In this document: in pieces, positions 1 through 64,000 of the stretch
How positions within the stretch are numbered: position 1 is the first letter of the stretch
Layout of the letters: every line of letters starts with the position of its first letter
Source of the DNA: Sedimentibacter sp. MB31-C6
GTDB taxonomy: Bacteria > Bacillota > Clostridia > Tissierellales > Sedimentibacteraceae
DNA: 64,000 bases
NCBI RefSeq assembly: GCF_035934735.1
Contig: NZ_CP142396.1
Span: 2,356,001-2,420,000, forward strand
Direction: 5' to 3'
The notes under the pieces: generated by a model
The model's database searches: none
What the model was told of the DNA's origin: nothing
The model's input: only the letters and a program-made list of their open reading frames with translations
Program-made: the position numbers and the translations under genes

Positions 1-39
1 TGTTATGTGATTTTTCTTCTTTAATATATGTCTTTGCAT
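1..39 (-). CDS. start of a partial gene running off the left edge
   Basis: On the minus strand a GGAGG motif stands nine bases before an ATG at 39, and the frame stays open to the window edge (13 codons, beginning MQRHILKKK). It follows the small gene at 76-378 in the same direction and could be its operon partner. Too short to name. Confidence 0.35.
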   Translation of the reverse strand, partial: MQRHILKKKNHIT

Positions 40-75
40 ATTGCTTTTCCTCCATTCATGTCATCCTTATATTTC

Positions 76-378
76 TTAAACTCGATATGCTTTATCTAAT
101 TCGGCTAACATGTTGTAAACTGTTTCGTAACTTTCGCATACATCACCTGGAACCTTGTAATTATCTGTAATTTCACGTAGCTTTGAGAATTCTTTGTTTA
201 ATTCAGGTTTTTCTGCTCCTGCTTTTTTTGTTTTCGTAATGATTGTATCAAATACATTATGAACTTCATGGAATTCAGGGTGATTACCTCCATGAACTCT
301 TGCTACAATCGGTACATATTGTTCCAATATTTTAAAGCGATTTTCCTTTATTTGATTAAATGTTAATTGTTTTGACAT
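76..378 (-). CDS. small protein resembling an internal part of Ric/YtfE-type di-iron proteins
   Basis: A 100-residue protein with a clear start: AAGGAG stands five to ten bases before the ATG at 378. The stretch RVHGGNHPEFHEV (about residues 27-39) and the later segment around VPGDVCESYETVY resemble two conserved segments of the C-terminal hemerythrin-like domain of RIC (ScdA/YtfE) iron-sulfur repair proteins. The helices that supply most of the di-iron ligands (the HM..KEE and terminal HIH..E motifs) are absent, as is the N-terminal ScdA domain. It may therefore be a stand-alone relic or a non-metal paralogue. Resemblance is from memory of the family; function is unproven. The next gene downstream is cut by the window edge. 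Confidence 0.6.
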   Translation of the reverse strand: MSKQLTFNQIKENRFKILEQYVPIVARVHGGNHPEFHEVHNVFDTIITKTKKAGAEKPELNKEFSKLREITDNYKVPGDVCESYETVYNMLAELDKAYRV

Positions 379-408
379 AATTTTTCTCCTTCTTTTTTAT
401 AGTATTTA

Positions 409-450
409 GGCATTTGTTAAATGCCCAAACCCATTGATTTAGATGGGTTT
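409..450. repeat. two adjacent perfect hairpins
   Basis: GGCATTT-gtt-AAATGCC (409-425) is followed directly by AAACCCAT-8 nt-ATGGGTTT (427-450). They lie between the divergent Ric-like gene and the transposase. Neither has a proper T-tract, so they may be part of the insertion sequence's left end or a block to incoming transcription. Confidence 0.5.
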
Positions 451-488
451 AGTGTTAATCTTATATATAAATTTCTCTCCTGTTATGG

Positions 489-494
489 TATAAT
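489..494 (+). promoter_or_regulatory. -10 element of the transposase promoter
   Basis: A perfect TATAAT lies 40 bases before the transposase start. The -35 region about 17 bases upstream is poor. Confidence 0.45.
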
Positions 495-534
495 GTAAGT
501 ACCAACAAACAAAAACTACAACAGGAGGAAACTT

Positions 535-1965
535 ATGTCTATTAAATACTCTCAGCTAACACTTGCTGAAAATTTCAGTGAATGTCAAGATTTACTAACA
601 TCTGACACATCTACATTCTTCTCACTATTAGAAGAACATATTAATTTATGTGATTTCATACCAGTGGAATTTTACTGTGCTTTCCACTTATCAATAGGCA
701 GAAAAAGGGATTATCCTTTAAAAGGATTTTTATCTGCTTTAATATTGCAGAAGATATTAACCATTCCTACTGATGCTTTACTTATCAATTTACTTTCTTT
801 ATGTCGCGAATTGCGTGATTTCTGTGGTTTTACAAAAGTGCCTGACGCCCCTATGTTTACACGTTTTAAACAGACCTTTATACCTCAATTAGAGCTTATG
901 TTCTCTAAAATGGTTGACTATACTGAACCTATCTGTCAAGCTATCGATTCTACCCTTGCTTCAATTATTACACTTGATACTTCCGGAATTGAATTATATG
1001 TTAAAGAAAACAATCCTAAGTATTTGAATACTCTCATTAGACAGCTTAAAACTTACTATAAGAATAATCTTAACGTTGATCCATACAAAATGGCTTATGG
1101 TCTAATGCCTTCTCAAGCTACATCTTCTCCTGATGCTAAACAGATGTACATTAATGGTCATTTCTGTTATGCCGACAAATTTGCTATTATCACCAATGGT
1201 TTAGGACTTGTGCGTAATATTGCTTTCTTGGATGATGACTTCAAACAAAAGCATCAAGATATTGAAATTGACAAGAAATCCGATTCCCCTGACGAGGATA
1301 AATCAATCGGTGATTCTTCTGCATTAAAACCGGTTTTACAAGACTTCTTTGAACTTCATCCTGATTTTCACCCATCGACTTTTCTTGGAGATTCCGCCTT
1401 TGATACTATTGAAACCTATACTTTTTTAAAAGATGAATTTAATTTTAAAAAAGCAATTATCCCTTACAATACAAGGAATGAAAGTACTCTTAAAAAAGTT
1501 GGTTACAATGAATATGGTTATCCATTATGTCCAAATGACTCCTCTTTGGTTATGAAATATTGTGGGCCTTGCCGTGAAAAGGGTCGTGCCGACCGTATAA
1601 AATGGATATGCCCTAAAGTTCATATGGAAAGAGGTCAATTTGTTTGTAATTGTGACAATCCGTGCAGCACTGCCAAAAAAGGTAGAACTACTTACACTTA
1701 TGAAAATATGAGTTTTCGTATGTTTCCAGGCTTACAACGTGATTCTGATGAATGGAATGAGTTGTATAAAATACGTACTGTTGTAGAAAGAGCCATTAAC
1801 CATTTTAAAATGAACATGTGCATAGCCGGAAGAAAATCTCGTGACCATCTTACTACTAAAGCTGATGTGCTTATTGCAGGAATTGCTAGTCAATTCACAG
1901 CAATTATCGCACACAGATTAAGTTGTCCACAGTATCTTAGAAGTCTTAAACCACTAATTGCATAA
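535..1965 (+). CDS. IS1182-type DDE transposase
   Basis: A 476-residue transposase that would cut and paste its own insertion sequence. The family layout is visible: an N-terminal DUF772-like helical part (about 1-130), catalytic aspartates in LDTSGIE and GDSAFD, and a C-terminal Y-x2-R-x3-E-x6-K signature in YKIRTVVERAINHFK carrying the catalytic glutamate. A cysteine-rich insert (CGPC, CPK, CNCDNPC, about 337-375) looks like a zinc-binding loop. CAGGAGGAAACTT precedes the ATG. The frame is intact, so it may be active. I could not find matching terminal inverted repeats, so the element ends are undefined. To the right lies a truncated gene tail that the insertion may have cut. Confidence 0.9.
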   Translation: MSIKYSQLTLAENFSECQDLLTSDTSTFFSLLEEHINLCDFIPVEFYCAFHLSIGRKRDYPLKGFLSALILQKILTIPTDALLINLLSLCRELRDFCGFTKVPDAPMFTRFKQTFIPQLELMFSKMVDYTEPICQAIDSTLASIITLDTSGIELYVKENNPKYLNTLIRQLKTYYKNNLNVDPYKMAYGLMPSQATSSPDAKQMYINGHFCYADKFAIITNGLGLVRNIAFLDDDFKQKHQDIEIDKKSDSPDEDKSIGDSSALKPVLQDFFELHPDFHPSTFLGDSAFDTIETYTFLKDEFNFKKAIIPYNTRNESTLKKVGYNEYGYPLCPNDSSLVMKYCGPCREKGRADRIKWICPKVHMERGQFVCNCDNPCSTAKKGRTTYTYENMSFRMFPGLQRDSDEWNELYKIRTVVERAINHFKMNMCIAGRKSRDHLTTKADVLIAGIASQFTAIIAHRLSCPQYLRSLKPLIA

Positions 1966-2333
1966 TTTCTTAATGCTTAAAGTTATTGATATTTCAATGT
2001 TCGTAGGTGTATTAAGGTTGCCCTTAAATCCAATTATTTCACTTGCTTTAACTTGTTTTTCTTTTTTTTTGCTATTTTTTATTAGATTCTATCAACAGTT
2101 ATCAAAAAATCATTTTACAATTTCCTATTTTATAGTATTTTATATTTTATATTTTTTATGATTTTATTGTATCAAAGAGTTAAAGAATTTAAATTGATGT
2201 AAATCAAATATTTCAAGAATCCTTGAAGAAAAAGATGTAATGGATTATAATAATATGATAGAATTCTATTTAAAAAATGAGAAATTATTGTATTAGTTAT
2301 TAAAATTTCTCTTTTCGTTATGAGGTGAATTGA
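1966..2333. other. AT-rich spacer right of the IS1182-type transposase
   Basis: It holds a small TTAAGG-ttgc-CCTTAA hairpin near 2014-2029, a long pyrimidine-rich stretch, and the gene remnant described separately at 2198-2296. A hydrophobic open frame (1958-2161) is low-complexity and was not called. The right end of the insertion sequence should lie here, but no inverted repeat was recognised. Confidence 0.5.
2198..2296 (+). pseudogene. possible 3' remnant of a truncated gene
   Basis: An open stretch of 32 codons, rich in E, K, N and D, runs from just after a TGA to a TAG at 2294. It looks like the C-terminal tail of a soluble protein and has no start signal. It may be what remains of a gene cut by the insertion to its left. 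Weak evidence: short open frames are common in AT-rich DNA. Confidence 0.25.
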
Positions 2334-2960
2334 ATGAAAATAGTAAAGGATGTCTACAAAGGATTGTTATCCTTATTTAATTATCCATATATATCAGAGG
2401 ACCTTTTGAAAAATATAAAAGGGCCTATACTATTGCATATAAGCGATACTCCTGTTGATATCTACCGTTACATTTTCAGAATAATCGATATCTTAAAGCC
2501 TCAATATATTATACACACAGGTGATATGGCAGATAATATTAAGCTAGAGATTTATAAAAATAGAATTGATTTTTACTATAGAGGCGTTTCTAAGCTTATT
2601 GAAGGTTTAGAAAAAAAAGAATTCTCAAAAATCTATTATGTATTGGGTAACCATGATGATTATGAAACGGTTAGTCAATTGACTAAAAGAGGCATAATTC
2701 TTGAGGAGGGCCCATTGATAATAGATGACTGTAAGTTTGCAGTTGGTCATTATTACAAGGAATTTTCATATAAAGTAGATTTTAATCTTTATGGTCATAG
2801 TTTTGAACCTGAACACTATAATAAAAATGGAACGATTGGTCTAAATGGATTATTAAATATCAATATAATTGATTTGTCGAACAAAAGTGTATTTTATTTA
2901 GATTACCCTATAGGTACAAATCGTTTAAGATTAATGGAGTTAAGAGGTATTGGGTTATAA
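2334..2960 (+). CDS. calcineurin-like metallophosphoesterase
   Basis: A 208-residue protein carrying the metal-ligand series of calcineurin-type phosphoesterases in order: HISDTP (about 35-40), HTGDMAD (about 61-67), GNHD (about 105-108), a histidine in VGHYY, and a closing GHSFEP. These normally bind two metal ions and hydrolyse phosphomono- or diesters. The protein is short and soluble with no signal peptide. Note the first motif is HISDTP rather than the usual DxH order, so one metal site may differ. GAGGTG precedes the start. It is followed after 18 bases by an unknown gene and then a HAD phosphatase, suggesting a small operon acting on a phosphorylated compound. Substrate unknown. Confidence 0.8.
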   Translation: MKIVKDVYKGLLSLFNYPYISEDLLKNIKGPILLHISDTPVDIYRYIFRIIDILKPQYIIHTGDMADNIKLEIYKNRIDFYYRGVSKLIEGLEKKEFSKIYYVLGNHDDYETVSQLTKRGIILEEGPLIIDDCKFAVGHYYKEFSYKVDFNLYGHSFEPEHYNKNGTIGLNGLLNINIIDLSNKSVFYLDYPIGTNRLRLMELRGIGL

Positions 2961-2978
2961 TTGAAAGGAGGATATGTT

Positions 2979-3968
2979 ATGTTATTTTTTAGGATGGGAC
3001 CACGTTGTTTGTTTATTAGAAGTGAAAAAATTGATGAAATTACAAGCTTTTTAGAAACAAAGCTTAATGGCGAAATAACAGACTACCAGCAGGGAATTAA
3101 AAGGGCATCAGAGTATAGTACTCTTTGTTTTATAACAGGTATTAATCATGAAAAGACATATGTACAGGATGCAAAAAAAATTGTGCTTGTTAATAATGTT
3201 GCTTCAGGGATTCTCTCATCAATTATCAATAGTCATGCATGTGCTCTTATACATAAGATTGACATGGGACCAACTTCGATAGTTATGCGTATACCTGGTA
3301 ATGAACAAAAATTAATAGGTAAACTCAAGGTATTATTTGATGGCAAAGAAGTTGATTTAGTCGATGGAATTGGATTGGGAGAAAAGGATGATACTATTCT
3401 TATATTTACTAATAAGGTACTTAGCGGACCGATTACTGATGTATTGGCTACTAAGTTGTTAATTCCACAGTCAGCTATTGTAGTTCAAGAAAGACTACGA
3501 TTAGAGGGATTGAGGTTAATTACTCAAAGTTTAGATGATAGTCAGTGGTATGAGCTTAGAATTAATATATATGATTCTTATGGAAAATATGAAGAAAATT
3601 ATGATAGGTTAATGTTTATATTATCAAAGTTAGAAATAGGTATGGTTTTAGGGGAAAGCTGGACTAAGGACTATGCCGTAATGCTTTATTCGGTATTGAC
3701 TTATCAGGTGAGGTTATTTACATTCTTTACACCTCAGGAGGTAAAAAGGATTTTAATGGCATTAGAATATACAAATGATGGTAAGCGGTTGGTTGACTTT
3801 GATTTATACTATAAAAATAAAAAAGTTTACTGGAGTGATGTTCACAGGACTAAGAAAGGAAAAAATAAACTTGAGGAAGTTAAAGAATACAGACAAAGTT
3901 TGTATGAAAAATTGAAGTTAGAAGATATAAAAATTTTAGAGGAAATGGATAAAGAATTGGAGCATTAA
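2979..3968 (+). CDS. unknown soluble protein in a phosphatase cassette
   Basis: A 329-residue protein I do not recognise. An upstream TTG at 2961 is in frame, but AAGGAGG at 2965-2971 sits seven bases before the ATG at 2979, so that ATG is the likely start. The sequence is mixed alpha/beta with no signal peptide or membrane segment, a glycine-rich run near VDGIGLGEKDD, and a charged, lysine/glutamate-rich helical C-terminus. It lies between a metallophosphoesterase and a HAD-type phosphatase on the same strand, so a role in handling a phosphorylated substrate, or in regulating the two enzymes, is possible. This is inference from context only. Confidence 0.65.
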   Translation: MLFFRMGPRCLFIRSEKIDEITSFLETKLNGEITDYQQGIKRASEYSTLCFITGINHEKTYVQDAKKIVLVNNVASGILSSIINSHACALIHKIDMGPTSIVMRIPGNEQKLIGKLKVLFDGKEVDLVDGIGLGEKDDTILIFTNKVLSGPITDVLATKLLIPQSAIVVQERLRLEGLRLITQSLDDSQWYELRINIYDSYGKYEENYDRLMFILSKLEIGMVLGESWTKDYAVMLYSVLTYQVRLFTFFTPQEVKRILMALEYTNDGKRLVDFDLYYKNKKVYWSDVHRTKKGKNKLEEVKEYRQSLYEKLKLEDIKILEEMDKELEH

Positions 3969-4026
3969 TGGAAAAAACGCAGATAATCGCAGCAAATCAG
4001 TAAATAATAAATACGAGGTGATTAAT

Positions 4027-4755
4027 ATGAAAACAAAAGCTGCTTTTTTTGATATAGATGGTACAATATTTAGAAATTCCTTGATGATTGAACATTTTCA
4101 AAAGCTTATAACCTTTGAAGTAATAGATCCCGAAGTTTGGTATACAAAGGTAAAAAAAGTATATATTGAGTGGGAGAAAAGATATGGGGATTTTGAGGAA
4201 TACTTAGAAATTTTAGCAGGTGTTTATTTAGATGAGCTTAAGGGTTTCGATAAATCTTATATCGAATATATTGCTGATCATGTTATAAAATCTAATGGAG
4301 ACATGGTTTATAAATATTCTAGAAATCAAATCGAATATCATAAAAAGCAAAAGCATAATGTTTTTTTTATCTCTGGTAGTCCTGACTTTTTAGTATCAAG
4401 AATGGCCGAAAAATACGAGGCAACAGATTACAGAGGAAGTATTTATAAAGTTGATTCTCAAAATAAGTTCACTGGCGAAATAGTGAAAATGTGGGATTCT
4501 GAAAGCAAACAGAGAGAGCTTAATAATTTGATTAAGGAATATGATGTTGATTTAGATAATAGCTATGCTTATGGTGATACAACGGGAGATTTTTCAATGC
4601 TTAAAATGATTGGCAATCCAGTTGCAATCAATCCAAATAGGGATTTGTTGTTATCTATAAGAGAGGATGAAGAATTGAGTAAAAAAACTACAATAATTGT
4701 TGAACGTAAAAATGTAATATACAAATTAGATCCAAATATTGAATTATTGTATTAA
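4027..4755 (+). CDS. HAD-superfamily (SerB-like, subfamily IB) phosphatase
   Basis: A 242-residue HAD hydrolase. Motif I is FFDIDGTI (nucleophile and acid/base aspartates, about residues 8-15), motif II is the serine in FFISGSP, and motif IV is YGDTTGDFSML. The helical cap inserted between motifs I and II is typical of subfamily IB, which includes phosphoserine phosphatase. An in-frame GTG at 4018 exists, but the GAGGTG at 4015-4020 is the ribosome binding site for the ATG at 4027. It closes the three-gene cassette. Substrate cannot be read from sequence. Confidence 0.8.
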   Translation: MKTKAAFFDIDGTIFRNSLMIEHFQKLITFEVIDPEVWYTKVKKVYIEWEKRYGDFEEYLEILAGVYLDELKGFDKSYIEYIADHVIKSNGDMVYKYSRNQIEYHKKQKHNVFFISGSPDFLVSRMAEKYEATDYRGSIYKVDSQNKFTGEIVKMWDSESKQRELNNLIKEYDVDLDNSYAYGDTTGDFSMLKMIGNPVAINPNRDLLLSIREDEELSKKTTIIVERKNVIYKLDPNIELLY

Positions 4756-4827
4756 AAATCCATTCGACATCATTATCTATAATATCATCAATTTATTTAG
4801 TTTGATTACTTTTTGCGAAAAATAGTA

Positions 4828-4856
4828 TTGCAAATATAAATCTTCTATGTTATAAT
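4828..4856 (+). promoter_or_regulatory. promoter of the GntR/frl operon
   Basis: TTGCAA (4828-4833), 17 bases, then a perfect TATAAT (4851-4856). Transcription should begin near 4863, inside or just before the palindrome at 4868. This rules out the TTG at 4858 as the start codon of the regulator. Confidence 0.75.
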
Positions 4857-4867
4857 TTTGGAAAACG

Positions 4868-4879
4868 TGGTATATACCA
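4868..4879. promoter_or_regulatory. candidate GntR (HutC/UTRA-type) operator
   Basis: TGGTATATACCA is a perfect 12-bp palindrome just downstream of the -10 element; the last arm is repeated at once as TATACCA (4881-4887). It resembles the TGGTnTAnACCA pattern bound by NagR/DasR-type members of the HutC subfamily. Placement at the transcription start implies autorepression relieved by the sugar ligand. Confidence 0.65.
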
Positions 4880-4890
4880 GTATACCATAT

Positions 4891-5643
4891 ATGAAAGAGT
4901 GTGATACTATCAAAAATAAAAGATACTTACCTCCTGTATATATTCAAATTAGGGATATTCTTGTAGAAAAAATAAATTCTGGCGAATTTACAAGTGGTAA
5001 TCAATTACCATCAGAGAGAGAACTAAGTGATACATATAATATTAGCAGAATGACTGCAAGGAATGCGTTAACACAACTTGTTGATTCGGGGTATGCTTAT
5101 AGACTTAAAGGCAAAGGAACTTTTGTAAGTTATCCCGAAATTGAAAGAGATTTTGTTAAACTTAGTGGTTTTTCTCAAATGCTGAAATCGAAGGGAATTA
5201 AACCTAGCAACAAAATTGTTAAATCAGGAATTATTGAGGCTGATAAAAAAATAGCATCACTGCTGGAAACTACAATTGGTACAAAGGTCTATGAGATTGT
5301 ACGTATCAGGTATGGAAATAACGTTGCATTGGCATTAGAGTATTCTTATTTGCCTATAAATCTTTTTGATGACTTGCTGCAATATGACTTTGAAAGAAAT
5401 TCATTATACAATGTTATAGAAGAAAATTATAACTACAAGTTAAAGTATTCTAAGCAATGGATAAAAATAACTACTTTAAATAAAAACGAATCTATAATTT
5501 TAAATGTTAAAGAGCATACACCAGCATTTCTTTTGGAATCTATATCATACGACATGGATGAAAAAGTTGTAGAATCTACATTGTCATTAAATATTGGTGA
5601 TAGAACAGCTTTTTATACTGAGTTGTGGCCAAATAATATTTAA
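4891..5643 (+). CDS. GntR-family (HutC/UTRA) transcriptional regulator, FrlR-like
   Basis: About 250 residues: an N-terminal winged helix (PPVYIQIRDIL..., with the helix-turn-helix around LPSERELSDTY and SRMTARNAL) and a C-terminal UTRA ligand-binding domain, usually recognising phosphorylated sugars. An upstream TTG at 4858 precedes the predicted transcription start, so ATG 4891 is preferred; no clear Shine-Dalgarno stands before it, so translation may be weak, fitting a repressor. It precedes the importer and frlBCD-like genes, and no terminator separates it from them. E. coli FrlR is of the same family. It probably represses the operon through the palindrome at 4868. Confidence 0.85.
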   Translation: MKECDTIKNKRYLPPVYIQIRDILVEKINSGEFTSGNQLPSERELSDTYNISRMTARNALTQLVDSGYAYRLKGKGTFVSYPEIERDFVKLSGFSQMLKSKGIKPSNKIVKSGIIEADKKIASLLETTIGTKVYEIVRIRYGNNVALALEYSYLPINLFDDLLQYDFERNSLYNVIEENYNYKLKYSKQWIKITTLNKNESIILNVKEHTPAFLLESISYDMDEKVVESTLSLNIGDRTAFYTELWPNNI

Positions 5644-5657
5644 AATATACGAACTTT

Positions 5658-5684
5658 TTGCAAGCAATATGAAAACGTTATAAA
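5658..5684 (+). promoter_or_regulatory. weak promoter candidate before the ABC importer
   Basis: TTGCAA (5658-5663) with a TATAAA-like box (5679-5684) at 15-bp spacing, in the 129-bp gap between the regulator and the ATPase gene. The spacing is short and no operator copy is seen here, so the main promoter is probably the one at 4828. Confidence 0.3.
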
Positions 5685-5772
5685 CATCTAGTCTAAGTAT
5701 TAACAAATTAGTGCAAGAAATTAATATTATTACGATTCATAAAATTTTAACGATTAATTTAAGAGGTGAAAG

Positions 5773-6870
5773 ATGTCTGTTTCTGCTGTAACTTCCGTAA
5801 CATCTGATTCTATTGTATCTTTAATAGGTGTTGAAAAAAGTTTTGGAAAAAACAAGGTTGTAAAAAATATGAATGTTGAAATTAAAGAAGGGGAATTTCT
5901 AACTCTTCTTGGACCTTCAGGATGCGGGAAAACCACCACATTGAGAATGATTGCTGGATTCGAAGAAGCTTCTTCTGGGACAATCAAGGTTCAGGGTGAA
6001 AGTATCGAAGATAAGGAGCCTTTTGAAAGAGATGTAAATACAGTTTTTCAGAATTATGCTCTTTTTCCACATATGACTGTGTTTGATAATATAGGATATG
6101 GACTTAGAATTAGAAAAAGGCCAAAAGATGAAATTATAAAAAGAGTTAATGAAATGCTGGAACTTGTTCAGTTAAAAGGATATGAAAACAGGAAACCGGA
6201 TGCTCTCTCCGGAGGCCAAAAGCAAAGAGTTGCTATTGCAAGAGCTCTCATAAATAATCCAAAGGTATTGCTTCTTGATGAACCACTTGGTGCTCTGGAT
6301 CTTAAGCTTAGAAAACAGATGCAGATAGAGCTTAAAAGATTGCAGAAGAAGCTTGGAATTACATTTGTTTATGTAACTCATGACCAGGAAGAAGCTCTTA
6401 CAATGAGTGACAGAATAGCAGTAATGAATGAAGGTGTAATAGAACAGCTTGCTACGCCAAGAGAGGTATATGACAGACCTCTTACTAAATTCGTGGCAGG
6501 TTTTATTGGAGAATCTAATATATTTGATGGCAAGATTAAAGGCTTGCATGATGGAATAATAGATGTTGAAACTTCAGCTGGTAACATGAAGGTTAAGGGA
6601 AACGGATTTGAAGTAGGTGAAAGTATCCATGTGTCAATTAGACCAGAGTACATAAAGGTGAGCACTGATACTGTTGAAGGGTTTAGCTTAGAGGGTAAAG
6701 TTAAAGATTTCATATATATGGGAACTGTTGTAAAAACTTCTGTTGATTTGAAAGATAATACTGAAATAAAGTATTCCCGTTTTGAAAAGGATGAAGATTT
6801 TAGAGAAGGAGATTCTGTAAATATATACTGGAATCCGGAAAAAGCTGTTGCCATTAAGGCAAAGAGGTAG
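5773..6870 (+). CDS. ABC importer ATPase, spermidine/putrescine (PotA) type
   Basis: A 365-residue ATPase with Walker A GPSGCGKT (47-54), Q-loop FQNYALFPH, signature LSGGQKQ (145-151), Walker B VLLLDEP (166-172), H-loop THD (202-204) and a C-terminal TOBE domain (about 285-365), the layout of the PotA/MOI subfamily. GAGGTG precedes the start. It would power uptake through the two permeases that follow. Although annotated by homology as a polyamine system, its operon with frlBCD-like genes suggests that the cargo is an amino-acid-linked sugar (Amadori compound) or similar. Confidence 0.9.
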   Translation: MSVSAVTSVTSDSIVSLIGVEKSFGKNKVVKNMNVEIKEGEFLTLLGPSGCGKTTTLRMIAGFEEASSGTIKVQGESIEDKEPFERDVNTVFQNYALFPHMTVFDNIGYGLRIRKRPKDEIIKRVNEMLELVQLKGYENRKPDALSGGQKQRVAIARALINNPKVLLLDEPLGALDLKLRKQMQIELKRLQKKLGITFVYVTHDQEEALTMSDRIAVMNEGVIEQLATPREVYDRPLTKFVAGFIGESNIFDGKIKGLHDGIIDVETSAGNMKVKGNGFEVGESIHVSIRPEYIKVSTDTVEGFSLEGKVKDFIYMGTVVKTSVDLKDNTEIKYSRFEKDEDFREGDSVNIYWNPEKAVAIKAKR

Positions 6871-6883
6871 TATGGAGGACAAT

Positions 6884-7750
6884 ATGAAAAAAGATACTTT
6901 TAAGCGAAATACACTGCCAGCTTTAGCTATGGCAGGACCGGTTTCATTATGGATGATTTTATTTGTAACATTGCCTATGTTGTATATTATCTACATAAGT
7001 TTTATGTCTAGGGGAGTATTTGGAGATGTTGTTTATGAATTTTCGTTAGAAAGTTATGAAACATTGCTGGATAGCACATATTTTAAGGTTATAGTAAAAT
7101 CCTTAAGGGCGGCATTTTTAACTACAGTACTATGTATATTTATAGGATATCCTTTTGCATATTATATTGCAAAAAAACCAAAGGAAGTTGCATCAAAGCT
7201 TATTATGCTTATTATGATTCCGTTTTGGACAAACTCTTTAATGAGACTTAATAGCTGGCTTCTTTTGTTTCAGACAAGTGGACCTGTAAATAATTTTCTT
7301 CAAAGTGCAGGTTTTATAGATGCACCTATGAGTTTTGTATATACGGACGGCCTTGTAATGCTTGGTATGATAACTAACATGCTTCCATTTGCAGTGCTTC
7401 CCATGTACAGCTCAATTGAAAAATTAAGTAAGTCTTTTTTGGAAGCATCAGCGGACCTTGGCGCTACAAGGAGGACCACTTTTTTTAATATAACATTACC
7501 TCTTACCTTTCCGGGAATATTTTCTTCGATAATATTGGTATTTATACCTTCTCTTGGTATATATACTGTAACGGACATGCTTGGTGGAGGAAAAGTTTTG
7601 TATATAGGTAATATAATAAAAAATCAATTTGGAGCTATTAGAAACTGGCCTCTAGGAGCTGCCCTTTCTGTACTGTTGATTGTTATAACAGGATTGCTTA
7701 TATTTATATACACCAGATTTGCAAAAATTGAAGATATGGAGGTAGTATAA
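6884..7750 (+). CDS. ABC permease, PotB type
   Basis: A 288-residue membrane protein with six predicted helices and the EAA loop that docks with the ATPase (EASADLGATRRTTFFNITLPL, split by family as EA-x2-LGA-x11-LP). An ATG at 6872 and an earlier overlap are possible, but GGAGG at 6874-6878 points to ATG 6884. The start lies 13 bases after the ATPase stop. It pairs with the next gene to form the channel of the importer. Confidence 0.88.
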   Translation: MKKDTFKRNTLPALAMAGPVSLWMILFVTLPMLYIIYISFMSRGVFGDVVYEFSLESYETLLDSTYFKVIVKSLRAAFLTTVLCIFIGYPFAYYIAKKPKEVASKLIMLIMIPFWTNSLMRLNSWLLLFQTSGPVNNFLQSAGFIDAPMSFVYTDGLVMLGMITNMLPFAVLPMYSSIEKLSKSFLEASADLGATRRTTFFNITLPLTFPGIFSSIILVFIPSLGIYTVTDMLGGGKVLYIGNIIKNQFGAIRNWPLGAALSVLLIVITGLLIFIYTRFAKIEDMEVV

Positions 7751-8578
7751 ATGAGCATTTCAAAAAAGCAAAAAAGACGAAGATGGGAAGAATTCATTGG
7801 AACGGTTTACTCAATAATCATATACGCAGTACTATATATTCCGGTATTTGTAATGATGATGTTTTCATTTAACAATCAAAGATACAACTATTACTGGAAT
7901 GGCTTTACAACACAATGGTATTCAAAGTTATTCTCAAACTCTGCTTTAATCGAAAGCCTTTGGTATTCTGTTGTAATTGCAGTGTTAGCAACTTTAATTT
8001 CTGTCACAATAGGCACTATTGGAGCATTAGGATTAAAAAAATATGAATTCAGAGGAAAGAAATTTATTAATGAAATGTTATATATACCCATAATAGTACC
8101 TGAAATTGTTATGGCGGTTGCACTTCTTATTATATTTATCAAAATAGGACTTGCTCTTGGAATGGGAAGTATTTTAATAGGTCATTGCACTTTCTGTATA
8201 CCATACGCAGTAGTTACTATTAAAGGCCGTATAAGTGGTGATGGTTATAGTCATGAAGAGGCATCCATGGATCTTGGAGCCAACAGAATTCAGACGTTTA
8301 TAAATGTTACTCTTCCGAGTATTATGCCGGGAGTAATGAGTGCAGCGTTTCTGTCATTTACTCTTTCTATAGATGACGTTGTAATGAGTAATATGCTAGC
8401 AGGTGCAAAAAATTCCACTTTGCCGGTTTTAATTCTCTCTATGAACAAGTCAGGAGTTACTCCTGATGTTAATGCACTTACCACAATCATGATTCTAGTC
8501 ATTGTAATAGCAATGATTTTGAATAATATAATTAAAAATGCGTTAAAAAAACGCAAAAAAATGGAGGAAACTATATGA
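7751..8578 (+). CDS. ABC permease, PotC type
   Basis: A 275-residue permease beginning directly after the previous stop codon. It has a positively charged N-terminus (KKQKRRR), six helices, and the docking loop EASMDLGANR...LP (about 168-185). It is the second half of the transmembrane channel. Its last four bases overlap the start of the binding-protein gene (ATGA), indicating tight translational coupling. Confidence 0.88.
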   Translation: MSISKKQKRRRWEEFIGTVYSIIIYAVLYIPVFVMMMFSFNNQRYNYYWNGFTTQWYSKLFSNSALIESLWYSVVIAVLATLISVTIGTIGALGLKKYEFRGKKFINEMLYIPIIVPEIVMAVALLIIFIKIGLALGMGSILIGHCTFCIPYAVVTIKGRISGDGYSHEEASMDLGANRIQTFINVTLPSIMPGVMSAAFLSFTLSIDDVVMSNMLAGAKNSTLPVLILSMNKSGVTPDVNALTTIMILVIVIAMILNNIIKNALKKRKKMEETI

Positions 8579-9633
8579 AAAAACTAATTTCCATGTTATT
8601 GTCCCTTGTTTTAGTAATGGGGCTATTTACAGGTTGTGGAACTGATACTAGTTCTGTTGAAAGCGGAAATGCAGAACCAAGCACAGAGTTGAATATTTAT
8701 ATGTGGCAGCAATATATATCCGATGATTTGATAGCTGAATTTGAGGAAGAAAACAACGCAAAGGTAAATCTGTCATATATGAGTGATAACGCTGATGCAA
8801 TTACCAAACTTACAGCAGGTGGAGGACAGGAGTATGACCTTATAATGACATGTGATGCTTATATGGAATCTCTTGTAGAAGGTGAATATATTGAGAAGAT
8901 AAACTTTGAGAATATACCAAATGCATCAAATATTAATGAGTCATATTGGACTGCTAAAGAATATTGTGTACCTTATCTTATGAACTATATTTATGTAGTT
9001 TATAACAAGGATACAAGTCCTGTTGAAATTAAAAGTTACAATGATCTTATAAATCCTGCATTAAAGGGACAAATAGCTACAATAGATGGAGCTAGAAACC
9101 TGTTTCCTATAGCATTGGTTGCTCTTGGATATGATCCAAATTCAACAAATGAAAATGAAATAGCTGAAGCATATGAGTGGCTTGTAAAGTATAACGAAAA
9201 TGTAGTAGCATATGGAAATGCTGAGCAAAACCTTACAAATGGAACTGCATCTGTTGCATTTACATATGATGGAAATGCTTCTTGGGCTATGGCAGAGCTT
9301 GGAGAAAAAAATAATCTTGTAATTGCTGATTTTGAAGAAGATTCAGTACAGCTAGGTTTTGACCTTTATGTAATACCAAAGGGCGCTAAGCATGTAGACC
9401 TTGCAGAAAAATTCCTTAACTATATCACTGATCCTCAAGTTATGGCAGAAAATCTTGTAGAATATCCATATTCTTGTCCAAATGATGCAGCAGTGGAAGC
9501 AGCTTCAGATGCTTACAAAAATGACCCTGCAAGAGATTTTGATTACAAGGAAAATGTGTTTTTCCAAAAGGATGTAGGGGAAGCTATTACAATATACAAT
9601 GATTATTATCAAAAATTAAAGGTTGGAGAATGA
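8575..9633 (+). CDS. extracellular substrate-binding lipoprotein, PotD type
   Basis: A 352-residue protein with a lipoprotein signal peptide ending LFTGC (lipid cysteine about residue 21), followed by a short linker and a periplasmic-binding fold of the PotD/PotF kind (ELNIYMWQQYISDDL..., YVVYNKD, and a C-terminal LNYITDPQVMAE region). In a Gram-positive cell it would be tethered outside the membrane and hand substrate to the permeases. Whether the acidic residues that hold polyamines are kept could not be judged by eye; context with frl-like genes suggests a fructosamine ligand. Confidence 0.88.
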   Translation: MKKLISMLLSLVLVMGLFTGCGTDTSSVESGNAEPSTELNIYMWQQYISDDLIAEFEEENNAKVNLSYMSDNADAITKLTAGGGQEYDLIMTCDAYMESLVEGEYIEKINFENIPNASNINESYWTAKEYCVPYLMNYIYVVYNKDTSPVEIKSYNDLINPALKGQIATIDGARNLFPIALVALGYDPNSTNENEIAEAYEWLVKYNENVVAYGNAEQNLTNGTASVAFTYDGNASWAMAELGEKNNLVIADFEEDSVQLGFDLYVIPKGAKHVDLAEKFLNYITDPQVMAENLVEYPYSCPNDAAVEAASDAYKNDPARDFDYKENVFFQKDVGEAITIYNDYYQKLKVGE

Positions 9634-9659
9634 AAAAGTTATTTAGGAGAACAAAATAA

Positions 9660-10655
9660 ATGTTAAAATTTGATGAGCAGAAGCAATTGGACAGCGTAAA
9701 CGGAGCGTTGGCGCTTAGAGGTGAAATAGAATCTGTTGTAGATAGTATATGTAAAAAAGGATATAAAAATATTTGCTGGCTTGGTATAGGTGGTACATAT
9801 GCATCTTGTCTACAGGCTGAAGTGCATATGAAGGAAAGGTCAGCAATAAATTTCTTTGTTGAAAATGCAGCAGAATACATTCTTACCGGAAACAAAAAAG
9901 TAGGAGAAGGCACAATAGTAGTGATATCTTCTGTTACAGGAAGTACAACAGAAATGGTTGATGGAGTAAAAAAAGCTCAGGAAGCTGGCGCCAAAGTAAT
10001 TGGTTTTGTTGATTACCCGGACACAAAACTGGCTAAAATGGTAGACTATCTTATTTCATATCCCCAAAATGAGCAGCTTAAACTTTTCATGGTAGCTGAC
10101 AGATTTATGTATAATGCAAGAGAATTTGATGAGTATTATGAGCTTTATTCTGAGCTTGATGAACATCTTGCTCGTGGACTTGTAGAGGTTGAAAAAGCAT
10201 CTGATGAACTTGGTGAAAGCATAGCAAGAAAGCATATGAACGACAGTATACATTATTTTGTTGGAGCAGGAAATCAATATGGTGCAACATACTCCTATGC
10301 AATGTGTTACTGGGAAGAACAACATTGGATAAGGACAAAATCTATTCACAGTGCAGAATTTTTTCACGGGATGTTTGAAATTATAGACCGAGATACTGCA
10401 GTTACAGTATTTATTGGAGAAGATTCTCAAAGGGCACTTAGTGAAAGAGTTGCAAGGTTTTTGCCAAGAATATGTGCAAACTATAATATAATTGATACAA
10501 AAGATTATAAACTGAAGGGGATAAGTGAAAAGTTCAGAGGACATCTTTCTCATCTTTTAATGAGAGTAATAACTTCAAGGATAGATGTTCACTTAGAAAA
10601 ACTAAACTGTCATCCTATGGAAATAAGGCGATATTATAGACAGCTTGATTATTAA
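9660..10655 (+). CDS. frlB: SIS-domain deglycase, FrlB-like
   Basis: A 331-residue double-SIS protein. The N-terminal SIS contains WLGIGGTYAS and SSVTGSTTEMV; the C-terminal SIS contains SAEFFHGMFEIIDRDT, matching the GEFRHGPLEIVEPG region of E. coli FrlB, and the protein ends RRYYRQLDY much like FrlB's RRYYGGLVEY. FrlB splits fructoselysine 6-phosphate into glucose 6-phosphate and lysine. FraB (fructose-asparagine) and related deglycases are the main alternatives; the amino acid released cannot be told from sequence. TAGGAG precedes the start. It sits between the importer and frlC/frlD homologues. Confidence 0.8.
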   Translation: MLKFDEQKQLDSVNGALALRGEIESVVDSICKKGYKNICWLGIGGTYASCLQAEVHMKERSAINFFVENAAEYILTGNKKVGEGTIVVISSVTGSTTEMVDGVKKAQEAGAKVIGFVDYPDTKLAKMVDYLISYPQNEQLKLFMVADRFMYNAREFDEYYELYSELDEHLARGLVEVEKASDELGESIARKHMNDSIHYFVGAGNQYGATYSYAMCYWEEQHWIRTKSIHSAEFFHGMFEIIDRDTAVTVFIGEDSQRALSERVARFLPRICANYNIIDTKDYKLKGISEKFRGHLSHLLMRVITSRIDVHLEKLNCHPMEIRRYYRQLDY

Positions 10656-10667
10656 TAGCTGGCTAAT

Positions 10668-10715
10668 ATGTAAGATGCAGGCTGCTTTTAAATTCTGAGG
10701 CAGTCTGTTTTACAT
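10668..10715 (+). other. intercistronic hairpin between frlB and frlC
   Basis: ATGTAA...CAGGCTGC pairs with GCAG-TCTG...TTACAT across a 14-base loop region with a few mismatches. No T-tract follows, so it is more likely an RNA-processing or stability element than a terminator. Confidence 0.4.
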
Positions 10716-10734
10716 AAAAATGAAGGGAGTCTTT

Positions 10735-11556
10735 ATGAAGGTTGGAATGTTTACGTCTGGATATCAGCGTAGTGATATGGAGGATATCTTTAGTGATGCT
10801 AAAAGATTTGGATATGATTATATTGAGCTATGGGGAGGACGTCCTCATGCATATGCATATGACCTTAAGAGAGGACAAATAGATAGTTTGTTGAATCTTA
10901 GAGACAAATATGAAATTCCTATAAAAGTGTACACACCGGAGCACAATGCATACCCATATAATTATATGGTTGGTGATGAATATCAAAGAAAAGATTCTAT
11001 AGAATATCTTAAAACAGCAATTGACATGGGGAAGGTCCTTGGAGCTGAGTATACTGTAATATCAGCTGGTCATGCCGGATACGAAGCCACTAGGAAAGAA
11101 ATATGGGAAAGATTGTGCAAGAGTATAAGAGAGCTAGTGGATTATGCGGAGAAAAAGGAGCATGTACTTCTTATTGAAGCTCTTACTTTATATGAATCTA
11201 ATGTATGCACTACAGCCAATGATCTTTGTGATATAATTGAATACATTGATTCTCCATATTTTGGAGCAATGTGTGATATTGTTCCTCCTTATGTGCAACA
11301 TGAAAGTATAATGAGTTATTTTAAGAAACTTGGGGAAAATCTTAAGCATCTACATATAGTAGATAGTGATGGAAGTAGCGACACTCATATTCTGCCAGGA
11401 GATGGAAACATTCCTCTTGAGGAGCTTATAAAGGAAATATCAGATTTTGGGTATAACGAAGGTGCAACTATAGAGCTTGTTACAGCATATATTAATGAGC
11501 CATCACTTTATGCAAGAAAAGCAATAGACAGATTTAAGAAAATAACAGAGCAATGA
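10735..11556 (+). CDS. frlC: sugar-phosphate isomerase/epimerase family protein, FrlC
   Basis: A 273-residue TIM-barrel epimerase strikingly like E. coli FrlC: MFTSGYQR near the start, IELWGGRPHA, EHNAYPYNYMVGDE, LYESNVC, MSYFKKLG, and LKHLHIVDSDG followed by SDTH. FrlC interconverts fructoselysine and psicoselysine. Metal-binding E, D, H and E residues of the family are present (for example in IEALTLYES and HIVDSDG). An in-frame ATG at 10720 exists, but AAGGGAG at 10723-10729 points to ATG 10735. Its presence argues that the substrate is fructoselysine/psicoselysine-like rather than fructose-asparagine. Confidence 0.9.
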   Translation: MKVGMFTSGYQRSDMEDIFSDAKRFGYDYIELWGGRPHAYAYDLKRGQIDSLLNLRDKYEIPIKVYTPEHNAYPYNYMVGDEYQRKDSIEYLKTAIDMGKVLGAEYTVISAGHAGYEATRKEIWERLCKSIRELVDYAEKKEHVLLIEALTLYESNVCTTANDLCDIIEYIDSPYFGAMCDIVPPYVQHESIMSYFKKLGENLKHLHIVDSDGSSDTHILPGDGNIPLEELIKEISDFGYNEGATIELVTAYINEPSLYARKAIDRFKKITEQ

Positions 11557-11563
11557 GGATATT

Positions 11564-12361
11564 ATGGATAAGAAAATAAGGATAGCTGCAGTTGGTGATA
11601 ACTGCATAGATTATTATGACATTACAGGTGAAGCTTTTCCAGGTGGAAATCCGGTTAACGTAGCTGTGTATATCAAAAGGATGAATGGGGATTCATCATA
11701 TACAGGTGTTGTGGGCACAGATGATTATGGAAAATTTATGATTGAATCTTTAAATAATAAGGGAGTAGATACATCGCATATAAAAATACTAGAGGGTAAG
11801 ACTGCAGTTACACATGTTGAAATTAACAATGGTGATAGAATCTTAGGTGATTATGAAGAAGGTGTCATGGCAGATTTCAAACTTACAAAAGAGGATATAG
11901 ATTTTTTGTGCAGCCATGATCTCGTTGTAACTGGGATATGGGGAATGATAGAAGATGAATTGTATAAAATTAAAGAAAGAGATGTGAATATTGCTTTTGA
12001 TTTTGCAGATAAGCATAATCATGAGATAACTTATAAGGCTTTACCATACGTAGATTACGCATTTTTCTCCTGTGACAACAAAAGTGATGCAGAATTGCAT
12101 GGATTTATGAAATTCATCAAATCTAAAGGCCCAAGTGTGGTAGTTGTTACTAGAGGGGAAAAAGGTAGTATTGCTTATGATGGCAATGAGTTTACTAAGT
12201 TTGGAATAATTGAGTGCGAAGTAATAGATAGCATGGGAGCAGGAGACAGTTATATAGCTGGATTTCTTATGGGCATACTTGAAAGAAAGCCAATTGTAGA
12301 GTGTATGAGAAAAGGTGCACTGAGCAGCAGTGAAACAATAGGATATTATGGTGCTTGGTAA
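11564..12361 (+). CDS. frlD: PfkB-family fructosamine kinase, FrlD
   Basis: A 265-residue ribokinase-family kinase closely matching E. coli FrlD: GDNCIDYYD near the start, PGGNPVNVAVY, the RILGDYEEGVMADF stretch, the catalytic DSMGAGDSYIAGFL (anion hole and base aspartate), and an ending YYGAW against FrlD's YHGAW. It would phosphorylate fructoselysine at O6 with ATP before FrlB cleaves it. Starts seven bases after frlC stops, with GAGGAT as ribosome binding site. It ends the operon; a terminator follows at 12533. Confidence 0.9.
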   Translation: MDKKIRIAAVGDNCIDYYDITGEAFPGGNPVNVAVYIKRMNGDSSYTGVVGTDDYGKFMIESLNNKGVDTSHIKILEGKTAVTHVEINNGDRILGDYEEGVMADFKLTKEDIDFLCSHDLVVTGIWGMIEDELYKIKERDVNIAFDFADKHNHEITYKALPYVDYAFFSCDNKSDAELHGFMKFIKSKGPSVVVVTRGEKGSIAYDGNEFTKFGIIECEVIDSMGAGDSYIAGFLMGILERKPIVECMRKGALSSSETIGYYGAW

Positions 12362-12400
12362 ATGAGAAACTAATCGAAAGCTAGTAGCTGAAAAATCCAT

Positions 12401-12454
12401 TGTAGAGGACGCATTATATGCGTACCGCGGTATGCATACAATGCATACCTTACA
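12401..12454. repeat. 54-bp dispersed palindromic repeat, copy A
   Basis: Begins TGTAGAGGACGCATT and ends ATGCATACCTTACA, with a CCGCGG-like centre. The halves pair into a long imperfect hairpin. Related copies are at 22836, 31511, 36816 (half) and 44786. Confidence 0.85.
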
Positions 12455-12532
12455 ATTAATGTTGATCTGAAAATGAATTAAAAAAACAGACTAATAATGT
12501 AATTAATAGTAAGTCAATATATAAAGAACAAG

Positions 12533-12564
12533 AACTCTTCATTGTGTAATGATGAGTTTTTTGT
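12533..12564 (+). terminator. terminator after the frl operon
   Basis: AACTCTTCATT-gtgt-AATGATGAGTT, an 11-bp stem with one mismatch, followed by TTTTTTG. It stands 170 bases after frlD and before phnD. Confidence 0.75.
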
Positions 12565-12710
12565 TTTGCTATTTTTTCTTTTAAGATACTAAAAGATATA
12601 TATCAGATTATGTTAAAATTTTACTTTTTATTTACTGACAGTATATTTATTTTTTATTTTAGTGATGCATACTTGTTTTAGAAATAAAATACAAAACAGG
12701 AGAGGAATTT

Positions 12711-13646
12711 ATGAACTTTAAAAAGAAATTAATTGTGATTGCTATGTTAACTTTAATTATGTCAGCTTTTTTATTCGGTTGTAATGCAGTTGCTTCTGGT
12801 AATGGTGTAAAGGAAACTAATGATTGGCCTGAAAAGTTAGTATTTGCCTATTTACCTAATGAAGAGTCTGCTGATGACAACAGAAAAGGTGCAAGAAAAA
12901 TGTTGATGGAAGACATGACAGAATATCTAGGTATCTCTGTGGAGGTAATAATATGCGATGATTACAATGCAGTTATTGAAACAATGAGGAATGGAAATGC
13001 TCAAATTGCTTCATTTGGCCCCTTTTCTTATATAATTGCAAATGAAAGAAGCAATGCAGAAGCGATAGTTGTAACAGCGAAGGATGAAACTGATGCTTTT
13101 TACAACAGTTTATTGATTACTCATAAGGATACAGGTATTAAGACAATGGAAGATATAAGAGGAAAATCAATGTCATTTGTTGACCCTGCGTCAACATCAG
13201 GAAATCTAGTTCCTAGAGCAACAATTGTTAGAATTCTTGGAGTTAGTCCTGAGGATATTGATACTAAAGTATTTTCAAGCGTCCAATATGCTGGTAACCA
13301 TCAAAATTCATTTATGGCGGCTGCAAATAAATCTGTCGAAGTTGCTGCAGTACAAATTAGCACTTATGAAAAAGCTATAAAGGAAGGATTAGTAAAAAAA
13401 GAAGATATACATGTTATTTTTCAATCGGATCCAATTCCATCATCACCGATTGCTATTCATGGAGCTCTTCCAAAAGACTTAAAATTAAAACTTACAGAAT
13501 TTTTTACAACTTATGAAAATGCTGAATATTTCACATTGAGCGGTTCAGAAGGGAAAAAGTTTATAGCTATTGAAGATTCTAAGTATGATGGCATTAGGGA
13601 TATAGCTGAATCAATGAATTTATCACCTGAAGAATTACTGAAATAA
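12711..13646 (+). CDS. phnD: phosphonate-binding lipoprotein PhnD
   Basis: A 311-residue substrate-binding lipoprotein with a signal peptide ending LFGC (lipid cysteine about 24). The mature part has the PhnD layout: KLVFAYLPNEES, FGPFSYIIA, the SFVDPASTSGNLVPR anion-binding loop (about 163-177) and AVQISTYEKA. It captures phosphonates for the PhnC-E importer. CAGGAGAGGAATTT precedes the ATG. It opens the C-P lyase operon; the region upstream has no recognisable Pho box and no phnF-type regulator is nearby, so control is unclear. Confidence 0.9.
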   Translation: MNFKKKLIVIAMLTLIMSAFLFGCNAVASGNGVKETNDWPEKLVFAYLPNEESADDNRKGARKMLMEDMTEYLGISVEVIICDDYNAVIETMRNGNAQIASFGPFSYIIANERSNAEAIVVTAKDETDAFYNSLLITHKDTGIKTMEDIRGKSMSFVDPASTSGNLVPRATIVRILGVSPEDIDTKVFSSVQYAGNHQNSFMAAANKSVEVAAVQISTYEKAIKEGLVKKEDIHVIFQSDPIPSSPIAIHGALPKDLKLKLTEFFTTYENAEYFTLSGSEGKKFIAIEDSKYDGIRDIAESMNLSPEELLK

Positions 13647-13723
13647 TATGAAAATTTGCTGTATTGTGACTCTTTGCTTTGTAAAATTATATAATTATTA
13701 AATAAATGAAAGGGGAAATAACA

Positions 13724-14530
13724 ATGAATAAAATTCTTAGCGTAAATAATGTAAAGAAAGTATATGGAAATGATACTCAAGCTCTGAAAGGAGTTTCATT
13801 TGATATTTATGAAGGTGAATTTGTAGTTATTATTGGCCTATCAGGTTCAGGTAAATCTACATTGCTCAGATGTATTAATAGATTGATTGCTCAATCAGAA
13901 GGAAGTATTGAATTTAAAGGTATAAAATTGGAAAGCTCCAATAAAAAGGAACTAAGAAATGTGAGACGTGAGATAGGAATGATATTTCAACATTATAATT
14001 TAATTGACAGGCTCACTGTAATGCAGAATGTTCTCCACGGAAGATTAGGTTATATGAATAATTTTTGTGGTATATTTGACCTTTACAGTCAAGAGGATAG
14101 AATCAGGACACTGGAAATATTAAAAAGGGTAGGTCTAGAAAATGAAGTGTTAAAAAGATCAGATCAGCTTAGTGGAGGACAAAAACAAAGGGTTGCTATT
14201 TCTAGGGCTATGGCACAAAATCCTTCTCTAATGCTTGCAGATGAACCTATCGCAAGTCTAGATCCTATATCTTCAGGTGTTGTAATGGATTATTTGCATA
14301 ACATTTGTACAGAAGATGGAATATCGGCTATTGTTAGTCTTCATCAGGTAGATTTTGCATTGAAATATGCTACAAGAATTATTGGAATTAGAGAAGGTCT
14401 GATTGTATATGACGGAAAACCAGAAAATTTATCTGAAGAAATGATTAATGAAATTTATAAAAAGAATGGAAGTCAAAGTTTTGCCGATGATAAGGATGAA
14501 CCTGTATATAAGAATGCAATTGCAGTTTAA
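13724..14530 (+). CDS. phnC: phosphonate ABC importer ATPase PhnC
   Basis: A 268-residue ATPase with Walker A GLSGSGKST, the family-typical INRLIAQSEGSI after it, LHGRLGYMN, signature LSGGQKQRVAISRA, Walker B LMLADEP and H-loop LHQVDFA. The LHQVD H-loop and HGRLGY stretch are PhnC marks. Upstream in-frame ATG at 13706 is rejected because AGGGGA stands before ATG 13724. It lies between phnD and two permease genes, forming a complete phosphonate importer. Confidence 0.93.
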   Translation: MNKILSVNNVKKVYGNDTQALKGVSFDIYEGEFVVIIGLSGSGKSTLLRCINRLIAQSEGSIEFKGIKLESSNKKELRNVRREIGMIFQHYNLIDRLTVMQNVLHGRLGYMNNFCGIFDLYSQEDRIRTLEILKRVGLENEVLKRSDQLSGGQKQRVAISRAMAQNPSLMLADEPIASLDPISSGVVMDYLHNICTEDGISAIVSLHQVDFALKYATRIIGIREGLIVYDGKPENLSEEMINEIYKKNGSQSFADDKDEPVYKNAIAV

Positions 14531-14551
14531 AAAGAAAAGGAGAGTTTTTTA

Positions 14552-15358
14552 ATGCAATTTCAATTAAAACATACTAAAGAGCTTATACCTCTAAAAAAAG
14601 ATAGTAATTTACGTACATGGTTATTTTGGATTGTTATAATTTTTATTACTCTTGCAACAGGATATACAACTGAATTTGATGTAAGAAAGGCAATTTTAGC
14701 CATGCCGGGAATATTCAGTTTTATCGCCGAGGATTTTTTACCTCCCGATATAACAGTTGTTCCAAAATTTATGGAATCCTTAATGGATACATTTTATATG
14801 GCATTCATTTCAACAACAACGGGGGCGGTTATAAGTGTGGTTTTAGCATTGTTGTGTGCATCTCCCACTTCACCATACAGGGTAGTTGAGTTTACTATAA
14901 GAATAATTGCTTCGGCTCTTAGAAATATCCCATCTCTGGCATGGACAATCATGTTAGTTCCTGCTTTTGGAATAGGAAAAACTGTAGGTTTGATGGCGCT
15001 TCTGATTGGAGCTATAGGAAGTATGACAAGATTTTTTACAGAAACTATTGAAGAGATAGATATGGGAAACATAGAAGCAATACGCTCTGTAGGTGGTTCT
15101 TATTGGCAGGTTTTAAAATGCGGTGTTTTACCTCAATGTTATCCTGGACTTATTGCATGGACATTATACAATTTTGAATTAGGCATACGTGCTTCAACAA
15201 TTATCGGAATGGTTGGCGGAGGAGGTATAGGATTTTATATTCAGTCCACCATCAAGTTGTTTCAATATGATCAGGCTATGATGGCTGTACTTGTTGTAGC
15301 TATTGTTGTATTAATTGTAGAAGCTGCATCAAAAAAGATAAGGGAGCTAATAATGTGA
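14552..15358 (+). CDS. phnE1: phosphonate ABC permease PhnE (first)
   Basis: A 268-residue membrane protein with about six helices. The PhnE signature region is visible: ALRNIPSLAWTIMLVPAFGIGKT in pieces, FTETIEEID, the docking loop EAIRSVGGSYWQVL, and GMVGGGGIGF. AAAAGGAGAG precedes the ATG. It overlaps the second permease by four bases, so both subunits are probably made in step and form a heterodimeric channel. Confidence 0.9.
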   Translation: MQFQLKHTKELIPLKKDSNLRTWLFWIVIIFITLATGYTTEFDVRKAILAMPGIFSFIAEDFLPPDITVVPKFMESLMDTFYMAFISTTTGAVISVVLALLCASPTSPYRVVEFTIRIIASALRNIPSLAWTIMLVPAFGIGKTVGLMALLIGAIGSMTRFFTETIEEIDMGNIEAIRSVGGSYWQVLKCGVLPQCYPGLIAWTLYNFELGIRASTIIGMVGGGGIGFYIQSTIKLFQYDQAMMAVLVVAIVVLIVEAASKKIRELIM

Positions 15359-16167
15359 TTAAAAATACTGTAACTAAAAATATAGATATTACATCAAAGA
15401 AACAAAAGAATTTTTTAAGAATAACAATTCTAATTGTATTTATTATATATGTAATAAGTATAGTAAACCTTGATTTAAAATTAAACCTTGGACTTGAATA
15501 TTTCTTAAAAGCTGTTGATATTATGTTTAGAATGATTCATTTTGATTTAAGTGAATGGAACGATGTTATATCAGCTGCATTAACTTCTTTATCTGTAGCA
15601 GTATTGGCAACTATTATTTCAGCTGTATTTGCCTTCTTTATGAGTTTCATTGCTGCTAGCAATGTTTCAAATAGTTTCGTTTCAAAAGTATGCAAAGGAG
15701 TGGCAGCATGGATAAGGGCTGTTCCTACTATAATATGGACATTGATATTTGTAGCTTATTTAGGTCTTGGACCATTTCCTGGTGTCTTAGGACTCAGTCT
15801 TCATAGTTTTGCATATTTGTTAAAGGCGTTTTCTCAATCTATCGAAGAAGTTAAAAAAGAAAATATTGAAGCTCTGCGGGCAACAGGTGCATCATGGGTT
15901 CTCGTTATGACAAAAGCAATTTTGCCTTCTATTGTGACATCTCTTATTTCATGGATTGCACTTAGATTTGAAATCAATGTGGCAGAATCCTCTATTCTAG
16001 GTTTTGTAGGAGCAGGAGGTATTGGTCATGAGGTAAGTTCAAATATGAGGGGATTTCAATTTGAAAAGGCAGGATTTGTAGTATTGGTTGTTTTTCTTAT
16101 GAGTTTTGGAATTGAAATGATTTTCCATAGGTTCAAGCTAAATGTTGATAAGAATCAATTTAAATAA
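15355..16167 (+). CDS. phnE2: phosphonate ABC permease PhnE (second)
   Basis: A 270-residue paralogue of the preceding permease. It starts at a GTG overlapping the upstream TGA (GTGA). Recognisable parts are AWIRAVPTIIWTLIFVAYLGLG in pieces, FSQSIEEVKKENIEALRATGA (docking loop) and SILGFVGAGGIG. Two PhnE genes are common in Gram-positive phosphonate loci. Confidence 0.9.
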   Translation: MIKNTVTKNIDITSKKQKNFLRITILIVFIIYVISIVNLDLKLNLGLEYFLKAVDIMFRMIHFDLSEWNDVISAALTSLSVAVLATIISAVFAFFMSFIAASNVSNSFVSKVCKGVAAWIRAVPTIIWTLIFVAYLGLGPFPGVLGLSLHSFAYLLKAFSQSIEEVKKENIEALRATGASWVLVMTKAILPSIVTSLISWIALRFEINVAESSILGFVGAGGIGHEVSSNMRGFQFEKAGFVVLVVFLMSFGIEMIFHRFKLNVDKNQFK

Positions 16168-16188
16168 TAAAGTAAAAAAGAGGTAATT

Positions 16189-16629
16189 ATGAACAAAAGT
16201 ATAATGTTTAAAATATTAGCCAAAAGTTCAAGAAAAGAAATTATTGAATTATCAGAAAATATTCAAAGAAATCATGAGGTTTTAGTAATAAAGGAACCAG
16301 CAAAGACTTTAGTAATGGTTAAGATGCATGAGCCTGTAGCAAATTCTAAATTTTATTTAGGTGAAGTTATAGCGTGTGAATCATTGGTCAAAATAGATGG
16401 TAAGTCAGGAATGGCAGTTACGGCAGGAGATGATTTTGACAAGGTACTGGCCATGGCGATAATTGATGCTGCATATAATGCTAAGGTTCCTGAAATAGAC
16501 TGGCTTACGGAAAAATTAAATGAGATGAATAAAATAATTGATGATAAAGAAAAAAGAGAGTCAGCAATACATCTTAAAACTAAAGTTAATTTTAGAAATA
16601 TGGGGGGTAATGATTATGGTACAAAATAG
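16189..16629 (+). CDS. phnG: C-P lyase subunit PhnG
   Basis: A 146-residue PhnG: KILAKSSRKEI near the start, EPAKTLVMVKMHEPVANSKFYLGEV and the AVTAGDDFDKVLAMAIIDAAY region, all typical. With PhnH, I and J it forms the C-P lyase core that transfers phosphonate to the ribose of ATP and then cleaves the carbon-phosphorus bond. AAGAGGTAATT precedes the ATG. Its end overlaps phnH by 14 bases. Confidence 0.9.
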   Translation: MNKSIMFKILAKSSRKEIIELSENIQRNHEVLVIKEPAKTLVMVKMHEPVANSKFYLGEVIACESLVKIDGKSGMAVTAGDDFDKVLAMAIIDAAYNAKVPEIDWLTEKLNEMNKIIDDKEKRESAIHLKTKVNFRNMGGNDYGTK

Positions 16630-17200
16630 CATTACTTTTGATTATGTGCATGACTGCCAGGAAACATTTAGACTTATGCTTCATGCAATATCTAATCCAG
16701 GAGAAATAGTGAATATTAAAAATCATTCGGATAAATTAAAGGATGATTTTAGTCACATGCTATTACTGGCGGTTACATTGCTTGATAAGGAAACTAGTTA
16801 TTGTGTTTTAGATAATGAAGAGCTGGACAAGTTGATAGCTCAATTGACTTATGCGTATTATAAAGATGAAAATGCTGATTATATATTTGTTAGTGAAAAA
16901 TATTCTTATGAAAAAATGATTGATATTTTAATAAAGTCATCTCCGGGTACATTAGTTAATCCTCATGCAAATACTACATTGATAATATGTGATGATATGC
17001 TGGGAAATCCGATTTCATTATGTCTTGAGGGGCCTGGAATTAAAGATTCAAAAACAATTGAAGTATCTGATTATATTAAGCAATGGATTTCAACAAGGGA
17101 TTTAATGGAATATGAATATCCTCTAGGCGTTGATTTATTCTTTATAACCAAGGAAGGTGAATTATTGTCAATACCAAGAAAAGTTAAAATGAAAGGGTGA
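16616..17200 (+). CDS. phnH: C-P lyase subunit PhnH
   Basis: A 194-residue PhnH, the same length as the E. coli protein. Features include TFRLMLHAISNPGE near the N-terminus, LLLAVTLLDKETSY, and SSPGTLVNPHANTTLI. Much earlier in-frame starts exist inside phnG, but GGGGGG just before ATG 16610/16616 sets the start; I prefer 16616. PhnH dimerises and is a core subunit of the lyase complex. Translationally coupled to phnG. Confidence 0.9.
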   Translation: MVQNSITFDYVHDCQETFRLMLHAISNPGEIVNIKNHSDKLKDDFSHMLLLAVTLLDKETSYCVLDNEELDKLIAQLTYAYYKDENADYIFVSEKYSYEKMIDILIKSSPGTLVNPHANTTLIICDDMLGNPISLCLEGPGIKDSKTIEVSDYIKQWISTRDLMEYEYPLGVDLFFITKEGELLSIPRKVKMKG

Positions 17201-17206
17201 TGTAAA

Positions 17207-18271
17207 ATGGCATATGTAGCAGTCGCAGGCGGACAAGAAGCAATAGAAGAGTCAATTAAACTTCTTAAATATTATCGAACAGAAGGAAATAACGAGTTAG
17301 AAATAGATACCATAAAAGATAAAATGAAACTATTAGTAGATAGGGTGATGTCTGAAGCTGGTTTTTATGCTCCTGATTATGCTGCGTTGGCTTTAAAGCA
17401 ATGTGAAGGAAGTTTAGAGGAAGCGGTATTTTTAATAAGGGCATATAGATCAACGTTGAGCAGAAACTATTATTCAAACACGGTATATACTGAAAACATG
17501 AGAATAATTAGAAGAATCAGTGCTGCATTTAAGGATATACCTGGGGGACAAATTTTAGGACCAACTTATGATTATACTCACAGATTATTGAATTTTGACA
17601 TAATTAATGAAACAAAAGAAGAAAAGGAACAATTGCGAAAAAGTTATGATGATGTTGAATATGAAGATATAACATTTACCAGGGTTTCTGATTTACTTAG
17701 AAATGAGAATTTATTGGAAGATACAGAAGATATTTTAAGTAAACCCTTTGATGTTACGTTGAACAATCTTACTTTTCCTGCACCAAGAAGTGCAATCCTG
17801 CAAACTATGGCTCGTGCTGATACCGGTTATATATCAGGATTAGCTTATAGCTCATTGAGAGGCTTTGGGTCGGTTCATCCTACAGTAGGTGAATTAAGAA
17901 CAGGCTGGGTTTCTGTTGAAGTGCCATATATGCTGTCTGAAGGTGAAAGCATTTATGTCGGAGAGATATTAGTAACAGAAGTTGAATCCTTTGTATCTGC
18001 TTCTAAAAAGACTAATAATGAACATGATGAAATAAAAGTTGGCATTGGATATGGATGTGTGTTTGGAAGAAATGAAACAAAAGCAATATCAATGTCTATT
18101 CTTGACAGAGCTTTAAAGATTGAGGGAGATTCTCCGGTCAATGATGAAGAATTTGTTTTACTTCATGGTGACAGTTTAGAAATGAATGGCTTTTTATCAC
18201 ATCTAAAGCTTCCGCATTATGTAACATTTCAATCTAAACTGGATCAATTAAGAAAAAAGAAAGGGGAATAA
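17207..18271 (+). CDS. phnI: C-P lyase subunit PhnI
   Basis: A 354-residue PhnI with the family start AYVAVAGGQEAIEES, the segment QCEGSLEEAVFLIRAYRST, LTFPAPRSAILQTMARADTG in pieces, YSSLRGFGSVHPTVGELR, and a GYGCVFGRNETKAISM stretch. PhnI catalyses the nucleosidase-like exchange that links phosphonate to ribose triphosphate, with help from G, H and L. AAAGGGTGATG precedes the ATG. Confidence 0.93.
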   Translation: MAYVAVAGGQEAIEESIKLLKYYRTEGNNELEIDTIKDKMKLLVDRVMSEAGFYAPDYAALALKQCEGSLEEAVFLIRAYRSTLSRNYYSNTVYTENMRIIRRISAAFKDIPGGQILGPTYDYTHRLLNFDIINETKEEKEQLRKSYDDVEYEDITFTRVSDLLRNENLLEDTEDILSKPFDVTLNNLTFPAPRSAILQTMARADTGYISGLAYSSLRGFGSVHPTVGELRTGWVSVEVPYMLSEGESIYVGEILVTEVESFVSASKKTNNEHDEIKVGIGYGCVFGRNETKAISMSILDRALKIEGDSPVNDEEFVLLHGDSLEMNGFLSHLKLPHYVTFQSKLDQLRKKKGE

Positions 18272-18273
18272 TA

Positions 18274-19128
18274 ATGACAGAGTATAATCAACATTATAAT
18301 TTTGCTTTTCTTGATGAAAATTCGAAAAGGGAAATTAGAAGAGCGGTTTTAAAGGCGGTTTCAATACCAGGTTATCAAGTACCCTTTGGATCAAGAGAGT
18401 TGCCGATAGGACGAGGTTGGGGTACAGGGGGATTGCAAATTACACTTTCATTAATAGGAAGAACTGACTGTTTAAAAGTTATAGATCAAGGCAGTGACGA
18501 TAGTGTTAATGCTGTAAGTATTAAAAAATTAGTGGCTATCACAACTGGTGTTGAAACAACTACTGACAGTGAATATGCAACACTTATTCAATCAAGACAT
18601 AGGATACCTGAAGAAAGATTAAGAAATAATCAAATTATGATTTTACAAGTACCTAATCCTGAACCATTAAGAAGTGTTTCTCCTAGCAATAAAATAAGTA
18701 AGAAATTACATTCAGAAGCAGAATATTCAGGCATATGGTTAAATTTTTATGAAGAAATTTTAAAGTACGGACATACAGTAACAGGTGCTGATCACCCGGT
18801 TATGGTATCTGGAAGATACGTCATGAATCCAAGTCCTATTCCAAGGTTTGATAATCCTAAGATTCATCAGTCAGATTGTCTTATACTGTTTGGAGCAGGA
18901 AGAGAAAAAAGAATTTATGCGGTGCCACCATATACTAACACATCATCTCTTGCGTTTGAAGATTATCCATTTGAAATTGAAAATGTAGAAGGTAGGTCGT
19001 GTAAATTTTGTAATGCCACAGGTGTTTATTTTGATGAGGTATTTGACAGTGAAACTAATGAACATTATTTTCAGTGTTCAGATTCCGGCTATTGCAATAA
19101 AAGACGCAATAAAAAGGAGGATGTTTAG
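18274..19128 (+). CDS. phnJ: C-P lyase radical-SAM subunit PhnJ
   Basis: A 284-residue PhnJ, the enzyme that cleaves the C-P bond by radical chemistry. The cysteines needed for the 4Fe-4S cluster and catalysis are in place: C243-x2-C246, C268 and C274 (each two residues later than in the E. coli enzyme), within GRSCKFCNATGVYFDEV and CSDSGYC. The N-terminal part has LPIGRGWGTGGLQ. Starts two bases after phnI stops. Confidence 0.95.
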   Translation: MTEYNQHYNFAFLDENSKREIRRAVLKAVSIPGYQVPFGSRELPIGRGWGTGGLQITLSLIGRTDCLKVIDQGSDDSVNAVSIKKLVAITTGVETTTDSEYATLIQSRHRIPEERLRNNQIMILQVPNPEPLRSVSPSNKISKKLHSEAEYSGIWLNFYEEILKYGHTVTGADHPVMVSGRYVMNPSPIPRFDNPKIHQSDCLILFGAGREKRIYAVPPYTNTSSLAFEDYPFEIENVEGRSCKFCNATGVYFDEVFDSETNEHYFQCSDSGYCNKRRNKKEDV

Positions 19129-19965
19129 TTGAATAATCCTAAGGAAATATTAAAAGTAAAAGATTTGGAAGTTAAATTTGGAGATGGATGTGTTTATTGT
19201 TTAAACGGAGGTGTTTTGGATAAAGGGCATTGTCCTCATTGCCATACTGTATGGGCATTAAATAAGGTGTCCTTTGATTTGTATGAAGGGGAGATACTGG
19301 GAATTGTAGGTGAATCAGGTTCTGGAAAAAGCACATTGCTTAGAGCTGTGTATTTTGACAGAAAGATAAACGGAGGAGAAGCATATATATCAGATTATGG
19401 TAATGGAAAAGTAAATATATTTGATATTTCTAGTCAGAAAAAAAGGTACATTAGAAATAGTTTAATGGGTATGGTTTATCAAAACCCTATAATGGGACTT
19501 AGAATGAATTTTTCAAACGGAGGCAATATATCTGAAAAGTTAATTGCTGCAGGAAGTAGGAAAGCAGATTCTATGACTAAACGAGCTAAATATTTATTAA
19601 GTCATGTAGAAGTTCCTGTAAGTAGGATTAAGGAAGAGCCAAGGAACTTTTCAGGAGGTATGCAACAAAGGGTTCAAATATCAAAAGCTCTTGCAAATAA
19701 CCCACCTATATTGTTATTAGACGAAGTCACAACAGGACTGGATCTTAGCGTTCAGGCAAGGGTTTTAGACTTGATTAAAGGAATACAACAAGAACTTGGT
19801 ATAGCAATGATTGTTGTAAGTCATGATTTATCTGTTATAAGAATGATGGCAGACAGAACATTAGTAATGTTAGAGGGAAGAATTATTGAAGAGGGTTTAA
19901 CTGATCAAATACTTGAAGATCCAGCTGAAGAATTTACTCAGACACTTGTTCATTCACTTTTATAG
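19129..19965 (+). CDS. phnK: C-P lyase ATPase-like subunit PhnK
   Basis: A 278-residue ABC-type ATPase that binds the lyase core rather than a membrane partner. Walker A is GESGSGKST, signature FSGGMQQRVQISKAL, Walker B LLLLDEV, H-loop VSHDLSV. A cysteine/histidine insert near the N-terminus (CVYC...GHCPHCHTVW) matches the family habit. The start is a TTG immediately after the phnJ stop, with GGAGG eight bases before it. Confidence 0.92.
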   Translation: MNNPKEILKVKDLEVKFGDGCVYCLNGGVLDKGHCPHCHTVWALNKVSFDLYEGEILGIVGESGSGKSTLLRAVYFDRKINGGEAYISDYGNGKVNIFDISSQKKRYIRNSLMGMVYQNPIMGLRMNFSNGGNISEKLIAAGSRKADSMTKRAKYLLSHVEVPVSRIKEEPRNFSGGMQQRVQISKALANNPPILLLDEVTTGLDLSVQARVLDLIKGIQQELGIAMIVVSHDLSVIRMMADRTLVMLEGRIIEEGLTDQILEDPAEEFTQTLVHSLL

Positions 19966-19978
19966 ATGGGAGAATTTT

Positions 19979-21199
19979 ATGAAAAAACAGTTACAATATA
20001 TACTAAATGTAAATATTATTGCACCTGAAACAGTATTAAATAATTATGGAATTATTATTAAAGATGATCGAATTTTAGAGGTGTTGCCAATGGATAATTT
20101 GGTAGTTTCTGAAATTAACAACAATAGTAATATTTATTATGGTGAAGGAGCTTACGTTTCGGCGGGGTTTATTGATATTCATTCTGACAATATTGAAACA
20201 GTGGTTCAACCAAGACCTACAAGTGTAATAGATTTTAGATTAGCTTTAAGTGAACATGAGAAACAACTTGTAAATCAGGGTATTACTACTATGTATCATT
20301 CATTGTCTTTTTTAAGGGCTGAGGGAGCTACAATGAGAGACAAAGAAGTCAGGAAGCCAAAAAAAATGAGAGAGATGGCAGAATTGATTAAAACACTTCA
20401 TGAGGAAAATCATCTAATACGCCACAGATTTCATTGTAGATATGATATAAGAAACTGTGAGGGATATGATACGTTAATGGACTATATTGATAATGACTAT
20501 GTTCATTTGCTTTCTTTTATAGATCATACGCCGGGGCAAGGACAGTATAGGAACTTGATAGGTTATAGGGAAAACCTATTGAATCACCAGCCAAATTTGG
20601 GAGAAAAACAAATAGATTCTTTGATTGAGAAAAGGATGGCTGTACCAAAGTTAAGTCAAGATAAAATTGAAAAAACAGCAACCCTTGCATATAATAAAGG
20701 AATTCCAATAGCTTCACATGATGATGATAGTGAAGCCAAAGTAGAATTTGTCAATTCTATATTGAAAGCTTATATTAGTGAATTCCCTGTTGAATTAAGC
20801 ATTGCTAGAAAAGCAAAAGAAGAAGGTATGTATATTGTTGTGGGAGCTCCAAATGTCTTGATAGGCAAATCACATTCAGGAAATTTAACTGCTATTGAAG
20901 CAATTTTGGATGGCTCTGCAGATATTATGGTCTCTGACTATTATCCATCTGCAATGCTTCATGCTGTATTTAAGCTTTATTTACAGTATAATGTACCTCT
21001 TTGGAAAAGTATGAACATGGTTACTTTAAATCCTTCTAAGGCGGTAGGTATTGACAAGGATTTTGGTTCTGTTGAAAAGGGTAAAAAGGCGGATTTATTA
21101 CTAATTAAATTAATAGATGAAAAACCTGCAATTACAAAGGTGTTTGTAGATGGACAATTAGTTTCTGAATTGAATTACAGGAGGTTAAAATATGCTTAA
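19979..21199 (+). CDS. phnM: PhnM, ribose-1-methylphosphonate 5-triphosphate diphosphatase
   Basis: A 406-residue amidohydrolase-fold enzyme that removes diphosphate from the triphosphate intermediate. The first metal motif is GFIDIHSDNIE, matching the HTDN form of E. coli PhnM rather than the classic HxH. Later landmarks are HRFHCRYDIRN, SFIDHTPGQGQYR, SHDDDSE and SDYYPSAMLHA. A longer frame begins at 19913, but GGGAG precedes ATG 19979. Overlaps phnL by eight bases. Confidence 0.93.
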   Translation: MKKQLQYILNVNIIAPETVLNNYGIIIKDDRILEVLPMDNLVVSEINNNSNIYYGEGAYVSAGFIDIHSDNIETVVQPRPTSVIDFRLALSEHEKQLVNQGITTMYHSLSFLRAEGATMRDKEVRKPKKMREMAELIKTLHEENHLIRHRFHCRYDIRNCEGYDTLMDYIDNDYVHLLSFIDHTPGQGQYRNLIGYRENLLNHQPNLGEKQIDSLIEKRMAVPKLSQDKIEKTATLAYNKGIPIASHDDDSEAKVEFVNSILKAYISEFPVELSIARKAKEEGMYIVVGAPNVLIGKSHSGNLTAIEAILDGSADIMVSDYYPSAMLHAVFKLYLQYNVPLWKSMNMVTLNPSKAVGIDKDFGSVEKGKKADLLLIKLIDEKPAITKVFVDGQLVSELNYRRLKYA

Positions 21200-21890
21200 A
21201 GTAAATAAGTTAACAAAAGAGTTCAAAATGCATATTAGGGACGGCCTTGTTATTGAAGGATTCAATGATGTGACATTTACAGCACATGAAGGTAAACTGT
21301 TGGCTATAACAGGTGCTAGTGGTATTGGAAAGTCAACTCTTATTAAATGTATTTATAGAACATATAGACCTACTCAAGGTTCAGTTATTTATACAAAGAG
21401 TGATGGAACTGAGGTTAATTTGGCAAAGGCTGATGATCAGACTATATTAAAGCTAAGAAAGTCTGAAATAGGATATATTTCACAATTCTTAAATGTTATT
21501 CCTAGAGTTTCTGCACTGGATATTTTGACTAGTAGACTTTCTTCTAAATTATTTATAGAAACAGAAGCAAGAAGAATGGCTGAGTACTATCTGACAAAAG
21601 TAGGAATAAGCAAGACACTTTGGAATATGTACCCATCAACTTTTAGTGGTGGTGAAAAACAAAGGCTTAATATCCTTTTGGCTCTTGCAGCTAAACCTAA
21701 ATTATTATTGTTAGATGAACCAACAGCATCCTTAGATATTAATTCTAAGGAAATTATTTTTGAGCTTATCTCAGATGCGAAAAAATCAGGAACAATAATG
21801 ATTGGTGTTTTTCATGACAAGGATGCTATAAAAGCTTTGGCAGATAGCAGGTTTGACATGCTTGAGAATAAATTAGTTGCAGTTTCATAA
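21192..21890 (+). CDS. phnL: C-P lyase ATPase-like subunit PhnL
   Basis: A 232-residue ATPase with Walker A GASGIGKST, signature FSGGEKQRLNI and Walker B LLLLDEP. The N-terminal MHIRDGLVIEGFNDV is typical of PhnL. It pairs functionally with PhnI in the nucleophilic transfer step. AGGAGG at the end of phnM serves as its ribosome binding site. Confidence 0.92.
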   Translation: MLKVNKLTKEFKMHIRDGLVIEGFNDVTFTAHEGKLLAITGASGIGKSTLIKCIYRTYRPTQGSVIYTKSDGTEVNLAKADDQTILKLRKSEIGYISQFLNVIPRVSALDILTSRLSSKLFIETEARRMAEYYLTKVGISKTLWNMYPSTFSGGEKQRLNILLALAAKPKLLLLDEPTASLDINSKEIIFELISDAKKSGTIMIGVFHDKDAIKALADSRFDMLENKLVAVS

Positions 21891-21913
21891 TAGTGATGAA
21901 TGAAGGTGATTAT

Positions 21914-22729
21914 ATGAAAGTAGATTTGCATATTCACACAAATATATCAGACAGTGATTATTCAATAGAAGAAACTATTCGTATTGCCAAAGAAAATAAA
22001 TTGAAATATATTGGTATAGTGAATCATGATACAGTAAAAGGATTAAAAGAAGCTATAGAAATAGGCAAGAAAAAGGAAGTTTGTATAATTCCAGGAATAG
22101 AAATTTCCGCGTATGACTTTAAAAGAAATAAAAAGGTTCATATATTAGGTTATAACTTTAATTTAAAGGCCGAAAATATTAAAGCATTGTGTAATCCGAT
22201 AATTGAACGAAGAAATATCAACAGCATACGACAAATCAATATTTTAAGGAAAAATAATTATGATATAAGTATTGAAGAAGTACAGGATAAAGCAAAGTTC
22301 AGTACGTGTATATACAAACAACATATTATGGCAGTACTGATGGACAAAGGATACTGTTCTGAAATTTATTCTAATTTATATTGTAAGCTGTTTAAAAATG
22401 GTGGTATATGTTCAGGTGACATCGAATATGTTGATGCCTTTAAGGCTGTCGAAGCTATTAAAAATGATGAAGGCAAGGCAATTCTTGCTCATCCAGGACA
22501 ACTAGATTCATATGAAATAATGGATGAACTGTGGAAGAGAGGTTTAGATGGTATAGAGCTGTATCACGAGGATCATAGTGCTGAAGATCTTATTAAAATA
22601 CTAGAATATTCAGTAAATCACTCGGTTATATTAACTGGAGGAAGTGATTTTCACGGTACATATAGCGAAAATCATTCTTGTATAGGTAATATTACAGTTC
22701 CAGTCAACTTTGTGAGTCAGTTATTATAA
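21914..22729 (+). CDS. PHP-domain phosphoesterase of the C-P lyase pathway (PhnPP-like)
   Basis: A 271-residue PHP protein: DLHIHTNISDSD (first metal ligands), NHDTVKG, PGIEIS, AHPGQL and GSDFHG appear in the family order. PHP enzymes use three metals to hydrolyse phosphoesters. As the last gene of an operon lacking phnP, it probably opens 5-phosphoribosyl 1,2-cyclic phosphate, as described for the PhnPP enzyme of Eggerthella lenta, which hydrolyses both ester bonds. The AAGGTGAT motif sets ATG 21914 rather than an upstream GTG. The pathway role is inferred from position. Confidence 0.82.
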   Translation: MKVDLHIHTNISDSDYSIEETIRIAKENKLKYIGIVNHDTVKGLKEAIEIGKKKEVCIIPGIEISAYDFKRNKKVHILGYNFNLKAENIKALCNPIIERRNINSIRQINILRKNNYDISIEEVQDKAKFSTCIYKQHIMAVLMDKGYCSEIYSNLYCKLFKNGGICSGDIEYVDAFKAVEAIKNDEGKAILAHPGQLDSYEIMDELWKRGLDGIELYHEDHSAEDLIKILEYSVNHSVILTGGSDFHGTYSENHSCIGNITVPVNFVSQLL

Positions 22730-22770
22730 CCGGTAATTCAAATCTATTAGAAATTTTAGAAAGCATATCA

Positions 22771-22799
22771 TTGAACTAGTAGTCACATTATGATATAAT
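22771..22799 (+). promoter_or_regulatory. promoter of the OYE/AraC operon
   Basis: TTGAAC (22771-22776), 17 bases, TATAAT (22794-22799). The 54-bp palindrome at 22836 falls in the transcribed leader. Confidence 0.65.
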
Positions 22800-22835
22800 T
22801 ACATACTAGAAAAGTATTTATGGAAGTAATTACAA

Positions 22836-22889
22836 TGTAGGGGACGCATTGTATGCGTACCGCGAGATGCATACAATGTATCCCCTACA
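22836..22889. repeat. 54-bp dispersed palindromic repeat, copy B
   Basis: Starts TGTAGGGGACGCATTG and ends CAATGTATCCCCTACA; the halves are nearly self-complementary. It lies between the promoter at 22771 and the start of the OYE gene, so the transcript should carry it as a leader hairpin. Confidence 0.88.
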
Positions 22890-22980
22890 TTTATTTTAAA
22901 TTATGAACTGATATAGTAAGAGGCTGTTGTTAGGATATAGATTTTTGATGATAGAGAGATAAAAAAAGGAGATTAAATTA

Positions 22981-23979
22981 ATGGCATATTTATTAAAACC
23001 ATTTAACAATGGAAAAATTAATTTAAAAAACAGGCTGGTAATGCCGCCAATGGCTACTGCAAAGGCATACAATGATGGAAGGATTAGCCAAGACATACTA
23101 AATTATTATGATGAAAAATCAAAGGGTGGATACATTTCATTGATTATAATTGAACATAGCTTTATTTCAGAAGATGGCAAAGCATCCCTAAATCAGCTTT
23201 CTATTGCTGATGACAGTTTAATTAATGATTTAAAAAAGTTATCTAAAATTATACATAAGAATGGTTCTAAAGCAGTAATGCAAATTAATCATGCTGGAAG
23301 TTTAGCAAGAAATGAGGTCAACGAAAACCCTGTCGGACCGTCAGCAATATTAAATCCGAGAAAGTTGACAGGTATAATGCCAAGAGAACTTACAAAAGAT
23401 GAAATTAAAGAGATTATCAATAGTTTTAAAAAGTCTGCAAGTCGTGTAAAAGAAGCCGGCTTTGATGGTGTAGAGATACATTCAGCTCATAGTTATCTTT
23501 TGAATCAGTTCATATCTCCTATGACAAACAAGAGAAATGATGAATATGGTGGCAATATACAAGGAAGAATTAAAATTCATTTAGAAGTTATTAAGGCAGT
23601 AAGAGAGGCTGTTGGAGAAGAGTTTCCTGTAGTGATTCGTCTTGGTGCTACAGATGACAATACTGTAGGATTAACATTGGATGATGCTGTTGAAGCCGCA
23701 CTTAGTTTTGAAAAAGCTGGAGTGGATATGGTTGACATTTCAGGTGGAATGTGTGGTTATATACTTCAAAACAGCAATGAACAAGGATATTTTTCAACTC
23801 AATCTTATGAGATTAAGAAAGCCGTTAAAATTCCTGTAATATTAACAGGGGGAGTAACAGACCCTGTTAGTGCAGAAAGACTGCTTGAGGATGAAAAGGC
23901 AGATTTTATTGGTGTAGGCAGGGCTATATTGAAAGATTCTCTTTGGGCAAAAAATGCAGTAGAAAAATTACGAAATTAA
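22981..23979 (+). CDS. old yellow enzyme family NADH:flavin oxidoreductase
   Basis: A 332-residue single-domain TIM-barrel flavoenzyme. Family marks: KNRLVMPPMAT (FMN site), MQINHAGSLA, DGVEIHSAHSYLLNQF (substrate histidines), SPMTNKRNDEYGG, VVIRLGA, and GVGRAILKD near the end. It lacks the C-terminal Fe-S/FAD domains of 2,4-dienoyl-CoA reductases, so it should be an FMN-only ene-reductase. AAAGGAG precedes the ATG. The AraC regulator follows 31 bases later, probably in the same transcript. Substrate unknown. Confidence 0.88.
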   Translation: MAYLLKPFNNGKINLKNRLVMPPMATAKAYNDGRISQDILNYYDEKSKGGYISLIIIEHSFISEDGKASLNQLSIADDSLINDLKKLSKIIHKNGSKAVMQINHAGSLARNEVNENPVGPSAILNPRKLTGIMPRELTKDEIKEIINSFKKSASRVKEAGFDGVEIHSAHSYLLNQFISPMTNKRNDEYGGNIQGRIKIHLEVIKAVREAVGEEFPVVIRLGATDDNTVGLTLDDAVEAALSFEKAGVDMVDISGGMCGYILQNSNEQGYFSTQSYEIKKAVKIPVILTGGVTDPVSAERLLEDEKADFIGVGRAILKDSLWAKNAVEKLRN

Positions 23980-24010
23980 TGCTTTTCTGAATTTGGTTAG
24001 GAGCAATATG

Positions 24011-25390
24011 ATGAAAGAAGACATATTTTTCAATGAAAACATGCCATTTTTTGTTAAGATACAGGCGATAAAAAGATATCCAATACATTGGCATGAAGAT
24101 GTTACGGAAATATTGATTCCAATTAAAGGTACCATAAACGTTGTAGCAAATCATGAACGAGTATTAGTAAAAGAAAATGATTTTATTTTTATAAACAACA
24201 ATTCTTTTCATTCTATACAAAGTAAAGAAGAAGCAATAGTTGCCAGTATTCATATAGACTTAAATTTTTTTGAAACAAAATATGAATTTATTAAATACAT
24301 GTATTTCAGAAACAACATGTATTCTAAATACTATGCAAAAATTGAAAGTGACAATTTTGATTTTAGCAAAAAAGCTTCTAAAAAAATGTTTATGAATAAA
24401 CTTATAGGAGTAATAATAGATACTGTTTCTAATAATGAATCATTAGCTAAAATTTCATATTTTTATATAGAGCAAATAGTTGAATCAATGGTAAAAGACT
24501 TCAACTGGCTTCAATTTCTTAAATCAGATAAAATTAAAAAAGAAAACCTTGATAGGTATTACAGGATTGTTAGATTCATTAGAGATAATATTAACAAAAA
24601 AATTTCGCTAAATGACATTATATCAATGGAATACATATCGAAAAACTATTTTTCTCATTTTTGGAAGGACCTTTGCGATTTTAGCTTTAGTGAAAGAGTA
24701 AATTTTGAGAAGGTTTTTGAATCTGAATTTATGTTACTTACCACAGACATGAACATCGCTTCCATTGCAGAAGAACTTAATTTTTCAGACGCAAAATATT
24801 ACTACAATCATTTTAAAAAATGGTATGGTTGTACTCCATTAATGCACAGAAGGCGTTGTTTTTCTTATATGAAATCGGATATGGAATATTATAAACTGCC
24901 AAATGATAGGGCAGCTGAGCTTATTGTCGATTATATAAATTATCATTCTTTGTCATCATACGAAGATTTATCTAGATTTAGCTATGATAAATATACAATA
25001 ATTGAAAGAATATTCTCATTAGATATAGATTTTTTCTCTAATGAAAATATGAGCATAGTATTAGACCTGTTTAAATATGTAAGAGTAGAAAATGATAATA
25101 TAAAAATAAATTGGTATATTATATTTCAAACTATATTGATTTCTTATGCCAAAAATTTAGACATGACAGTAAAAATAGATTTTACTTATACAGATGAAAT
25201 AGACTTTTTATCCGTAATAAGTGAATTTTTTAAGTTCAGTTTGTTTCATTTTGATAAAAGCATAATTAATAAGTGGGATTACTTCATTAAATATGATGAA
25301 AGTATTACTACAGATTATATTAAGAATATAAAGACAATAATTAAGAGCAACGTTGACAAGGCAACATTTAAATATTATTTTGAAATTTAA
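24011..25390 (+). CDS. AraC-family regulator with cupin and long C-terminal extension
   Basis: A 459-residue regulator. The N-terminal 90 residues look like a cupin sensor (PIHWHEDVTEILIPIKG, ENDFIFINNNSFHSI). Two helix-turn-helix motifs follow (about 185-285), the second with MNIASIAEELNFSDAKYYYNHFKKW, given here in part as the AraC signature. About 170 extra residues at the C-terminus are unusual for AraC proteins and may be a degenerate glycoside-hydrolase-39-like barrel as in some clostridial regulators. AGGAG fits ATG 24011 best (ATG 24008 is possible). Likely controls the OYE operon. Confidence 0.82.
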   Translation: MKEDIFFNENMPFFVKIQAIKRYPIHWHEDVTEILIPIKGTINVVANHERVLVKENDFIFINNNSFHSIQSKEEAIVASIHIDLNFFETKYEFIKYMYFRNNMYSKYYAKIESDNFDFSKKASKKMFMNKLIGVIIDTVSNNESLAKISYFYIEQIVESMVKDFNWLQFLKSDKIKKENLDRYYRIVRFIRDNINKKISLNDIISMEYISKNYFSHFWKDLCDFSFSERVNFEKVFESEFMLLTTDMNIASIAEELNFSDAKYYYNHFKKWYGCTPLMHRRRCFSYMKSDMEYYKLPNDRAAELIVDYINYHSLSSYEDLSRFSYDKYTIIERIFSLDIDFFSNENMSIVLDLFKYVRVENDNIKINWYIIFQTILISYAKNLDMTVKIDFTYTDEIDFLSVISEFFKFSLFHFDKSIINKWDYFIKYDESITTDYIKNIKTIIKSNVDKATFKYYFEI

Positions 25391-25402
25391 TGCTAAAGAT
25401 GT
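25342..25402 (+). repeat. 61-bp direct repeat, left copy (inside the AraC gene end)
   Basis: Covers the last codons of the AraC gene and 12 bases beyond. It matches 28228-28288 with a single mismatch; the identical core is 54 bp (25349-25402). Confidence 0.9.
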
Positions 25403-25440
25403 TGCAATTATAGATTTGTTGTATTAATAGATGTAGATAA

Positions 25441-25474
25441 AAAAACAGTATTCGACTTGTCGAATACTGTTTTT
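25441..25474. terminator. bidirectional terminator between AraC gene and reductase
   Basis: A perfect 16-bp stem, AAAAACAGTATTCGAC, a TT loop, and its complement ending TTTTT. It serves two convergent genes: A-tract on one side, T-tract on the other. Confidence 0.88.
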
Positions 25475-25532
25475 AAAATCACGTTGTATTTTCACCAAAA
25501 AGAGAAAATACACAAAATTATTACATGGCGTA

Positions 25533-27380
25533 CTATTTTGACAACAATGATTCTGCTGCACTGTAACCAGCGAATCTTCCTGAATTTACAGACCAACCTA
25601 ACATGCATCCAGGCATTGCTTCAATACCGTTTGCTCCGCCAACAACTTCTCCTGCTGCAAATAAGTTTGGAATAATTCCATCTGAATTACTTTTAACTTC
25701 TAAATCAGTATTTACATCAACACCACCAAGTGTAGTAGCAAAACGTAATCTTTGTTCTACTATATAGAATTTACTGTCTGTATCCAAAGTAAATAATTCT
25801 TCTCTACCAAATTCTGCATCTTCGCCAGCTTCAACCATTCCATTCCAATTAGAAACTGTATCTGCTAACACTGCTGAGTCAATACCTGCAAGCTCAGCTG
25901 CTTCCTCTAAAGTTCCACGAGTAAATATTGGTTTCCCACCTTCTTTACTAAACCATTCTTCCTGCTCTTCATAAGTTACGCGACCTGCAGGAGAAGGATA
26001 ATCATTAACAAGTTCACTCCACATATCAAATGCCGTTTGATCCATTACCAAATATATCATTTGATCTGTTTGGGGAATCGTAGCTTTCTTAATAGAAACA
26101 AAATCTAAATTTTCATCCACAACACGCTGACCTTCTTTATTAACATAAATAGCACCTGTATTATTTGTAGTTGTTAAACAAGATGTAGGGTCAGCTCGTC
26201 CAGCATTTGTGCCTTCCATTGATATACCTTGCGGATACATTTTAGCATAATCCATAAGTACTAATTTAGCGCCAATTGCTTCTGCCATTTTGTGGCCATC
26301 TCCTGTAGATGAAGCAACACCGTAAAATACCGCATTAGCTATGTCATCAGTTAACATATCTAAATTATTTCCAAAGCCACCTGAAGCAAGAATAGTCTTT
26401 TTAGCTTTAATTGTTATTTCATTTCCATGCTTATCTTCAGCCTTAACTCCAGCTACAGCATCATCATCCATGATGAATTCAGTAGCTTTTGTTTCTAACA
26501 AAAGATTACCGCCAGCTTTTTCAAATTCATCTGCTAAAGTATTAGTTAACCCTGTAGAACCACCTTCTACAATAAAAAATCTTTGTACTGTATGTTCTGG
26601 AAAATCACTTGGGTATCTGTCATATATTGGCACATTTAGATCATTGATTAACCAATCCAAAGTTTCACCCATATTGTTAGCCATTAATCTTACTAACTCA
26701 GGATTATTTGTGTTTTCTCCACCTCTCATAATATCTTTATATATTAAATCTGGTGAATCACCTGTTAATCCAAGAGATTTTTGAAGTTCAGAGCCACCAC
26801 CAACAAAACCACCAGCTTGAGCTGTAGCCCCTCCAACAAATGGCATCTTTTCTATAACAATAATATCCTTGATACCTTTTTCTTGTGCTGCATTAGCTGC
26901 AGTTAAACCAGCTCCACCAGCTCCAATAACAAGTATATCGGTTTCGTATTCAGTTTGAACTTCAACATTGCTAACTTCTACTTTTGCTAAATCATTAATA
27001 GTCAATCCGCTTGTTTCTAACGCAAGAGCTGCTGCTTCTAATACTGCGTCACTTGTTATCGTTGCGCCTGTGAATGCATCGACTTGAATAGAATTTTTAT
27101 CCACAATATCTTTTGCTATGCTTTCTAGTGCTTTTCCACCTATAGCAGGAGTTTCTTTTTCACCTTCAGCTTTTACATTGATGATTTTATCACCATCTAT
27201 GGTGAGAGTTACTTTTACTTCACCACCGAAACCTTTAGCTGTTCCTGTAAAGTCTCCAGAAATGCCACTGTCAACAGTAGAATCTACTGGCTGGTCAGCA
27301 GGGCTACTCTGACAAGCTGTTAACATAATTGTTAAAATAACAACAATCATAGTCAGAATTGAACGTCTTTTTTGATTCAT
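25533..27380 (-). CDS. extracellular flavinylated fumarate-reductase-like lipoprotein
   Basis: A 615-residue secreted flavoprotein. It has a signal peptide with lipobox LTAC (lipid C23), an FMN-binding domain whose DAFTGATIT motif (101-109) is the ApbE flavinylation site (FMN expected on T107), and a FAD_binding_2 reductase domain beginning DILVIGAGGAGL (about 148). This matches extracellular fumarate/urocanate-reductase-type enzymes that accept electrons outside the membrane in Gram-positives. Its acceptor could be fumarate-like or another unsaturated acid. It is preceded by a consensus promoter and TetR-type operators and faces the TetR gene divergently. No apbE lies in the window. Confidence 0.88.
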   Translation of the reverse strand: MNQKRRSILTMIVVILTIMLTACQSSPADQPVDSTVDSGISGDFTGTAKGFGGEVKVTLTIDGDKIINVKAEGEKETPAIGGKALESIAKDIVDKNSIQVDAFTGATITSDAVLEAAALALETSGLTINDLAKVEVSNVEVQTEYETDILVIGAGGAGLTAANAAQEKGIKDIIVIEKMPFVGGATAQAGGFVGGGSELQKSLGLTGDSPDLIYKDIMRGGENTNNPELVRLMANNMGETLDWLINDLNVPIYDRYPSDFPEHTVQRFFIVEGGSTGLTNTLADEFEKAGGNLLLETKATEFIMDDDAVAGVKAEDKHGNEITIKAKKTILASGGFGNNLDMLTDDIANAVFYGVASSTGDGHKMAEAIGAKLVLMDYAKMYPQGISMEGTNAGRADPTSCLTTTNNTGAIYVNKEGQRVVDENLDFVSIKKATIPQTDQMIYLVMDQTAFDMWSELVNDYPSPAGRVTYEEQEEWFSKEGGKPIFTRGTLEEAAELAGIDSAVLADTVSNWNGMVEAGEDAEFGREELFTLDTDSKFYIVEQRLRFATTLGGVDVNTDLEVKSNSDGIIPNLFAAGEVVGGANGIEAMPGCMLGWSVNSGRFAGYSAAESLLSK

Positions 27381-27450
27381 AACCTTTTCTCCTTTTGTGT
27401 AAGTACGTAAATTTTTTAGTCAAAATTTGTACCCATATTTTTTTATGTAC

Positions 27451-27474
27451 CATAACATACCGTAGTATGTTATG
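27451..27474. promoter_or_regulatory. candidate TetR operator downstream of the reductase promoter
   Basis: CATAACATAC-cgta-GTATGTTATG is a perfect 10-bp inverted repeat; a third half-site GTATGTTAT lies at 27477-27485. On the minus strand it sits right after the -10 box, where a repressor would block the reductase gene. Confidence 0.72.
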
Positions 27475-27487
27475 TGGTATGTTATAC

Positions 27488-27516
27488 ATTATAGTAACAA
27501 TTTAATTGTTTGTCAA
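27488..27516 (-). promoter_or_regulatory. consensus promoter of the flavinylated reductase
   Basis: On the minus strand TTGACA (27516-27511), 17 bases, TATAAT (27493-27488): both hexamers are perfect. Such a strong promoter, flanked by inverted repeats, is expected to be tightly repressed. Confidence 0.88.
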
Positions 27517-27532
27517 GTAACAAACAATTAAA
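27501..27532. promoter_or_regulatory. second inverted repeat over the -35 region
   Basis: TTTAATTGTTTGT, six bases, ACAAACAATTAAA: perfect 13-bp arms centred on the -35 of the reductase promoter and just upstream of the TetR promoter. Either a second operator or the TetR-autoregulation site. Confidence 0.6.
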
Positions 27533-27542
27533 CTTTACAAAC

Positions 27543-27571
27543 TTGACTTTGATATTTAATAGCGGTATTAT
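27543..27571 (+). promoter_or_regulatory. promoter of the TetR gene
   Basis: TTGACT (27543-27548), 17 bases, TATTAT (27566-27571). Confidence 0.65.
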
Positions 27572-27603
27572 TATTAGTATAAAATAAAAATAGAGGTAAA
27601 AAA

Positions 27604-28197
27604 ATGGCAATAAGTATAACAGATCAGGAAAACAAATCAGCACAAACAAGACAAATGTTGTTGGATTCTGCTATAATGCTTTTCACAAAATACGGTGTTA
27701 AAAAGGTTACCATAGATGATATATGTAATAATTGCAATTTAACCAAAGGTTCATTTTATTACCATTTTCCAACTAAGGACCATATTGTAACCTTATCAAT
27801 TAATTCTGGATTAGATATATATATTAAAAATAACTATTCAATCAATAATAGTTTAAATTTGAGTCAACAAATAACAAATTTAAATGTATGTGCTTTTAAG
27901 TACTTTAAAAGCATAGGAAAGGAAATGGCAAGAGCGTCATATGTAAGTATGATTAATTCTTCTGTAGAAGTCCGAATTCAAGGTCGTGTATATGTAGATT
28001 ATTTAACTTACATCATTACAAAAGCCAATGAAGCAAACGCGTTTTTAACTAATTTCACTTTTAAGGAAGCATATATGCATTCAATTTCAGTTTTTACCGG
28101 AATAATAATGAAATGGAGCACTAGCATTGATGCATCTTATGATGATATAAATTGGGAGAATTTAATAAAGGAACAGTTTAAAATAATGTTTAAATAA
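27604..28197 (+). CDS. TetR-family transcriptional regulator
   Basis: A 197-residue regulator. The N-terminal helix-turn-helix is typical (QMLLDSAIMLFTKYGVKKVT..., with the recognition helix in LTKGSFYYHFPTKDHI, about 48-63); the rest is a helical ligand and dimer domain with no clear family. AGAGGTAAAAAA precedes the ATG. It is divergent from the flavinylated reductase and surrounded by perfect inverted repeats, so it probably represses that gene and itself, released by the reductase's substrate or a related compound. Confidence 0.88.
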   Translation: MAISITDQENKSAQTRQMLLDSAIMLFTKYGVKKVTIDDICNNCNLTKGSFYYHFPTKDHIVTLSINSGLDIYIKNNYSINNSLNLSQQITNLNVCAFKYFKSIGKEMARASYVSMINSSVEVRIQGRVYVDYLTYIITKANEANAFLTNFTFKEAYMHSISVFTGIIMKWSTSIDASYDDINWENLIKEQFKIMFK

Positions 28198-28227
28198 CCA
28201 TTTACATCATTATTCTTAACGTTAATT

Positions 28228-28288
28228 TAAGAGTAACGTTGACAAGGCAACATTTAAATATTATTTTGAAATTTAATGCTAAAGATGT
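28228..28288 (+). repeat. 61-bp direct repeat, right copy (duplicate of the AraC gene end)
   Basis: Non-coding here, yet it repeats the last codons, stop codon and following bases of the AraC gene at 25342-25402 with one mismatch. It marks the right border of the reductase/TetR segment. Confidence 0.9.
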
Positions 28289-28323
28289 GCTTACAGCTTC
28301 TTGCACTTCAACATTTATGTCAA

Positions 28324-28357
28324 TTGAATTACGCATATGTTAATTATATAATTAACA
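28324..28357 (+). promoter_or_regulatory. promoter and palindromic operator of the alcohol dehydrogenase
   Basis: TTGAAT (28324-28329), 17 bases, TATAAT (28347-28352). The -10 lies inside TGTTAATTATATAATTAACA (28338-28357), a perfect 20-bp palindrome that looks like a repressor site. Confidence 0.62.
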
Positions 28358-28419
28358 ACAGGCGAAAAATTACATAAATAGCGAGACAGAACTAATAAAC
28401 TTTTGAAAGAGGTGCAAAT

Positions 28420-29385
28420 ATGAGCAGTACAGTTATGAAGGGTTGGGAATTTAGAAAAACACACGAACCGCTAACTTTAGTGGAAAAAGAAATACCAAAA
28501 GCAAAACCAGGATATGTTGTTATTGAAGTTAAAAGTTGTGGACTTTGTCACACTGATGTATCCACTATTGACGATCCTGGTTGGATGAACATCCTTGGGA
28601 AGATTCCATGTATTTTAGGTCATGAAATCTCTGGTGTTATTATTGAAGTTGGTGAAGGTGTTAAAGGATATAAAATAGGAGACCGTGTAGCGATTTGTCC
28701 GATGGCTGGCAAGGATGGTACAGGAGCTGGAAATGGAAGAGATGGTGGTTATGCAACTCATACTACTGCACCGGTTGAAATGTTAATACCTATTCCAGTT
28801 GAAGTAGATTTTATGCAAGCTGCAGCAGCTACTGATGCAGGAATGACATCTTATCACGCTGTTGTAGGTCGTGGTGGAGTTAAAGAAGGTACAAAAGTTG
28901 GTATAATAGGTATTGGCGGACTAGGAAGTGTTGGCTCTGCAATTGCAGTCCAAAAAGGTGCTGAAGTTTATGTTGCTTCCAGAAAAGCTTCAGCTCGTGA
29001 AGGTGCTTTAAAGAACGGTGCGTATAAGGCAGCTGAAAATATTTTAGATTTTAAAGACGAAGGACTTGAGGTAATAGTAGATTTTGCCGGTTCTGGGAAA
29101 ACAACTGCTGAAGCTCTTGAAGCTGTTGCCCCAGGAGGAAAAGTTGTAATAGTTGGCATGAATAGTTTAGAAAGCACTGTAAATACTGGAAGCATGATTC
29201 TTAAAGAATTGGATCTTGTCGGGTCTGTTGGAGGAAGTGCACAAGACATTAGCGATGTTATTGAAATGATGAGACAGGGTAAGTTAAAAATAGATGTTGT
29301 TGAGACTACTTTGGACAAGGTACCAGAAGGACTTGAGCTTTTAAGAGATGGAAAAGTTTCCGGTCGACTTATTATGAATAACTAA
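28420..29385 (+). CDS. medium-chain alcohol dehydrogenase family protein
   Basis: A 321-residue MDR enzyme. The catalytic-zinc motifs are present: SCGLCHTD (Cys ligand, about 40) and ILGHEISG (His-Glu, about 66-67). The Rossmann nucleotide site is GIGGLGSVG (about 166-174). The four-cysteine structural zinc lobe of classical ADHs is missing; in its place is a short glycine-rich loop (GKDGTGAGNGRDGG). Closest by feel to dehydrogenases acting on cyclic or hydroxyacyl substrates, but the substrate is not readable. GAGGTG precedes the ATG, and a strong terminator follows. Confidence 0.85.
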   Translation: MSSTVMKGWEFRKTHEPLTLVEKEIPKAKPGYVVIEVKSCGLCHTDVSTIDDPGWMNILGKIPCILGHEISGVIIEVGEGVKGYKIGDRVAICPMAGKDGTGAGNGRDGGYATHTTAPVEMLIPIPVEVDFMQAAAATDAGMTSYHAVVGRGGVKEGTKVGIIGIGGLGSVGSAIAVQKGAEVYVASRKASAREGALKNGAYKAAENILDFKDEGLEVIVDFAGSGKTTAEALEAVAPGGKVVIVGMNSLESTVNTGSMILKELDLVGSVGGSAQDISDVIEMMRQGKLKIDVVETTLDKVPEGLELLRDGKVSGRLIMNN

Positions 29386-29437
29386 ACTGATAGTGAGTGC
29401 GTGCCTAGCATGTTTTATTGTATATATTCTAATTTTA

Positions 29438-29476
29438 AACACACAAATATGATGAAATTATATTTGTGTGTTTTTT
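29438..29476 (+). terminator. terminator after the alcohol dehydrogenase
   Basis: AACACACAAATAT, nine bases, ATATTTGTGTGTT: a perfect 13-bp stem ending in TTTTTT. Confidence 0.88.
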
Positions 29477-29655
29477 AGTTAATTATTATATATCTAAATC
29501 TTGTAAAAGGCTCGGCTAATGTCGAGCTATAATATTGTAATTTTTAGCAACCAAAAAATACAATTTTTGTTTACTTTGGCATTAATTTATGTTATTATGT
29601 TACAATTCGTTGAAAAGTGTAATTATAATATATTAAATCATAACGGAGGAATTTT

Positions 29656-31485
29656 ATGCAAAAAAAATCTAATATCTTTATATCACGAATTTCTTTTTTA
29701 TTGTTATTATTTATACTAGCAATCAATTTAGTCGGATGTACAAGCTTGGAAGAAAAAGCCACAAAGGCATCTGCTTTAGTTGATGAAGAAGAATATGATG
29801 AAGCTATAAAGCTCTATAATGAAATATTAGAGAAAGAGCCTAATGATTCTAACACATATCTTGAACTTGTTAAAATTTATAGAATTCTTGATGAAAGGGA
29901 GCTTGAAAGACAAGTTTTGGAAGATGGAATAGAAATGGTAGAAGATAAATTATCATTACAATTTGCTCTTGCTGATTTCTATATAGATGATGTAGATTAT
30001 GAAAACGGTGAAAAAATATTATTGGAAATACTTGAAAATAATAAAACTAATCGTAGAGCTTACGAAGCATTGCTTGATATTTACAATAATAACCAGCAGA
30101 ATGAAAAAATAATGGATATTTATAAAGATAAAATGGATGTAATTAATAGTAAAAGGGCAACTATATTTGCTATTAATAGCGCTATGAACATGGGAGATAT
30201 TGAACAAGCTAAAGTATGGCTTAATAGTATTGATGTTGATAAAATAAATGAACCTCAAGCGTTGGAAAGTTTAACAGAGACTTACCTAAGATTAGGTGAT
30301 AAGGATAATGCTATATTAGCAGCTAATAGAGGTATGGATAGTGGCAATCCATCGTTATTCCATGGATATGTTTTTGGTTTAACTAACGAAAGATTGAATT
30401 TGATTTCCATGGAAAAATGCGATGTAAATGGAGATGGGATAGATGAAAATATAATATTAATGGCAGATGGAGGTCAAGGGAATTACTCAGAAATAATAGA
30501 ATTATTCATTCAGAATAGTACTAATGGAGAAATAATAGATGTTATTTCATTATCAGATATATTTACAGGTTATGTAAGTGGAGTTAGTCTTACTGATATA
30601 AACAACGATGGTATATTAGATATTTTGGGTAGTATTCATAGTGGAGGTTCAAGTGGTATGCAAGTTCACTATGGCTATAGCTTTAAGGATAACAATAAAG
30701 TTAATCTCTTAGAAGGTTTTAATTATAGTACAGATTTTATGTTCATGGATGGGTTTAAGGCAGAAGTGTTTTCTGATGAATTAGAGAAGTCATTTATGGT
30801 AGAATTCGACAAAGAACGTAGAGATATGTATATAGAAATAGGATGTTATGGTGAAAATGGCATTATGTTAGAGAGGGACTATGGTTATTTTAATGGTGAC
30901 GTTTTAGAAGCTGTATATGTCGAATCTTTAAATCAATATGGCTTAAAGCACAGTACATATGTTGTTGGACCTGCATCTAACAGTGATACAGTTGCAACAG
31001 TTGAAACGGTGTATATAATGAAGGATCAAAAATGGACAGCTTATGAATTAAATGTACTTAGTAACGATGATAGCAAGGTTAACTCTGTTCCTTATAATGC
31101 CGATAGACACGAATCCATTATAACAAAGGATTTAAAAAGACTAGATAAATATTTTGAAATGACTATTGATGAAGTAATTAGTGAGTATGGTGAACCAAAA
31201 GAGACAGGGTTTTTAGATGGTGGAGAATACTTTGCCTATGACGATATTGCATTTTTTAGAGCTCCGTTTTCTGAAGATGAAAACAAAGTATCGGCTTTAG
31301 CATTTCTTCAAGGAGCTAAAATATTCGGCTTAGAAATGTTTCCAAATAAGCAAGACATTATAGATGTATTAGGTGATGATGGTTTAATAGAAGGGGAATT
31401 CGATTCGTTATATTATTCAATAGGAGGATATGAGTTGTATTTTTCACCTTCTATTGATGGTCTGTATAGCGTTATTATAAAATAA
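29656..31485 (+). CDS. TPR-repeat lipoprotein with FG-GAP/VCBS-like calcium-type repeats
   Basis: A 609-residue lipoprotein: signal peptide with lipobox LVGC (C about 28), then several tetratricopeptide repeats (about 32-225; for example EEYDEAIKLYNEILEKEP), then two DxNxDGxxD loops (DVNGDGIDEN and DINNDGILD, about 256-320) as in FG-GAP/VCBS propeller blades, and an unassigned C-terminal domain. GGAGG precedes the ATG. It would be anchored outside the cell membrane; TPRs and DxDxDG loops suggest protein interaction. It has its own transcription unit and no informative neighbours. Confidence 0.78.
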   Translation: MQKKSNIFISRISFLLLLFILAINLVGCTSLEEKATKASALVDEEEYDEAIKLYNEILEKEPNDSNTYLELVKIYRILDERELERQVLEDGIEMVEDKLSLQFALADFYIDDVDYENGEKILLEILENNKTNRRAYEALLDIYNNNQQNEKIMDIYKDKMDVINSKRATIFAINSAMNMGDIEQAKVWLNSIDVDKINEPQALESLTETYLRLGDKDNAILAANRGMDSGNPSLFHGYVFGLTNERLNLISMEKCDVNGDGIDENIILMADGGQGNYSEIIELFIQNSTNGEIIDVISLSDIFTGYVSGVSLTDINNDGILDILGSIHSGGSSGMQVHYGYSFKDNNKVNLLEGFNYSTDFMFMDGFKAEVFSDELEKSFMVEFDKERRDMYIEIGCYGENGIMLERDYGYFNGDVLEAVYVESLNQYGLKHSTYVVGPASNSDTVATVETVYIMKDQKWTAYELNVLSNDDSKVNSVPYNADRHESIITKDLKRLDKYFEMTIDEVISEYGEPKETGFLDGGEYFAYDDIAFFRAPFSEDENKVSALAFLQGAKIFGLEMFPNKQDIIDVLGDDGLIEGEFDSLYYSIGGYELYFSPSIDGLYSVIIK

Positions 31486-31510
31486 ATAAGCTATTGCTTA
31501 AAACAAAAAC

Positions 31511-31563
31511 TGTAGGGTCGCATTGAATGCGATCCGTGATATGAATTAAATACATACCCTACA
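31511..31563. repeat. dispersed palindromic repeat, copy C (diverged)
   Basis: Begins TGTAGGGTCGCATTG and ends ATACATACCCTACA; 53 bp and less perfectly paired than the other copies. Insertion sequence copy 1 sits 14 bases to its right. Confidence 0.75.
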
Positions 31564-31702
31564 AATTATGACAAATTTTTAAGTTTCCCCATTTTTTCAA
31601 GACCATGATTAAAATAAAAGAATGAAAATAATATTAGTTATCCACAATTTAAAAAAAAAAATAAAATGTTAAACACAGATTTGTTGATTTTACAATAAAA
31701 AA

Positions 31703-31771
31703 TGCAAAAATGCTCACCTATATGTTATAATTAATGTGCAACCAAAAACTAAACAAAGGAGCATTCTTGCA
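31703..31771 (+). promoter_or_regulatory. transposase promoter with RBS-masking inverted repeat
   Basis: TGCAAAAATGCTC (31703-31715) pairs, with one mismatch, with GAGCATTCTTGCA (31759-31771), which contains the ribosome binding site and the A of the ATG. The TATAAT at 31726-31731 lies between the arms, so the element's own transcript lacks the first arm; only read-through RNA would fold and hide the start. The same arrangement exists in copy 2. Confidence 0.68.
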
Positions 31772-33042
31772 TGATTAATTATAACAGATTAGCTTATGAA
31801 TTAAAACGGGATATTTCAAATTTTTCAAATAAAATTTCTACTGGTTTAAAACGTCCTAAAATAAAGTTCTTAACACAGATGATTTACGGTTTACTCGAAG
31901 GAAATAAAACTCATTTAAGTGAAATTGCACGTTCTTTAAAAGAATCTATAACTCTTAAAAAAACTATTGAACGTTTGTCAAGAAATCTTCATGATTTTGA
32001 TGATGGTGATCAGGTTATGGAAAATTATGTTGATATAGTTAAACAAAATATTAAAGATGATTATTCTGTAATTGTCGTTGATAATTCAGACATAGCAAAA
32101 CCATGCAGTAAAAAGTTAGAAGCTTTAGCTGACGTACGTGACGGTAGTACCGGTAAAATAGTAAAGGGGTACCAAACAATCGAAGCTGCTGTATTAACTT
32201 CTAATAGAAAAATGCCTCTTCCCGTTTATGAAAAAGTATTTTCAGCAGAAGAAAAGGGATTTATCAGTGAAACTCATGAAAATATTAAATGTTTAAAGTC
32301 ACTTAGCGAAAATTTTGGAAACAAATGCATAAGGACATTAGATAGAGGCTTTGATGCAAATGAATATTTTAGATATTTTATTAAGAATAAAGAACGTTTT
32401 GTAATACGTATAAAAATGAATCGTAATGTTATCTATAATGATAAAACTCAAAATGTTCTTGATGTAGTTAGTAAGTATAAAGGTAATTATTGTTTAAAAT
32501 TCAAGGGAAAAAATAAAAAAAATATTGACTGTAAAATTAGTTATATCCCTGTTAGTTTATGCGAATTTCCAAAACAAGAATTAACCTTAATAGTAGTTTA
32601 CGGTTTTGGACAGATTCCTATGATGTTACTTACAAATTTAAAATCATCTGAAAAGAAAAAGATATCGCTTATAGTAACTAAAGTGTATTTAACGAGATGG
32701 CGTATTGAAGAATATTTTAAGTTCAAAAAACAGCAGTTTGATTTTGAAGATATTAGAGTTTGGTCTTTAAAATCTATACGTAATTTTAATCTATTTGCAA
32801 CTATTACTGTTGGGTACATTGGTATAATGACATCTGAAAAAGCTGATAGTATATTTTTTAAAGAACTTAAGGAATGTTCAAAGAGAATTTATGACATTCC
32901 TAAGTTTATTTACTATGCCATTGGCTATGCTATAGAAAGTATTTTAGTTAAAACTAAAGTTGGAATTCAAAGCTTTATACCTAAAAACATTAAATCACAA
33001 CAATTTGATATCTTCAACTACTTTAAATTAGTGGCTTCATAA
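31771..33042 (+). CDS. IS4-family transposase (copy 1)
   Basis: A 423-residue DDE transposase. Catalytic aspartates lie in VVDNSDIAK (about 110) and RTLDRGFD (about 190); the glutamate is in the Y-x2-R-x3-E-x6-K motif, YLTRWRIEEYFKFKK (about 308-322). The frame is intact and the protein is identical to that of copy 2, showing recent movement. AAAGGAG precedes the ATG but lies in a stem in read-through transcripts (see the regulatory feature). Confidence 0.93.
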   Translation: MINYNRLAYELKRDISNFSNKISTGLKRPKIKFLTQMIYGLLEGNKTHLSEIARSLKESITLKKTIERLSRNLHDFDDGDQVMENYVDIVKQNIKDDYSVIVVDNSDIAKPCSKKLEALADVRDGSTGKIVKGYQTIEAAVLTSNRKMPLPVYEKVFSAEEKGFISETHENIKCLKSLSENFGNKCIRTLDRGFDANEYFRYFIKNKERFVIRIKMNRNVIYNDKTQNVLDVVSKYKGNYCLKFKGKNKKNIDCKISYIPVSLCEFPKQELTLIVVYGFGQIPMMLLTNLKSSEKKKISLIVTKVYLTRWRIEEYFKFKKQQFDFEDIRVWSLKSIRNFNLFATITVGYIGIMTSEKADSIFFKELKECSKRIYDIPKFIYYAIGYAIESILVKTKVGIQSFIPKNIKSQQFDIFNYFKLVAS

Positions 33043-33085
33043 GTTTTTAAAAATTGAAAATGGGGAAACTTAAAGACAAATTATA

Positions 33086-33114
33086 TTGATATAATTTTCT
33101 GTTTTTGATATAAT
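33086..33114 (+). promoter_or_regulatory. promoter of the Wzz-like gene
   Basis: TTGATA (33086-33091), 17 bases, TATAAT (33109-33114), just outside IS copy 1. Confidence 0.6.
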
Positions 33115-33168
33115 ATTCTTTGTAATAAAATCGTAATAAAAATTTAATATATTGTTAAGGGGCAAAAG

Positions 33169-34215
33169 ATGATCGAAAACCAAAATAACGTACAATGCTA
33201 TGAAGACGAAATTGACTTAAGAGAAGTTATTATGGCTTTGTGGAAGAGAAAAAAGATGATAATATGCTTGACATTGGTTGCTGCAATAATAGCCGGCATG
33301 TTCAGCATGTTTGTTTTAACACCTGTCTTTAATACTAAGTTAAGTATAGTTATAAGTATGCCTGAAAAATATAATACTAGATATGGCGCATATACTTTGC
33401 CTATATCAACAAATCAGCAATACATAAATCTTATAAAAAGTAATGATGTTTTAATTAACACAATTAATGATATGGGATATAATCAAGAAGAAGTAAGGAT
33501 AGAAAGTTTACAAAAGAGAATTTCAGTTTCAGAAAGTGATACGAAGACAGGCAATATAAATACTTATGAAGTTACTGTTTCAGCAGATAATCCTGAGGAA
33601 TCATTGGAATTAGCACAAACATTATACAGCAATTATTTGAATTTTATGGATGCTATGACTAAAGAAAGAGCTGTTAATTATTATATAAGTTTATTTAATG
33701 TTGAGTTAAAATCTTTAGAAAATTCTTTAGATAAAATAAAAGAAACATTGAGAAGAAATGAAGAGCTATTGATTCAAACATCACAGTTTATAAATACTGG
33801 ACAAGCTAATATAGAAATTCAAACTCAATTAAACAGTGGCAGCGACTATGTTGTACCTGTTGATACTGTAAATCCTAATTATATAAAAATTGAAAATGAT
33901 ATTATTGGAAATAAGCAATCTATTAATAATATTGAAAATTCGATTAATAAGTATAATAAATATTTAAAAGAGCTTGATGATGAAATGGTAGCAATTAATA
34001 AATATTATAGGACAGGTGAAGCAGAGAGGTTAGAATCAAGTGTTATTGGATTAGTTGAAAATTATATTTATTTACCATCACCACCTGTAGCACCTACTCA
34101 AAAGACAAGCCCGAGTAATGCTTTAAATACTGTTATCGGTGCAGTTCTTGGTGGTATGTTAGCTGTTATGGTTGCTTTGTTTCAGGAATATTGGTTTAAA
34201 GAATCAAAACAATAA
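33169..34215 (+). CDS. Wzz/YveK-type polysaccharide chain-length determinant protein
   Basis: A 348-residue protein with the Wzz plan: a membrane helix near the N-terminus (about 29-51), an extracellular coiled-coil-rich middle (about 60-300), the proline-rich APTQKTSPS motif, and a second membrane helix near the C-terminus (about 317-339). Such proteins set polymer length and, in Firmicutes, activate a partner tyrosine kinase. No kinase, flippase or glycosyltransferase gene is nearby, so this is an orphan copy between two insertion sequences. GGGGCAAAAG precedes the ATG. Confidence 0.85.
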   Translation: MIENQNNVQCYEDEIDLREVIMALWKRKKMIICLTLVAAIIAGMFSMFVLTPVFNTKLSIVISMPEKYNTRYGAYTLPISTNQQYINLIKSNDVLINTINDMGYNQEEVRIESLQKRISVSESDTKTGNINTYEVTVSADNPEESLELAQTLYSNYLNFMDAMTKERAVNYYISLFNVELKSLENSLDKIKETLRRNEELLIQTSQFINTGQANIEIQTQLNSGSDYVVPVDTVNPNYIKIENDIIGNKQSINNIENSINKYNKYLKELDDEMVAINKYYRTGEAERLESSVIGLVENYIYLPSPPVAPTQKTSPSNALNTVIGAVLGGMLAVMVALFQEYWFKESKQ

Positions 34216-34247
34216 TATGAAAATTGTATTTAATAACTAACAAAATT

Positions 34248-34278
34248 GGGATGAGCCTTTCATTATAAGGTTCATCCC
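34248..34278. terminator. hairpin between convergent genes
   Basis: GGGATGAGCCTT, seven bases, AAGGTTCATCCC: a 12-bp stem with one mismatch between the Wzz-like and EamA genes. The flanks are only moderately T-rich. Confidence 0.6.
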
Positions 34279-34306
34279 ATATTAATTTATAATACAATTT
34301 ATAGTT

Positions 34307-35206
34307 TTAGATTATGAAAAGAATTGAAACACCTATAACTGATATTATGGCACCTATCATCTCTTTAGGCGATACCTTCTCTTTTAAAATAAATATAGAT
34401 AATGGAATAATTAGTACGGGAACTATTGATGTTATGGTGGAAGATATACCGGTTGTAGTATTTTGAATAGCTAAAAGGTTGAAAGATACCCCTAAAAATG
34501 GACCAAATAATGACCCTATCAGTAAATACTTTATTACATCCTTAGTTTTGATTGCTTCTTTTAACTTGTCCCATTTTTTCCAGAAAAAGAATACAATTGT
34601 AAAGCCTATAATACCGGATAATATACGTATTTGAGTAGCTGCAAAAGGGTCATAGTCTCCCATGCCTATTTTACTGAATATCAATCCAAATGATTGACCA
34701 AGGGCACCTATAAAAGCATATGTTAGTCCTTTGATTGATTTAGAGAACTTAAAATTGTTGTTTTCGGGATTTTTCACTAACACTACAACAAAAATACCTA
34801 TAATTGTTACCAACATCCCTAAAAACCCTGATAATGATATCATTTCTTTCATTGTTATAAAACCCAACAATGCTGTAACTGGAGGAACCAGTGCCATAAT
34901 AAGCATGGATATTCGAGAACCAATTTCTAAATATGCTTGAAATAGGAATAAATCTCCTACAACAAAACCTATAAGGCCTGAAATACTTAACCATATCCAT
35001 GTATCTATAGTTGCATCTACTGGTAGAAACATACCTCTTGAAAAGGTAGTAAACAAGCTTATAAAAACGAATGCTATAACTAATCTAATATAATTTACAG
35101 ATAAAGAACCTATTTTTTTACCTGCTAATTCAAAACAAACAGCAGTAATTGTCCAAAAAACTGCTGTTATAAGCGCATAAATTTCACCTAAATGTGATTG
35201 AATCAT
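34307..35206 (-). CDS. EamA-family (drug/metabolite) permease
   Basis: A 299-residue membrane protein with about ten helices and two EamA repeats (about 5-135 and 155-298), starting EIYALITAVFWTITAV. GGAGG five bases before ATG 35206 is preferred to an upstream in-frame ATG at 35227. The family exports amino acids or metabolites; substrate unknown. It is read toward the Wzz-like gene. Confidence 0.85.
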   Translation of the reverse strand: MIQSHLGEIYALITAVFWTITAVCFELAGKKIGSLSVNYIRLVIAFVFISLFTTFSRGMFLPVDATIDTWIWLSISGLIGFVVGDLFLFQAYLEIGSRISMLIMALVPPVTALLGFITMKEMISLSGFLGMLVTIIGIFVVVLVKNPENNNFKFSKSIKGLTYAFIGALGQSFGLIFSKIGMGDYDPFAATQIRILSGIIGFTIVFFFWKKWDKLKEAIKTKDVIKYLLIGSLFGPFLGVSFNLLAIQNTTTGISSTITSIVPVLIIPLSIFILKEKVSPKEMIGAIISVIGVSILFII

Positions 35207-35292
35207 TTTATCCTCCATACTGGGCATGTCAATACTTTCACCAATAAGTTTATTATACTAAATTAGTAAAAATAATGCAATGTAGAAAAAAT

Positions 35293-36789
35293 TTTAAGTT
35301 TCCCCATTTTCAATTTTTAAAAACTTATGAAGCCACTAATTTAAAGTAGTTGAAGATATCAAATTGTTGTGATTTAATGTTTTTAGGTATAAAGCTTTGA
35401 ATTCCAACTTTAGTTTTAACTAAAATGCTTTCTATAGCATAGCCAATGGCATAGTAAATAAACTTAGGAATGTCATAAATTCTCTTTGAACATTCCTTAA
35501 GTTCTTTAAAAAATATACTATCAGCTTTTTCAGATGTCATTATACCAATGTACCCAACAGTAATAGTTGCAAATAGATTAAAATTACGTATAGATTTTAA
35601 AGACCAAACTCTAATATCTTCAAAATCAAACTGCTGTTTTTTGAACTTAAAATATTCTTCAATACGCCATCTCGTTAAATACACTTTAGTTACTATAAGC
35701 GATATCTTTTTCTTTTCAGATGATTTTAAATTTGTAAGTAACATCATAGGAATCTGTCCAAAACCGTAAACTACTATTAAGGTTAATTCTTGTTTTGGAA
35801 ATTCGCATAAACTAACAGGGATATAACTAATTTTACAGTCAATATTTTTTTTATTTTTTCCCTTGAATTTTAAACAATAATTACCTTTATACTTACTAAC
35901 TACATCAAGAACATTTTGAGTTTTATCATTATAGATAACATTACGATTCATTTTTATACGTATTACAAAACGTTCTTTATTCTTAATAAAATATCTAAAA
36001 TATTCATTTGCATCAAAGCCTCTATCTAATGTCCTTATGCATTTGTTTCCAAAATTTTCGCTAAGTGACTTTAAACATTTAATATTTTCATGAGTTTCAC
36101 TGATAAATCCCTTTTCTTCTGCTGAAAATACTTTTTCATAAACGGGAAGAGGCATTTTTCTATTAGAAGTTAATACAGCAGCTTCGATTGTTTGGTACCC
36201 CTTTACTATTTTACCGGTACTACCGTCACGTACGTCAGCTAAAGCTTCTAACTTTTTACTGCATGGTTTTGCTATGTCTGAATTATCAACGACAATCACA
36301 GAATAATCATCTTTAATATTTTGTTTAACTATATCAACATAATTTTCCATAACCTGATCACCATCATCAAAATCATGAAGATTTCTTGACAAACGTTCAA
36401 TAGTTTTTTTAAGAGTTATAGATTCTTTTAAAGAACGTGCAATTTCACTTAAATGAGTTTTATTTCCTTCGAGTAAACCGTAAATCATCTGTGTTAAGAA
36501 CTTTATTTTAGGACGTTTTAAACCAGTAGAAATTTTATTTGAAAAATTTGAAATATCCCGTTTTAATTCATAAGCTAATCTGTTATAATTAATCATGCAA
36601 GAATGCTCCTTTGTTTAGTTTTTGGTTGCACATTAATTATAACATATAGGTGAGCATTTTTGCATTTTTTATTGTAAAATCAACAAATCTGTGTTTAACA
36701 TTTTATTTTTTTTCTTAAATTGTGGATAACTAATATTATTTTCATTCTTTTATTTTAATCATGGTCTTGAAAAAATGGGGAAACTTAAA
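35293..36789 (-). mobile_element. IS4-family insertion sequence, copy 2 (inverted)
   Basis: 1497 bp, in reverse orientation to copy 1, with the same inverted repeats and its own target duplication AGAAAAAAT (35284-35292 and 36790-36798). Only one base difference from copy 1 was noticed (in the A-rich leader). It was inserted next to half-repeat D. Confidence 0.92.
35325..36596 (-). CDS. IS4-family transposase (copy 2)
   Basis: 423 residues, identical to the copy 1 transposase, with the same catalytic D, D and YREK motifs and the same masked ribosome binding site. Intact and presumably functional. The inverted pair gives 1.5-kb arms for homologous inversion of the DNA between them. Confidence 0.93.
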   Translation of the reverse strand: MINYNRLAYELKRDISNFSNKISTGLKRPKIKFLTQMIYGLLEGNKTHLSEIARSLKESITLKKTIERLSRNLHDFDDGDQVMENYVDIVKQNIKDDYSVIVVDNSDIAKPCSKKLEALADVRDGSTGKIVKGYQTIEAAVLTSNRKMPLPVYEKVFSAEEKGFISETHENIKCLKSLSENFGNKCIRTLDRGFDANEYFRYFIKNKERFVIRIKMNRNVIYNDKTQNVLDVVSKYKGNYCLKFKGKNKKNIDCKISYIPVSLCEFPKQELTLIVVYGFGQIPMMLLTNLKSSEKKKISLIVTKVYLTRWRIEEYFKFKKQQFDFEDIRVWSLKSIRNFNLFATITVGYIGIMTSEKADSIFFKELKECSKRIYDIPKFIYYAIGYAIESILVKTKVGIQSFIPKNIKSQQFDIFNYFKLVAS

Positions 36790-36815
36790 AGAAAAAATAT
36801 ATTTACTAAAAAAAA

Positions 36816-36831
36816 TGTAGGGGACGCATTG
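36816..36831. repeat. half copy of the dispersed palindromic repeat (copy D)
   Basis: TGTAGGGGACGCATTG matches the first half of copy B exactly, then the similarity stops. It lies 18 bases from the target duplication of IS copy 2. Confidence 0.65.
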
Positions 36832-36898
36832 GGTACTGTGAATCGTGAATGTTGATATAAACAAAAATTATTTTCATTGATTAATTTTTGTTAAACGA

Positions 36899-36927
36899 TT
36901 GACAATCATTGAATTTTATTATATTAT
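36899..36927 (+). promoter_or_regulatory. promoter of the riboflavin operon
   Basis: Perfect TTGACA (36899-36904), 17 bases, TATTAT (36922-36927). Transcription would begin a few bases before the FMN riboswitch. Confidence 0.75.
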
Positions 36928-36946
36928 TATTTTAATTGAATAACAA

Positions 36947-37051
36947 TCTTCAGGGCAGGGTGTGATTCCCTACCGGTGGTAAAGCCCACGAGCCGTAAGG
37001 TTGATTCGGTGAAACTCCGAAGCCGACAGTATAGTCTGGATGAAAGAAGAT
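36947..37051 (+). ncRNA. FMN riboswitch (RFN element)
   Basis: Shows the conserved blocks of the RFN aptamer: CTTCAGGGCAGGGTG, TTCCCTACCGGTGGTA, AGCCCACGAGCC, GATTCGGTGAAACTCCGA, AGCCGACAGT and GGATGAAAGAAGA. It senses FMN and shuts off the rib operon, here apparently by transcription termination, since a terminator hairpin follows at 37093. Confidence 0.97.
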
Positions 37052-37092
37052 AAATCAGTATACGCAATTATATGCGTTTTGTTGCACTATCG

Positions 37093-37127
37093 CTCTGAAA
37101 TGAATTATCATTTCAGAGTTTTTATTT
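37093..37127 (+). terminator. riboswitch-controlled terminator
   Basis: CTCTGAAATGA-atta-TCATTTCAGAG, a perfect 11-bp stem, followed by TTTTTATTTT. It is the likely expression platform of the FMN riboswitch. Confidence 0.88.
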
Positions 37128-37161
37128 TACGGTGTATTGTATTATTATTTGACTAAAAATG

Positions 37162-37190
37162 CCTTGAATTTTGAATTCAAGGTATTTTTC
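37162..37190 (+). terminator. second hairpin before ribD
   Basis: CCTTGAATT-ttg-AATTCAAGG, then TATTTTTC. It comes 44 bases after the first terminator and ends just before the ribosome binding site of ribD. Confidence 0.65.
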
Positions 37191-37207
37191 TTTTTATGGA
37201 GGTGTTT

Positions 37208-38314
37208 ATGGAAGATACAAAATATATGCATTTAGCTTTGCAGTTAGCAAAAAAAGGGTACGGTTATGTAAACCCTAATCCTATGGTTGGCGCTGTACTG
37301 GTAAAGAATGGACGTATTATAGGTCAGGGTTATCATGAAAAATATGGGGGACACCATGCAGAATTAAATGCTATAGAAAGTTGCTCAGAATCACCGATAG
37401 GTTCTACTCTTTATGTTACTTTGGAGCCCTGTTGTCATATTGGGAAAAATCCTCCATGTACAGATGCGATTTTGAAAAGCGGAATAGAGAAAGTAGTAAT
37501 TGGCAGTGGGGACCCAAATCCATTAGTTGCCGGCAAGGGGATTGAGTTGCTTTGCAAAAAGGGAGTTAAAGTAGTTGAAGGCGTGCTAAAAGCCGAATGT
37601 GATAAATTGAATGAAGTGTTTTTCCACTATATACAAACAGGAAATCCTTTTGTGGTGATGAAATATGCTATGACATTGGATGGAAAAACTGCTGCATATA
37701 CGGGAAAATCTAAGTGGATTACCGGAGAGATTGCACGCCATAGAGTACATCAAGACCGACATCGTTACAGCGCTATAATGACAGGCATAGGAACTGTATT
37801 GGCTGACAATTCTCTTCTAACTTGCCGCATTGAAAATGGTAGAAATCCTATTCGTATCATTTGCGATACTCATTTGCGTACACAATTGGATTTTAAAGTA
37901 GTAACTACAGCAAAAGATGTTCCCACTATAATTGCCACTTCTTGTGATGATTTAGAGAAACATAAGCCTTATCAGGATGCAGGTTGTTGTATCATGCATA
38001 TTTCACAAAAGGATGGTCACTTGGATTTAGGAGAGTTGATGAAAAAGTTAGGTGAAAAAAAGATTGACAGTATTTTGTTGGAGGGTGGTAGCACTTTGAA
38101 TTGGTCTGCGTTGCAAGCAGGGATTGTAAAAAAGGTTCAAGCTTACATTGCACCTAAAATTCTTGGTGGTATTAATAGCAAAACACCAGTTGCAGGAATG
38201 GGAGTTGAAAGTCCTAATGAAGCTTTTTTCTTAACAAATAGTATTATCACGAATTTAGGTGAGGATATTTTAATAGAAAGTGAGGTGGCAAGAAATGTTC
38301 ACTGGAATTATTGA
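37208..38314 (+). CDS. ribD: bifunctional riboflavin deaminase/reductase RibD
   Basis: A 368-residue two-domain enzyme for the second and third steps after GTP opening. The deaminase domain (about 1-145) has the zinc motif HAE (50-52) and PCCHIGKNPPC (ligands C75 and C84). The reductase domain (about 146-365) starts PFVVMKYAMTLDGK and includes WITGEIAR, GIGTVLADNSLLT and LLEGGSTLN. GGAGGTG places the start at ATG 37208 rather than 37196. First gene of the rib operon. Confidence 0.95.
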   Translation: MEDTKYMHLALQLAKKGYGYVNPNPMVGAVLVKNGRIIGQGYHEKYGGHHAELNAIESCSESPIGSTLYVTLEPCCHIGKNPPCTDAILKSGIEKVVIGSGDPNPLVAGKGIELLCKKGVKVVEGVLKAECDKLNEVFFHYIQTGNPFVVMKYAMTLDGKTAAYTGKSKWITGEIARHRVHQDRHRYSAIMTGIGTVLADNSLLTCRIENGRNPIRIICDTHLRTQLDFKVVTTAKDVPTIIATSCDDLEKHKPYQDAGCCIMHISQKDGHLDLGELMKKLGEKKIDSILLEGGSTLNWSALQAGIVKKVQAYIAPKILGGINSKTPVAGMGVESPNEAFFLTNSIITNLGEDILIESEVARNVHWNY

Positions 38315-38942
38315 AGAAGTAGGAATGATAAAGGAAGTGAAAAAAGGTGTTAACTCATATGCTCTTAATATACAAGGAGATATAATATTTGATAATCTTC
38401 GTGTAGGGGATAGTGTTGCAGTAAATGGTGTATGTCTAACTGTTTCAAATCTTTTACCGAAAACTTTCGCAGCAGATATAATGCATGAAACATTAAATCG
38501 TTCTTCTCTTGGAAGCTTAAAATCAGGGTCATTTGTTAACTTGGAACGAGCTATGTCAGCAATGGGACGTTTTGGTGGTCATATGGTTTCAGGGCATATT
38601 GACGGTCTGGGTAGGATTATATCAATTAAAAGAGATGACAATGCCATTTGGTATACAATTGCTGCTGAGGAGAAGATTTTACGTTATATAATTGAAAAGG
38701 GCTCTATTGCGGTAGATGGCATAAGCTTAACAGTAGCCACAGTTACATCGTCAGATTTTAGTTTTTCAGCAATTCCACATACGGTAAAGGCTACAATTCT
38801 TACTAATAAAAAGGTAGGAAGTTTTGTAAATTTGGAAAATGACTTGGTTGGAAAGTATATAGAGAAATTTTTGGGGATATCTTCAGCTGATACACCGTCA
38901 AAGGGTATTACAAAAGAATTTTTAGGTAAATTTGGATATTAG
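38295..38942 (+). CDS. ribE: riboflavin synthase alpha chain
   Basis: A 215-residue enzyme that dismutates two lumazine molecules to riboflavin. The tandem lumazine-binding repeats are clear: [10 protein letters not shown] opens the first, with VNGVCLTV and [11 protein letters not shown]; the second has [20 protein letters not shown] stands before ATG 38295. Overlaps the ribD end by 20 bases, so it is translationally coupled. Confidence 0.95.
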
Positions 38943-38952
38943 GAGGAATAAA

Positions 38953-40152
38953 ATGTTTCAATATAACACTATTGAAGAGGCTTTAGATTCTCTTCGAAAA
39001 GGAGAAATTATTCTCGTGACAGATGATGAAAACAGAGAAAATGAGGGAGATTTCATTTGTGCTGCAGAATATGCTACTACGGAAAAAATTAATTTTATGG
39101 CAACTTATGGTAAAGGGTTGGTTTGTATGCCAATGAGTGAAGAAATATGTAAGCAATTGCATTTTCCTCAGATGGTGACGGAAAATACAGATAATCATGC
39201 AACAGCATTTACTGTATCGGTGGATCATGTGAGCACTACCACAGGTATATCTGCAGCAGAACGTTCTGTTACTGCAATGAAGTGTGTGGATGAAAATGCA
39301 AGACCGGAAGACTTTCGCCGACCAGGACATATGTTTCCTCTTCTTTCGAAAAAAAACGGAGTTTTGGAGCGAAACGGCCATACAGAAGCTACAGTAGATT
39401 TGATGAAACTAGCTGGATTGAAGGAATGTGGAATTTGTTGTGAAATAATGCGTGAGGACGGTGCGATGATGCGTATGTTGGAGCTCATTGAACTTGCAAA
39501 AAAATGGGACATTAAATTTATTACAATTTCTGCATTGCAGGAATATCGCAAGAAAAAGGAACGACTGATAGATTTGACTTCTATCAGCGAAATGCCTACA
39601 AAGTATGGTAATTTTAAGGCTTATTGTTATGTAAATAAACTTAATGGTGAACATCATGTTGCTCTTGTAAAAGGTGATGTGGGTGATGGGAAAGACCTGT
39701 TGTGTCGTGTTCATTCTGAATGTTTGACTGGTGATGCTTTCGGCTCTGTACGTTGTGACTGTGGAGAGCAGCTATCATCTGCTATGAAGCAGATTGAAAA
39801 GAAAGGCCGAGGAATACTTCTATATATGCGACAGGAAGGTCGCGGAATCGGTTTAGTAAATAAACTACGAGCATATAAATTTCAAGATGAAGGTATGGAT
39901 ACATTGGAAGCAAATATTGCTCTCGGTTTTGATGGAGATTTAAGAGAGTATTATATAGGAGCTCAGATTCTTCGGGATTTGGGGGTTAAAACATTACGAC
40001 TTCTCACAAATAATCCGGATAAAGTATATGGTTTGTCAGGATTCGGCATGGAAATTATTGAAAGAGTTCCTATACAAATGCCTGCAAATGACCATGATTT
40101 GTTTTATTTGAAAACTAAGCAGAAAAAAATGGGTCATATATTGAATTATTAA
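38953..40152 (+). CDS. ribBA: bifunctional DHBP synthase / GTP cyclohydrolase II RibBA
   Basis: A 399-residue fusion. The N-terminal half (1-200) makes 3,4-dihydroxy-2-butanone 4-phosphate ([28 protein letters not shown]). The C-terminal half opens GTP, with the zinc cysteines in CLTGDAF...CDCGEQL and catalytic [16 protein letters not shown] precedes ATG 38953. Together with ribD, ribE and ribH it covers the enzyme steps save the phosphatase. Confidence 0.96.
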
Positions 40153-40172
40153 TAATAAAGGAGAGAATTATA

Positions 40173-40640
40173 ATGAAAATTTATGAAGGTAATTTAGTAT
40201 CAAAGAATATTAAAGTAGGTATTGTTGCTGCTCGTTTTAACGAATTTATCACGTCAAAGCTACTGAGTGGTGCCTTGGATTGTTTAAAACGACATGAAGT
40301 TTACGATGATGACATTGAAATTGCTTGGGTTCCTGGTGCGTTTGAAATTCCTCTCGTTGCCTCTAAGATGGCATCTTGTGGAAAGTATGATGCTGTGATT
40401 TGCCTTGGCGCAGTAATAAGAGGAAGTACAACTCACTATGATTATGTGTGTAGTGAAGTATCTAAGGGAATTGCTCATGTAGCTCTTAATAGCGGTATTC
40501 CGGTTATGTTTGGCGTACTTACTACAGAGAATATTGAGCAGGCAATTGAACGTGCTGGCTCAAAGGTAGGGAATAAGGGCTATGATAGTGCTGCAAGTGC
40601 CATAGAAATGGTCAATCTTATACGCAAAATACAGGTGTAA
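40173..40640 (+). CDS. ribH: 6,7-dimethyl-8-ribityllumazine synthase
   Basis: A 155-residue lumazine synthase joining the products of RibBA and RibD. Family marks: [59 protein letters not shown] and [19 protein letters not shown] precedes the ATG. It forms icosahedral or pentameric assemblies in the cytosol. Confidence 0.96.
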
Positions 40641-40641
40641 A

Positions 40642-41280
40642 ATGAATTTGATTTTTGATTATGACGGTACCATTCATAATAGTATTACAATATATCGTCC
40701 AGCATTTGAGCGGGCTTATGAGTACTTAACTTCACTAGGTCTTGCAAAAGAGCGAAGTTGGAATGAGCTAGAAATAGCTCGCTGGTTGGGTTACAGTAGC
40801 AAAGAAATGTGGGATATTTTTATGCCTAGTTTGTCGAAATATCATAAGGAAAAATGTAGTCAAATAATTGGAGAAACAATGTTGAAACTTATAGATGAGG
40901 GTAGGGCTCAGCTTTACACCCACTCAACAGAGGTATTGCAACAATTAAAACAATCTGGTTACCGTCTTGTTTTTCTCAGTAACTGTAAACGAAGTTATAT
41001 GAATGCCCATATGAAGTATTTTGATTTAGAGAAATATTTCTCTTCCTTTTATTGTACAGAAGATTTCGACTTTAAACCTAAGTATATTATTTTTGATAAA
41101 ATTAAGAAAGACCATGATGGTGAATTTATTGTAATTGGAGACCGTTATCAGGATATGGAAATTGCACTAAAGCACAATCTTAAAGCGATTGGATGCATAT
41201 ATGGATATGGAAATTCGCAAGAGCTTGCATTTGCAGATATGCTTGTATCTGAAGTAAAGGAAATATTAGCATTGCTGTAG
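40642..41280 (+). CDS. HAD-family phosphatase closing the rib operon
   Basis: A 212-residue HAD-IA hydrolase starting one base after ribH stops. Motif I is FDYDGTIHNS, motif II FLSNCKR, motif III K (in FKPKYI) and motif IV GDRYQDMEIA, all as expected, with an alpha-helical cap. HAD enzymes carry out the dephosphorylation of 5-amino-6-ribitylamino-uracil phosphate in other bacteria (YcsE, YbjI-type), and this gene is in the right place for that orphan step. The role is inferred from gene order. Confidence 0.75.
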   Translation: MNLIFDYDGTIHNSITIYRPAFERAYEYLTSLGLAKERSWNELEIARWLGYSSKEMWDIFMPSLSKYHKEKCSQIIGETMLKLIDEGRAQLYTHSTEVLQQLKQSGYRLVFLSNCKRSYMNAHMKYFDLEKYFSSFYCTEDFDFKPKYIIFDKIKKDHDGEFIVIGDRYQDMEIALKHNLKAIGCIYGYGNSQELAFADMLVSEVKEILALL

Positions 41281-41306
41281 TCCGAGCATTTCTTTAATAA
41301 CGGAAT

Positions 41307-41338
41307 AAAAAACTGCATATTATAGGATGCAGTTTTTT
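41307..41338. terminator. terminator between the rib operon and carB
   Basis: AAAAAACTGCAT, eight bases, ATGCAGTTTTTT: a 12-bp stem with A and T tracts, usable from both sides by the convergent genes. Confidence 0.85.
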
Positions 41339-41371
41339 ATAATAGTTTAATTTTTATATCATTATTAATTA

Positions 41372-44300
41372 TTATTTTATATCATTGTGATATTCTTGCA
41401 AAGATTTTTTATTGTGAATTGACTTGCCATTTTGTATAAATGCAGCTATTCCTTTAGCGCTGGCTAATGCTGCTGTCATTGTTGTTATATAATGAATATT
41501 GTTTTTAATAGCTATTTTTCTAATAAAAGAATCATCGAATTCGCTTAATTTTGTCAGAGGTGTGTTGATGATGATGTCAATTTCTTTTTTGGCAATTCCA
41601 TCGGCTATATTAGGTCTTCCTTCTGTTATTTTCTTAATTAGTTCACAATCGATTTTATTTTCTTTTAAGAATTTTCGTGTTCCTACGGTAGCTTTTATTT
41701 TAAAACCAATTCTGGAAAATTCCCTTGCAGCTTCTAAAACGTCCTCTTTGTCTGTATCATTCACGCTTATTAATACAGTTCCTGATGAAGGAAGAGGTGT
41801 GTTTGCTGCCTCCTGTGCTTTATAATAGGCTAATTCGTAAGAATCCTCCATACCTAATACTTCTCCTGTTGAACGCATTTCAGGTCCTAATATTGGATCA
41901 ACTTCAGGAAACATATTGAATGGAAGTACTGCTTCTTTTACTCCGTAATGAGGGATTTTTTTATTGACTAATTTGCTCATGTCAAACTTCTTTCCTTTAT
42001 AATTTGCCATTATTATTTCTGTAGCAATTCTAACCATTGGAATATTGCATACCTTTGATACTAAAGGCACTGTCCTGGATGCTCTGGGATTTGCTTCAAG
42101 TACATATACTTTATCGTCAGCTATCGCATATTGCATGTTCATGAGTCCTATTACGTTCATTTCTTTTGAAATTTTCTTTGTATAATCAATTATGGTGTCA
42201 ATATGTTTTTTAGAAATACCAACAGGAGGAATTACACAGGCTGAATCTCCTGAATGTGTACCTGCATATTCAATATGTTCCATAACTGTAGGTACGAATG
42301 TGTCATTTCCGTCAGATATTGCATCTGCCTCTGTTTCTATAGCATGACCTAAGAATTTGTCTATTAATATTGGTCTGTCTGGAGTTACACCAACTGCTGC
42401 GCTCATATATTTTTTCAGCATATTATCATCATGCACTATCTCCATTCCTCTTCCGCCTAAAACATATGATGGTCTAACCATTAAAGGATAACCTATTTTG
42501 TCTGCAATTTTAATTGCATCATCAACAGTAACAGCCATTCCTGATTCTGGCATTGGAATATTTAATTTATTCATTATATGATCGAAACGGTCTCTATCTT
42601 CTGCAAGGTCTATAGTGTCTTGAGAAGTGCCAAGAATTCTTACTCCTGATTTTTCTAACTCTCTTGCAATATTTAAAGGAGTCTGACCGCCAAACTGAAC
42701 TATGACACCTAATGGTTTTTCTTTTTCATAAATACTTAGTACATCTTCAACTGTTAATGGCTCAAAATACAATTTGTCTGATGTATCATAATCAGTAGAT
42801 ACTGTTTCAGGATTGCAGTTAACCATGACTGTTTCATATCCTAAATCCTTTAGTGCAAAGGCAGTATGTACACAGCAATAATCAAATTCAATTCCTTGTC
42901 CAATTCTGTTGGGTCCGCCTCCTAAAATCATAACCTTAGGTTTGCTACTGACTGTAGTTTTATCTAAAGCATTGTATGTTGAAAAATAATATGATGCATT
43001 TACTACGCCACTTACAGGAACAGCTTCCCATCCTTCCACAATTCCCAATTTAGTTCTTTGTTTTCGAATTTCGGTTTCAGATTTGTTTAACAATTGTGCA
43101 AGATAAAGGTCTGCAAATCCATCCTTTTTTGCTGTAATCAATAATTCGTCTGGCAATTTTTTATTTTTATATTTTAATATTTCTTCTTCTAATAAAACTA
43201 ATTCTTTCATTTGTTCAATGAAATATGGTTTTATATATGTTATTTTGTGTAATTGTTCTATATCTGCACCTTTTCTTAGTGCTTCATACATAATGAATTG
43301 ACGCTCGCTTGTGGGTTCTGTCAGCATTGAAAGAAGTTCGTCCAAAGAATAATTATTGAAATCTTTTGCGAATCCCAATCCATAGCGATCTATTTCCAAT
43401 GAGCGGATTGCTTTTTGTATTGCTTCTTTGTAATTCTTGCCTATACTCATTACTTCACCAACTGCACGCATTTGAGTTCCTAATTTATCCTGTGATCCAT
43501 GGAATTTTTCAAATGCCCAACGAGCAAATTTAATTACAACATAGTCACCAGTCGGCGTATATTTATCTAATGTTCCTTCTTTCCAATATGGTATTTCATC
43601 AAGAGTGAGTCCAGCAGCAAGCATTGCTGAAATTAATGCGATGGGAAAACCTGTGGCCTTTGATGCTAGTGCTGATGAGCGTGATGTACGAGGGTTTATT
43701 TCAATTATAACTATTCTACCAGTTTTAGGGTCATGTGCAAATTGAACGTTGGTTCCACCAATAACTTCAATAGCCTCTACAACTGAATATGCATATTTTT
43801 GAAGTTTTTCTTGAAGTTCATTGCTAATTGTAAGCATTGGTGCTGAACAGAATGAATCTCCTGTATGCACTCCAACTGCATCTATATTTTCTATAAAACA
43901 TACTGTAATCATTTGATTTTTGCTGTCTCTGACAACTTCGAGTTCAAGCTCTTCCCAGCCTAAAACGGATTCTTCTACAAGAACTTGACCTACCATGCTG
44001 GCAGCAATTCCACGGTTTGCTATTGTTCTGAGTTCATCAACATTGTAAACAAGTCCTCCACCAGTGCCACCCATTGTATAAGCAGGTCTGATAACAACTG
44101 GATACCCAAGTTCCTGTGCTATTTTTTCGGCTTCTGCAACACTGTATGCAGCGTGGCTTCTGGGCATTTCAATACCTAATTTATCCATTGTTTCTTTAAA
44201 TTCAATTCGGTCTTCACCACGTTCAATAGCATCTATCTGAACACCTATTACTTTAACTTTAAATTCATCAAGAATTCCGCTTTTACTAAGTTCGGAACAA

Positions 44301-44593
44301 AGATTTAATGCAGTTTGTCCACCTAAATTAGGCAATACCGCATCTGGTCTTTCTTTTTTGATTATTTCAGTTAAACTTTTTACATTCAATGGTTCTATGT
44401 AAGTTGAATCGGCTATACCTGCATCAGTCATTATAGTGGCAGGATTAGAGTTAACCAGAACAATTTCATAACCTAATTTTCTTAATGCTTTGCAGGCTTG
44501 GGTTCCAGAGTAATCAAATTCACATGCTTGACCTATGATGATGGGACCAGATCCGATTATTAGGATTTTATTAATGTCAGTTCGTTTAGGCAT
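41372..44593 (-). CDS. carB: carbamoyl-phosphate synthase large subunit
   Basis: A 1073-residue enzyme, the full length of the family. Two homologous ATP-grasp halves are visible: [22 protein letters not shown] opens the first (shown here as start and end only: [15 protein letters not shown]) and [20 protein letters not shown] the second; each has an [12 protein letters not shown] or [12 protein letters not shown] metal site. The C-terminal MGS-type allosteric domain is present (about 930-1073). It makes carbamoyl phosphate for arginine and pyrimidines with the CarA glutaminase. No carA lies beside it, so the small subunit must be elsewhere. AAGGAGATATT precedes the ATG. Confidence 0.96.
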   Translation of the reverse strand: [1073 protein letters not shown]

Positions 44594-44710
44594 ATTATAA
44601 TATCTCCTTGTAAATAAATATTTTAGTTTCGTAATAAATATTATTTGAAACTTATTAATAATGTTTGAATTCCAATGCTTTTAAAAATAGCTCCTAGTAA
44701 TATTTTTATT

Positions 44711-44739
44711 ATTATACATTTTGATTTACTAAAAGTCAA
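44711..44739 (-). promoter_or_regulatory. promoter of carB
   Basis: On the minus strand TTGACT (44739-44734), 17 bases, TATAAT (44716-44711). A leader of about 110 bases follows with no obvious attenuator hairpin. Confidence 0.68.
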
Positions 44740-44785
44740 TATGTAATTTTGATATTTATAAAAAAATCGCTTAATAATGTTTAAA

Positions 44786-44839
44786 TGTAGGGTATGCATT
44801 GCATGCATACCGCGGGACGCATGCAATGCGTCCCCTACA
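44786..44839. repeat. 54-bp dispersed palindromic repeat, copy E
   Basis: Begins TGTAGGGTATGCATTGCATG and ends GCAATGCGTCCCCTACA, pairing into a long hairpin around CCGCGG. It lies between the carB and radical-SAM promoters, which diverge. Confidence 0.9.
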
Positions 44840-44859
44840 ATACAAAAAGGGAATTAAAT

Positions 44860-44873
44860 CGAACAAATGTTTG
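44860..44873. promoter_or_regulatory. LexA (SOS) box candidate
   Basis: CGAACAAATGTTTG fits the Gram-positive LexA/DinR consensus CGAACRNRYGTTYC at all but the last base and the clostridial GAAC-N4-GTTY form fully. It overlaps the -35 hexamer of the following promoter, the classic place for repression. Confidence 0.7.
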
Positions 44874-44899
44874 ACAACTCTTTTTCTTTGTTATATAAT
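44871..44899 (+). promoter_or_regulatory. consensus promoter of the radical-SAM pair
   Basis: Perfect TTGACA (44871-44876), 17 bases, perfect TATAAT (44894-44899). Transcription begins near 44906; the ATG is at 44928. Confidence 0.85.
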
Positions 44900-44927
44900 T
44901 AGTTATCTTAAAAAATTTGGTGAGATT

Positions 44928-46175
44928 ATGGATGATAATATATTTGAAAAGCTTAGAATTTTATCTGATGCGGCAAAGTATGATGTTTCATGTGTTTCAA
45001 GTGGTGTTGAAAGAAAGAATAATTCTGTGGGTGGAGTAGGAAACTCTTCTGCTGCAGGAATATGCCATTCATGGTCGACGGATGGCAGGTGTATTTCCCT
45101 TCTTAAAATTTTACTTTCAAATGATTGTATTTATGACTGTAAATATTGTTTGAATAAAGTAACTAATCCTACTAAGAGGGCAACATTTACTCCAGAAGAG
45201 GTGGCAGAACTCACTATACAGTTTTATAGAAGAAATTATATAGAAGGGTTATTTTTAAGCTCAGCAGTAGTAAAAAGTCCTGACCATACTATGGAAAATA
45301 TTTATAGAGTCCTTGAGCTGTTAAGATATAAGTATAATTTTTGGGGATATGTTCATGTAAAGGTAATTCCAGGAGCAAATTCTCTTTTAATTCAAAAGAC
45401 AGGTATGTTAGCAGACAGGGTAAGTGTTAATATTGAGCTTCCTACTAAAGAAAGTCTGCAAATATTAGCACCTCAAAAAAAGGTAGCAAATATTTTACAG
45501 CCGATGTCATTAATACATAATGAAATTTCAAGGACTATTGAGGATAAAAATTATTTTAAAAATGTTCAGAGATTTGTTCCGGGAGGACAGTCAACGCAAA
45601 TGATAATCGGAGCCACTTCGGATAGCGATAAAACTATACTTAATGTATCTCAAAATTTATATGACAAATTTAGAATGAAAAGAGTGTTTTTTTCTGCATA
45701 TATTCCTGTTATGTCATCACCGAATTTGCCTGCAGTAAGCACCATGCCTCCTCTTTTAAGGGAACATAGGCTGTATCAGGCAGACTGGCTTATGCGCTTT
45801 TATTATTTTAACTCTGAAGAGTTGTTTACCGAAATAGAGCCAAATCTTGATTTGGAATTCGACCCTAAAATGATGTATGCATTGAGGCATTTAGATAGAT
45901 TTCCCATAGAAATCAACAAAGCTTCTTATGAGGAATTATTAAGAGTTCCTGGGCTTGGAGTAACTAGCGCACAGAGAATAATTAGAGAAAGAAAGAATGC
46001 TGAATTATCATATGATTCTCTTAAAAAAATAAGAACAGTTTTAAAAAGAGCAAAATATTTCATAACTGTAAAGGGAAAATACTACGGTAATGTTAAACTT
46101 GAACCTGATGCTATAAAAGATGAAATAAGAATGAAGGAAGTACAAAAGCAAATAAGTATTTTTGAATTGTTATAA
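44928..46175 (+). CDS. radical-SAM protein of the putative DNA modification/repair family
   Basis: A 415-residue protein. The radical-SAM cysteines are in C-IYD-C-KY-C (about 64-71). The C-terminal part carries a helix-hairpin-helix DNA-binding motif (INKASYEELLRVPGLGVTSAQRII, split as INKASYEELL and VPGLGVTSAQ; about 329-352). This matches the family annotated as putative DNA modification/repair radical-SAM (TIGR03916). The open frame extends upstream to 44799, but ATG 44928 lies downstream of a consensus promoter and after TGGTGAG. The partner gene follows nine bases later. A LexA-like box suggests induction by DNA damage. The reaction is unknown. Confidence 0.87.
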   Translation: MDDNIFEKLRILSDAAKYDVSCVSSGVERKNNSVGGVGNSSAAGICHSWSTDGRCISLLKILLSNDCIYDCKYCLNKVTNPTKRATFTPEEVAELTIQFYRRNYIEGLFLSSAVVKSPDHTMENIYRVLELLRYKYNFWGYVHVKVIPGANSLLIQKTGMLADRVSVNIELPTKESLQILAPQKKVANILQPMSLIHNEISRTIEDKNYFKNVQRFVPGGQSTQMIIGATSDSDKTILNVSQNLYDKFRMKRVFFSAYIPVMSSPNLPAVSTMPPLLREHRLYQADWLMRFYYFNSEELFTEIEPNLDLEFDPKMMYALRHLDRFPIEINKASYEELLRVPGLGVTSAQRIIRERKNAELSYDSLKKIRTVLKRAKYFITVKGKYYGNVKLEPDAIKDEIRMKEVQKQISIFELL

Positions 46176-46184
46176 GAGGTAAAT

Positions 46185-46913
46185 ATGGATTATTTATATG
46201 ATGGTACTTTTGAAGGTTTAATGACAAGCGTTTTTTATCATTACAAAAAAGAAAAAGCAAATGGAATATATGAATTGGATAGTTATCAGCAGTCAATTGT
46301 ATTTCAGTCAGAAATAGTGAAAACAGATGTAACGAAGGCAAAAATTGTTTCTGATGCAATTAATAAATTGATTTCTAGGGAAGCTTATATTCATATTTAT
46401 TATTGTTATCTTTCAAATACTGTTGACAAAAATAATATAATTTTAGATTTTTTAATATTTGCATTTAAATATGGTAAAAGAACTATGAACTTCTATACTC
46501 ATGAAAAAGTCCTTCCAATTAATGAAATATACACAAAGGTTGCTAAGGAAGTACATAGAGTGCTTGGAATACTCAGATTTTCAGATATAGGAGGAGTTTT
46601 GTATGCTAAATATTCTCCTGATAATGACATAAGTATTTTAATAGCAGATCATTTTGCAGACAGATATAAGTATGAAAGGTTTATTATATTTGATGAAAAA
46701 AGAAATAAAGTAGTAGTTTATGCGGATGATAAGTGGGAAATTAAAGAAAATGTCAAAATTGACAATATTGAATTTTCATTAGATGAAAAAATGATACATA
46801 AATTGTGGAAACAATATTTTACTGATTTGGCAATCAAAGAAAGAGAAAATATTAACCTCCAGTTTCAATTTGTGCCAGCAAGATATAGAAAAAATATGGC
46901 TGAATTCAATTAA
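46185..46913 (+). CDS. partner DNA-metabolism protein (DUF4130/TIGR03915 type)
   Basis: A 242-residue protein starting YLYDGTFEGLMTSVFYHY, the typical opening of the family named probable DNA metabolism protein, which travels with the radical-SAM gene upstream and in other bacteria is fused to a uracil-DNA-glycosylase-like domain. Its C-terminus (KLWKQYFTDLAIKERENINLQ...) is also characteristic. GAGGTAAAT precedes the ATG. The pair shares one promoter, so it probably responds to the same SOS-type control. Biochemical role unknown. Confidence 0.85.
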   Translation: MDYLYDGTFEGLMTSVFYHYKKEKANGIYELDSYQQSIVFQSEIVKTDVTKAKIVSDAINKLISREAYIHIYYCYLSNTVDKNNIILDFLIFAFKYGKRTMNFYTHEKVLPINEIYTKVAKEVHRVLGILRFSDIGGVLYAKYSPDNDISILIADHFADRYKYERFIIFDEKRNKVVVYADDKWEIKENVKIDNIEFSLDEKMIHKLWKQYFTDLAIKERENINLQFQFVPARYRKNMAEFN

Positions 46914-46952
46914 TCGAGGGGATATTTCATCTGATGTTTTTTGTTGTTTTCA

Positions 46953-46980
46953 TTGACAGATGATAATAAATAAGTATATT
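46953..46980 (+). promoter_or_regulatory. promoter candidate of the MFS gene
   Basis: TTGACA (46953-46958), 16 bases, TATATT (46975-46980). A second TATAAT near 47013 is also possible. Confidence 0.45.
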
Positions 46981-47032
46981 ATTAATTGTCTTAAATATGG
47001 AATAAAATTGTATTATAATAATCGAGGTATAT

Positions 47033-48256
47033 ATGGAAAATAACTGGAAAAACAACACTATTCTTTTTATATTAAGTCAGACATTATCATTGTTTGGTTC
47101 TGCGTTGGTTCAATATGCGATAATGTGGCACATTACATTAGAGACTCAGTCAGGAGTTATGATGACTGTATATATTATATGCGGATTTTTGCCAACTTTT
47201 TTTCTTTCACCATTTGCAGGTGTGTGGGCTGACCGTTACGACAGGAAGAAAATTATCATTTTGGCAGACTCGTTGATTGCAATCACAACATTAATTTTGG
47301 CAATAACTTTCTATAGTGGTTATAATTCAATGTGGATGCTCTTTGCTGCTGCTACAATCCGTTCTCTAGGTGGAGGTATTCAATCTCCTGCAGTTAATGC
47401 AATTATTCCGCAGATAGTTCCCATGGAAAAGCTTACTAAAGTAAATGCAACAAATAGTAGTATACAGTCAATGGTATCATTATTGTCACCGATGCTAAGC
47501 GGTGCACTGTTATCAGTGACTACTATTGAAGTAATATTCATGATAGATGTTGTTACTGCATTTATAGCTGTAGTGATATTGCTTTTATTTTTAAGGGTTC
47601 CATTACATGCTAAAGCTTTAGAAAAACAAGATATTAGCTATTTCGCCGATATGAAGGAAGGCTTAATTTATATTAATAAACATAGCTTTTTAAAAACAAT
47701 GTTTTTTTTCCTGGCAATTTTTTATATTTTGGCTGCACCATCTGCGTTTTTAACACCTTTACAGGTAACTCGAAGTTTTGGTGATGATGTATGGCGGTTG
47801 ACTGCAATTGAAATCACATTTTCAATAGGAATGATGTTTGGAGGACTTATTATGGCTACCTGGGGTGGATTTAGAAACAAGATTCATTCAATGAGCATTT
47901 CGGTTTTTGTCATGGGAATAAGTGCTATAGCATTAGGGTTAGTTCCTAACTTTTGGTTATTCATAATTTTTATGGGTACATTTGGAATAGCAATGCCTAT
48001 ATTTAATACACCGGCAATGGTACTATTTCAGGAAAAGGTTGAAGGTGATTTTTTAGGAAGGGTATTCAGTGTTTTAGGAATGATAACAAGTGTTATGATG
48101 CCTTTGGGAATGCTTGTGTTCGGTCCGATGGCTGATTACATTAGAATCGAATGGCTGATGATTGGAACTGGTACCTTAATAGTAATATTGACTTTTTTTA
48201 TGAGAGTTAACAAGATTCTTATTGAAGCAGGTAAACCTGTAGAAAAAAATGAATGA
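47033..48256 (+). CDS. MFS exporter, macrolide-efflux (MefA) type
   Basis: A 407-residue transporter with about twelve helices. The motif A loop between helices 2 and 3 is GVWADRYDRKKIII (about 63-76), and the middle cytosolic loop is near 195-215. By length and sequence feel it belongs to the DHA3/MefA-like group that pumps drugs or siderophores out with proton entry; substrate is not readable. TCGAGGTATAT precedes the start. Confidence 0.85.
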   Translation: MENNWKNNTILFILSQTLSLFGSALVQYAIMWHITLETQSGVMMTVYIICGFLPTFFLSPFAGVWADRYDRKKIIILADSLIAITTLILAITFYSGYNSMWMLFAAATIRSLGGGIQSPAVNAIIPQIVPMEKLTKVNATNSSIQSMVSLLSPMLSGALLSVTTIEVIFMIDVVTAFIAVVILLLFLRVPLHAKALEKQDISYFADMKEGLIYINKHSFLKTMFFFLAIFYILAAPSAFLTPLQVTRSFGDDVWRLTAIEITFSIGMMFGGLIMATWGGFRNKIHSMSISVFVMGISAIALGLVPNFWLFIIFMGTFGIAMPIFNTPAMVLFQEKVEGDFLGRVFSVLGMITSVMMPLGMLVFGPMADYIRIEWLMIGTGTLIVILTFFMRVNKILIEAGKPVEKNE

Positions 48257-48345
48257 GGTACGAAGAGGACGGATTATTTTAAAATAAACCATAATAGTTT
48301 TAAAATATCCATCCCTAAAGTTTTTCAACTCCAAGGCTCTTATAG

Positions 48346-48813
48346 TTAAAAGTACCAAAGTGGAGAAGTATAATACTCGGTCTTTGATGGAGTTCTTATA
48401 TATTCACGTATAGGAGTTGGAGATGTAATTAGGTTCATTTCGACATTGTATATAGTCTTAATTTCTTCATAAATAGGTATGTTTACTATGGTAATACTAT
48501 AGTATCCAAAAACATCTATAAGTGCAAAGTATCGATTATTAGGCCATTCAATTAATGGTAATTCTAATATAGGAATTGTACCATTTTCATCTGTAGAATA
48601 TCTTTCAATTAATTGCGAGATACCCTTTTCAGCATAATTACCCGATATAGTTAATATAAACACTTCAATATCTACATCCTTTATAGGCATACCAGTTTGA
48701 GCATCTATAACCGTTATTTCTAAATATCCTGCTCTTTCGTTAGAATAATCATTTTTATCAAATTTATTTATATTCATACACTTAAATTTATAAGGATTTG
48801 AATAATATTTCAT
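48346..48813 (-). CDS. unknown protein with a carboxypeptidase-regulatory-like (prealbumin) fold
   Basis: 155 residues, no signal peptide. The middle (about 28-135) has the look of a carboxypeptidase-D/transthyretin-like beta-sandwich: GYLEITVIDAQTGMPIKDVDI, then TDENGTIPILELP, then FGYYSITIVNIPIYEEIKTIY (patterns shown in pieces). The tail is rich in T, S, P and Y. Such domains occur in clostridial cell-envelope and spore-related proteins. A weak GGGGGTATTTT-type spacer rather than a clear Shine-Dalgarno precedes the ATG. Function unknown. Confidence 0.6.
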   Translation of the reverse strand: MKYYSNPYKFKCMNINKFDKNDYSNERAGYLEITVIDAQTGMPIKDVDIEVFILTISGNYAEKGISQLIERYSTDENGTIPILELPLIEWPNNRYFALIDVFGYYSITIVNIPIYEEIKTIYNVEMNLITSPTPIREYIRTPSKTEYYTSPLWYF

Positions 48814-48856
48814 TAACTAAAATACCCCCTTCATTATTAAAATAAAATGCAATATG

Positions 48857-49069
48857 TTATATTATATGTAATAATGTCTTTAAGTTGCCTGCGAATTGAC
48901 TTAGTAGGGTAAAAGGATTCAACCTGTAACTTCTCCATCTCCATAATTGTTCTTCGGTAAATGCTGGAGTACAACCTGCAGTAGGTGTTTTAGTAGCTTC
49001 AGTTAATTCAGCAAGAACGTTATCACCTTCATGAAATTGTTTTTCAATGCAATCTTGTGCTGAAAATTC
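48857..49069 (-). pseudogene. probable gene remnant
   Basis: An open frame of 70 codons on the minus strand ends in TAA at 48857 and reads like real protein (EQLWRWRSYRLNPFTLL near the end, GCTPAFTEE before it) but has no start codon or ribosome binding site, and its upstream side is taken by the reductase terminator. Family not recognised. Confidence 0.4.
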
Positions 49070-49072
49070 AAG

Positions 49073-49103
49073 AAAAAGGCTATTGACTGTATAGCCAATA
49101 GCC
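49073..49103 (-). terminator. terminator of the second flavinylated reductase
   Basis: On the minus strand GGCTATTG, ten bases, CAATAGCC, then TTTTTC; it stands about 60 bases after the stop codon. Confidence 0.85.
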
Positions 49104-49159
49104 TAATCTCTCAACTTTTTATTTTTAAGTTGGATTATAATATTAATATTTGCAATTAT

Positions 49160-50998
49160 TTACTGTAGTGAAAATTCCACGGCATTTTGTGCTGCTATTT
49201 TGCCCCATACAACACATATTGTGTTAGCCAATCCACCTACTGATGCTGCACCTCCAATGTTTGCTCCTCCTACTAGCTCGCCGCATTGGTAAAGTCCAGA
49301 AATAGGTTGATTATCCTCGTTAAGTATTTGAGCTTTGTCATTCATTTTTGGGCCACCTTTAGTTAACAATACATAAGGAACGGTTTTAACTGCATAGTAT
49401 GGTCCAGTTTCAAGTTTTTCAAGATAATTTTCTCTTCCAAAATCTTTATCTTCACCAGCTTCTGCGAATCCATTATATTTTTCGATTGTTTCTGCAAGGA
49501 TTGATGGATTAATACCAGCTTTTTCACCTAACTCTTCAATTGTATCTGCTTTAAATACTACTTCACCTTTTTCTAGTTCTTCTTCAAATCTTGTCCATCC
49601 TTCATCTGATTGAGAATTCACTGTAAGGATTGGTTCATTTGCTTGTTTCATAGTTTCATCAAATACTATATAAACTATGTTATCAGGTGCAGTAGCCCAT
49701 GTATTTTGTATAGGACCAGGCGTGCTATCTATTTCATCAATCATCCTAGCTCCATCTTTATTAACCCAAATAGCTCCTGGATATTTAGAGGTATTAGCAG
49801 TTATGCTTAATTTGAATCCTGTATCTGATACTGGCACACCGCCTGCATATGCAGGAAGGTATTCCATATTTGAGAATACAGCTCCAGCTTTTTCGGCAAA
49901 ATCATATCCTGATCCTGTAGCATGTGCAGGTGCCATTGAAAGTACATTTTTAAAGTTATAGCGGTTTATCCATTCTTCATTATGTGCATAACCACCTGTT
50001 GCTAGTATAGTTGATTTAGCATTATAAGTAACATCTTCGCCATCTTTTGATTTTGCTATAACACCAGTTACTGCTCCATCTTCAATAACTATGTCTTTAA
50101 CTTCTGTTTCCATTAGAAGTATTATATTTCCATCTTCTATATGTTTTTCAAGTAGGGGTTTCACTGTTTCTAAATATACAGTTCCTTTTTCTACTCTATG
50201 TTCACGTGGAATTCCAAAAGCTTCATAAGTTGCTGGCTGCTTAGGTAATCTATCACCAAAATCAGCTCCTAGTGAATCCATCCAATCTACAGCAGCAGCA
50301 GAACTTTCAACATGTTTTTTAGTTAATTCTGGAATGAAAATATCTCCACCTAAACGTTCGATATCCTCATAGAAAAGTTCAGGAGTATCTTCTACATCTG
50401 CATCTTTTTGCATCTTTGTTCCAGCTCCAGAAAGGGTTCCTCCTGCATAATTTATTGATCCGCCAATTATACTGTTTTGCTCGAAAATTATAACTTTTGC
50501 TCCGAGGTCAGCAGCTTCTATAGCAGCATTTACGCCTGCAAAACCAGCACCTACAACCAATACATCAGGGTCTGTAAATGCCATTTCTTCATTTTCTTCA
50601 ATAGCGACTTTTTCTCCTGATGCTTCAGCGAGTGCAGTTTTTACTGCTTCTAAAATAGCATTGGATGTCATTGTTGCACCAGATATTACGTCAACTTCTA
50701 TTGACTGTGCTTCAATTATTTTCTCTGGAAGGTCATTAATAGCAGGGTCTGAAATTCCAGCAGTTTCCTCATGTTCAGTTACAGTAACTTCTTTAATATT
50801 GTTTTCATCTACTGTGATAGAAACAACTACATCACCATTTATCCCCTTACCAATACCTGTATAAGTACCAGGTGTATACTTGCCTGCTTCAACTTCTTGT
50901 TTAACATCTTGCTCTCCTTGACACCCTACAAACATAAATGTCATAGAAAGTACTAATAGTAATGCTAATGAGCGTTTAAATAAGTTTGTTTTTTTCAT
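49160..50998 (-). CDS. second extracellular flavinylated fumarate-reductase-like lipoprotein
   Basis: A 612-residue paralogue of the gene at 25533. Signal peptide with lipobox FVGC (C26), FMN domain with DVISGATMT (103-111; FMN expected on T109), and a FAD reductase domain from DVLVVGAGFAGVN (about 145). It ends with the family-typical AASVGGLANTICVVWGKIAA, in pieces. It should take electrons outside the membrane and reduce an unsaturated acid. GGAGGACGTG precedes the ATG. It stands alone, with a SARP-type regulator upstream on the same strand. Confidence 0.88.
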   Translation of the reverse strand: MKKTNLFKRSLALLLVLSMTFMFVGCQGEQDVKQEVEAGKYTPGTYTGIGKGINGDVVVSITVDENNIKEVTVTEHEETAGISDPAINDLPEKIIEAQSIEVDVISGATMTSNAILEAVKTALAEASGEKVAIEENEEMAFTDPDVLVVGAGFAGVNAAIEAADLGAKVIIFEQNSIIGGSINYAGGTLSGAGTKMQKDADVEDTPELFYEDIERLGGDIFIPELTKKHVESSAAAVDWMDSLGADFGDRLPKQPATYEAFGIPREHRVEKGTVYLETVKPLLEKHIEDGNIILLMETEVKDIVIEDGAVTGVIAKSKDGEDVTYNAKSTILATGGYAHNEEWINRYNFKNVLSMAPAHATGSGYDFAEKAGAVFSNMEYLPAYAGGVPVSDTGFKLSITANTSKYPGAIWVNKDGARMIDEIDSTPGPIQNTWATAPDNIVYIVFDETMKQANEPILTVNSQSDEGWTRFEEELEKGEVVFKADTIEELGEKAGINPSILAETIEKYNGFAEAGEDKDFGRENYLEKLETGPYYAVKTVPYVLLTKGGPKMNDKAQILNEDNQPISGLYQCGELVGGANIGGAASVGGLANTICVVWGKIAAQNAVEFSLQ

Positions 50999-51150
50999 AA
51001 ATCGTCACGTCCTCCTCTTGGTTTAAATGTTAATAATAGTAAAATACATTTACTATTTCCAATATTGTATTATAATAACCAATAAGTCGTCAATGTTAAT
51101 TTTTTACCAATATACTCCTTTTAATATTAGAGTTGAACATACATGATATC

Positions 51151-52476
51151 TTATATGGTATTAATTTGGTTAAATCCAATTTCTCTGGAGAAAGATTCTA
51201 TAAAGAAATTCATTTTTTCGTTTATCCATTTTTCTTCGACGATTATTTTAATATTTATTTTATTAAATTTCATATTTCTATATAAAAAAGATATGAAGTC
51301 TGTTGATTTGGAATCCAGAAAGTGAAAATTCCAAATTCTAATTATTATATCTGTTTTCATGTATACATCAAGAATTTGTGTAACATTGTTAAATAAATAA
51401 TAGTCTATAGTACTTGAACTCTTTACTGATGAAACTAAATCATCATATTCCAATTTTCTTGAAGTATCGTAATTCTCAAAATATTCTTGTACTTCATCTA
51501 ATATTTCAAATATACCTTCGTAATTTATTCTTTTGCCAGGGCTTTGGCAAATATCAATATGATATTCTTTATCTGTTTTTGTTTGTTTTGCAATTTCCTG
51601 GTGAAATTTCTTTAGACAAATTGAATCAGCTGATATGAAAAAGGTGATTTTCTTTTTTTTAGATTCTTTTGAAGTTTTTTTAGTGTTTTTCTCTGGTATA
51701 TATGTGTTTTCAACTTCTTCTTTGAATTCATCTTTCAAAATATGATGATAAAATTCTTGTATTTTATCGCTAGGGCTAATGTTTAATTCTTTTCTCAGTA
51801 AAAGCTTCAGTTTTCTGTATGTATTAACAGCAGCAACCTTATTACCTGACTGGTATTGGAACTTAATAATAGCATAATAGACAGATTCATTAAGTGGGTC
51901 AATTTTGATGAGCTTGTTTAATTGGTTTATTGATTCTCGAATTTGATTATTGTCTGAATATACTTTAGCTAAATCCATTTGCACTTCAAAATATAATCTT
52001 TGAAGTTTTTCTTTCATATTAAATACCCAATCGTTAAACTCAAGATTATCATAAATATAGAAGTCTTTTAAAAAATCTCCTTCATAAGTGTTTGATATTT
52101 CCATTAATATATCTAGAGAGGTATTTTTTTCAATTCTATAAGTTTCGGTTAATCTTTGCCATTCTCTTAGGTCAATATGTACATTTTTTTCTTCGATTTC
52201 AATAACATTTTTTCCACGAGAATGAATGATGATATCATTCTCATGTTCATGAAAAATTTTTCTTAAATGCCAAATTGTGTAGCGAAGATTACTGTATGCA
52301 GATTCTCTTTTATAATTATCCCAAAACATATTAGCAAGCATATCTCTATTAAATATATATTGATTGTTTGCCAATATATAGCAAATTAATCCTTTATCTT
52401 TTAATGAAAATTTATGTGTTATATCAACATCATTGCTTATTATTTTATATGTTCCAAGAAATTTAAATTCAATCAT
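51151..52476 (-). CDS. SARP/BTAD-type transcriptional regulator
   Basis: A 441-residue protein. The N-terminal 95 residues form an OmpR-like winged helix (FKFLGTYKII..., ANMFWDN, AYSNLRYTIWHLRKI), followed by a bacterial transcriptional activation domain (about 98-245: LREWQRL, YEGDFLKDFYIYDN, LIKIDPLNESVYYAIIKFQY in pieces) built from TPR-like helices. The last 180 residues begin with a lysine-rich linker and are unassigned. This layout is typical of actinobacterial antibiotic activators and less usual in low-GC Firmicutes. It overlaps the upstream amidohydrolase by eight bases. Direct repeats in the divergent intergenic region may be its site. Confidence 0.85.
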   Translation of the reverse strand: MIEFKFLGTYKIISNDVDITHKFSLKDKGLICYILANNQYIFNRDMLANMFWDNYKRESAYSNLRYTIWHLRKIFHEHENDIIIHSRGKNVIEIEEKNVHIDLREWQRLTETYRIEKNTSLDILMEISNTYEGDFLKDFYIYDNLEFNDWVFNMKEKLQRLYFEVQMDLAKVYSDNNQIRESINQLNKLIKIDPLNESVYYAIIKFQYQSGNKVAAVNTYRKLKLLLRKELNISPSDKIQEFYHHILKDEFKEEVENTYIPEKNTKKTSKESKKKKITFFISADSICLKKFHQEIAKQTKTDKEYHIDICQSPGKRINYEGIFEILDEVQEYFENYDTSRKLEYDDLVSSVKSSSTIDYYLFNNVTQILDVYMKTDIIIRIWNFHFLDSKSTDFISFLYRNMKFNKINIKIIVEEKWINEKMNFFIESFSREIGFNQINTI

Positions 52477-54028
52477 ACTTTAATCCTCCAAGAGAATTAT
52501 ACAATATTTTTCCTGATTTCATTGTTAGAAGAATTTTTATATCTTTCAAGTATTCCTTTTTTGTTATTATTGGGTCAGAAGAAAGTACTACTATATCTGC
52601 TAATTTGCTTTTTTCTAAAGTTCCTTTAATATTTTCTTGGAAAATTCCATAAGCTCCATTTATTGTATACATTTTAAGTGCTTCATAGGTAGAAATTCTT
52701 GAATTTTCGTTAATATGATTTGTAGCAGCATGTACACCAAGCATTGTATCGATTGGGAGAACATCACTGTCTGAACAACCCGCAACAGTAATATCTTTAT
52801 CTATAATATTTTTAAATGGATTTGTTAATCTTGTTCTTTCATAACCTATACGTTTATCGTACATATCATCTTTTCCTCGAAAATAAAGTTCATATGTTGG
52901 ATGCATTGCTAATACAAGATTTAATTCTTTAGCTCTCAGTATTTGTTTTTCGGTAGGTAGTTCAAAATGTTCTATACGATGTCTTTGATTACTTGTATTA
53001 TTCTCTTTTATTGCTTGTTCATAGCAATCTAAAAGCATATCTATTGCTCTTGGACCTACTGCATGTATTGCAATTTGTAGTCGCAGATTGTCAGATTGGG
53101 ATATAAATTCAAATAATTCATCACGGTTAAAAAATAAAAACCCAGTTGAATTTTTGTTATCGCTATATGGTTCATATAAGGCTGCATTTTGTGAGCGAAA
53201 TGAGCCATCTAAAAAAATATCTCCACCTATTCTAGGTAAGCCTGCACTTAATACTTTAGATGTATTTGTAGTTGAATAAAATAATTCAATATCAATAGGA
53301 AATATATTTTTATTATTTAAAATGAATTCTGCATGATTATTATGAAATAAGGAGCCTCCTTCTACAGTAATAGCTGTTGTTATGCCTTGCTTTACAATTT
53401 GAGACATTGTTTTATCTAAATTATCTAGATAAATTTTATCGCTTATCATTTCAAACATTTTTTTTCTTGCTATATAGCTTCCTCTATTGCTTATTTTTCC
53501 AGTAAATCTATTTTCTGAATCTTTTTCGAAAGAGTTAGTAGTGAATGGAATGTTAAATAAATGCATTGCATAAGAATTCACAATAACAGTATGAAATTCT
53601 ATACTGCTAAGGATTACAGGAATATTAGGAGCCACGAGGTCTATTTCTCTTCGTGTAGGAAATCTTTTTTCTTTTAACGTAAAATTTGAAATTCCCTTAC
53701 CATAGATTAATGGCATATTGCCCATGTTATTTTTTTTAGCTTCAATTAAATCTAATATTTCAGAAATAGATTTTGCTTCAAAACAGTTTATGGCTATGTT
53801 GCTTAGAATGGTTGATACTAAATGAATGTGAGAATCGAAAAAACCGGGGAGTACTGTTTTTTTATCAAGATTAATTAGTTCTGTATTAGAAGATCTTATT
53901 TCTAATATCTCGCAGTTTTTTCCTACAGCAACAATTTTATCATCAGATATCGCTATAGCTTCAGCCCTTTCAGATTCTTTTCTCATAGTTATAATATTTC
54001 CATTATATAAGATTTTATCTATGTTCAA
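52469..54028 (-). CDS. YtcJ-type metal-dependent amidohydrolase
   Basis: A 519-residue amidohydrolase-3 protein: GNIITM near the start, PGFFDSHIHL (first metal HxH, about 62-71), a middle beta-barrel with IDGSFRSQNAALYEP-like DGSF segment, HAVGPRAID, RIEHFELP, AGCSDSDVLPID (last metal aspartate) and a C-terminal ADIVVLSSDP strand. It should cleave an N-acyl or ring amide bond in the cytosol. AAGGAGG precedes the ATG. Operonic with the regulator and divergent from a RocB-like peptidase and an amino-acid symporter, which suggests use of an acylated amino acid or small peptide. Confidence 0.83.
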   Translation of the reverse strand: MNIDKILYNGNIITMRKESERAEAIAISDDKIVAVGKNCEILEIRSSNTELINLDKKTVLPGFFDSHIHLVSTILSNIAINCFEAKSISEILDLIEAKKNNMGNMPLIYGKGISNFTLKEKRFPTRREIDLVAPNIPVILSSIEFHTVIVNSYAMHLFNIPFTTNSFEKDSENRFTGKISNRGSYIARKKMFEMISDKIYLDNLDKTMSQIVKQGITTAITVEGGSLFHNNHAEFILNNKNIFPIDIELFYSTTNTSKVLSAGLPRIGGDIFLDGSFRSQNAALYEPYSDNKNSTGFLFFNRDELFEFISQSDNLRLQIAIHAVGPRAIDMLLDCYEQAIKENNTSNQRHRIEHFELPTEKQILRAKELNLVLAMHPTYELYFRGKDDMYDKRIGYERTRLTNPFKNIIDKDITVAGCSDSDVLPIDTMLGVHAATNHINENSRISTYEALKMYTINGAYGIFQENIKGTLEKSKLADIVVLSSDPIITKKEYLKDIKILLTMKSGKILYNSLGGLKYD

Positions 54029-54103
54029 AATTAGCCTCCTTGTTTTATATCATAACTTATTATACAACAAAGTTAATTAAAATAGATATAAAAAATGCTA
54101 TTT

Positions 54104-54157
54104 AAACGATTTTCAAACGATTTATATAATCTTTATCAAACGGATAGTTGATATAAT
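54104..54157 (+). promoter_or_regulatory. direct repeats and promoter in the divergent control region
   Basis: AAACGAT occurs at 54104 and 54115, exactly 11 bp apart, with AAACGGAT at 54138. Heptamers at 11-bp steps upstream of a -10 box are how SARP regulators bind; TATAAT follows at 54152-54157 with a poor -35. This would activate the rocB-like operon. Confidence 0.55.
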
Positions 54158-54205
54158 GTCAATAATACTATCACTTAAGTGAATGAAAGTCTTGGAGGTG
54201 TAATA

Positions 54206-55834
54206 TTGAAAGAAAGTAATAACATAATAGATATGCTAAAATTTTTTGTTTCTATTCAAAGTGACACTCACACAGAAATGGAAATTGATATGGAAAATTC
54301 AATTTGTAATTTCATCTCTAGCATACCATATTTTGATACAACTGGAAACTACGGTATAGAAATGATTCCATCGGATGATTTAGGACGGAGTAATGTATGG
54401 GCACTAAAAAAGGGTAAAAGTGACAAAACTATTATTTTATTAAATCATCATGATGTAGTAGATGTAAATGATTATGGAAGTTTAAAGAACATAGCACATA
54501 ATACAGAAAGCATTGAAAAAGAATTAAAAAAGATAAAATTAAATAAAGAAATTACGGATGATTTATTTTCGCAGGAATGGATATTTGGTCGTGGAACAGC
54601 AGATATGAAGGCTGGAATGTGTATTCAGCTTAAAATACTTGAGGATTTTTCTAAAGATACTAAATGTGATGCAAGTATATTATTCTTATCTGTACCTGAT
54701 GAAGAAACGATTTCCGCAGGAATGCGCCATGCAAGTATATTACTCAAAAAATTAGAGAAAAAATTCCAACTAAAATACTCATTGATAATTAATTCTGAAC
54801 CTCATAGTAGAGATGATAAAAATATACCTGTAATCTACGAAGGTTCAGTCGGTAAAACAATGATTACTGTTTATGTAAAAGGTATTAAAAGTCATATTGG
54901 AGAAATTTTTAATGGCTTTAATCCTAGTTTAATTCTTTCTAAAATAATAAACAATACAGAAATAAACAGTGAATTATGTGATAGAGACTTAGGGGAAATA
55001 GCGCCACCGCCTTCTTGGGGTTTTGCAAGGGATTTTAAGGAGTGTTATGATGCCTCAATACCAGAATCTGCAGGTGGATTTTTAAGTTTTCTAACATTAA
55101 CCAAAACACCTAAAGATATTCTATCGATAATGAAGAAGATATGTGTTGATTCATTAATTGAATCTTTAGAAAATTATAATAAAAACGCAAATATCTATTA
55201 TGGAGATTCTGAGCATAGGCTTTCCTTTCCTATAAATGTAAAGCTTTACGATGAATTTTTATTGGATGCTATTAAAAACAACAAAGATGAAGTTGAAAAT
55301 GTACTTGAAAAAACTTATACAAGAATTACAGATAGTATAAAAAAAGGAAAAATATCTATGCCTGAAAGCAATTTTGAAATAATAAAAGAAGTTATGAAAC
55401 TAACACAATATAGTGGTCCAGTTGTTGTAATTGCAATTTCACCGCCATATTATCCTCACATATCAAATAACAAATTTGAACATTTAGATTCAAAGCTTAG
55501 AGAAATATCAAAAAGCTTAAATGAAATTAATTTGTCCCTATATGGAAATAAGATTCATAAAAAGCATTACTTTATGGGGATTTCAGATTTAAGTTACACT
55601 TCGTTGCAAAACTATGAGGCAACAGTGCCTTATATTAAAAGTAATATGCCACTTTGGAGAGATGAATTATATTCAATACCATTTGAGACAATTAAATCTT
55701 TATCAATTCCAGTTGTAAATATTGGACCTTGGGGTAAGGATTTACATAAATTTACAGAGAGAGTATACATCAAAGATTTAGTTACAAACACATATACATT
55801 GATTAGTGAATTTATCAAGAAATTATATTCATAA
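54206..55834 (+). CDS. M20-family peptidase, RocB-like
   Basis: A 542-residue zinc peptidase. Metal and catalytic motifs: LLNHHDVVD (about 73-81), FGRGTADMKAG (about 125-135) and VPDEETIS (catalytic and metal glutamates, about 165), then a dimerisation insert and ISDLSYTS. The length and DMKAG pattern match RocB, linked to arginine use in Bacillus. The GTG at 54179 lacks a ribosome site; GGAGGTG at 54194-54200 favours the TTG at 54206. It is followed by a sodium:alanine symporter, fitting uptake and breakdown of an amino-acid derivative. Confidence 0.84.
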   Translation: MKESNNIIDMLKFFVSIQSDTHTEMEIDMENSICNFISSIPYFDTTGNYGIEMIPSDDLGRSNVWALKKGKSDKTIILLNHHDVVDVNDYGSLKNIAHNTESIEKELKKIKLNKEITDDLFSQEWIFGRGTADMKAGMCIQLKILEDFSKDTKCDASILFLSVPDEETISAGMRHASILLKKLEKKFQLKYSLIINSEPHSRDDKNIPVIYEGSVGKTMITVYVKGIKSHIGEIFNGFNPSLILSKIINNTEINSELCDRDLGEIAPPPSWGFARDFKECYDASIPESAGGFLSFLTLTKTPKDILSIMKKICVDSLIESLENYNKNANIYYGDSEHRLSFPINVKLYDEFLLDAIKNNKDEVENVLEKTYTRITDSIKKGKISMPESNFEIIKEVMKLTQYSGPVVVIAISPPYYPHISNNKFEHLDSKLREISKSLNEINLSLYGNKIHKKHYFMGISDLSYTSLQNYEATVPYIKSNMPLWRDELYSIPFETIKSLSIPVVNIGPWGKDLHKFTERVYIKDLVTNTYTLISEFIKKLYS

Positions 55835-55859
55835 ATCTATAATAAAAAAGGAGGAATTT

Positions 55860-57266
55860 ATGAAGGATGTAATTGTAAATTTTATTAACACTGCTACTGG
55901 AATGCTTTGGGGACCTTTTATGCTAATACTTTTACTTGGAGGCGGTATTTTTCTTTCGTTCAGATTAAAGTTTTTGCAAGTCACACATTTTAGTTATATT
56001 TGGTCACAGACATTAGGTTCGCTGTTTAATAAGAAAAATGATTCTGAAGAAGAGGATATGGAAGGTAGTCTCACGCCGTTTCAGGCAATGACTACAGCGC
56101 TGGCTTCTACTGTTGGTGCAGCAAATATTGTAGGTGTACCTGTAGCAATTTATTTTGGAGGACCAGGGGCTGTATTTTGGATGTGGATTACTGCAATTTT
56201 AGGAATGATCACTATGTATGCTGAAGTAGTGCTTGGTATTATATTTAGAGAAAAAAATTCTAAGGGTGATTATGTAGGTGGACCTATGTATTATCTTAAA
56301 AATGGTTTGAAGTCTAAATTTCTTGGTAATACTTATGCTTTTTTATTCATGTTTACGATTGTATCAGGAATCATGGTTCAGGCAAATTCAGCTGCCGGCT
56401 CTGCAGCATCTTTAGGGTTAGATAAAAATATTTCAGGTATTATTATTACCGTAATTGTTGGTTTGATTGTTGTAGGGGGTGTTTCTAGAATTGGTAAAAT
56501 ATCTGAAAAATTCGTACCGTTTATGGCTTCTCTTTATATGATAGGTTGCTTGATTATAATAATTGCTAACATTACATCAATTCCTTCTGTATTACTTGAA
56601 ATCGTTAAGGGTTCTTTTGCACCTCGTGCAGCAATTGGTGGGTTTGCAGGTAGTACAATAGCTTTGGCGATGAGATGGGGTATAGCAAGAGGTGCTTATT
56701 CCAATGAAGCAGGAATGGGAAGTGCTCCTATTGCACATTCAGCTGCTAAAACAGACCATGCAGTTCGTCAAGGATTCTGGGGAATGATTACTGTATTTGT
56801 AGATACAATTTTGATTTGTACTATGACTGCATTGGTTATTTTAAGCACAGATATATGGAAGGCTCCTAATATTGAAGCTTCAGCAATGTCTGCCCAAGCA
56901 TTTAATAATTTTTATGGACCAATTGGTGGAATATTAGTTAGTTTTTCAATTCTCTTGTTTGTTATATCCACTATTTATGTCATTCTATTTTATGGGGAAA
57001 AGCTGGCAGAATATCTTTTTGGTAAGAACTTTTCACTTGTTATGCGATACGTTTATCTTGGTGCATGCTTTGCAGGGGCAATTGGTGGATTGCAGTTTCT
57101 GTGGATTTTTCTAGACTTTTTGTTTGGATTATCGGTTATACCAAATATGATTGGTGTAATTGGGTTATCGGGGGTTGTAGTTGCGAAAACAAAAGAATTT
57201 TTCACATCAGAAGATTATTACTTAAAAGATATAAATAGAAACATGAACACTTTATCTAAAAAGTAG
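55860..57266 (+). CDS. sodium:alanine/glycine symporter (AGCS family)
   Basis: A 468-residue transporter with 10-11 helices. The family signature lies in ALASTVGAANIVGVPVAI (in part) and YSNEAGMGSAPIAHSAAKTD. GGAGG is seven bases before ATG 55860; the open frame extends upstream into rocB. It would bring in alanine, glycine or a similar amino acid with Na+. Same transcript as the RocB-like gene; a terminator follows directly. Confidence 0.92.
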   Translation: MKDVIVNFINTATGMLWGPFMLILLLGGGIFLSFRLKFLQVTHFSYIWSQTLGSLFNKKNDSEEEDMEGSLTPFQAMTTALASTVGAANIVGVPVAIYFGGPGAVFWMWITAILGMITMYAEVVLGIIFREKNSKGDYVGGPMYYLKNGLKSKFLGNTYAFLFMFTIVSGIMVQANSAAGSAASLGLDKNISGIIITVIVGLIVVGGVSRIGKISEKFVPFMASLYMIGCLIIIIANITSIPSVLLEIVKGSFAPRAAIGGFAGSTIALAMRWGIARGAYSNEAGMGSAPIAHSAAKTDHAVRQGFWGMITVFVDTILICTMTALVILSTDIWKAPNIEASAMSAQAFNNFYGPIGGILVSFSILLFVISTIYVILFYGEKLAEYLFGKNFSLVMRYVYLGACFAGAIGGLQFLWIFLDFLFGLSVIPNMIGVIGLSGVVVAKTKEFFTSEDYYLKDINRNMNTLSKK

Positions 57267-57275
57267 AACAATCAA

Positions 57276-57313
57276 AAAGAGTTGCTGACTGTGAGTAGTT
57301 AGCAACTCTTTTG
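57276..57313 (+). terminator. terminator after the symporter gene
   Basis: AAAGAGTTGCTGACT, six bases, AGTTAGCAACTCTTT, then TT: a 15-bp stem with one G-T pair. Confidence 0.88.
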
Positions 57314-57377
57314 GTTTGTTTTTTATTAGAATCTTAATTTTTTTATAGACATCTACTTTTATAATAGACATATAAAC

Positions 57378-57406
57378 TTGACTTTATACATTAACAAGAA
57401 TAATAT
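57378..57406 (+). promoter_or_regulatory. promoter of the flavin reductase-like gene
   Basis: TTGACT (57378-57383), 17 bases, TAATAT (57401-57406). Confidence 0.6.
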
Positions 57407-57441
57407 TTAGATACTTATATAAAATTTTAAGGAGGACTTTA

Positions 57442-57960
57442 ATGGATAATTTTAGAGAGATTAAGCCAGAGTATTTGGATAAGAATGTTTTTCATTTAAT
57501 AAATGATGAATGGATGCTGATTACAGCTGAAAAAGATAATAAGGTTAATACTATGACTGCATCATGGGGTGGGTTCGGTATCATGTGGAACAAAAAAGTT
57601 ACTAATATAGTAGTGAGACCTCAAAGATATACAAAAGAATTTATTGACAGTTCAGAAACCTATTCATTATGTTTTTTTGATAAAGAATATAAAAAAACTA
57701 TGGCGTATCTAGGTTCAGTTTCAGGAAGAGATGAAGAAAAAATAGAAAAAAGTAATTTGACAGTAAATTACATTGATGACACTCCATATTTTAAAGAAGC
57801 TAACATGGTTATTATCTGTAAGAAATTGTACGCTCAGAAAATGAAACCAGAATGTTTTATAATGACAGAATTAGATAATATAAATTATCCAATTAAAGAT
57901 TATCATACTTTGTATATTTCCGAAATAGATAAAATTTATGTAAAAGAAGAAAACAATTAA
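57442..57960 (+). CDS. flavin reductase-like FMN-binding protein
   Basis: A 172-residue split-barrel protein. The segment KVNTMTASWGGFGIMWNKKV (shown whole at 20 residues) and VRPQRYTKEFI are the FMN-phosphate contacts of the flavin-reductase-like family; CFFDKEYKKTMAYLGSVSGRD follows the usual order. It probably binds FMN and passes electrons from an unidentified donor. AAGGAGG precedes the ATG. Monocistronic. Confidence 0.83.
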   Translation: MDNFREIKPEYLDKNVFHLINDEWMLITAEKDNKVNTMTASWGGFGIMWNKKVTNIVVRPQRYTKEFIDSSETYSLCFFDKEYKKTMAYLGSVSGRDEEKIEKSNLTVNYIDDTPYFKEANMVIICKKLYAQKMKPECFIMTELDNINYPIKDYHTLYISEIDKIYVKEENN

Positions 57961-58159
57961 AACAATAATAGTACTAATACCTGTTTTAGCAAGCATTACA
58001 ATACTTTGTAGAAACATGTATCATTATTCATAAACCGTTATATAATAAATGAAGCCATATATGGGATAATGCAAGCCTCTAGTAAATTTGATAAAAAGGT
58101 GGCAATCATATTTATTCTTCATAATATATTGTAAAATATAAAGTTTGAAGGAGGATATG

Positions 58160-59080
58160 ATGTATACAAGAATGGATTTTGTCCGTCAATCATTAGAATT
58201 GCATCTTTTTTTTGCAAGAATTATGAAGGAACACTCGTTTTTTCTGGAAGTATCATTTACACCAAGAGATAGCGGGTATGTACAAAAGGCAGACGAGTTA
58301 AGAAGGGAATTTGACAGATTTTTAGGTGAGGTTGTATCGCTTTCCAATGGTGTTGTCAGTAAAGGTGTGCTTCAATCAGGTGAGGTTATTACCCCATATA
58401 CACAAAATGCGGAAATAGCGACCTCATATTTTACAGGAATAAGAATTCCTACTGAACTTACACAAATGGAGGCTAATTTAATGGGTGATGACATGATTAA
58501 TGTCAATCCTATGATGGAAGAACAGGTGTTTTTATTGAATCAAAGAGCCATAGGCTTAGTAACCGAATTAATACAGTTCAAATCTAATATATTAAGTAAT
58601 GTTTTATCTTGTAAGATGTTTACTGTAAATTATCCATTATTAATAGATCATATTATGCGAGAAGCAAGGTTATACTTAGCTACGATTCAAAGACTTCAAA
58701 ATAGAGAAATGGTTAATATGCATCAAGAGGCAGTTCAACAAGAAATATTCTGGAACAAAATAATGGCGGAACATGCTAAGTTTATCAGAGGACTTCTTGA
58801 CCCTAGCGAAGATCAGCTATTTGAAGCAGCTAATAATTTTGGTAAAGAGTTTGATGAACTTACAAGAGAGGCGCTAATGGCTATGAATTCAAATATGCCA
58901 TTGAAGCGAGTTACTGAAGATAGCCTTGCGGCAACTCAGGCAATTAGAGATTTCAAGGTCCAAGGAACACAAGGAATACTTGATTGCCAGATAAAGTCAG
59001 TCATCATTCCGCTGCTGGGTGACCATACAATCCGTGAAGCAAATCACTTTTTAAGATTATTGAATATGTTTAATAATTAA
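58160..59080 (+). CDS. DUF2935 family protein
   Basis: A 306-residue all-helical protein with two similar halves (about 1-145 and 160-306), each opening with a pattern like RQSLELHLFFARIMKEHSFFL or QEIFWNKIMAEHAKFIRGLL and ending in DHIMREA or DHTIREA. Histidines and glutamates at like positions in each half suggest a ferritin-like metal-binding bundle. AAGGAGG at 58148-58154 favours ATG 58160. Found in clostridia; function unknown. Confidence 0.78.
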   Translation: MYTRMDFVRQSLELHLFFARIMKEHSFFLEVSFTPRDSGYVQKADELRREFDRFLGEVVSLSNGVVSKGVLQSGEVITPYTQNAEIATSYFTGIRIPTELTQMEANLMGDDMINVNPMMEEQVFLLNQRAIGLVTELIQFKSNILSNVLSCKMFTVNYPLLIDHIMREARLYLATIQRLQNREMVNMHQEAVQQEIFWNKIMAEHAKFIRGLLDPSEDQLFEAANNFGKEFDELTREALMAMNSNMPLKRVTEDSLAATQAIRDFKVQGTQGILDCQIKSVIIPLLGDHTIREANHFLRLLNMFNN

Positions 59081-59440
59081 TTAGAATATTATCATATGGC
59101 TCGACTTTGAAAGACGCGGGGACGTTTCCTGTGTCTTTAATTAATAGACTACATTTCACAATGTAATTTTGTTTTTCCAGTTAGTTACACTAAAATCAAT
59201 ATGCTGTAGGAATAACTTTTACCTCCTTAAACTTTACTGAGGATAAGCCGTTATCTTATGCATATGCCTATGAATGCACTTGTAATAAAAGAAAAAATCT
59301 TTAATTTTTTAAATCTCAGCCTGTTATAGCAATTCAATCCTTATTGAAAATGGTAAAATTTTGTAGTATACTACCATTAAAAAAACGTGCGAAAGTACGT
59401 CCCTGGAATTACTATAATTTATTGTTTAAAGGAGGACAAA
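59081..59440. other. intergenic region with hairpins and a palindromic promoter
   Basis: A hairpin at 59110-59138 pairs AAAGACgCGGG with tCCTGtGTCTTT. Similar CACGGGGAA and ACGTCCC fragments occur at 60234 and 59396, hinting at a worn dispersed repeat. The promoter at 59344 lies at the right side. No gene is supported here. Confidence 0.5.
59344..59374 (+). promoter_or_regulatory. promoter with palindromic -10 region
   Basis: TTGAAA (59344-59349), 17 bases, TATACT (59367-59372). The -10 is inside GTAGTATACTAC (59363-59374), a perfect 12-bp palindrome, and a wider pair AATGGTA/TACCATT surrounds it. Possible repressor site for the next gene. Confidence 0.55.
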
Positions 59441-60142
59441 ATGAAATACACAGTAGATAAATCTGTTTTTGAATTAAATCCTGATATGAAATTTGGGATA
59501 TTAATAGGAAATAATATTAAAAATTCAAAAACTACACTAGAGGATGAAGAAAGATTAAGAAAAGCAGAGATTAAAATGAGAGATGAAATAAAGGTGGAGG
59601 AGATAAGGAATTTGCGCAATGTGTCATTATACAGAGAAGTCATGCGAAAATCCGGTATCAATCCAAATAAGTATCCTCCTTCTGTAGAAGCTATGTTTAA
59701 AAGAATAATAAAAGGTGGACAACTGCCTGTTATTAACTCTTTGGTTGATTTGTGTAATGCTATATCAATAGAAAGAGGAATTTCACTTGGAGGACATGAT
59801 TTAATAGATATTAATGAGGATTTGGAAGTTCGCTACAGCAAAAAAAGAGATGTTTTTTTGCCATTCGGCTCAGAAAATTACGAAGAAGTCCAAGAAGGGG
59901 AACTTATATTTACAAGCGGTAATATAGTACAAACATTGAAATGGGTTTGGAGACAAAGCGAATTGGGCAAGGTTACTTTAGACAGCAGCGATGTATTTTT
60001 CCAGCTCGTTGGATTTGGGTATGAGCAATGCTCTTCTTTATATGAAGCAATGAACGATATAGAAGATTTGATAAAAAACAGGTTCCAAGGAAGTTGCAGG
60101 AGATACTTGGTAGATATTAATAATCCGTCTATTGAGTTTTAA
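59441..60142 (+). CDS. B3/B4-domain protein
   Basis: A 233-residue cytosolic protein of the B3/B4 type, a domain shared with the editing region of phenylalanyl-tRNA synthetase beta chain: RNVSLYREVMRKSGINPNKYPPS (in part) and SVEAMFKRII, then LPVINSLVDLCNAISIERGISLGGHDL in pieces. Stand-alone copies may act on mischarged tRNA or free amino acids; not established. AAAGGAGGACAAA precedes ATG 59441; an in-frame start at 59387 is unlikely because it has no ribosome site. Confidence 0.82.
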   Translation: MKYTVDKSVFELNPDMKFGILIGNNIKNSKTTLEDEERLRKAEIKMRDEIKVEEIRNLRNVSLYREVMRKSGINPNKYPPSVEAMFKRIIKGGQLPVINSLVDLCNAISIERGISLGGHDLIDINEDLEVRYSKKRDVFLPFGSENYEEVQEGELIFTSGNIVQTLKWVWRQSELGKVTLDSSDVFFQLVGFGYEQCSSLYEAMNDIEDLIKNRFQGSCRRYLVDINNPSIEF

Positions 60143-60265
60143 GGTCACTTCAGTCCATCCCCGAAAATATACTGAGAAGTTATAGGTGAGTCGGTATGAA
60201 AAAAGATAATGATATTTTTAATTTATTTGAAGACACGGGGAATTATCAAAAATGAGGAGAAAAAA

Positions 60266-60622
60266 ATGAGATATACATTTATTTGTTATTCAAAATGAGG
60301 TACATGCAAAAAAGCTAAGTTATGGCTAAAAGATAATAATATTGAATTTGATGAAAGACCTATAAAGGAAGAAAATCCAACTGAAAATGAATTGAAGGGT
60401 TGGATAAAAAAAAGTAGTTATCCCATAAAGAAGTTTTTTAATACAAGTGGAGTTTTGTATAAAGATTTAAAGCTTAAAGAAAAACTTGGCGAAATGTCAG
60501 AAGAAGAAAAAATTAAGTTGTTATCAACTGATGGCATGCTTGTTAAAAGACCTTTAATTGTAGGTGAAGATGTTATATTGGTTGGATTTAAAGAGAATGA
60601 GTGGAAAGAAAAATTATTATAG
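60266..60622 (+). CDS. ArsC/Spx-fold thioredoxin-like selenoprotein candidate (in-frame TGA as selenocysteine 11)
   Basis: Reading from ATG 60266, six bases after GAGGAG, the frame gives 118 residues if the TGA at 60296-60298 is decoded. Residues 1-10 (MRYTFICYSK) and 12 onward (GTCKKAKLWL...) form one uninterrupted ArsC-like protein: the TGA replaces the usual redox cysteine in YxKCxTCKKA, giving a U-G-T-C redox motif. The FFNTSG and VKRPLIV (cis-proline) family motifs follow. A SECIS-like stem-loop lies 14-29 bases after the TGA. An ordinary caller would start at 60392 and lose the active site. The nitroreductase gene follows 26 bases later. The alternative, a nonsense mutation, is less likely given the exact position. 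Confidence 0.78.
60313..60327 (+). promoter_or_regulatory. bacterial SECIS-like hairpin
   Basis: AGCTA-agtta-TGGCT: five base pairs (one G-U) with a five-base loop having G in the second position. The loop starts 19 bases past the TGA, within the 16-37 base window and loop rules of bacterial SECIS elements. The stem is short. Confidence 0.5.
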
Positions 60623-60648
60623 ATGGGCAGATAAAAGGAGAATATTAT

Positions 60649-61473
60649 ATGGCTAATGTAATTATTAACAAAGAAACATGTATTGGATGTGGAATGTGCG
60701 TTAAGGATTGCTCGAGAAAAGCAATTGAGTTGGTAAATAAAAAAGCACAAGTTGATTTAGATTTATGTAATGAATGTGGTCATTGTGTGGCGATATGTCC
60801 GCAAGCTTCAATTTCAATGCCGAAGTACGATAAGTATGAAATAATAGAAGTAGATGAGGATAGATTAAATTTAGATCCTGATGATTTTTTATATTTTCAA
60901 AAATGCAGGAGAAGTATACGTCAATTTAAAAATAAGGATATAGAAACTGATAAATTAAATAAAATAATAGAAGCTGGTCGTTATTCTCCTACAGCTAGCA
61001 ATAGGCAATTGAATCGTTATATAGTAGTTAGAGAGAAAATAGATGAAGTTAGGGATTTGGCTATAAGGACTTTATATGATGCAGCAAATGATCCTAATTT
61101 TGACACTAAAGGCGGACCTGATTATAGAAATTCATGGATACAGATGTATAATAATTATAAAGAAAAGAATATTGACAGCCTATTTTTTAACGCTCCTGAA
61201 ATTATAGTTATTGTAAGTGAAGATAAGGCAGGATTTGCTGAAGTTAATGGCGGAATTGCAGCTTCAAGAATGGAATTGCAGGCTAATTCTTTAGGATTAG
61301 GAGTTTGTTATATTGGATTTTTAGGAAGAGCCGTTAAATTCAACAATAAAATCAAAGAATTAATAGGCATGAAAGATAATGAGGAATTTATACTTTCATT
61401 TGTTATTGGCTATCCTAATGTAAAATACAAAAGAAGTGTAAATAGAACGCCATCTGATGTAAGGTTTATTTAA
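60649..61473 (+). CDS. ferredoxin-nitroreductase fusion
   Basis: A 274-residue protein. The N-terminus holds two 4Fe-4S clusters (CIGCGMCVKDC and CNECGHCVAICP, about 11-52); the rest is an FMN nitroreductase domain (RRSIRQFKNKDIE, EAGRYSPTASNRQ, GLGVCYIGFLG). Such fusions take electrons from low-potential carriers and reduce nitro compounds or quinones. AAAGGAG precedes ATG 60649; the longer frame from 60601 overlaps the previous gene. It shares a transcript with the selenoprotein candidate, fitting a redox role for both. Confidence 0.88.
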   Translation: MANVIINKETCIGCGMCVKDCSRKAIELVNKKAQVDLDLCNECGHCVAICPQASISMPKYDKYEIIEVDEDRLNLDPDDFLYFQKCRRSIRQFKNKDIETDKLNKIIEAGRYSPTASNRQLNRYIVVREKIDEVRDLAIRTLYDAANDPNFDTKGGPDYRNSWIQMYNNYKEKNIDSLFFNAPEIIVIVSEDKAGFAEVNGGIAASRMELQANSLGLGVCYIGFLGRAVKFNNKIKELIGMKDNEEFILSFVIGYPNVKYKRSVNRTPSDVRFI

Positions 61474-61489
61474 TAAAAAGGTGAGAAAA

Positions 61490-62140
61490 ATGAGCAGTCC
61501 TTGGGAAAGAATTCCTCTAGATGATTATGAGAATCACATGAAATTATCGACGGTACAGCAATTACAGAAATTAAATGAAATTATGAAATCGCAGATAGAT
61601 AAATACAATATTGAAACAGTTGCCATTTTAGGGGTAGCAGGTGGAAATGGGTTAGAGCATATTGATTGTTCAAAGATTAAGGTTGTTTATGGTATTGATA
61701 TAAATCAAGATTATTTAGATGTCTGCAAGGAAAAATATAAGAATTTAGACGATTATCTTGTGCTTAAAAAATTAGATTTAGCAGATATAGCAAATGATCT
61801 ACCAGTGGCAGATATTATAATAGCAAACTTGTTTATTGAATATATTGGCATTGATATGTTTATAAAACAATTGTCAAAAAAAGTTCCACCATTTGTATCT
61901 TGTGTAATTCAAAAAAATCTTGATATTAATTTTGTATCAGATTCACCATATACAGAAGTATTTGAAGAAATTTCATTATTGCATAGAAATATAGATAAAA
62001 ATTCCCTTGTTAATGCTATGAGTACAATAGGTTACAGCTTGATTATTTTTGAGGAACATTTATTACCGAATATGAAAGAATTTATTAGATTGGATTTTAC
62101 CAATAACAAGATTGTGGTGCGGCATAGCAATGTCGTATAA
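61490..62140 (+). CDS. class I SAM-dependent methyltransferase
   Basis: A 216-residue protein with a Rossmann methyltransferase fold: motif I VAILGVAGGNGLEHI (about 45-59), acidic end of strand 2 in VVYGIDINQDYLD, and ADIIIANLFIEYIG as motif IV. The start at ATG 61490 follows AAAGGTGAG; a GTG at 61481 is in frame but lies in that site. Substrate unknown. The group II intron starts about nine bases past its stop codon. Confidence 0.82.
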   Translation: MSSPWERIPLDDYENHMKLSTVQQLQKLNEIMKSQIDKYNIETVAILGVAGGNGLEHIDCSKIKVVYGIDINQDYLDVCKEKYKNLDDYLVLKKLDLADIANDLPVADIIIANLFIEYIGIDMFIKQLSKKVPPFVSCVIQKNLDINFVSDSPYTEVFEEISLLHRNIDKNSLVNAMSTIGYSLIIFEEHLLPNMKEFIRLDFTNNKIVVRHSNVV

Positions 62141-62600
62141 TTTAACAGGTGGAAATCCTGTCTGGTAAGGTTTAAGCTGAACTGCCAGTAGCGAGTCATG
62201 GATATATATTAGTAATAATATGTGTTAAGCGTTGACAGTCAGGCTGTAGGGCTGAAAGTGATTGAGCCTCGAAATTGTTTGTAAATCCAAGTGCTCATGC
62301 TGTCGCAGTAGCAGAAAGCAATATACTGGCATGCGTTAATAAGCAAGTATACCAGTAACTTGGCGGGGTCTTTAAAGCCAGTCATGCAGTACAATGATTA
62401 TACGGTAACTATGGAGACCCTATTACCTCTCGTTAGAGTATGAGACATCAACTATAAAATGAAGATAATCAAATGGGTAATAGGGAGTCGGATAGGTGCA
62501 TATTACCTGAGAATATGAGTAATGTCATTGGAGGAAAGGCACCTACATAATATAACTCTCTGTAAGGAAACATTATCTATACACAGGGATAGGAGAAATA

Positions 62601-63902
62601 ATGGAAACAAAATTACAAAGAATAGCCGAAATGTCAAGAAAAGACGCAAAGATTGAATTTACATCATTATATCATCTACTTAACAAAGAACTGTTGTTTC
62701 AATGTCACAAAGAATTAGACAAAAATAAAGCAGTAGGGATAGACGGTATAAGCAAAAAGATATATGGAGAAAATCTAAATCAAAACTTGATTAAATTAGT
62801 GGAAAGATTAAAGAAAAAATCATATAAACCACAGCCATCTCTAAGAATACAAATTCCTAAAGATAATGGTAAAACAAGACCTTTAGGAATAGCTGTATAT
62901 GAAGATAAAATTGTTCAGCTTGCACTAAAGAAGATTGTTGAAGCAATATATGAACCAAGGTTATTAGACTGTATGTATGGATTTCGTCCGAACAGGAGCT
63001 GTCACGATGCAATAAAAGCTTTAAATATAGCTATAGAGAAAAGGAAAACAAATTGGATATTAGATGCTGATATAAAGGGCTTTTTCGACCATTTAGACCA
63101 TGAATGGGTAATGAAAGTAATAGGAGTGCATATAAAAGACCCTAACATTAATAAGCTTATAAACAAATTTCTTAAAGCGGGAATTGTAGAAAACAATGTG
63201 TACTACGATACGGATGAAGGTGCAGCCCAAGGTTCTAATCTAAGTCCAACAATAGCAAATATATATATGCATTATATGTTGGCATTGTGGTTTGAAAGGG
63301 TAGTTAAACCATTATGTGAAGGAGACTGTTCAATAACAATATATGCCGATGATTTCGTAGCATGTTTTCAGTACAAAAACGAAGCAGAAATGGTTCATAA
63401 ATTAATACAGGAAAGAATGAAACTATTTAAACTGTAGCTTGAGCCAAACAAAACAAGGTTAATTGAGTTTGGCAGTTTTGCTGAAATAAACTGTTATAGA
63501 CGAAATAAAAGTAAACCAGAGACATTTGATTTCTTGGGCTTTACTCATTATTGTAGTAAAAGCCGAGGAGGGCGATTCAGGGTTAAAAGAAAGACCAGTA
63601 AAAAGAAGTTTAAAATAAAAGTAAGTAATTTCAAGAAATGGATTATTGAAAACAGAATCTTACCGCTAAAAGAGATAATTGAGAAAGTTAATTTAAAGTT
63701 AAAAGGACACTATCATTATTATGGAATTACAGATAATACAAAAATGATTAGAAGGTACTACTATGAAGTCGAGAAACTCTTATACAAATGGCTAAATAGA
63801 AGAAGCCAACGTAATAGTTACAATTATGATAAATTTAAAATGATGCTTAGATATTATCCATTAGAACAACCAAAGATTTTTGTAAGTGTCTATGACATAT
63901 GA
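62601..63902 (+). pseudogene. ltrA: group II intron reverse transcriptase/maturase with an in-frame TAG
   Basis: The frame codes for about 433 residues but is split by a TAG at 63435-63437; the reading frame continues cleanly on the other side. The first part has RT blocks including GIDGIS, RIQIPKDNGKTRPLGI, YGFRPNRSCHDA, DADIKGFFD, GAAQGSNLSPT and the catalytic YADDF. The part after the TAG has LEPNKTRLIEFG, FLGFTHY and the maturase domain X (NLKLKGHYHYYG). No HNH endonuclease domain follows. The TAG would remove domain X, so the protein is probably dead unless suppressed. Confidence 0.9.
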
Positions 63903-63919
63903 CGTGAAATATATTATGA

Positions 63920-63954
63920 GGAGCCGTGTGCAGTAACTCTGCAAGCACGGTTCT
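63920..63954 (+). ncRNA. group II intron domain V
   Basis: GAGCCGTGTGCAG-TAAC-TCTGCAAGCACGGTTC pairs as the 34-base catalytic hairpin with the expected AAGC-type bulge and GAGC/GTTC base. Domain VI (CATGCACC-gtga-GGTGCATG) follows at once. Confidence 0.92.
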
Positions 63955-64000
63955 GGGAGGAGCATGCACCGTGAGGTGCATGTTTATTCGACAGGACAGA

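Follow-up and report, generated by a model that had tools for sequence, protein, structure and literature searches.

An in-frame TGA at the redox cysteine of an ArsC/Spx-fold gene in Sedimentibacter sp. MB31-C6: a probable selenoprotein gene

The 64,000-nt window analyzed here, a single stretch of contig NZ_CP142396.1, contains a small gene whose reading frame is interrupted close to its start. Is the interrupting TGA a stop codon, or is it read as selenocysteine (Sec), and what would a Sec-containing product do? The frame starts with an ATG (60266-60268), ends with a TAG (60620-60622), and its sole internal TGA is codon 11. A further 107 codons stand between the TGA and the TAG, and reading through the TGA as Sec gives a product of 118 residues that begins MRYTFICYSKUGTCKKAK. 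The TGA sits at the first Cys position of a CxxC motif, which becomes U-x-x-C. Columns 11 and 14 are invariant, with U shown as C, in an alignment of 28 proteins (A1, 28 of 30 loci with L036 and L040 left out). A first-pass annotation had proposed the gene as a selenoprotein candidate, noting that the frame is broken only by a TGA at the redox Cys, that the long start has a perfect ribosome binding site, and that ORF callers would miss the active site. All three points held. There is a single TGA, and Cys is the residue aligned with it in all 21 of the sense-codon genes compared from the order and in 79 of 80 loci of the genome_contigs collection. The motif GAGGAG precedes the ATG at a distance of 6 nt, and purine-rich stretches resembling it precede the start in many homologues. 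The ORF list made with translation table 11 contains only a 76-residue remnant with its TTG start at 60392. Genes of this kind are cut short by standard ORF calling, which leaves their active site invisible.

Table 1 Features of the locus in window coordinates.
Feature	Position	Strand	Basis
ArsC/Spx-fold gene, probable selenoprotein, 118 codons plus TAG	60266..60622	+	frame, profile matches, predicted fold
TGA codon 11, putatively read as selenocysteine	60296..60298	+	same codon is TGA in 25 genes; TGT or TGC in the Cys genes examined
TGC, Cys14, partner of Sec11 in U-x-x-C	60305..60307	+	translation, alignment
Ribosome binding site GAGGAG, 6 nt 5' of the ATG	60254..60259	+	read in the sequence
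SECIS-like hairpin AGCUA-AGUUA-UGGCU	60313..60327	+	read in the sequence; geometry scan, comparison
Ferredoxin-domain (4Fe-4S) nitroreductase gene, 26 nt downstream	60649..61473	+	ORF list, domain match; not a conserved part
Methyltransferase-like gene, 16 nt further	61490..62140	+	Pfam match weak, below cut-off
B3/4-domain gene, 123 nt before the start	59441..60142	+	ORF list, domain match

The source genome (3.02 Mb, 2 contigs) was searched for the Sec decoding machinery, a check that the first-pass annotation had suggested, and a tRNA-Sec together with selA, selB and selD was present. The tRNA-Sec scores 62 bits (cut-off 47) and has the anticodon UCA as read by ARAGORN. NCBIfam profiles identify SelA (621.3 bits, cut-off 267.9), SelB (402.5 bits, cut-off 242.25), and SelD (403 bits, cut-off 125). 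On one strand and in one gene row, selD, selA, and selB are followed by the tRNA-Sec gene (selC), and the gene between selB and selC is response-regulator-like in our reading. Other genes of the same genome also carry a Sec codon: selD has its own in-frame TGA (AAGUAAK), as have two GrdB-family genes (UGTCTRC). A homologue of the ArsC/Spx-fold gene was found in 46 of 120 genomes of relatives; it is of the Sec type in 14 of them and of the Cys type in 32. SelB scores above cut-off in 13 of the 14 Sec-gene genomes versus 19 of the 32 Cys-gene genomes (p 0.035), and tRNA-Sec in 11 of 14 versus 21 of 32, which is not a significant difference (p 0.50). Three draft genomes with a TGA gene (G006, G015, G093) have no tRNA-Sec above cut-off, and a laxer search was likewise empty; each of these assemblies consists of at least 200 contigs, and G015 has a full SelB, G006 and G093 a partial one. 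A tRNA-Sec is present in all of the other four Sec genomes of the order (G240, G241, G242, G246).

Codon 11 was compared in homologues from within and beyond the order. Within the order, 132 of 249 genomes contain a homologue (E ≤ 1e-20), for a total of 133 genes with the source gene included. Exactly one in-frame stop occurs in 19 of them, always a TGA and always at codon 11, and 114 have none; an in-frame TAA or TAG is absent from all 133. The 21 genes that were fetched from the 114 sense-codon genes, mostly the better-scoring ones, have TGT or TGC at codon 11. A wider set of 391 genomes drawn from the class yielded a homologue in 146 at E ≤ 1e-25. Outside the order, 4 of 136 matched class genomes have one TGA, again at codon 11, and all four have a tRNA-Sec above cut-off. 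The Acetoanaerobium noterae DSL2 homologue has a TGA at codon 11 too, as does one of the 80 genome_contigs loci (L120, from an uncultured Clostridia bacterium), a collection whose ranking favours Cys genes. The TGA members total 25, with 19 in the order, source gene included, and 6 outside it. The occurrence of TGA at exactly codon 11 in 25 genes is therefore not chance. The gene is patchy and dispensable within the genus: 13 of 25 genus genomes searched, some of them incomplete drafts, gave no homologue match. In one homologue with a TGA at codon 11, G470 (L186), Val replaces Cys14 (UTSV), so that the motif offers a selenol but no partner Cys. In the plasmid collection, the records L182 (2.6 Mb) and L183 (2.1 Mb) have the appearance of complete chromosomes filed as plasmids.

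A short hairpin lies downstream of the TGA. Its arms (60313-60317 and 60323-60327) form 5 bp and enclose the 5-nt loop AGUUA (60318-60322), which has G as its second base and begins 19 nt past the TGA, confirming the element described in the first-pass annotation. The geometry of bacterial SECIS (bSECIS) elements given in PMC13188914 has a stem of 4-16 bp, a loop of 3-9 nt with a G within the first two positions, and a spacing of 16-37 nt between the UGA and the loop, with an MFE limit of -7.5 kcal/mol; by the same account a subset of selenoprotein genes fails the consensus model. The search for a bSECIS element gave a divided answer. The geometry fits (stem 5, loop 5, G at position 2, spacing 19) and the hairpin is comparatively conserved, but its energy of -3.7 kcal/mol (60299-60340) misses the limit. 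Folded alone, the source hairpin does not exceed shuffled sequence in stability (z -0.32), and a synonymous-codon test gave p 0.065. The support for this putative SECIS element is comparative.

Stem and loop G are intact in 18 of 19 Sec genes versus 4 of 21 Cys genes (Fisher p 1e-6), and the exception among the Sec genes, G117, has a perfect stem that is shifted. A scan with the published geometry detected a hairpin in 24 of 25 Sec genes versus 6 of 21 Cys genes. The strict scan gave no hairpin in G012a, where it is too weak; this gene is one of the two Sec copies of the genome G012 (L131, L127). Synonymous codons were redrawn from each gene's own pool, with p set to 1 for genes that have no hairpin (1 of 25 Sec, 15 of 21 Cys). 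The hairpins of the Sec set are stronger than expected from the redrawn codons (combined p 1e-7) and those of the Cys set are not (p 0.99), where the hairpin p-values overstate independence because the genes are related. Singly, p < 0.05 was reached in 6 of 25 Sec genes. Codon usage within the loop follows the same pattern. Lys18 is encoded by AAG in 11 of the 11 Sec genes that have Lys there versus 116 of 295 other Lys codons of the 19 Sec genes (p 3.5e-5), and the third base of the Lys18 codon is the loop G. Across phylogenetically independent pairs (n = 5), the hairpin went with Sec in a mean of 3.0 pairs, the opposite way in 0.0, and showed no difference in 1.9 (median p 0.25, with five pairs being too few to reach significance).

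Selection on the part of the gene past the TGA was estimated from nine gene pairs (six Sec-Sec, three Sec-Cys) over codons 12-113. The dN/dS values of 0.072-0.116 indicate that the downstream part is translated and under selection. With column 11 masked, a tree was built from 68 proteins, namely those of 40 genes of the order, of 27 Cys loci out of the 79 in genome_contigs, and of L120. At least 9 changes between Sec and Cys are required on this tree, of which at least 5 are forced by well-supported branches. A second alignment, A2, joins the source gene with 39 of the 80 genome_contigs loci. The nearest relative of the source gene, G007, has TGT at codon 11 and still contains the hairpin, which fits a recent change from Sec to Cys. 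The first-pass annotation had counted a sense codon in close relatives as evidence against Sec. Such codons do occur, as five genomes of the same genus including G007 have a Cys codon, but six others keep the TGA, and we read the Cys codons as probable Sec/Cys exchange rather than sequencing error. The family is a natural experiment in which a single catalytic position is Sec in some close relatives and Cys in others. With at least five switches and with hairpins that mostly accompany the Sec codon, the reasons why bacteria keep or drop selenocysteine become testable in one small protein.

Two other explanations of the TGA were weighed against these data. The gene could be a pseudogene, or the codon a sequencing error, so that the TGA would be a nonsense mutation, real or spurious. 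The TGT of the nearest relative is compatible with this explanation, and decayed copies of the homologue do exist, because G588 (L188), another genome of the class, has a homologue with an in-frame TAA and an unmatched N-terminus that is probably such a copy. However, the TGA recurs at the same codon in 25 genes from many assemblies with neither TAA nor TAG at codon 11, the sequence after it is under purifying selection (dN/dS 0.07-0.12), and the source genome is a 2-contig assembly, all of which make a pseudogene or an error highly improbable. General recoding, with UGA read as tryptophan or by near-cognate suppression, would also keep the frame open, and an open frame with a TGA cannot by itself tell Sec from another residue. 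The residue aligned in the examined homologues is Cys and not Trp, however; UGA is the ordinary stop of the homologue in 6 of the 40 compared genes (G012a, G012b, G015, G010, G051, G245); and the same genome has the Sec machinery along with further Sec genes. General recoding is hardly credible against this background. We infer that Sec is almost certainly inserted at codon 11. The original proposal of a selenoprotein candidate is supported by the machinery, the alignment with Cys homologues, and the comparatively conserved hairpin.

The family of the product was assigned from the sequence read with the TGA as Sec. It matches PF03960 (ArsC) with 56.5 bits (cut-off 24), and the best NCBIfam subfamily is TIGR01617 (arsC_related) with 106.8 bits, above the curated cut-off of 75.05; all 28 proteins of A1 match TIGR01617 at E ≤ 1e-5. 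The Cys form of the product has a calculated mass of 13.9 kDa. The structure model of the product has a pLDDT of 96.6. Its best fold match is 3gkx (TM 0.95), followed by other ArsC-related proteins, with TM values up to 0.85 for Spx and of 0.74-0.85 for ArsC. The closest solved structure, 3gkx, is a putative ArsC family related protein from Bacteroides fragilis that shares 58% identity in the structural alignment and has Cys at the position where the source protein has Sec. Spx of B. subtilis has the same fold and its CxxC pair at the same position.

These assignments bring two functional alternatives with them. A Sec-containing Spx-type regulator would sense selenium or redox state and bind the α-CTD of RNA polymerase, and this idea draws on the fold match to Spx and on the name of TIGR01617, the Spx/MgsR family RNA polymerase-binding regulatory protein. 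In Spx, the α-CTD contact is G52 and the promoter contact is R60, as described in PMC2801614; in the alignment these residues are Pro53 and Ser61 of the source protein, so the Spx residues are not conserved, and Spx-specific models stay far under cut-off (best 58.5 versus 123). Spx R92 aligns with Arg95, which is invariant in A1. The absence of G52 and R60 equivalents makes a role in RNA polymerase binding unlikely despite the NCBI subfamily name, and we hold an Spx-type regulator to be improbable. A true arsenate reductase of the ArsC type would account for the PF03960 match and for the resemblance of the fold to E. coli ArsC (TM 0.74). The model for classical arsenate reductases, TIGR00014, scores 30.5 versus a cut-off of 106.05, however, and none of the five scanned neighbours is an ars gene. 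Classical ArsC employs an Arg triad according to PMC3169414; counted over its whole length, the source protein contains only three Arg (2, 31, and 95), and Arg31 and Arg95 do not vary in A1. Arsenate reduction is accordingly an unlikely role. Glutathione-dependent thiol reduction has been proposed for YffB in the same source (PMC3169414), and by analogy with YffB and with U-x-x-C redoxins the product is probably a glutaredoxin-like thiol/disulfide reductase that uses Sec as the nucleophile.

The gene as a whole very likely encodes an ArsC/Spx-fold selenoprotein with hairpin-guided decoding of UGA to Sec, and a thiol/disulfide reductase is its likeliest role. In the proposed mechanism, the hairpin, with its loop 19 nt downstream, would recruit SelB with Sec-tRNA(Sec), and UGA codon 11 would be decoded as selenocysteine, so that Sec would be the nucleophile of the U-x-x-C pair. 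In the redox chemistry that we infer for the protein, Sec11 would attack a substrate in the manner of a thiol/disulfide or mixed-disulfide reductase. Cys14 would resolve the resulting selenenylsulfide, and cellular thiols or a redoxin/reductase would restore the protein.

The first-pass annotation had pointed to ArsC-like selenoproteins in surveys of selenoproteomes, and such proteins are indeed described there (PMC1794560, PMC2398784, PMC13188914). The survey of Zhang et al. in 2006 describes an ArsC-like selenoprotein family with two members, which appear to be from Desulfotalea and Desulfuromonas and were compared by description (PMC1794560). These proteins are ArsC-like with Sec, and Sec is lost or exchanged among their relatives as it is here (PMC1794560). 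An arsenate reductase selenoprotein with a UxxS motif was reported from the Sargasso Sea (PMC1088965). The GOS survey lists UxxS and UxxC types, the latter being arsenate reductase 2 (cd03032, 42 sequences), which resembles the source protein in its UxxC motif, comes from marine metagenomes, and was compared by description only (PMC2398784). Both motifs are repeated in a 2022 review (PMC9312934). A 2026 catalogue lists TIGR00014 with UxxS and NF041106 with UxxC and cites the GOS paper for NF041106 (PMC13188914). The source protein shares UxxC with NF041106 (ArsC_rel_Se_1) but reaches 20.5 bits, far below the cut-off of 85. The TIGR00014 selenoprotein belongs to the ArsC superfamily and has Sec, as here, but it has UxxS and not UxxC (PMC1088965, PMC13188914), and the source protein stays below the cut-off of that model. 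Table 1 of the 2026 catalogue has no entry for TIGR01617 (PMC13188914). The available main texts of PMC12013277 and PMC5029168 make no mention of ArsC, arsenate reductase, Spx, or Tissierell, and a literature search at the level of titles and abstracts, with subscription papers largely outside its coverage, returned no description of an Spx/TIGR01617-type selenoprotein. ArsC-like selenoproteins as such are already known, and this branch seems, short of proof, not to have been catalogued yet.

The genes next to the selenoprotein gene were compared across loci (Table 1). The first-pass annotation had described an operon with the ferredoxin-nitroreductase, but this arrangement is not a conserved feature. 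The nitroreductase is adjacent in the source genome only among 40 loci, and a conserved operon was rejected on the basis of 0 of 39 other loci with this adjacency, several of which end at contig edges. A gene from the same loose cluster as the nitroreductase lies within 4.5 kb, not adjacent, in 4 of 39 (G010, G104, G245, G248). Relatives of the nitroreductase (66-72% identity) occur in six genomes of the same genus, whose flanks, retrieved over roughly 1.5 kb, contain no full-length ArsC-like gene. G010 has a Cys-type ArsC-like gene that is cut to 39 codons (L176:229-348) and followed by a short nitroreductase-like start. This truncated copy, probably a remnant of rearrangement, lies just upstream of a full ferredoxin-nitroreductase, and the contig also carries an intact Cys gene at a distance of about 4 kb. 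The position of the truncated copy beside a nitroreductase suggests that the two genes may formerly have been linked in other members of the genus. A bolder reading takes the protein as a distinct ArsC/Spx-fold selenoredoxin branch that here works with the adjacent 4Fe-4S nitroreductase as a ferredoxin-fed seleno-glutaredoxin system. If this unlikely proposal were true, electrons would pass from ferredoxin to flavin, to the selenol, and to a substrate in a dedicated pathway of the source species. A scan for promoters and terminators around the genes gave sites no more frequent than in shuffles.

Two RNA elements were recorded elsewhere in the window. A group II intron (62152-63992; RF02005 at 62152-62379, RF00029 at 63919-63992) begins 11 nt past the methyltransferase-like gene, and in our reading its reverse-transcriptase frame is split into two ORFs (62601-63437 and 63534-63902). 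An FMN riboswitch (36942-37055, 118.6 bits) lies upstream of a gene row that starts at 37196.
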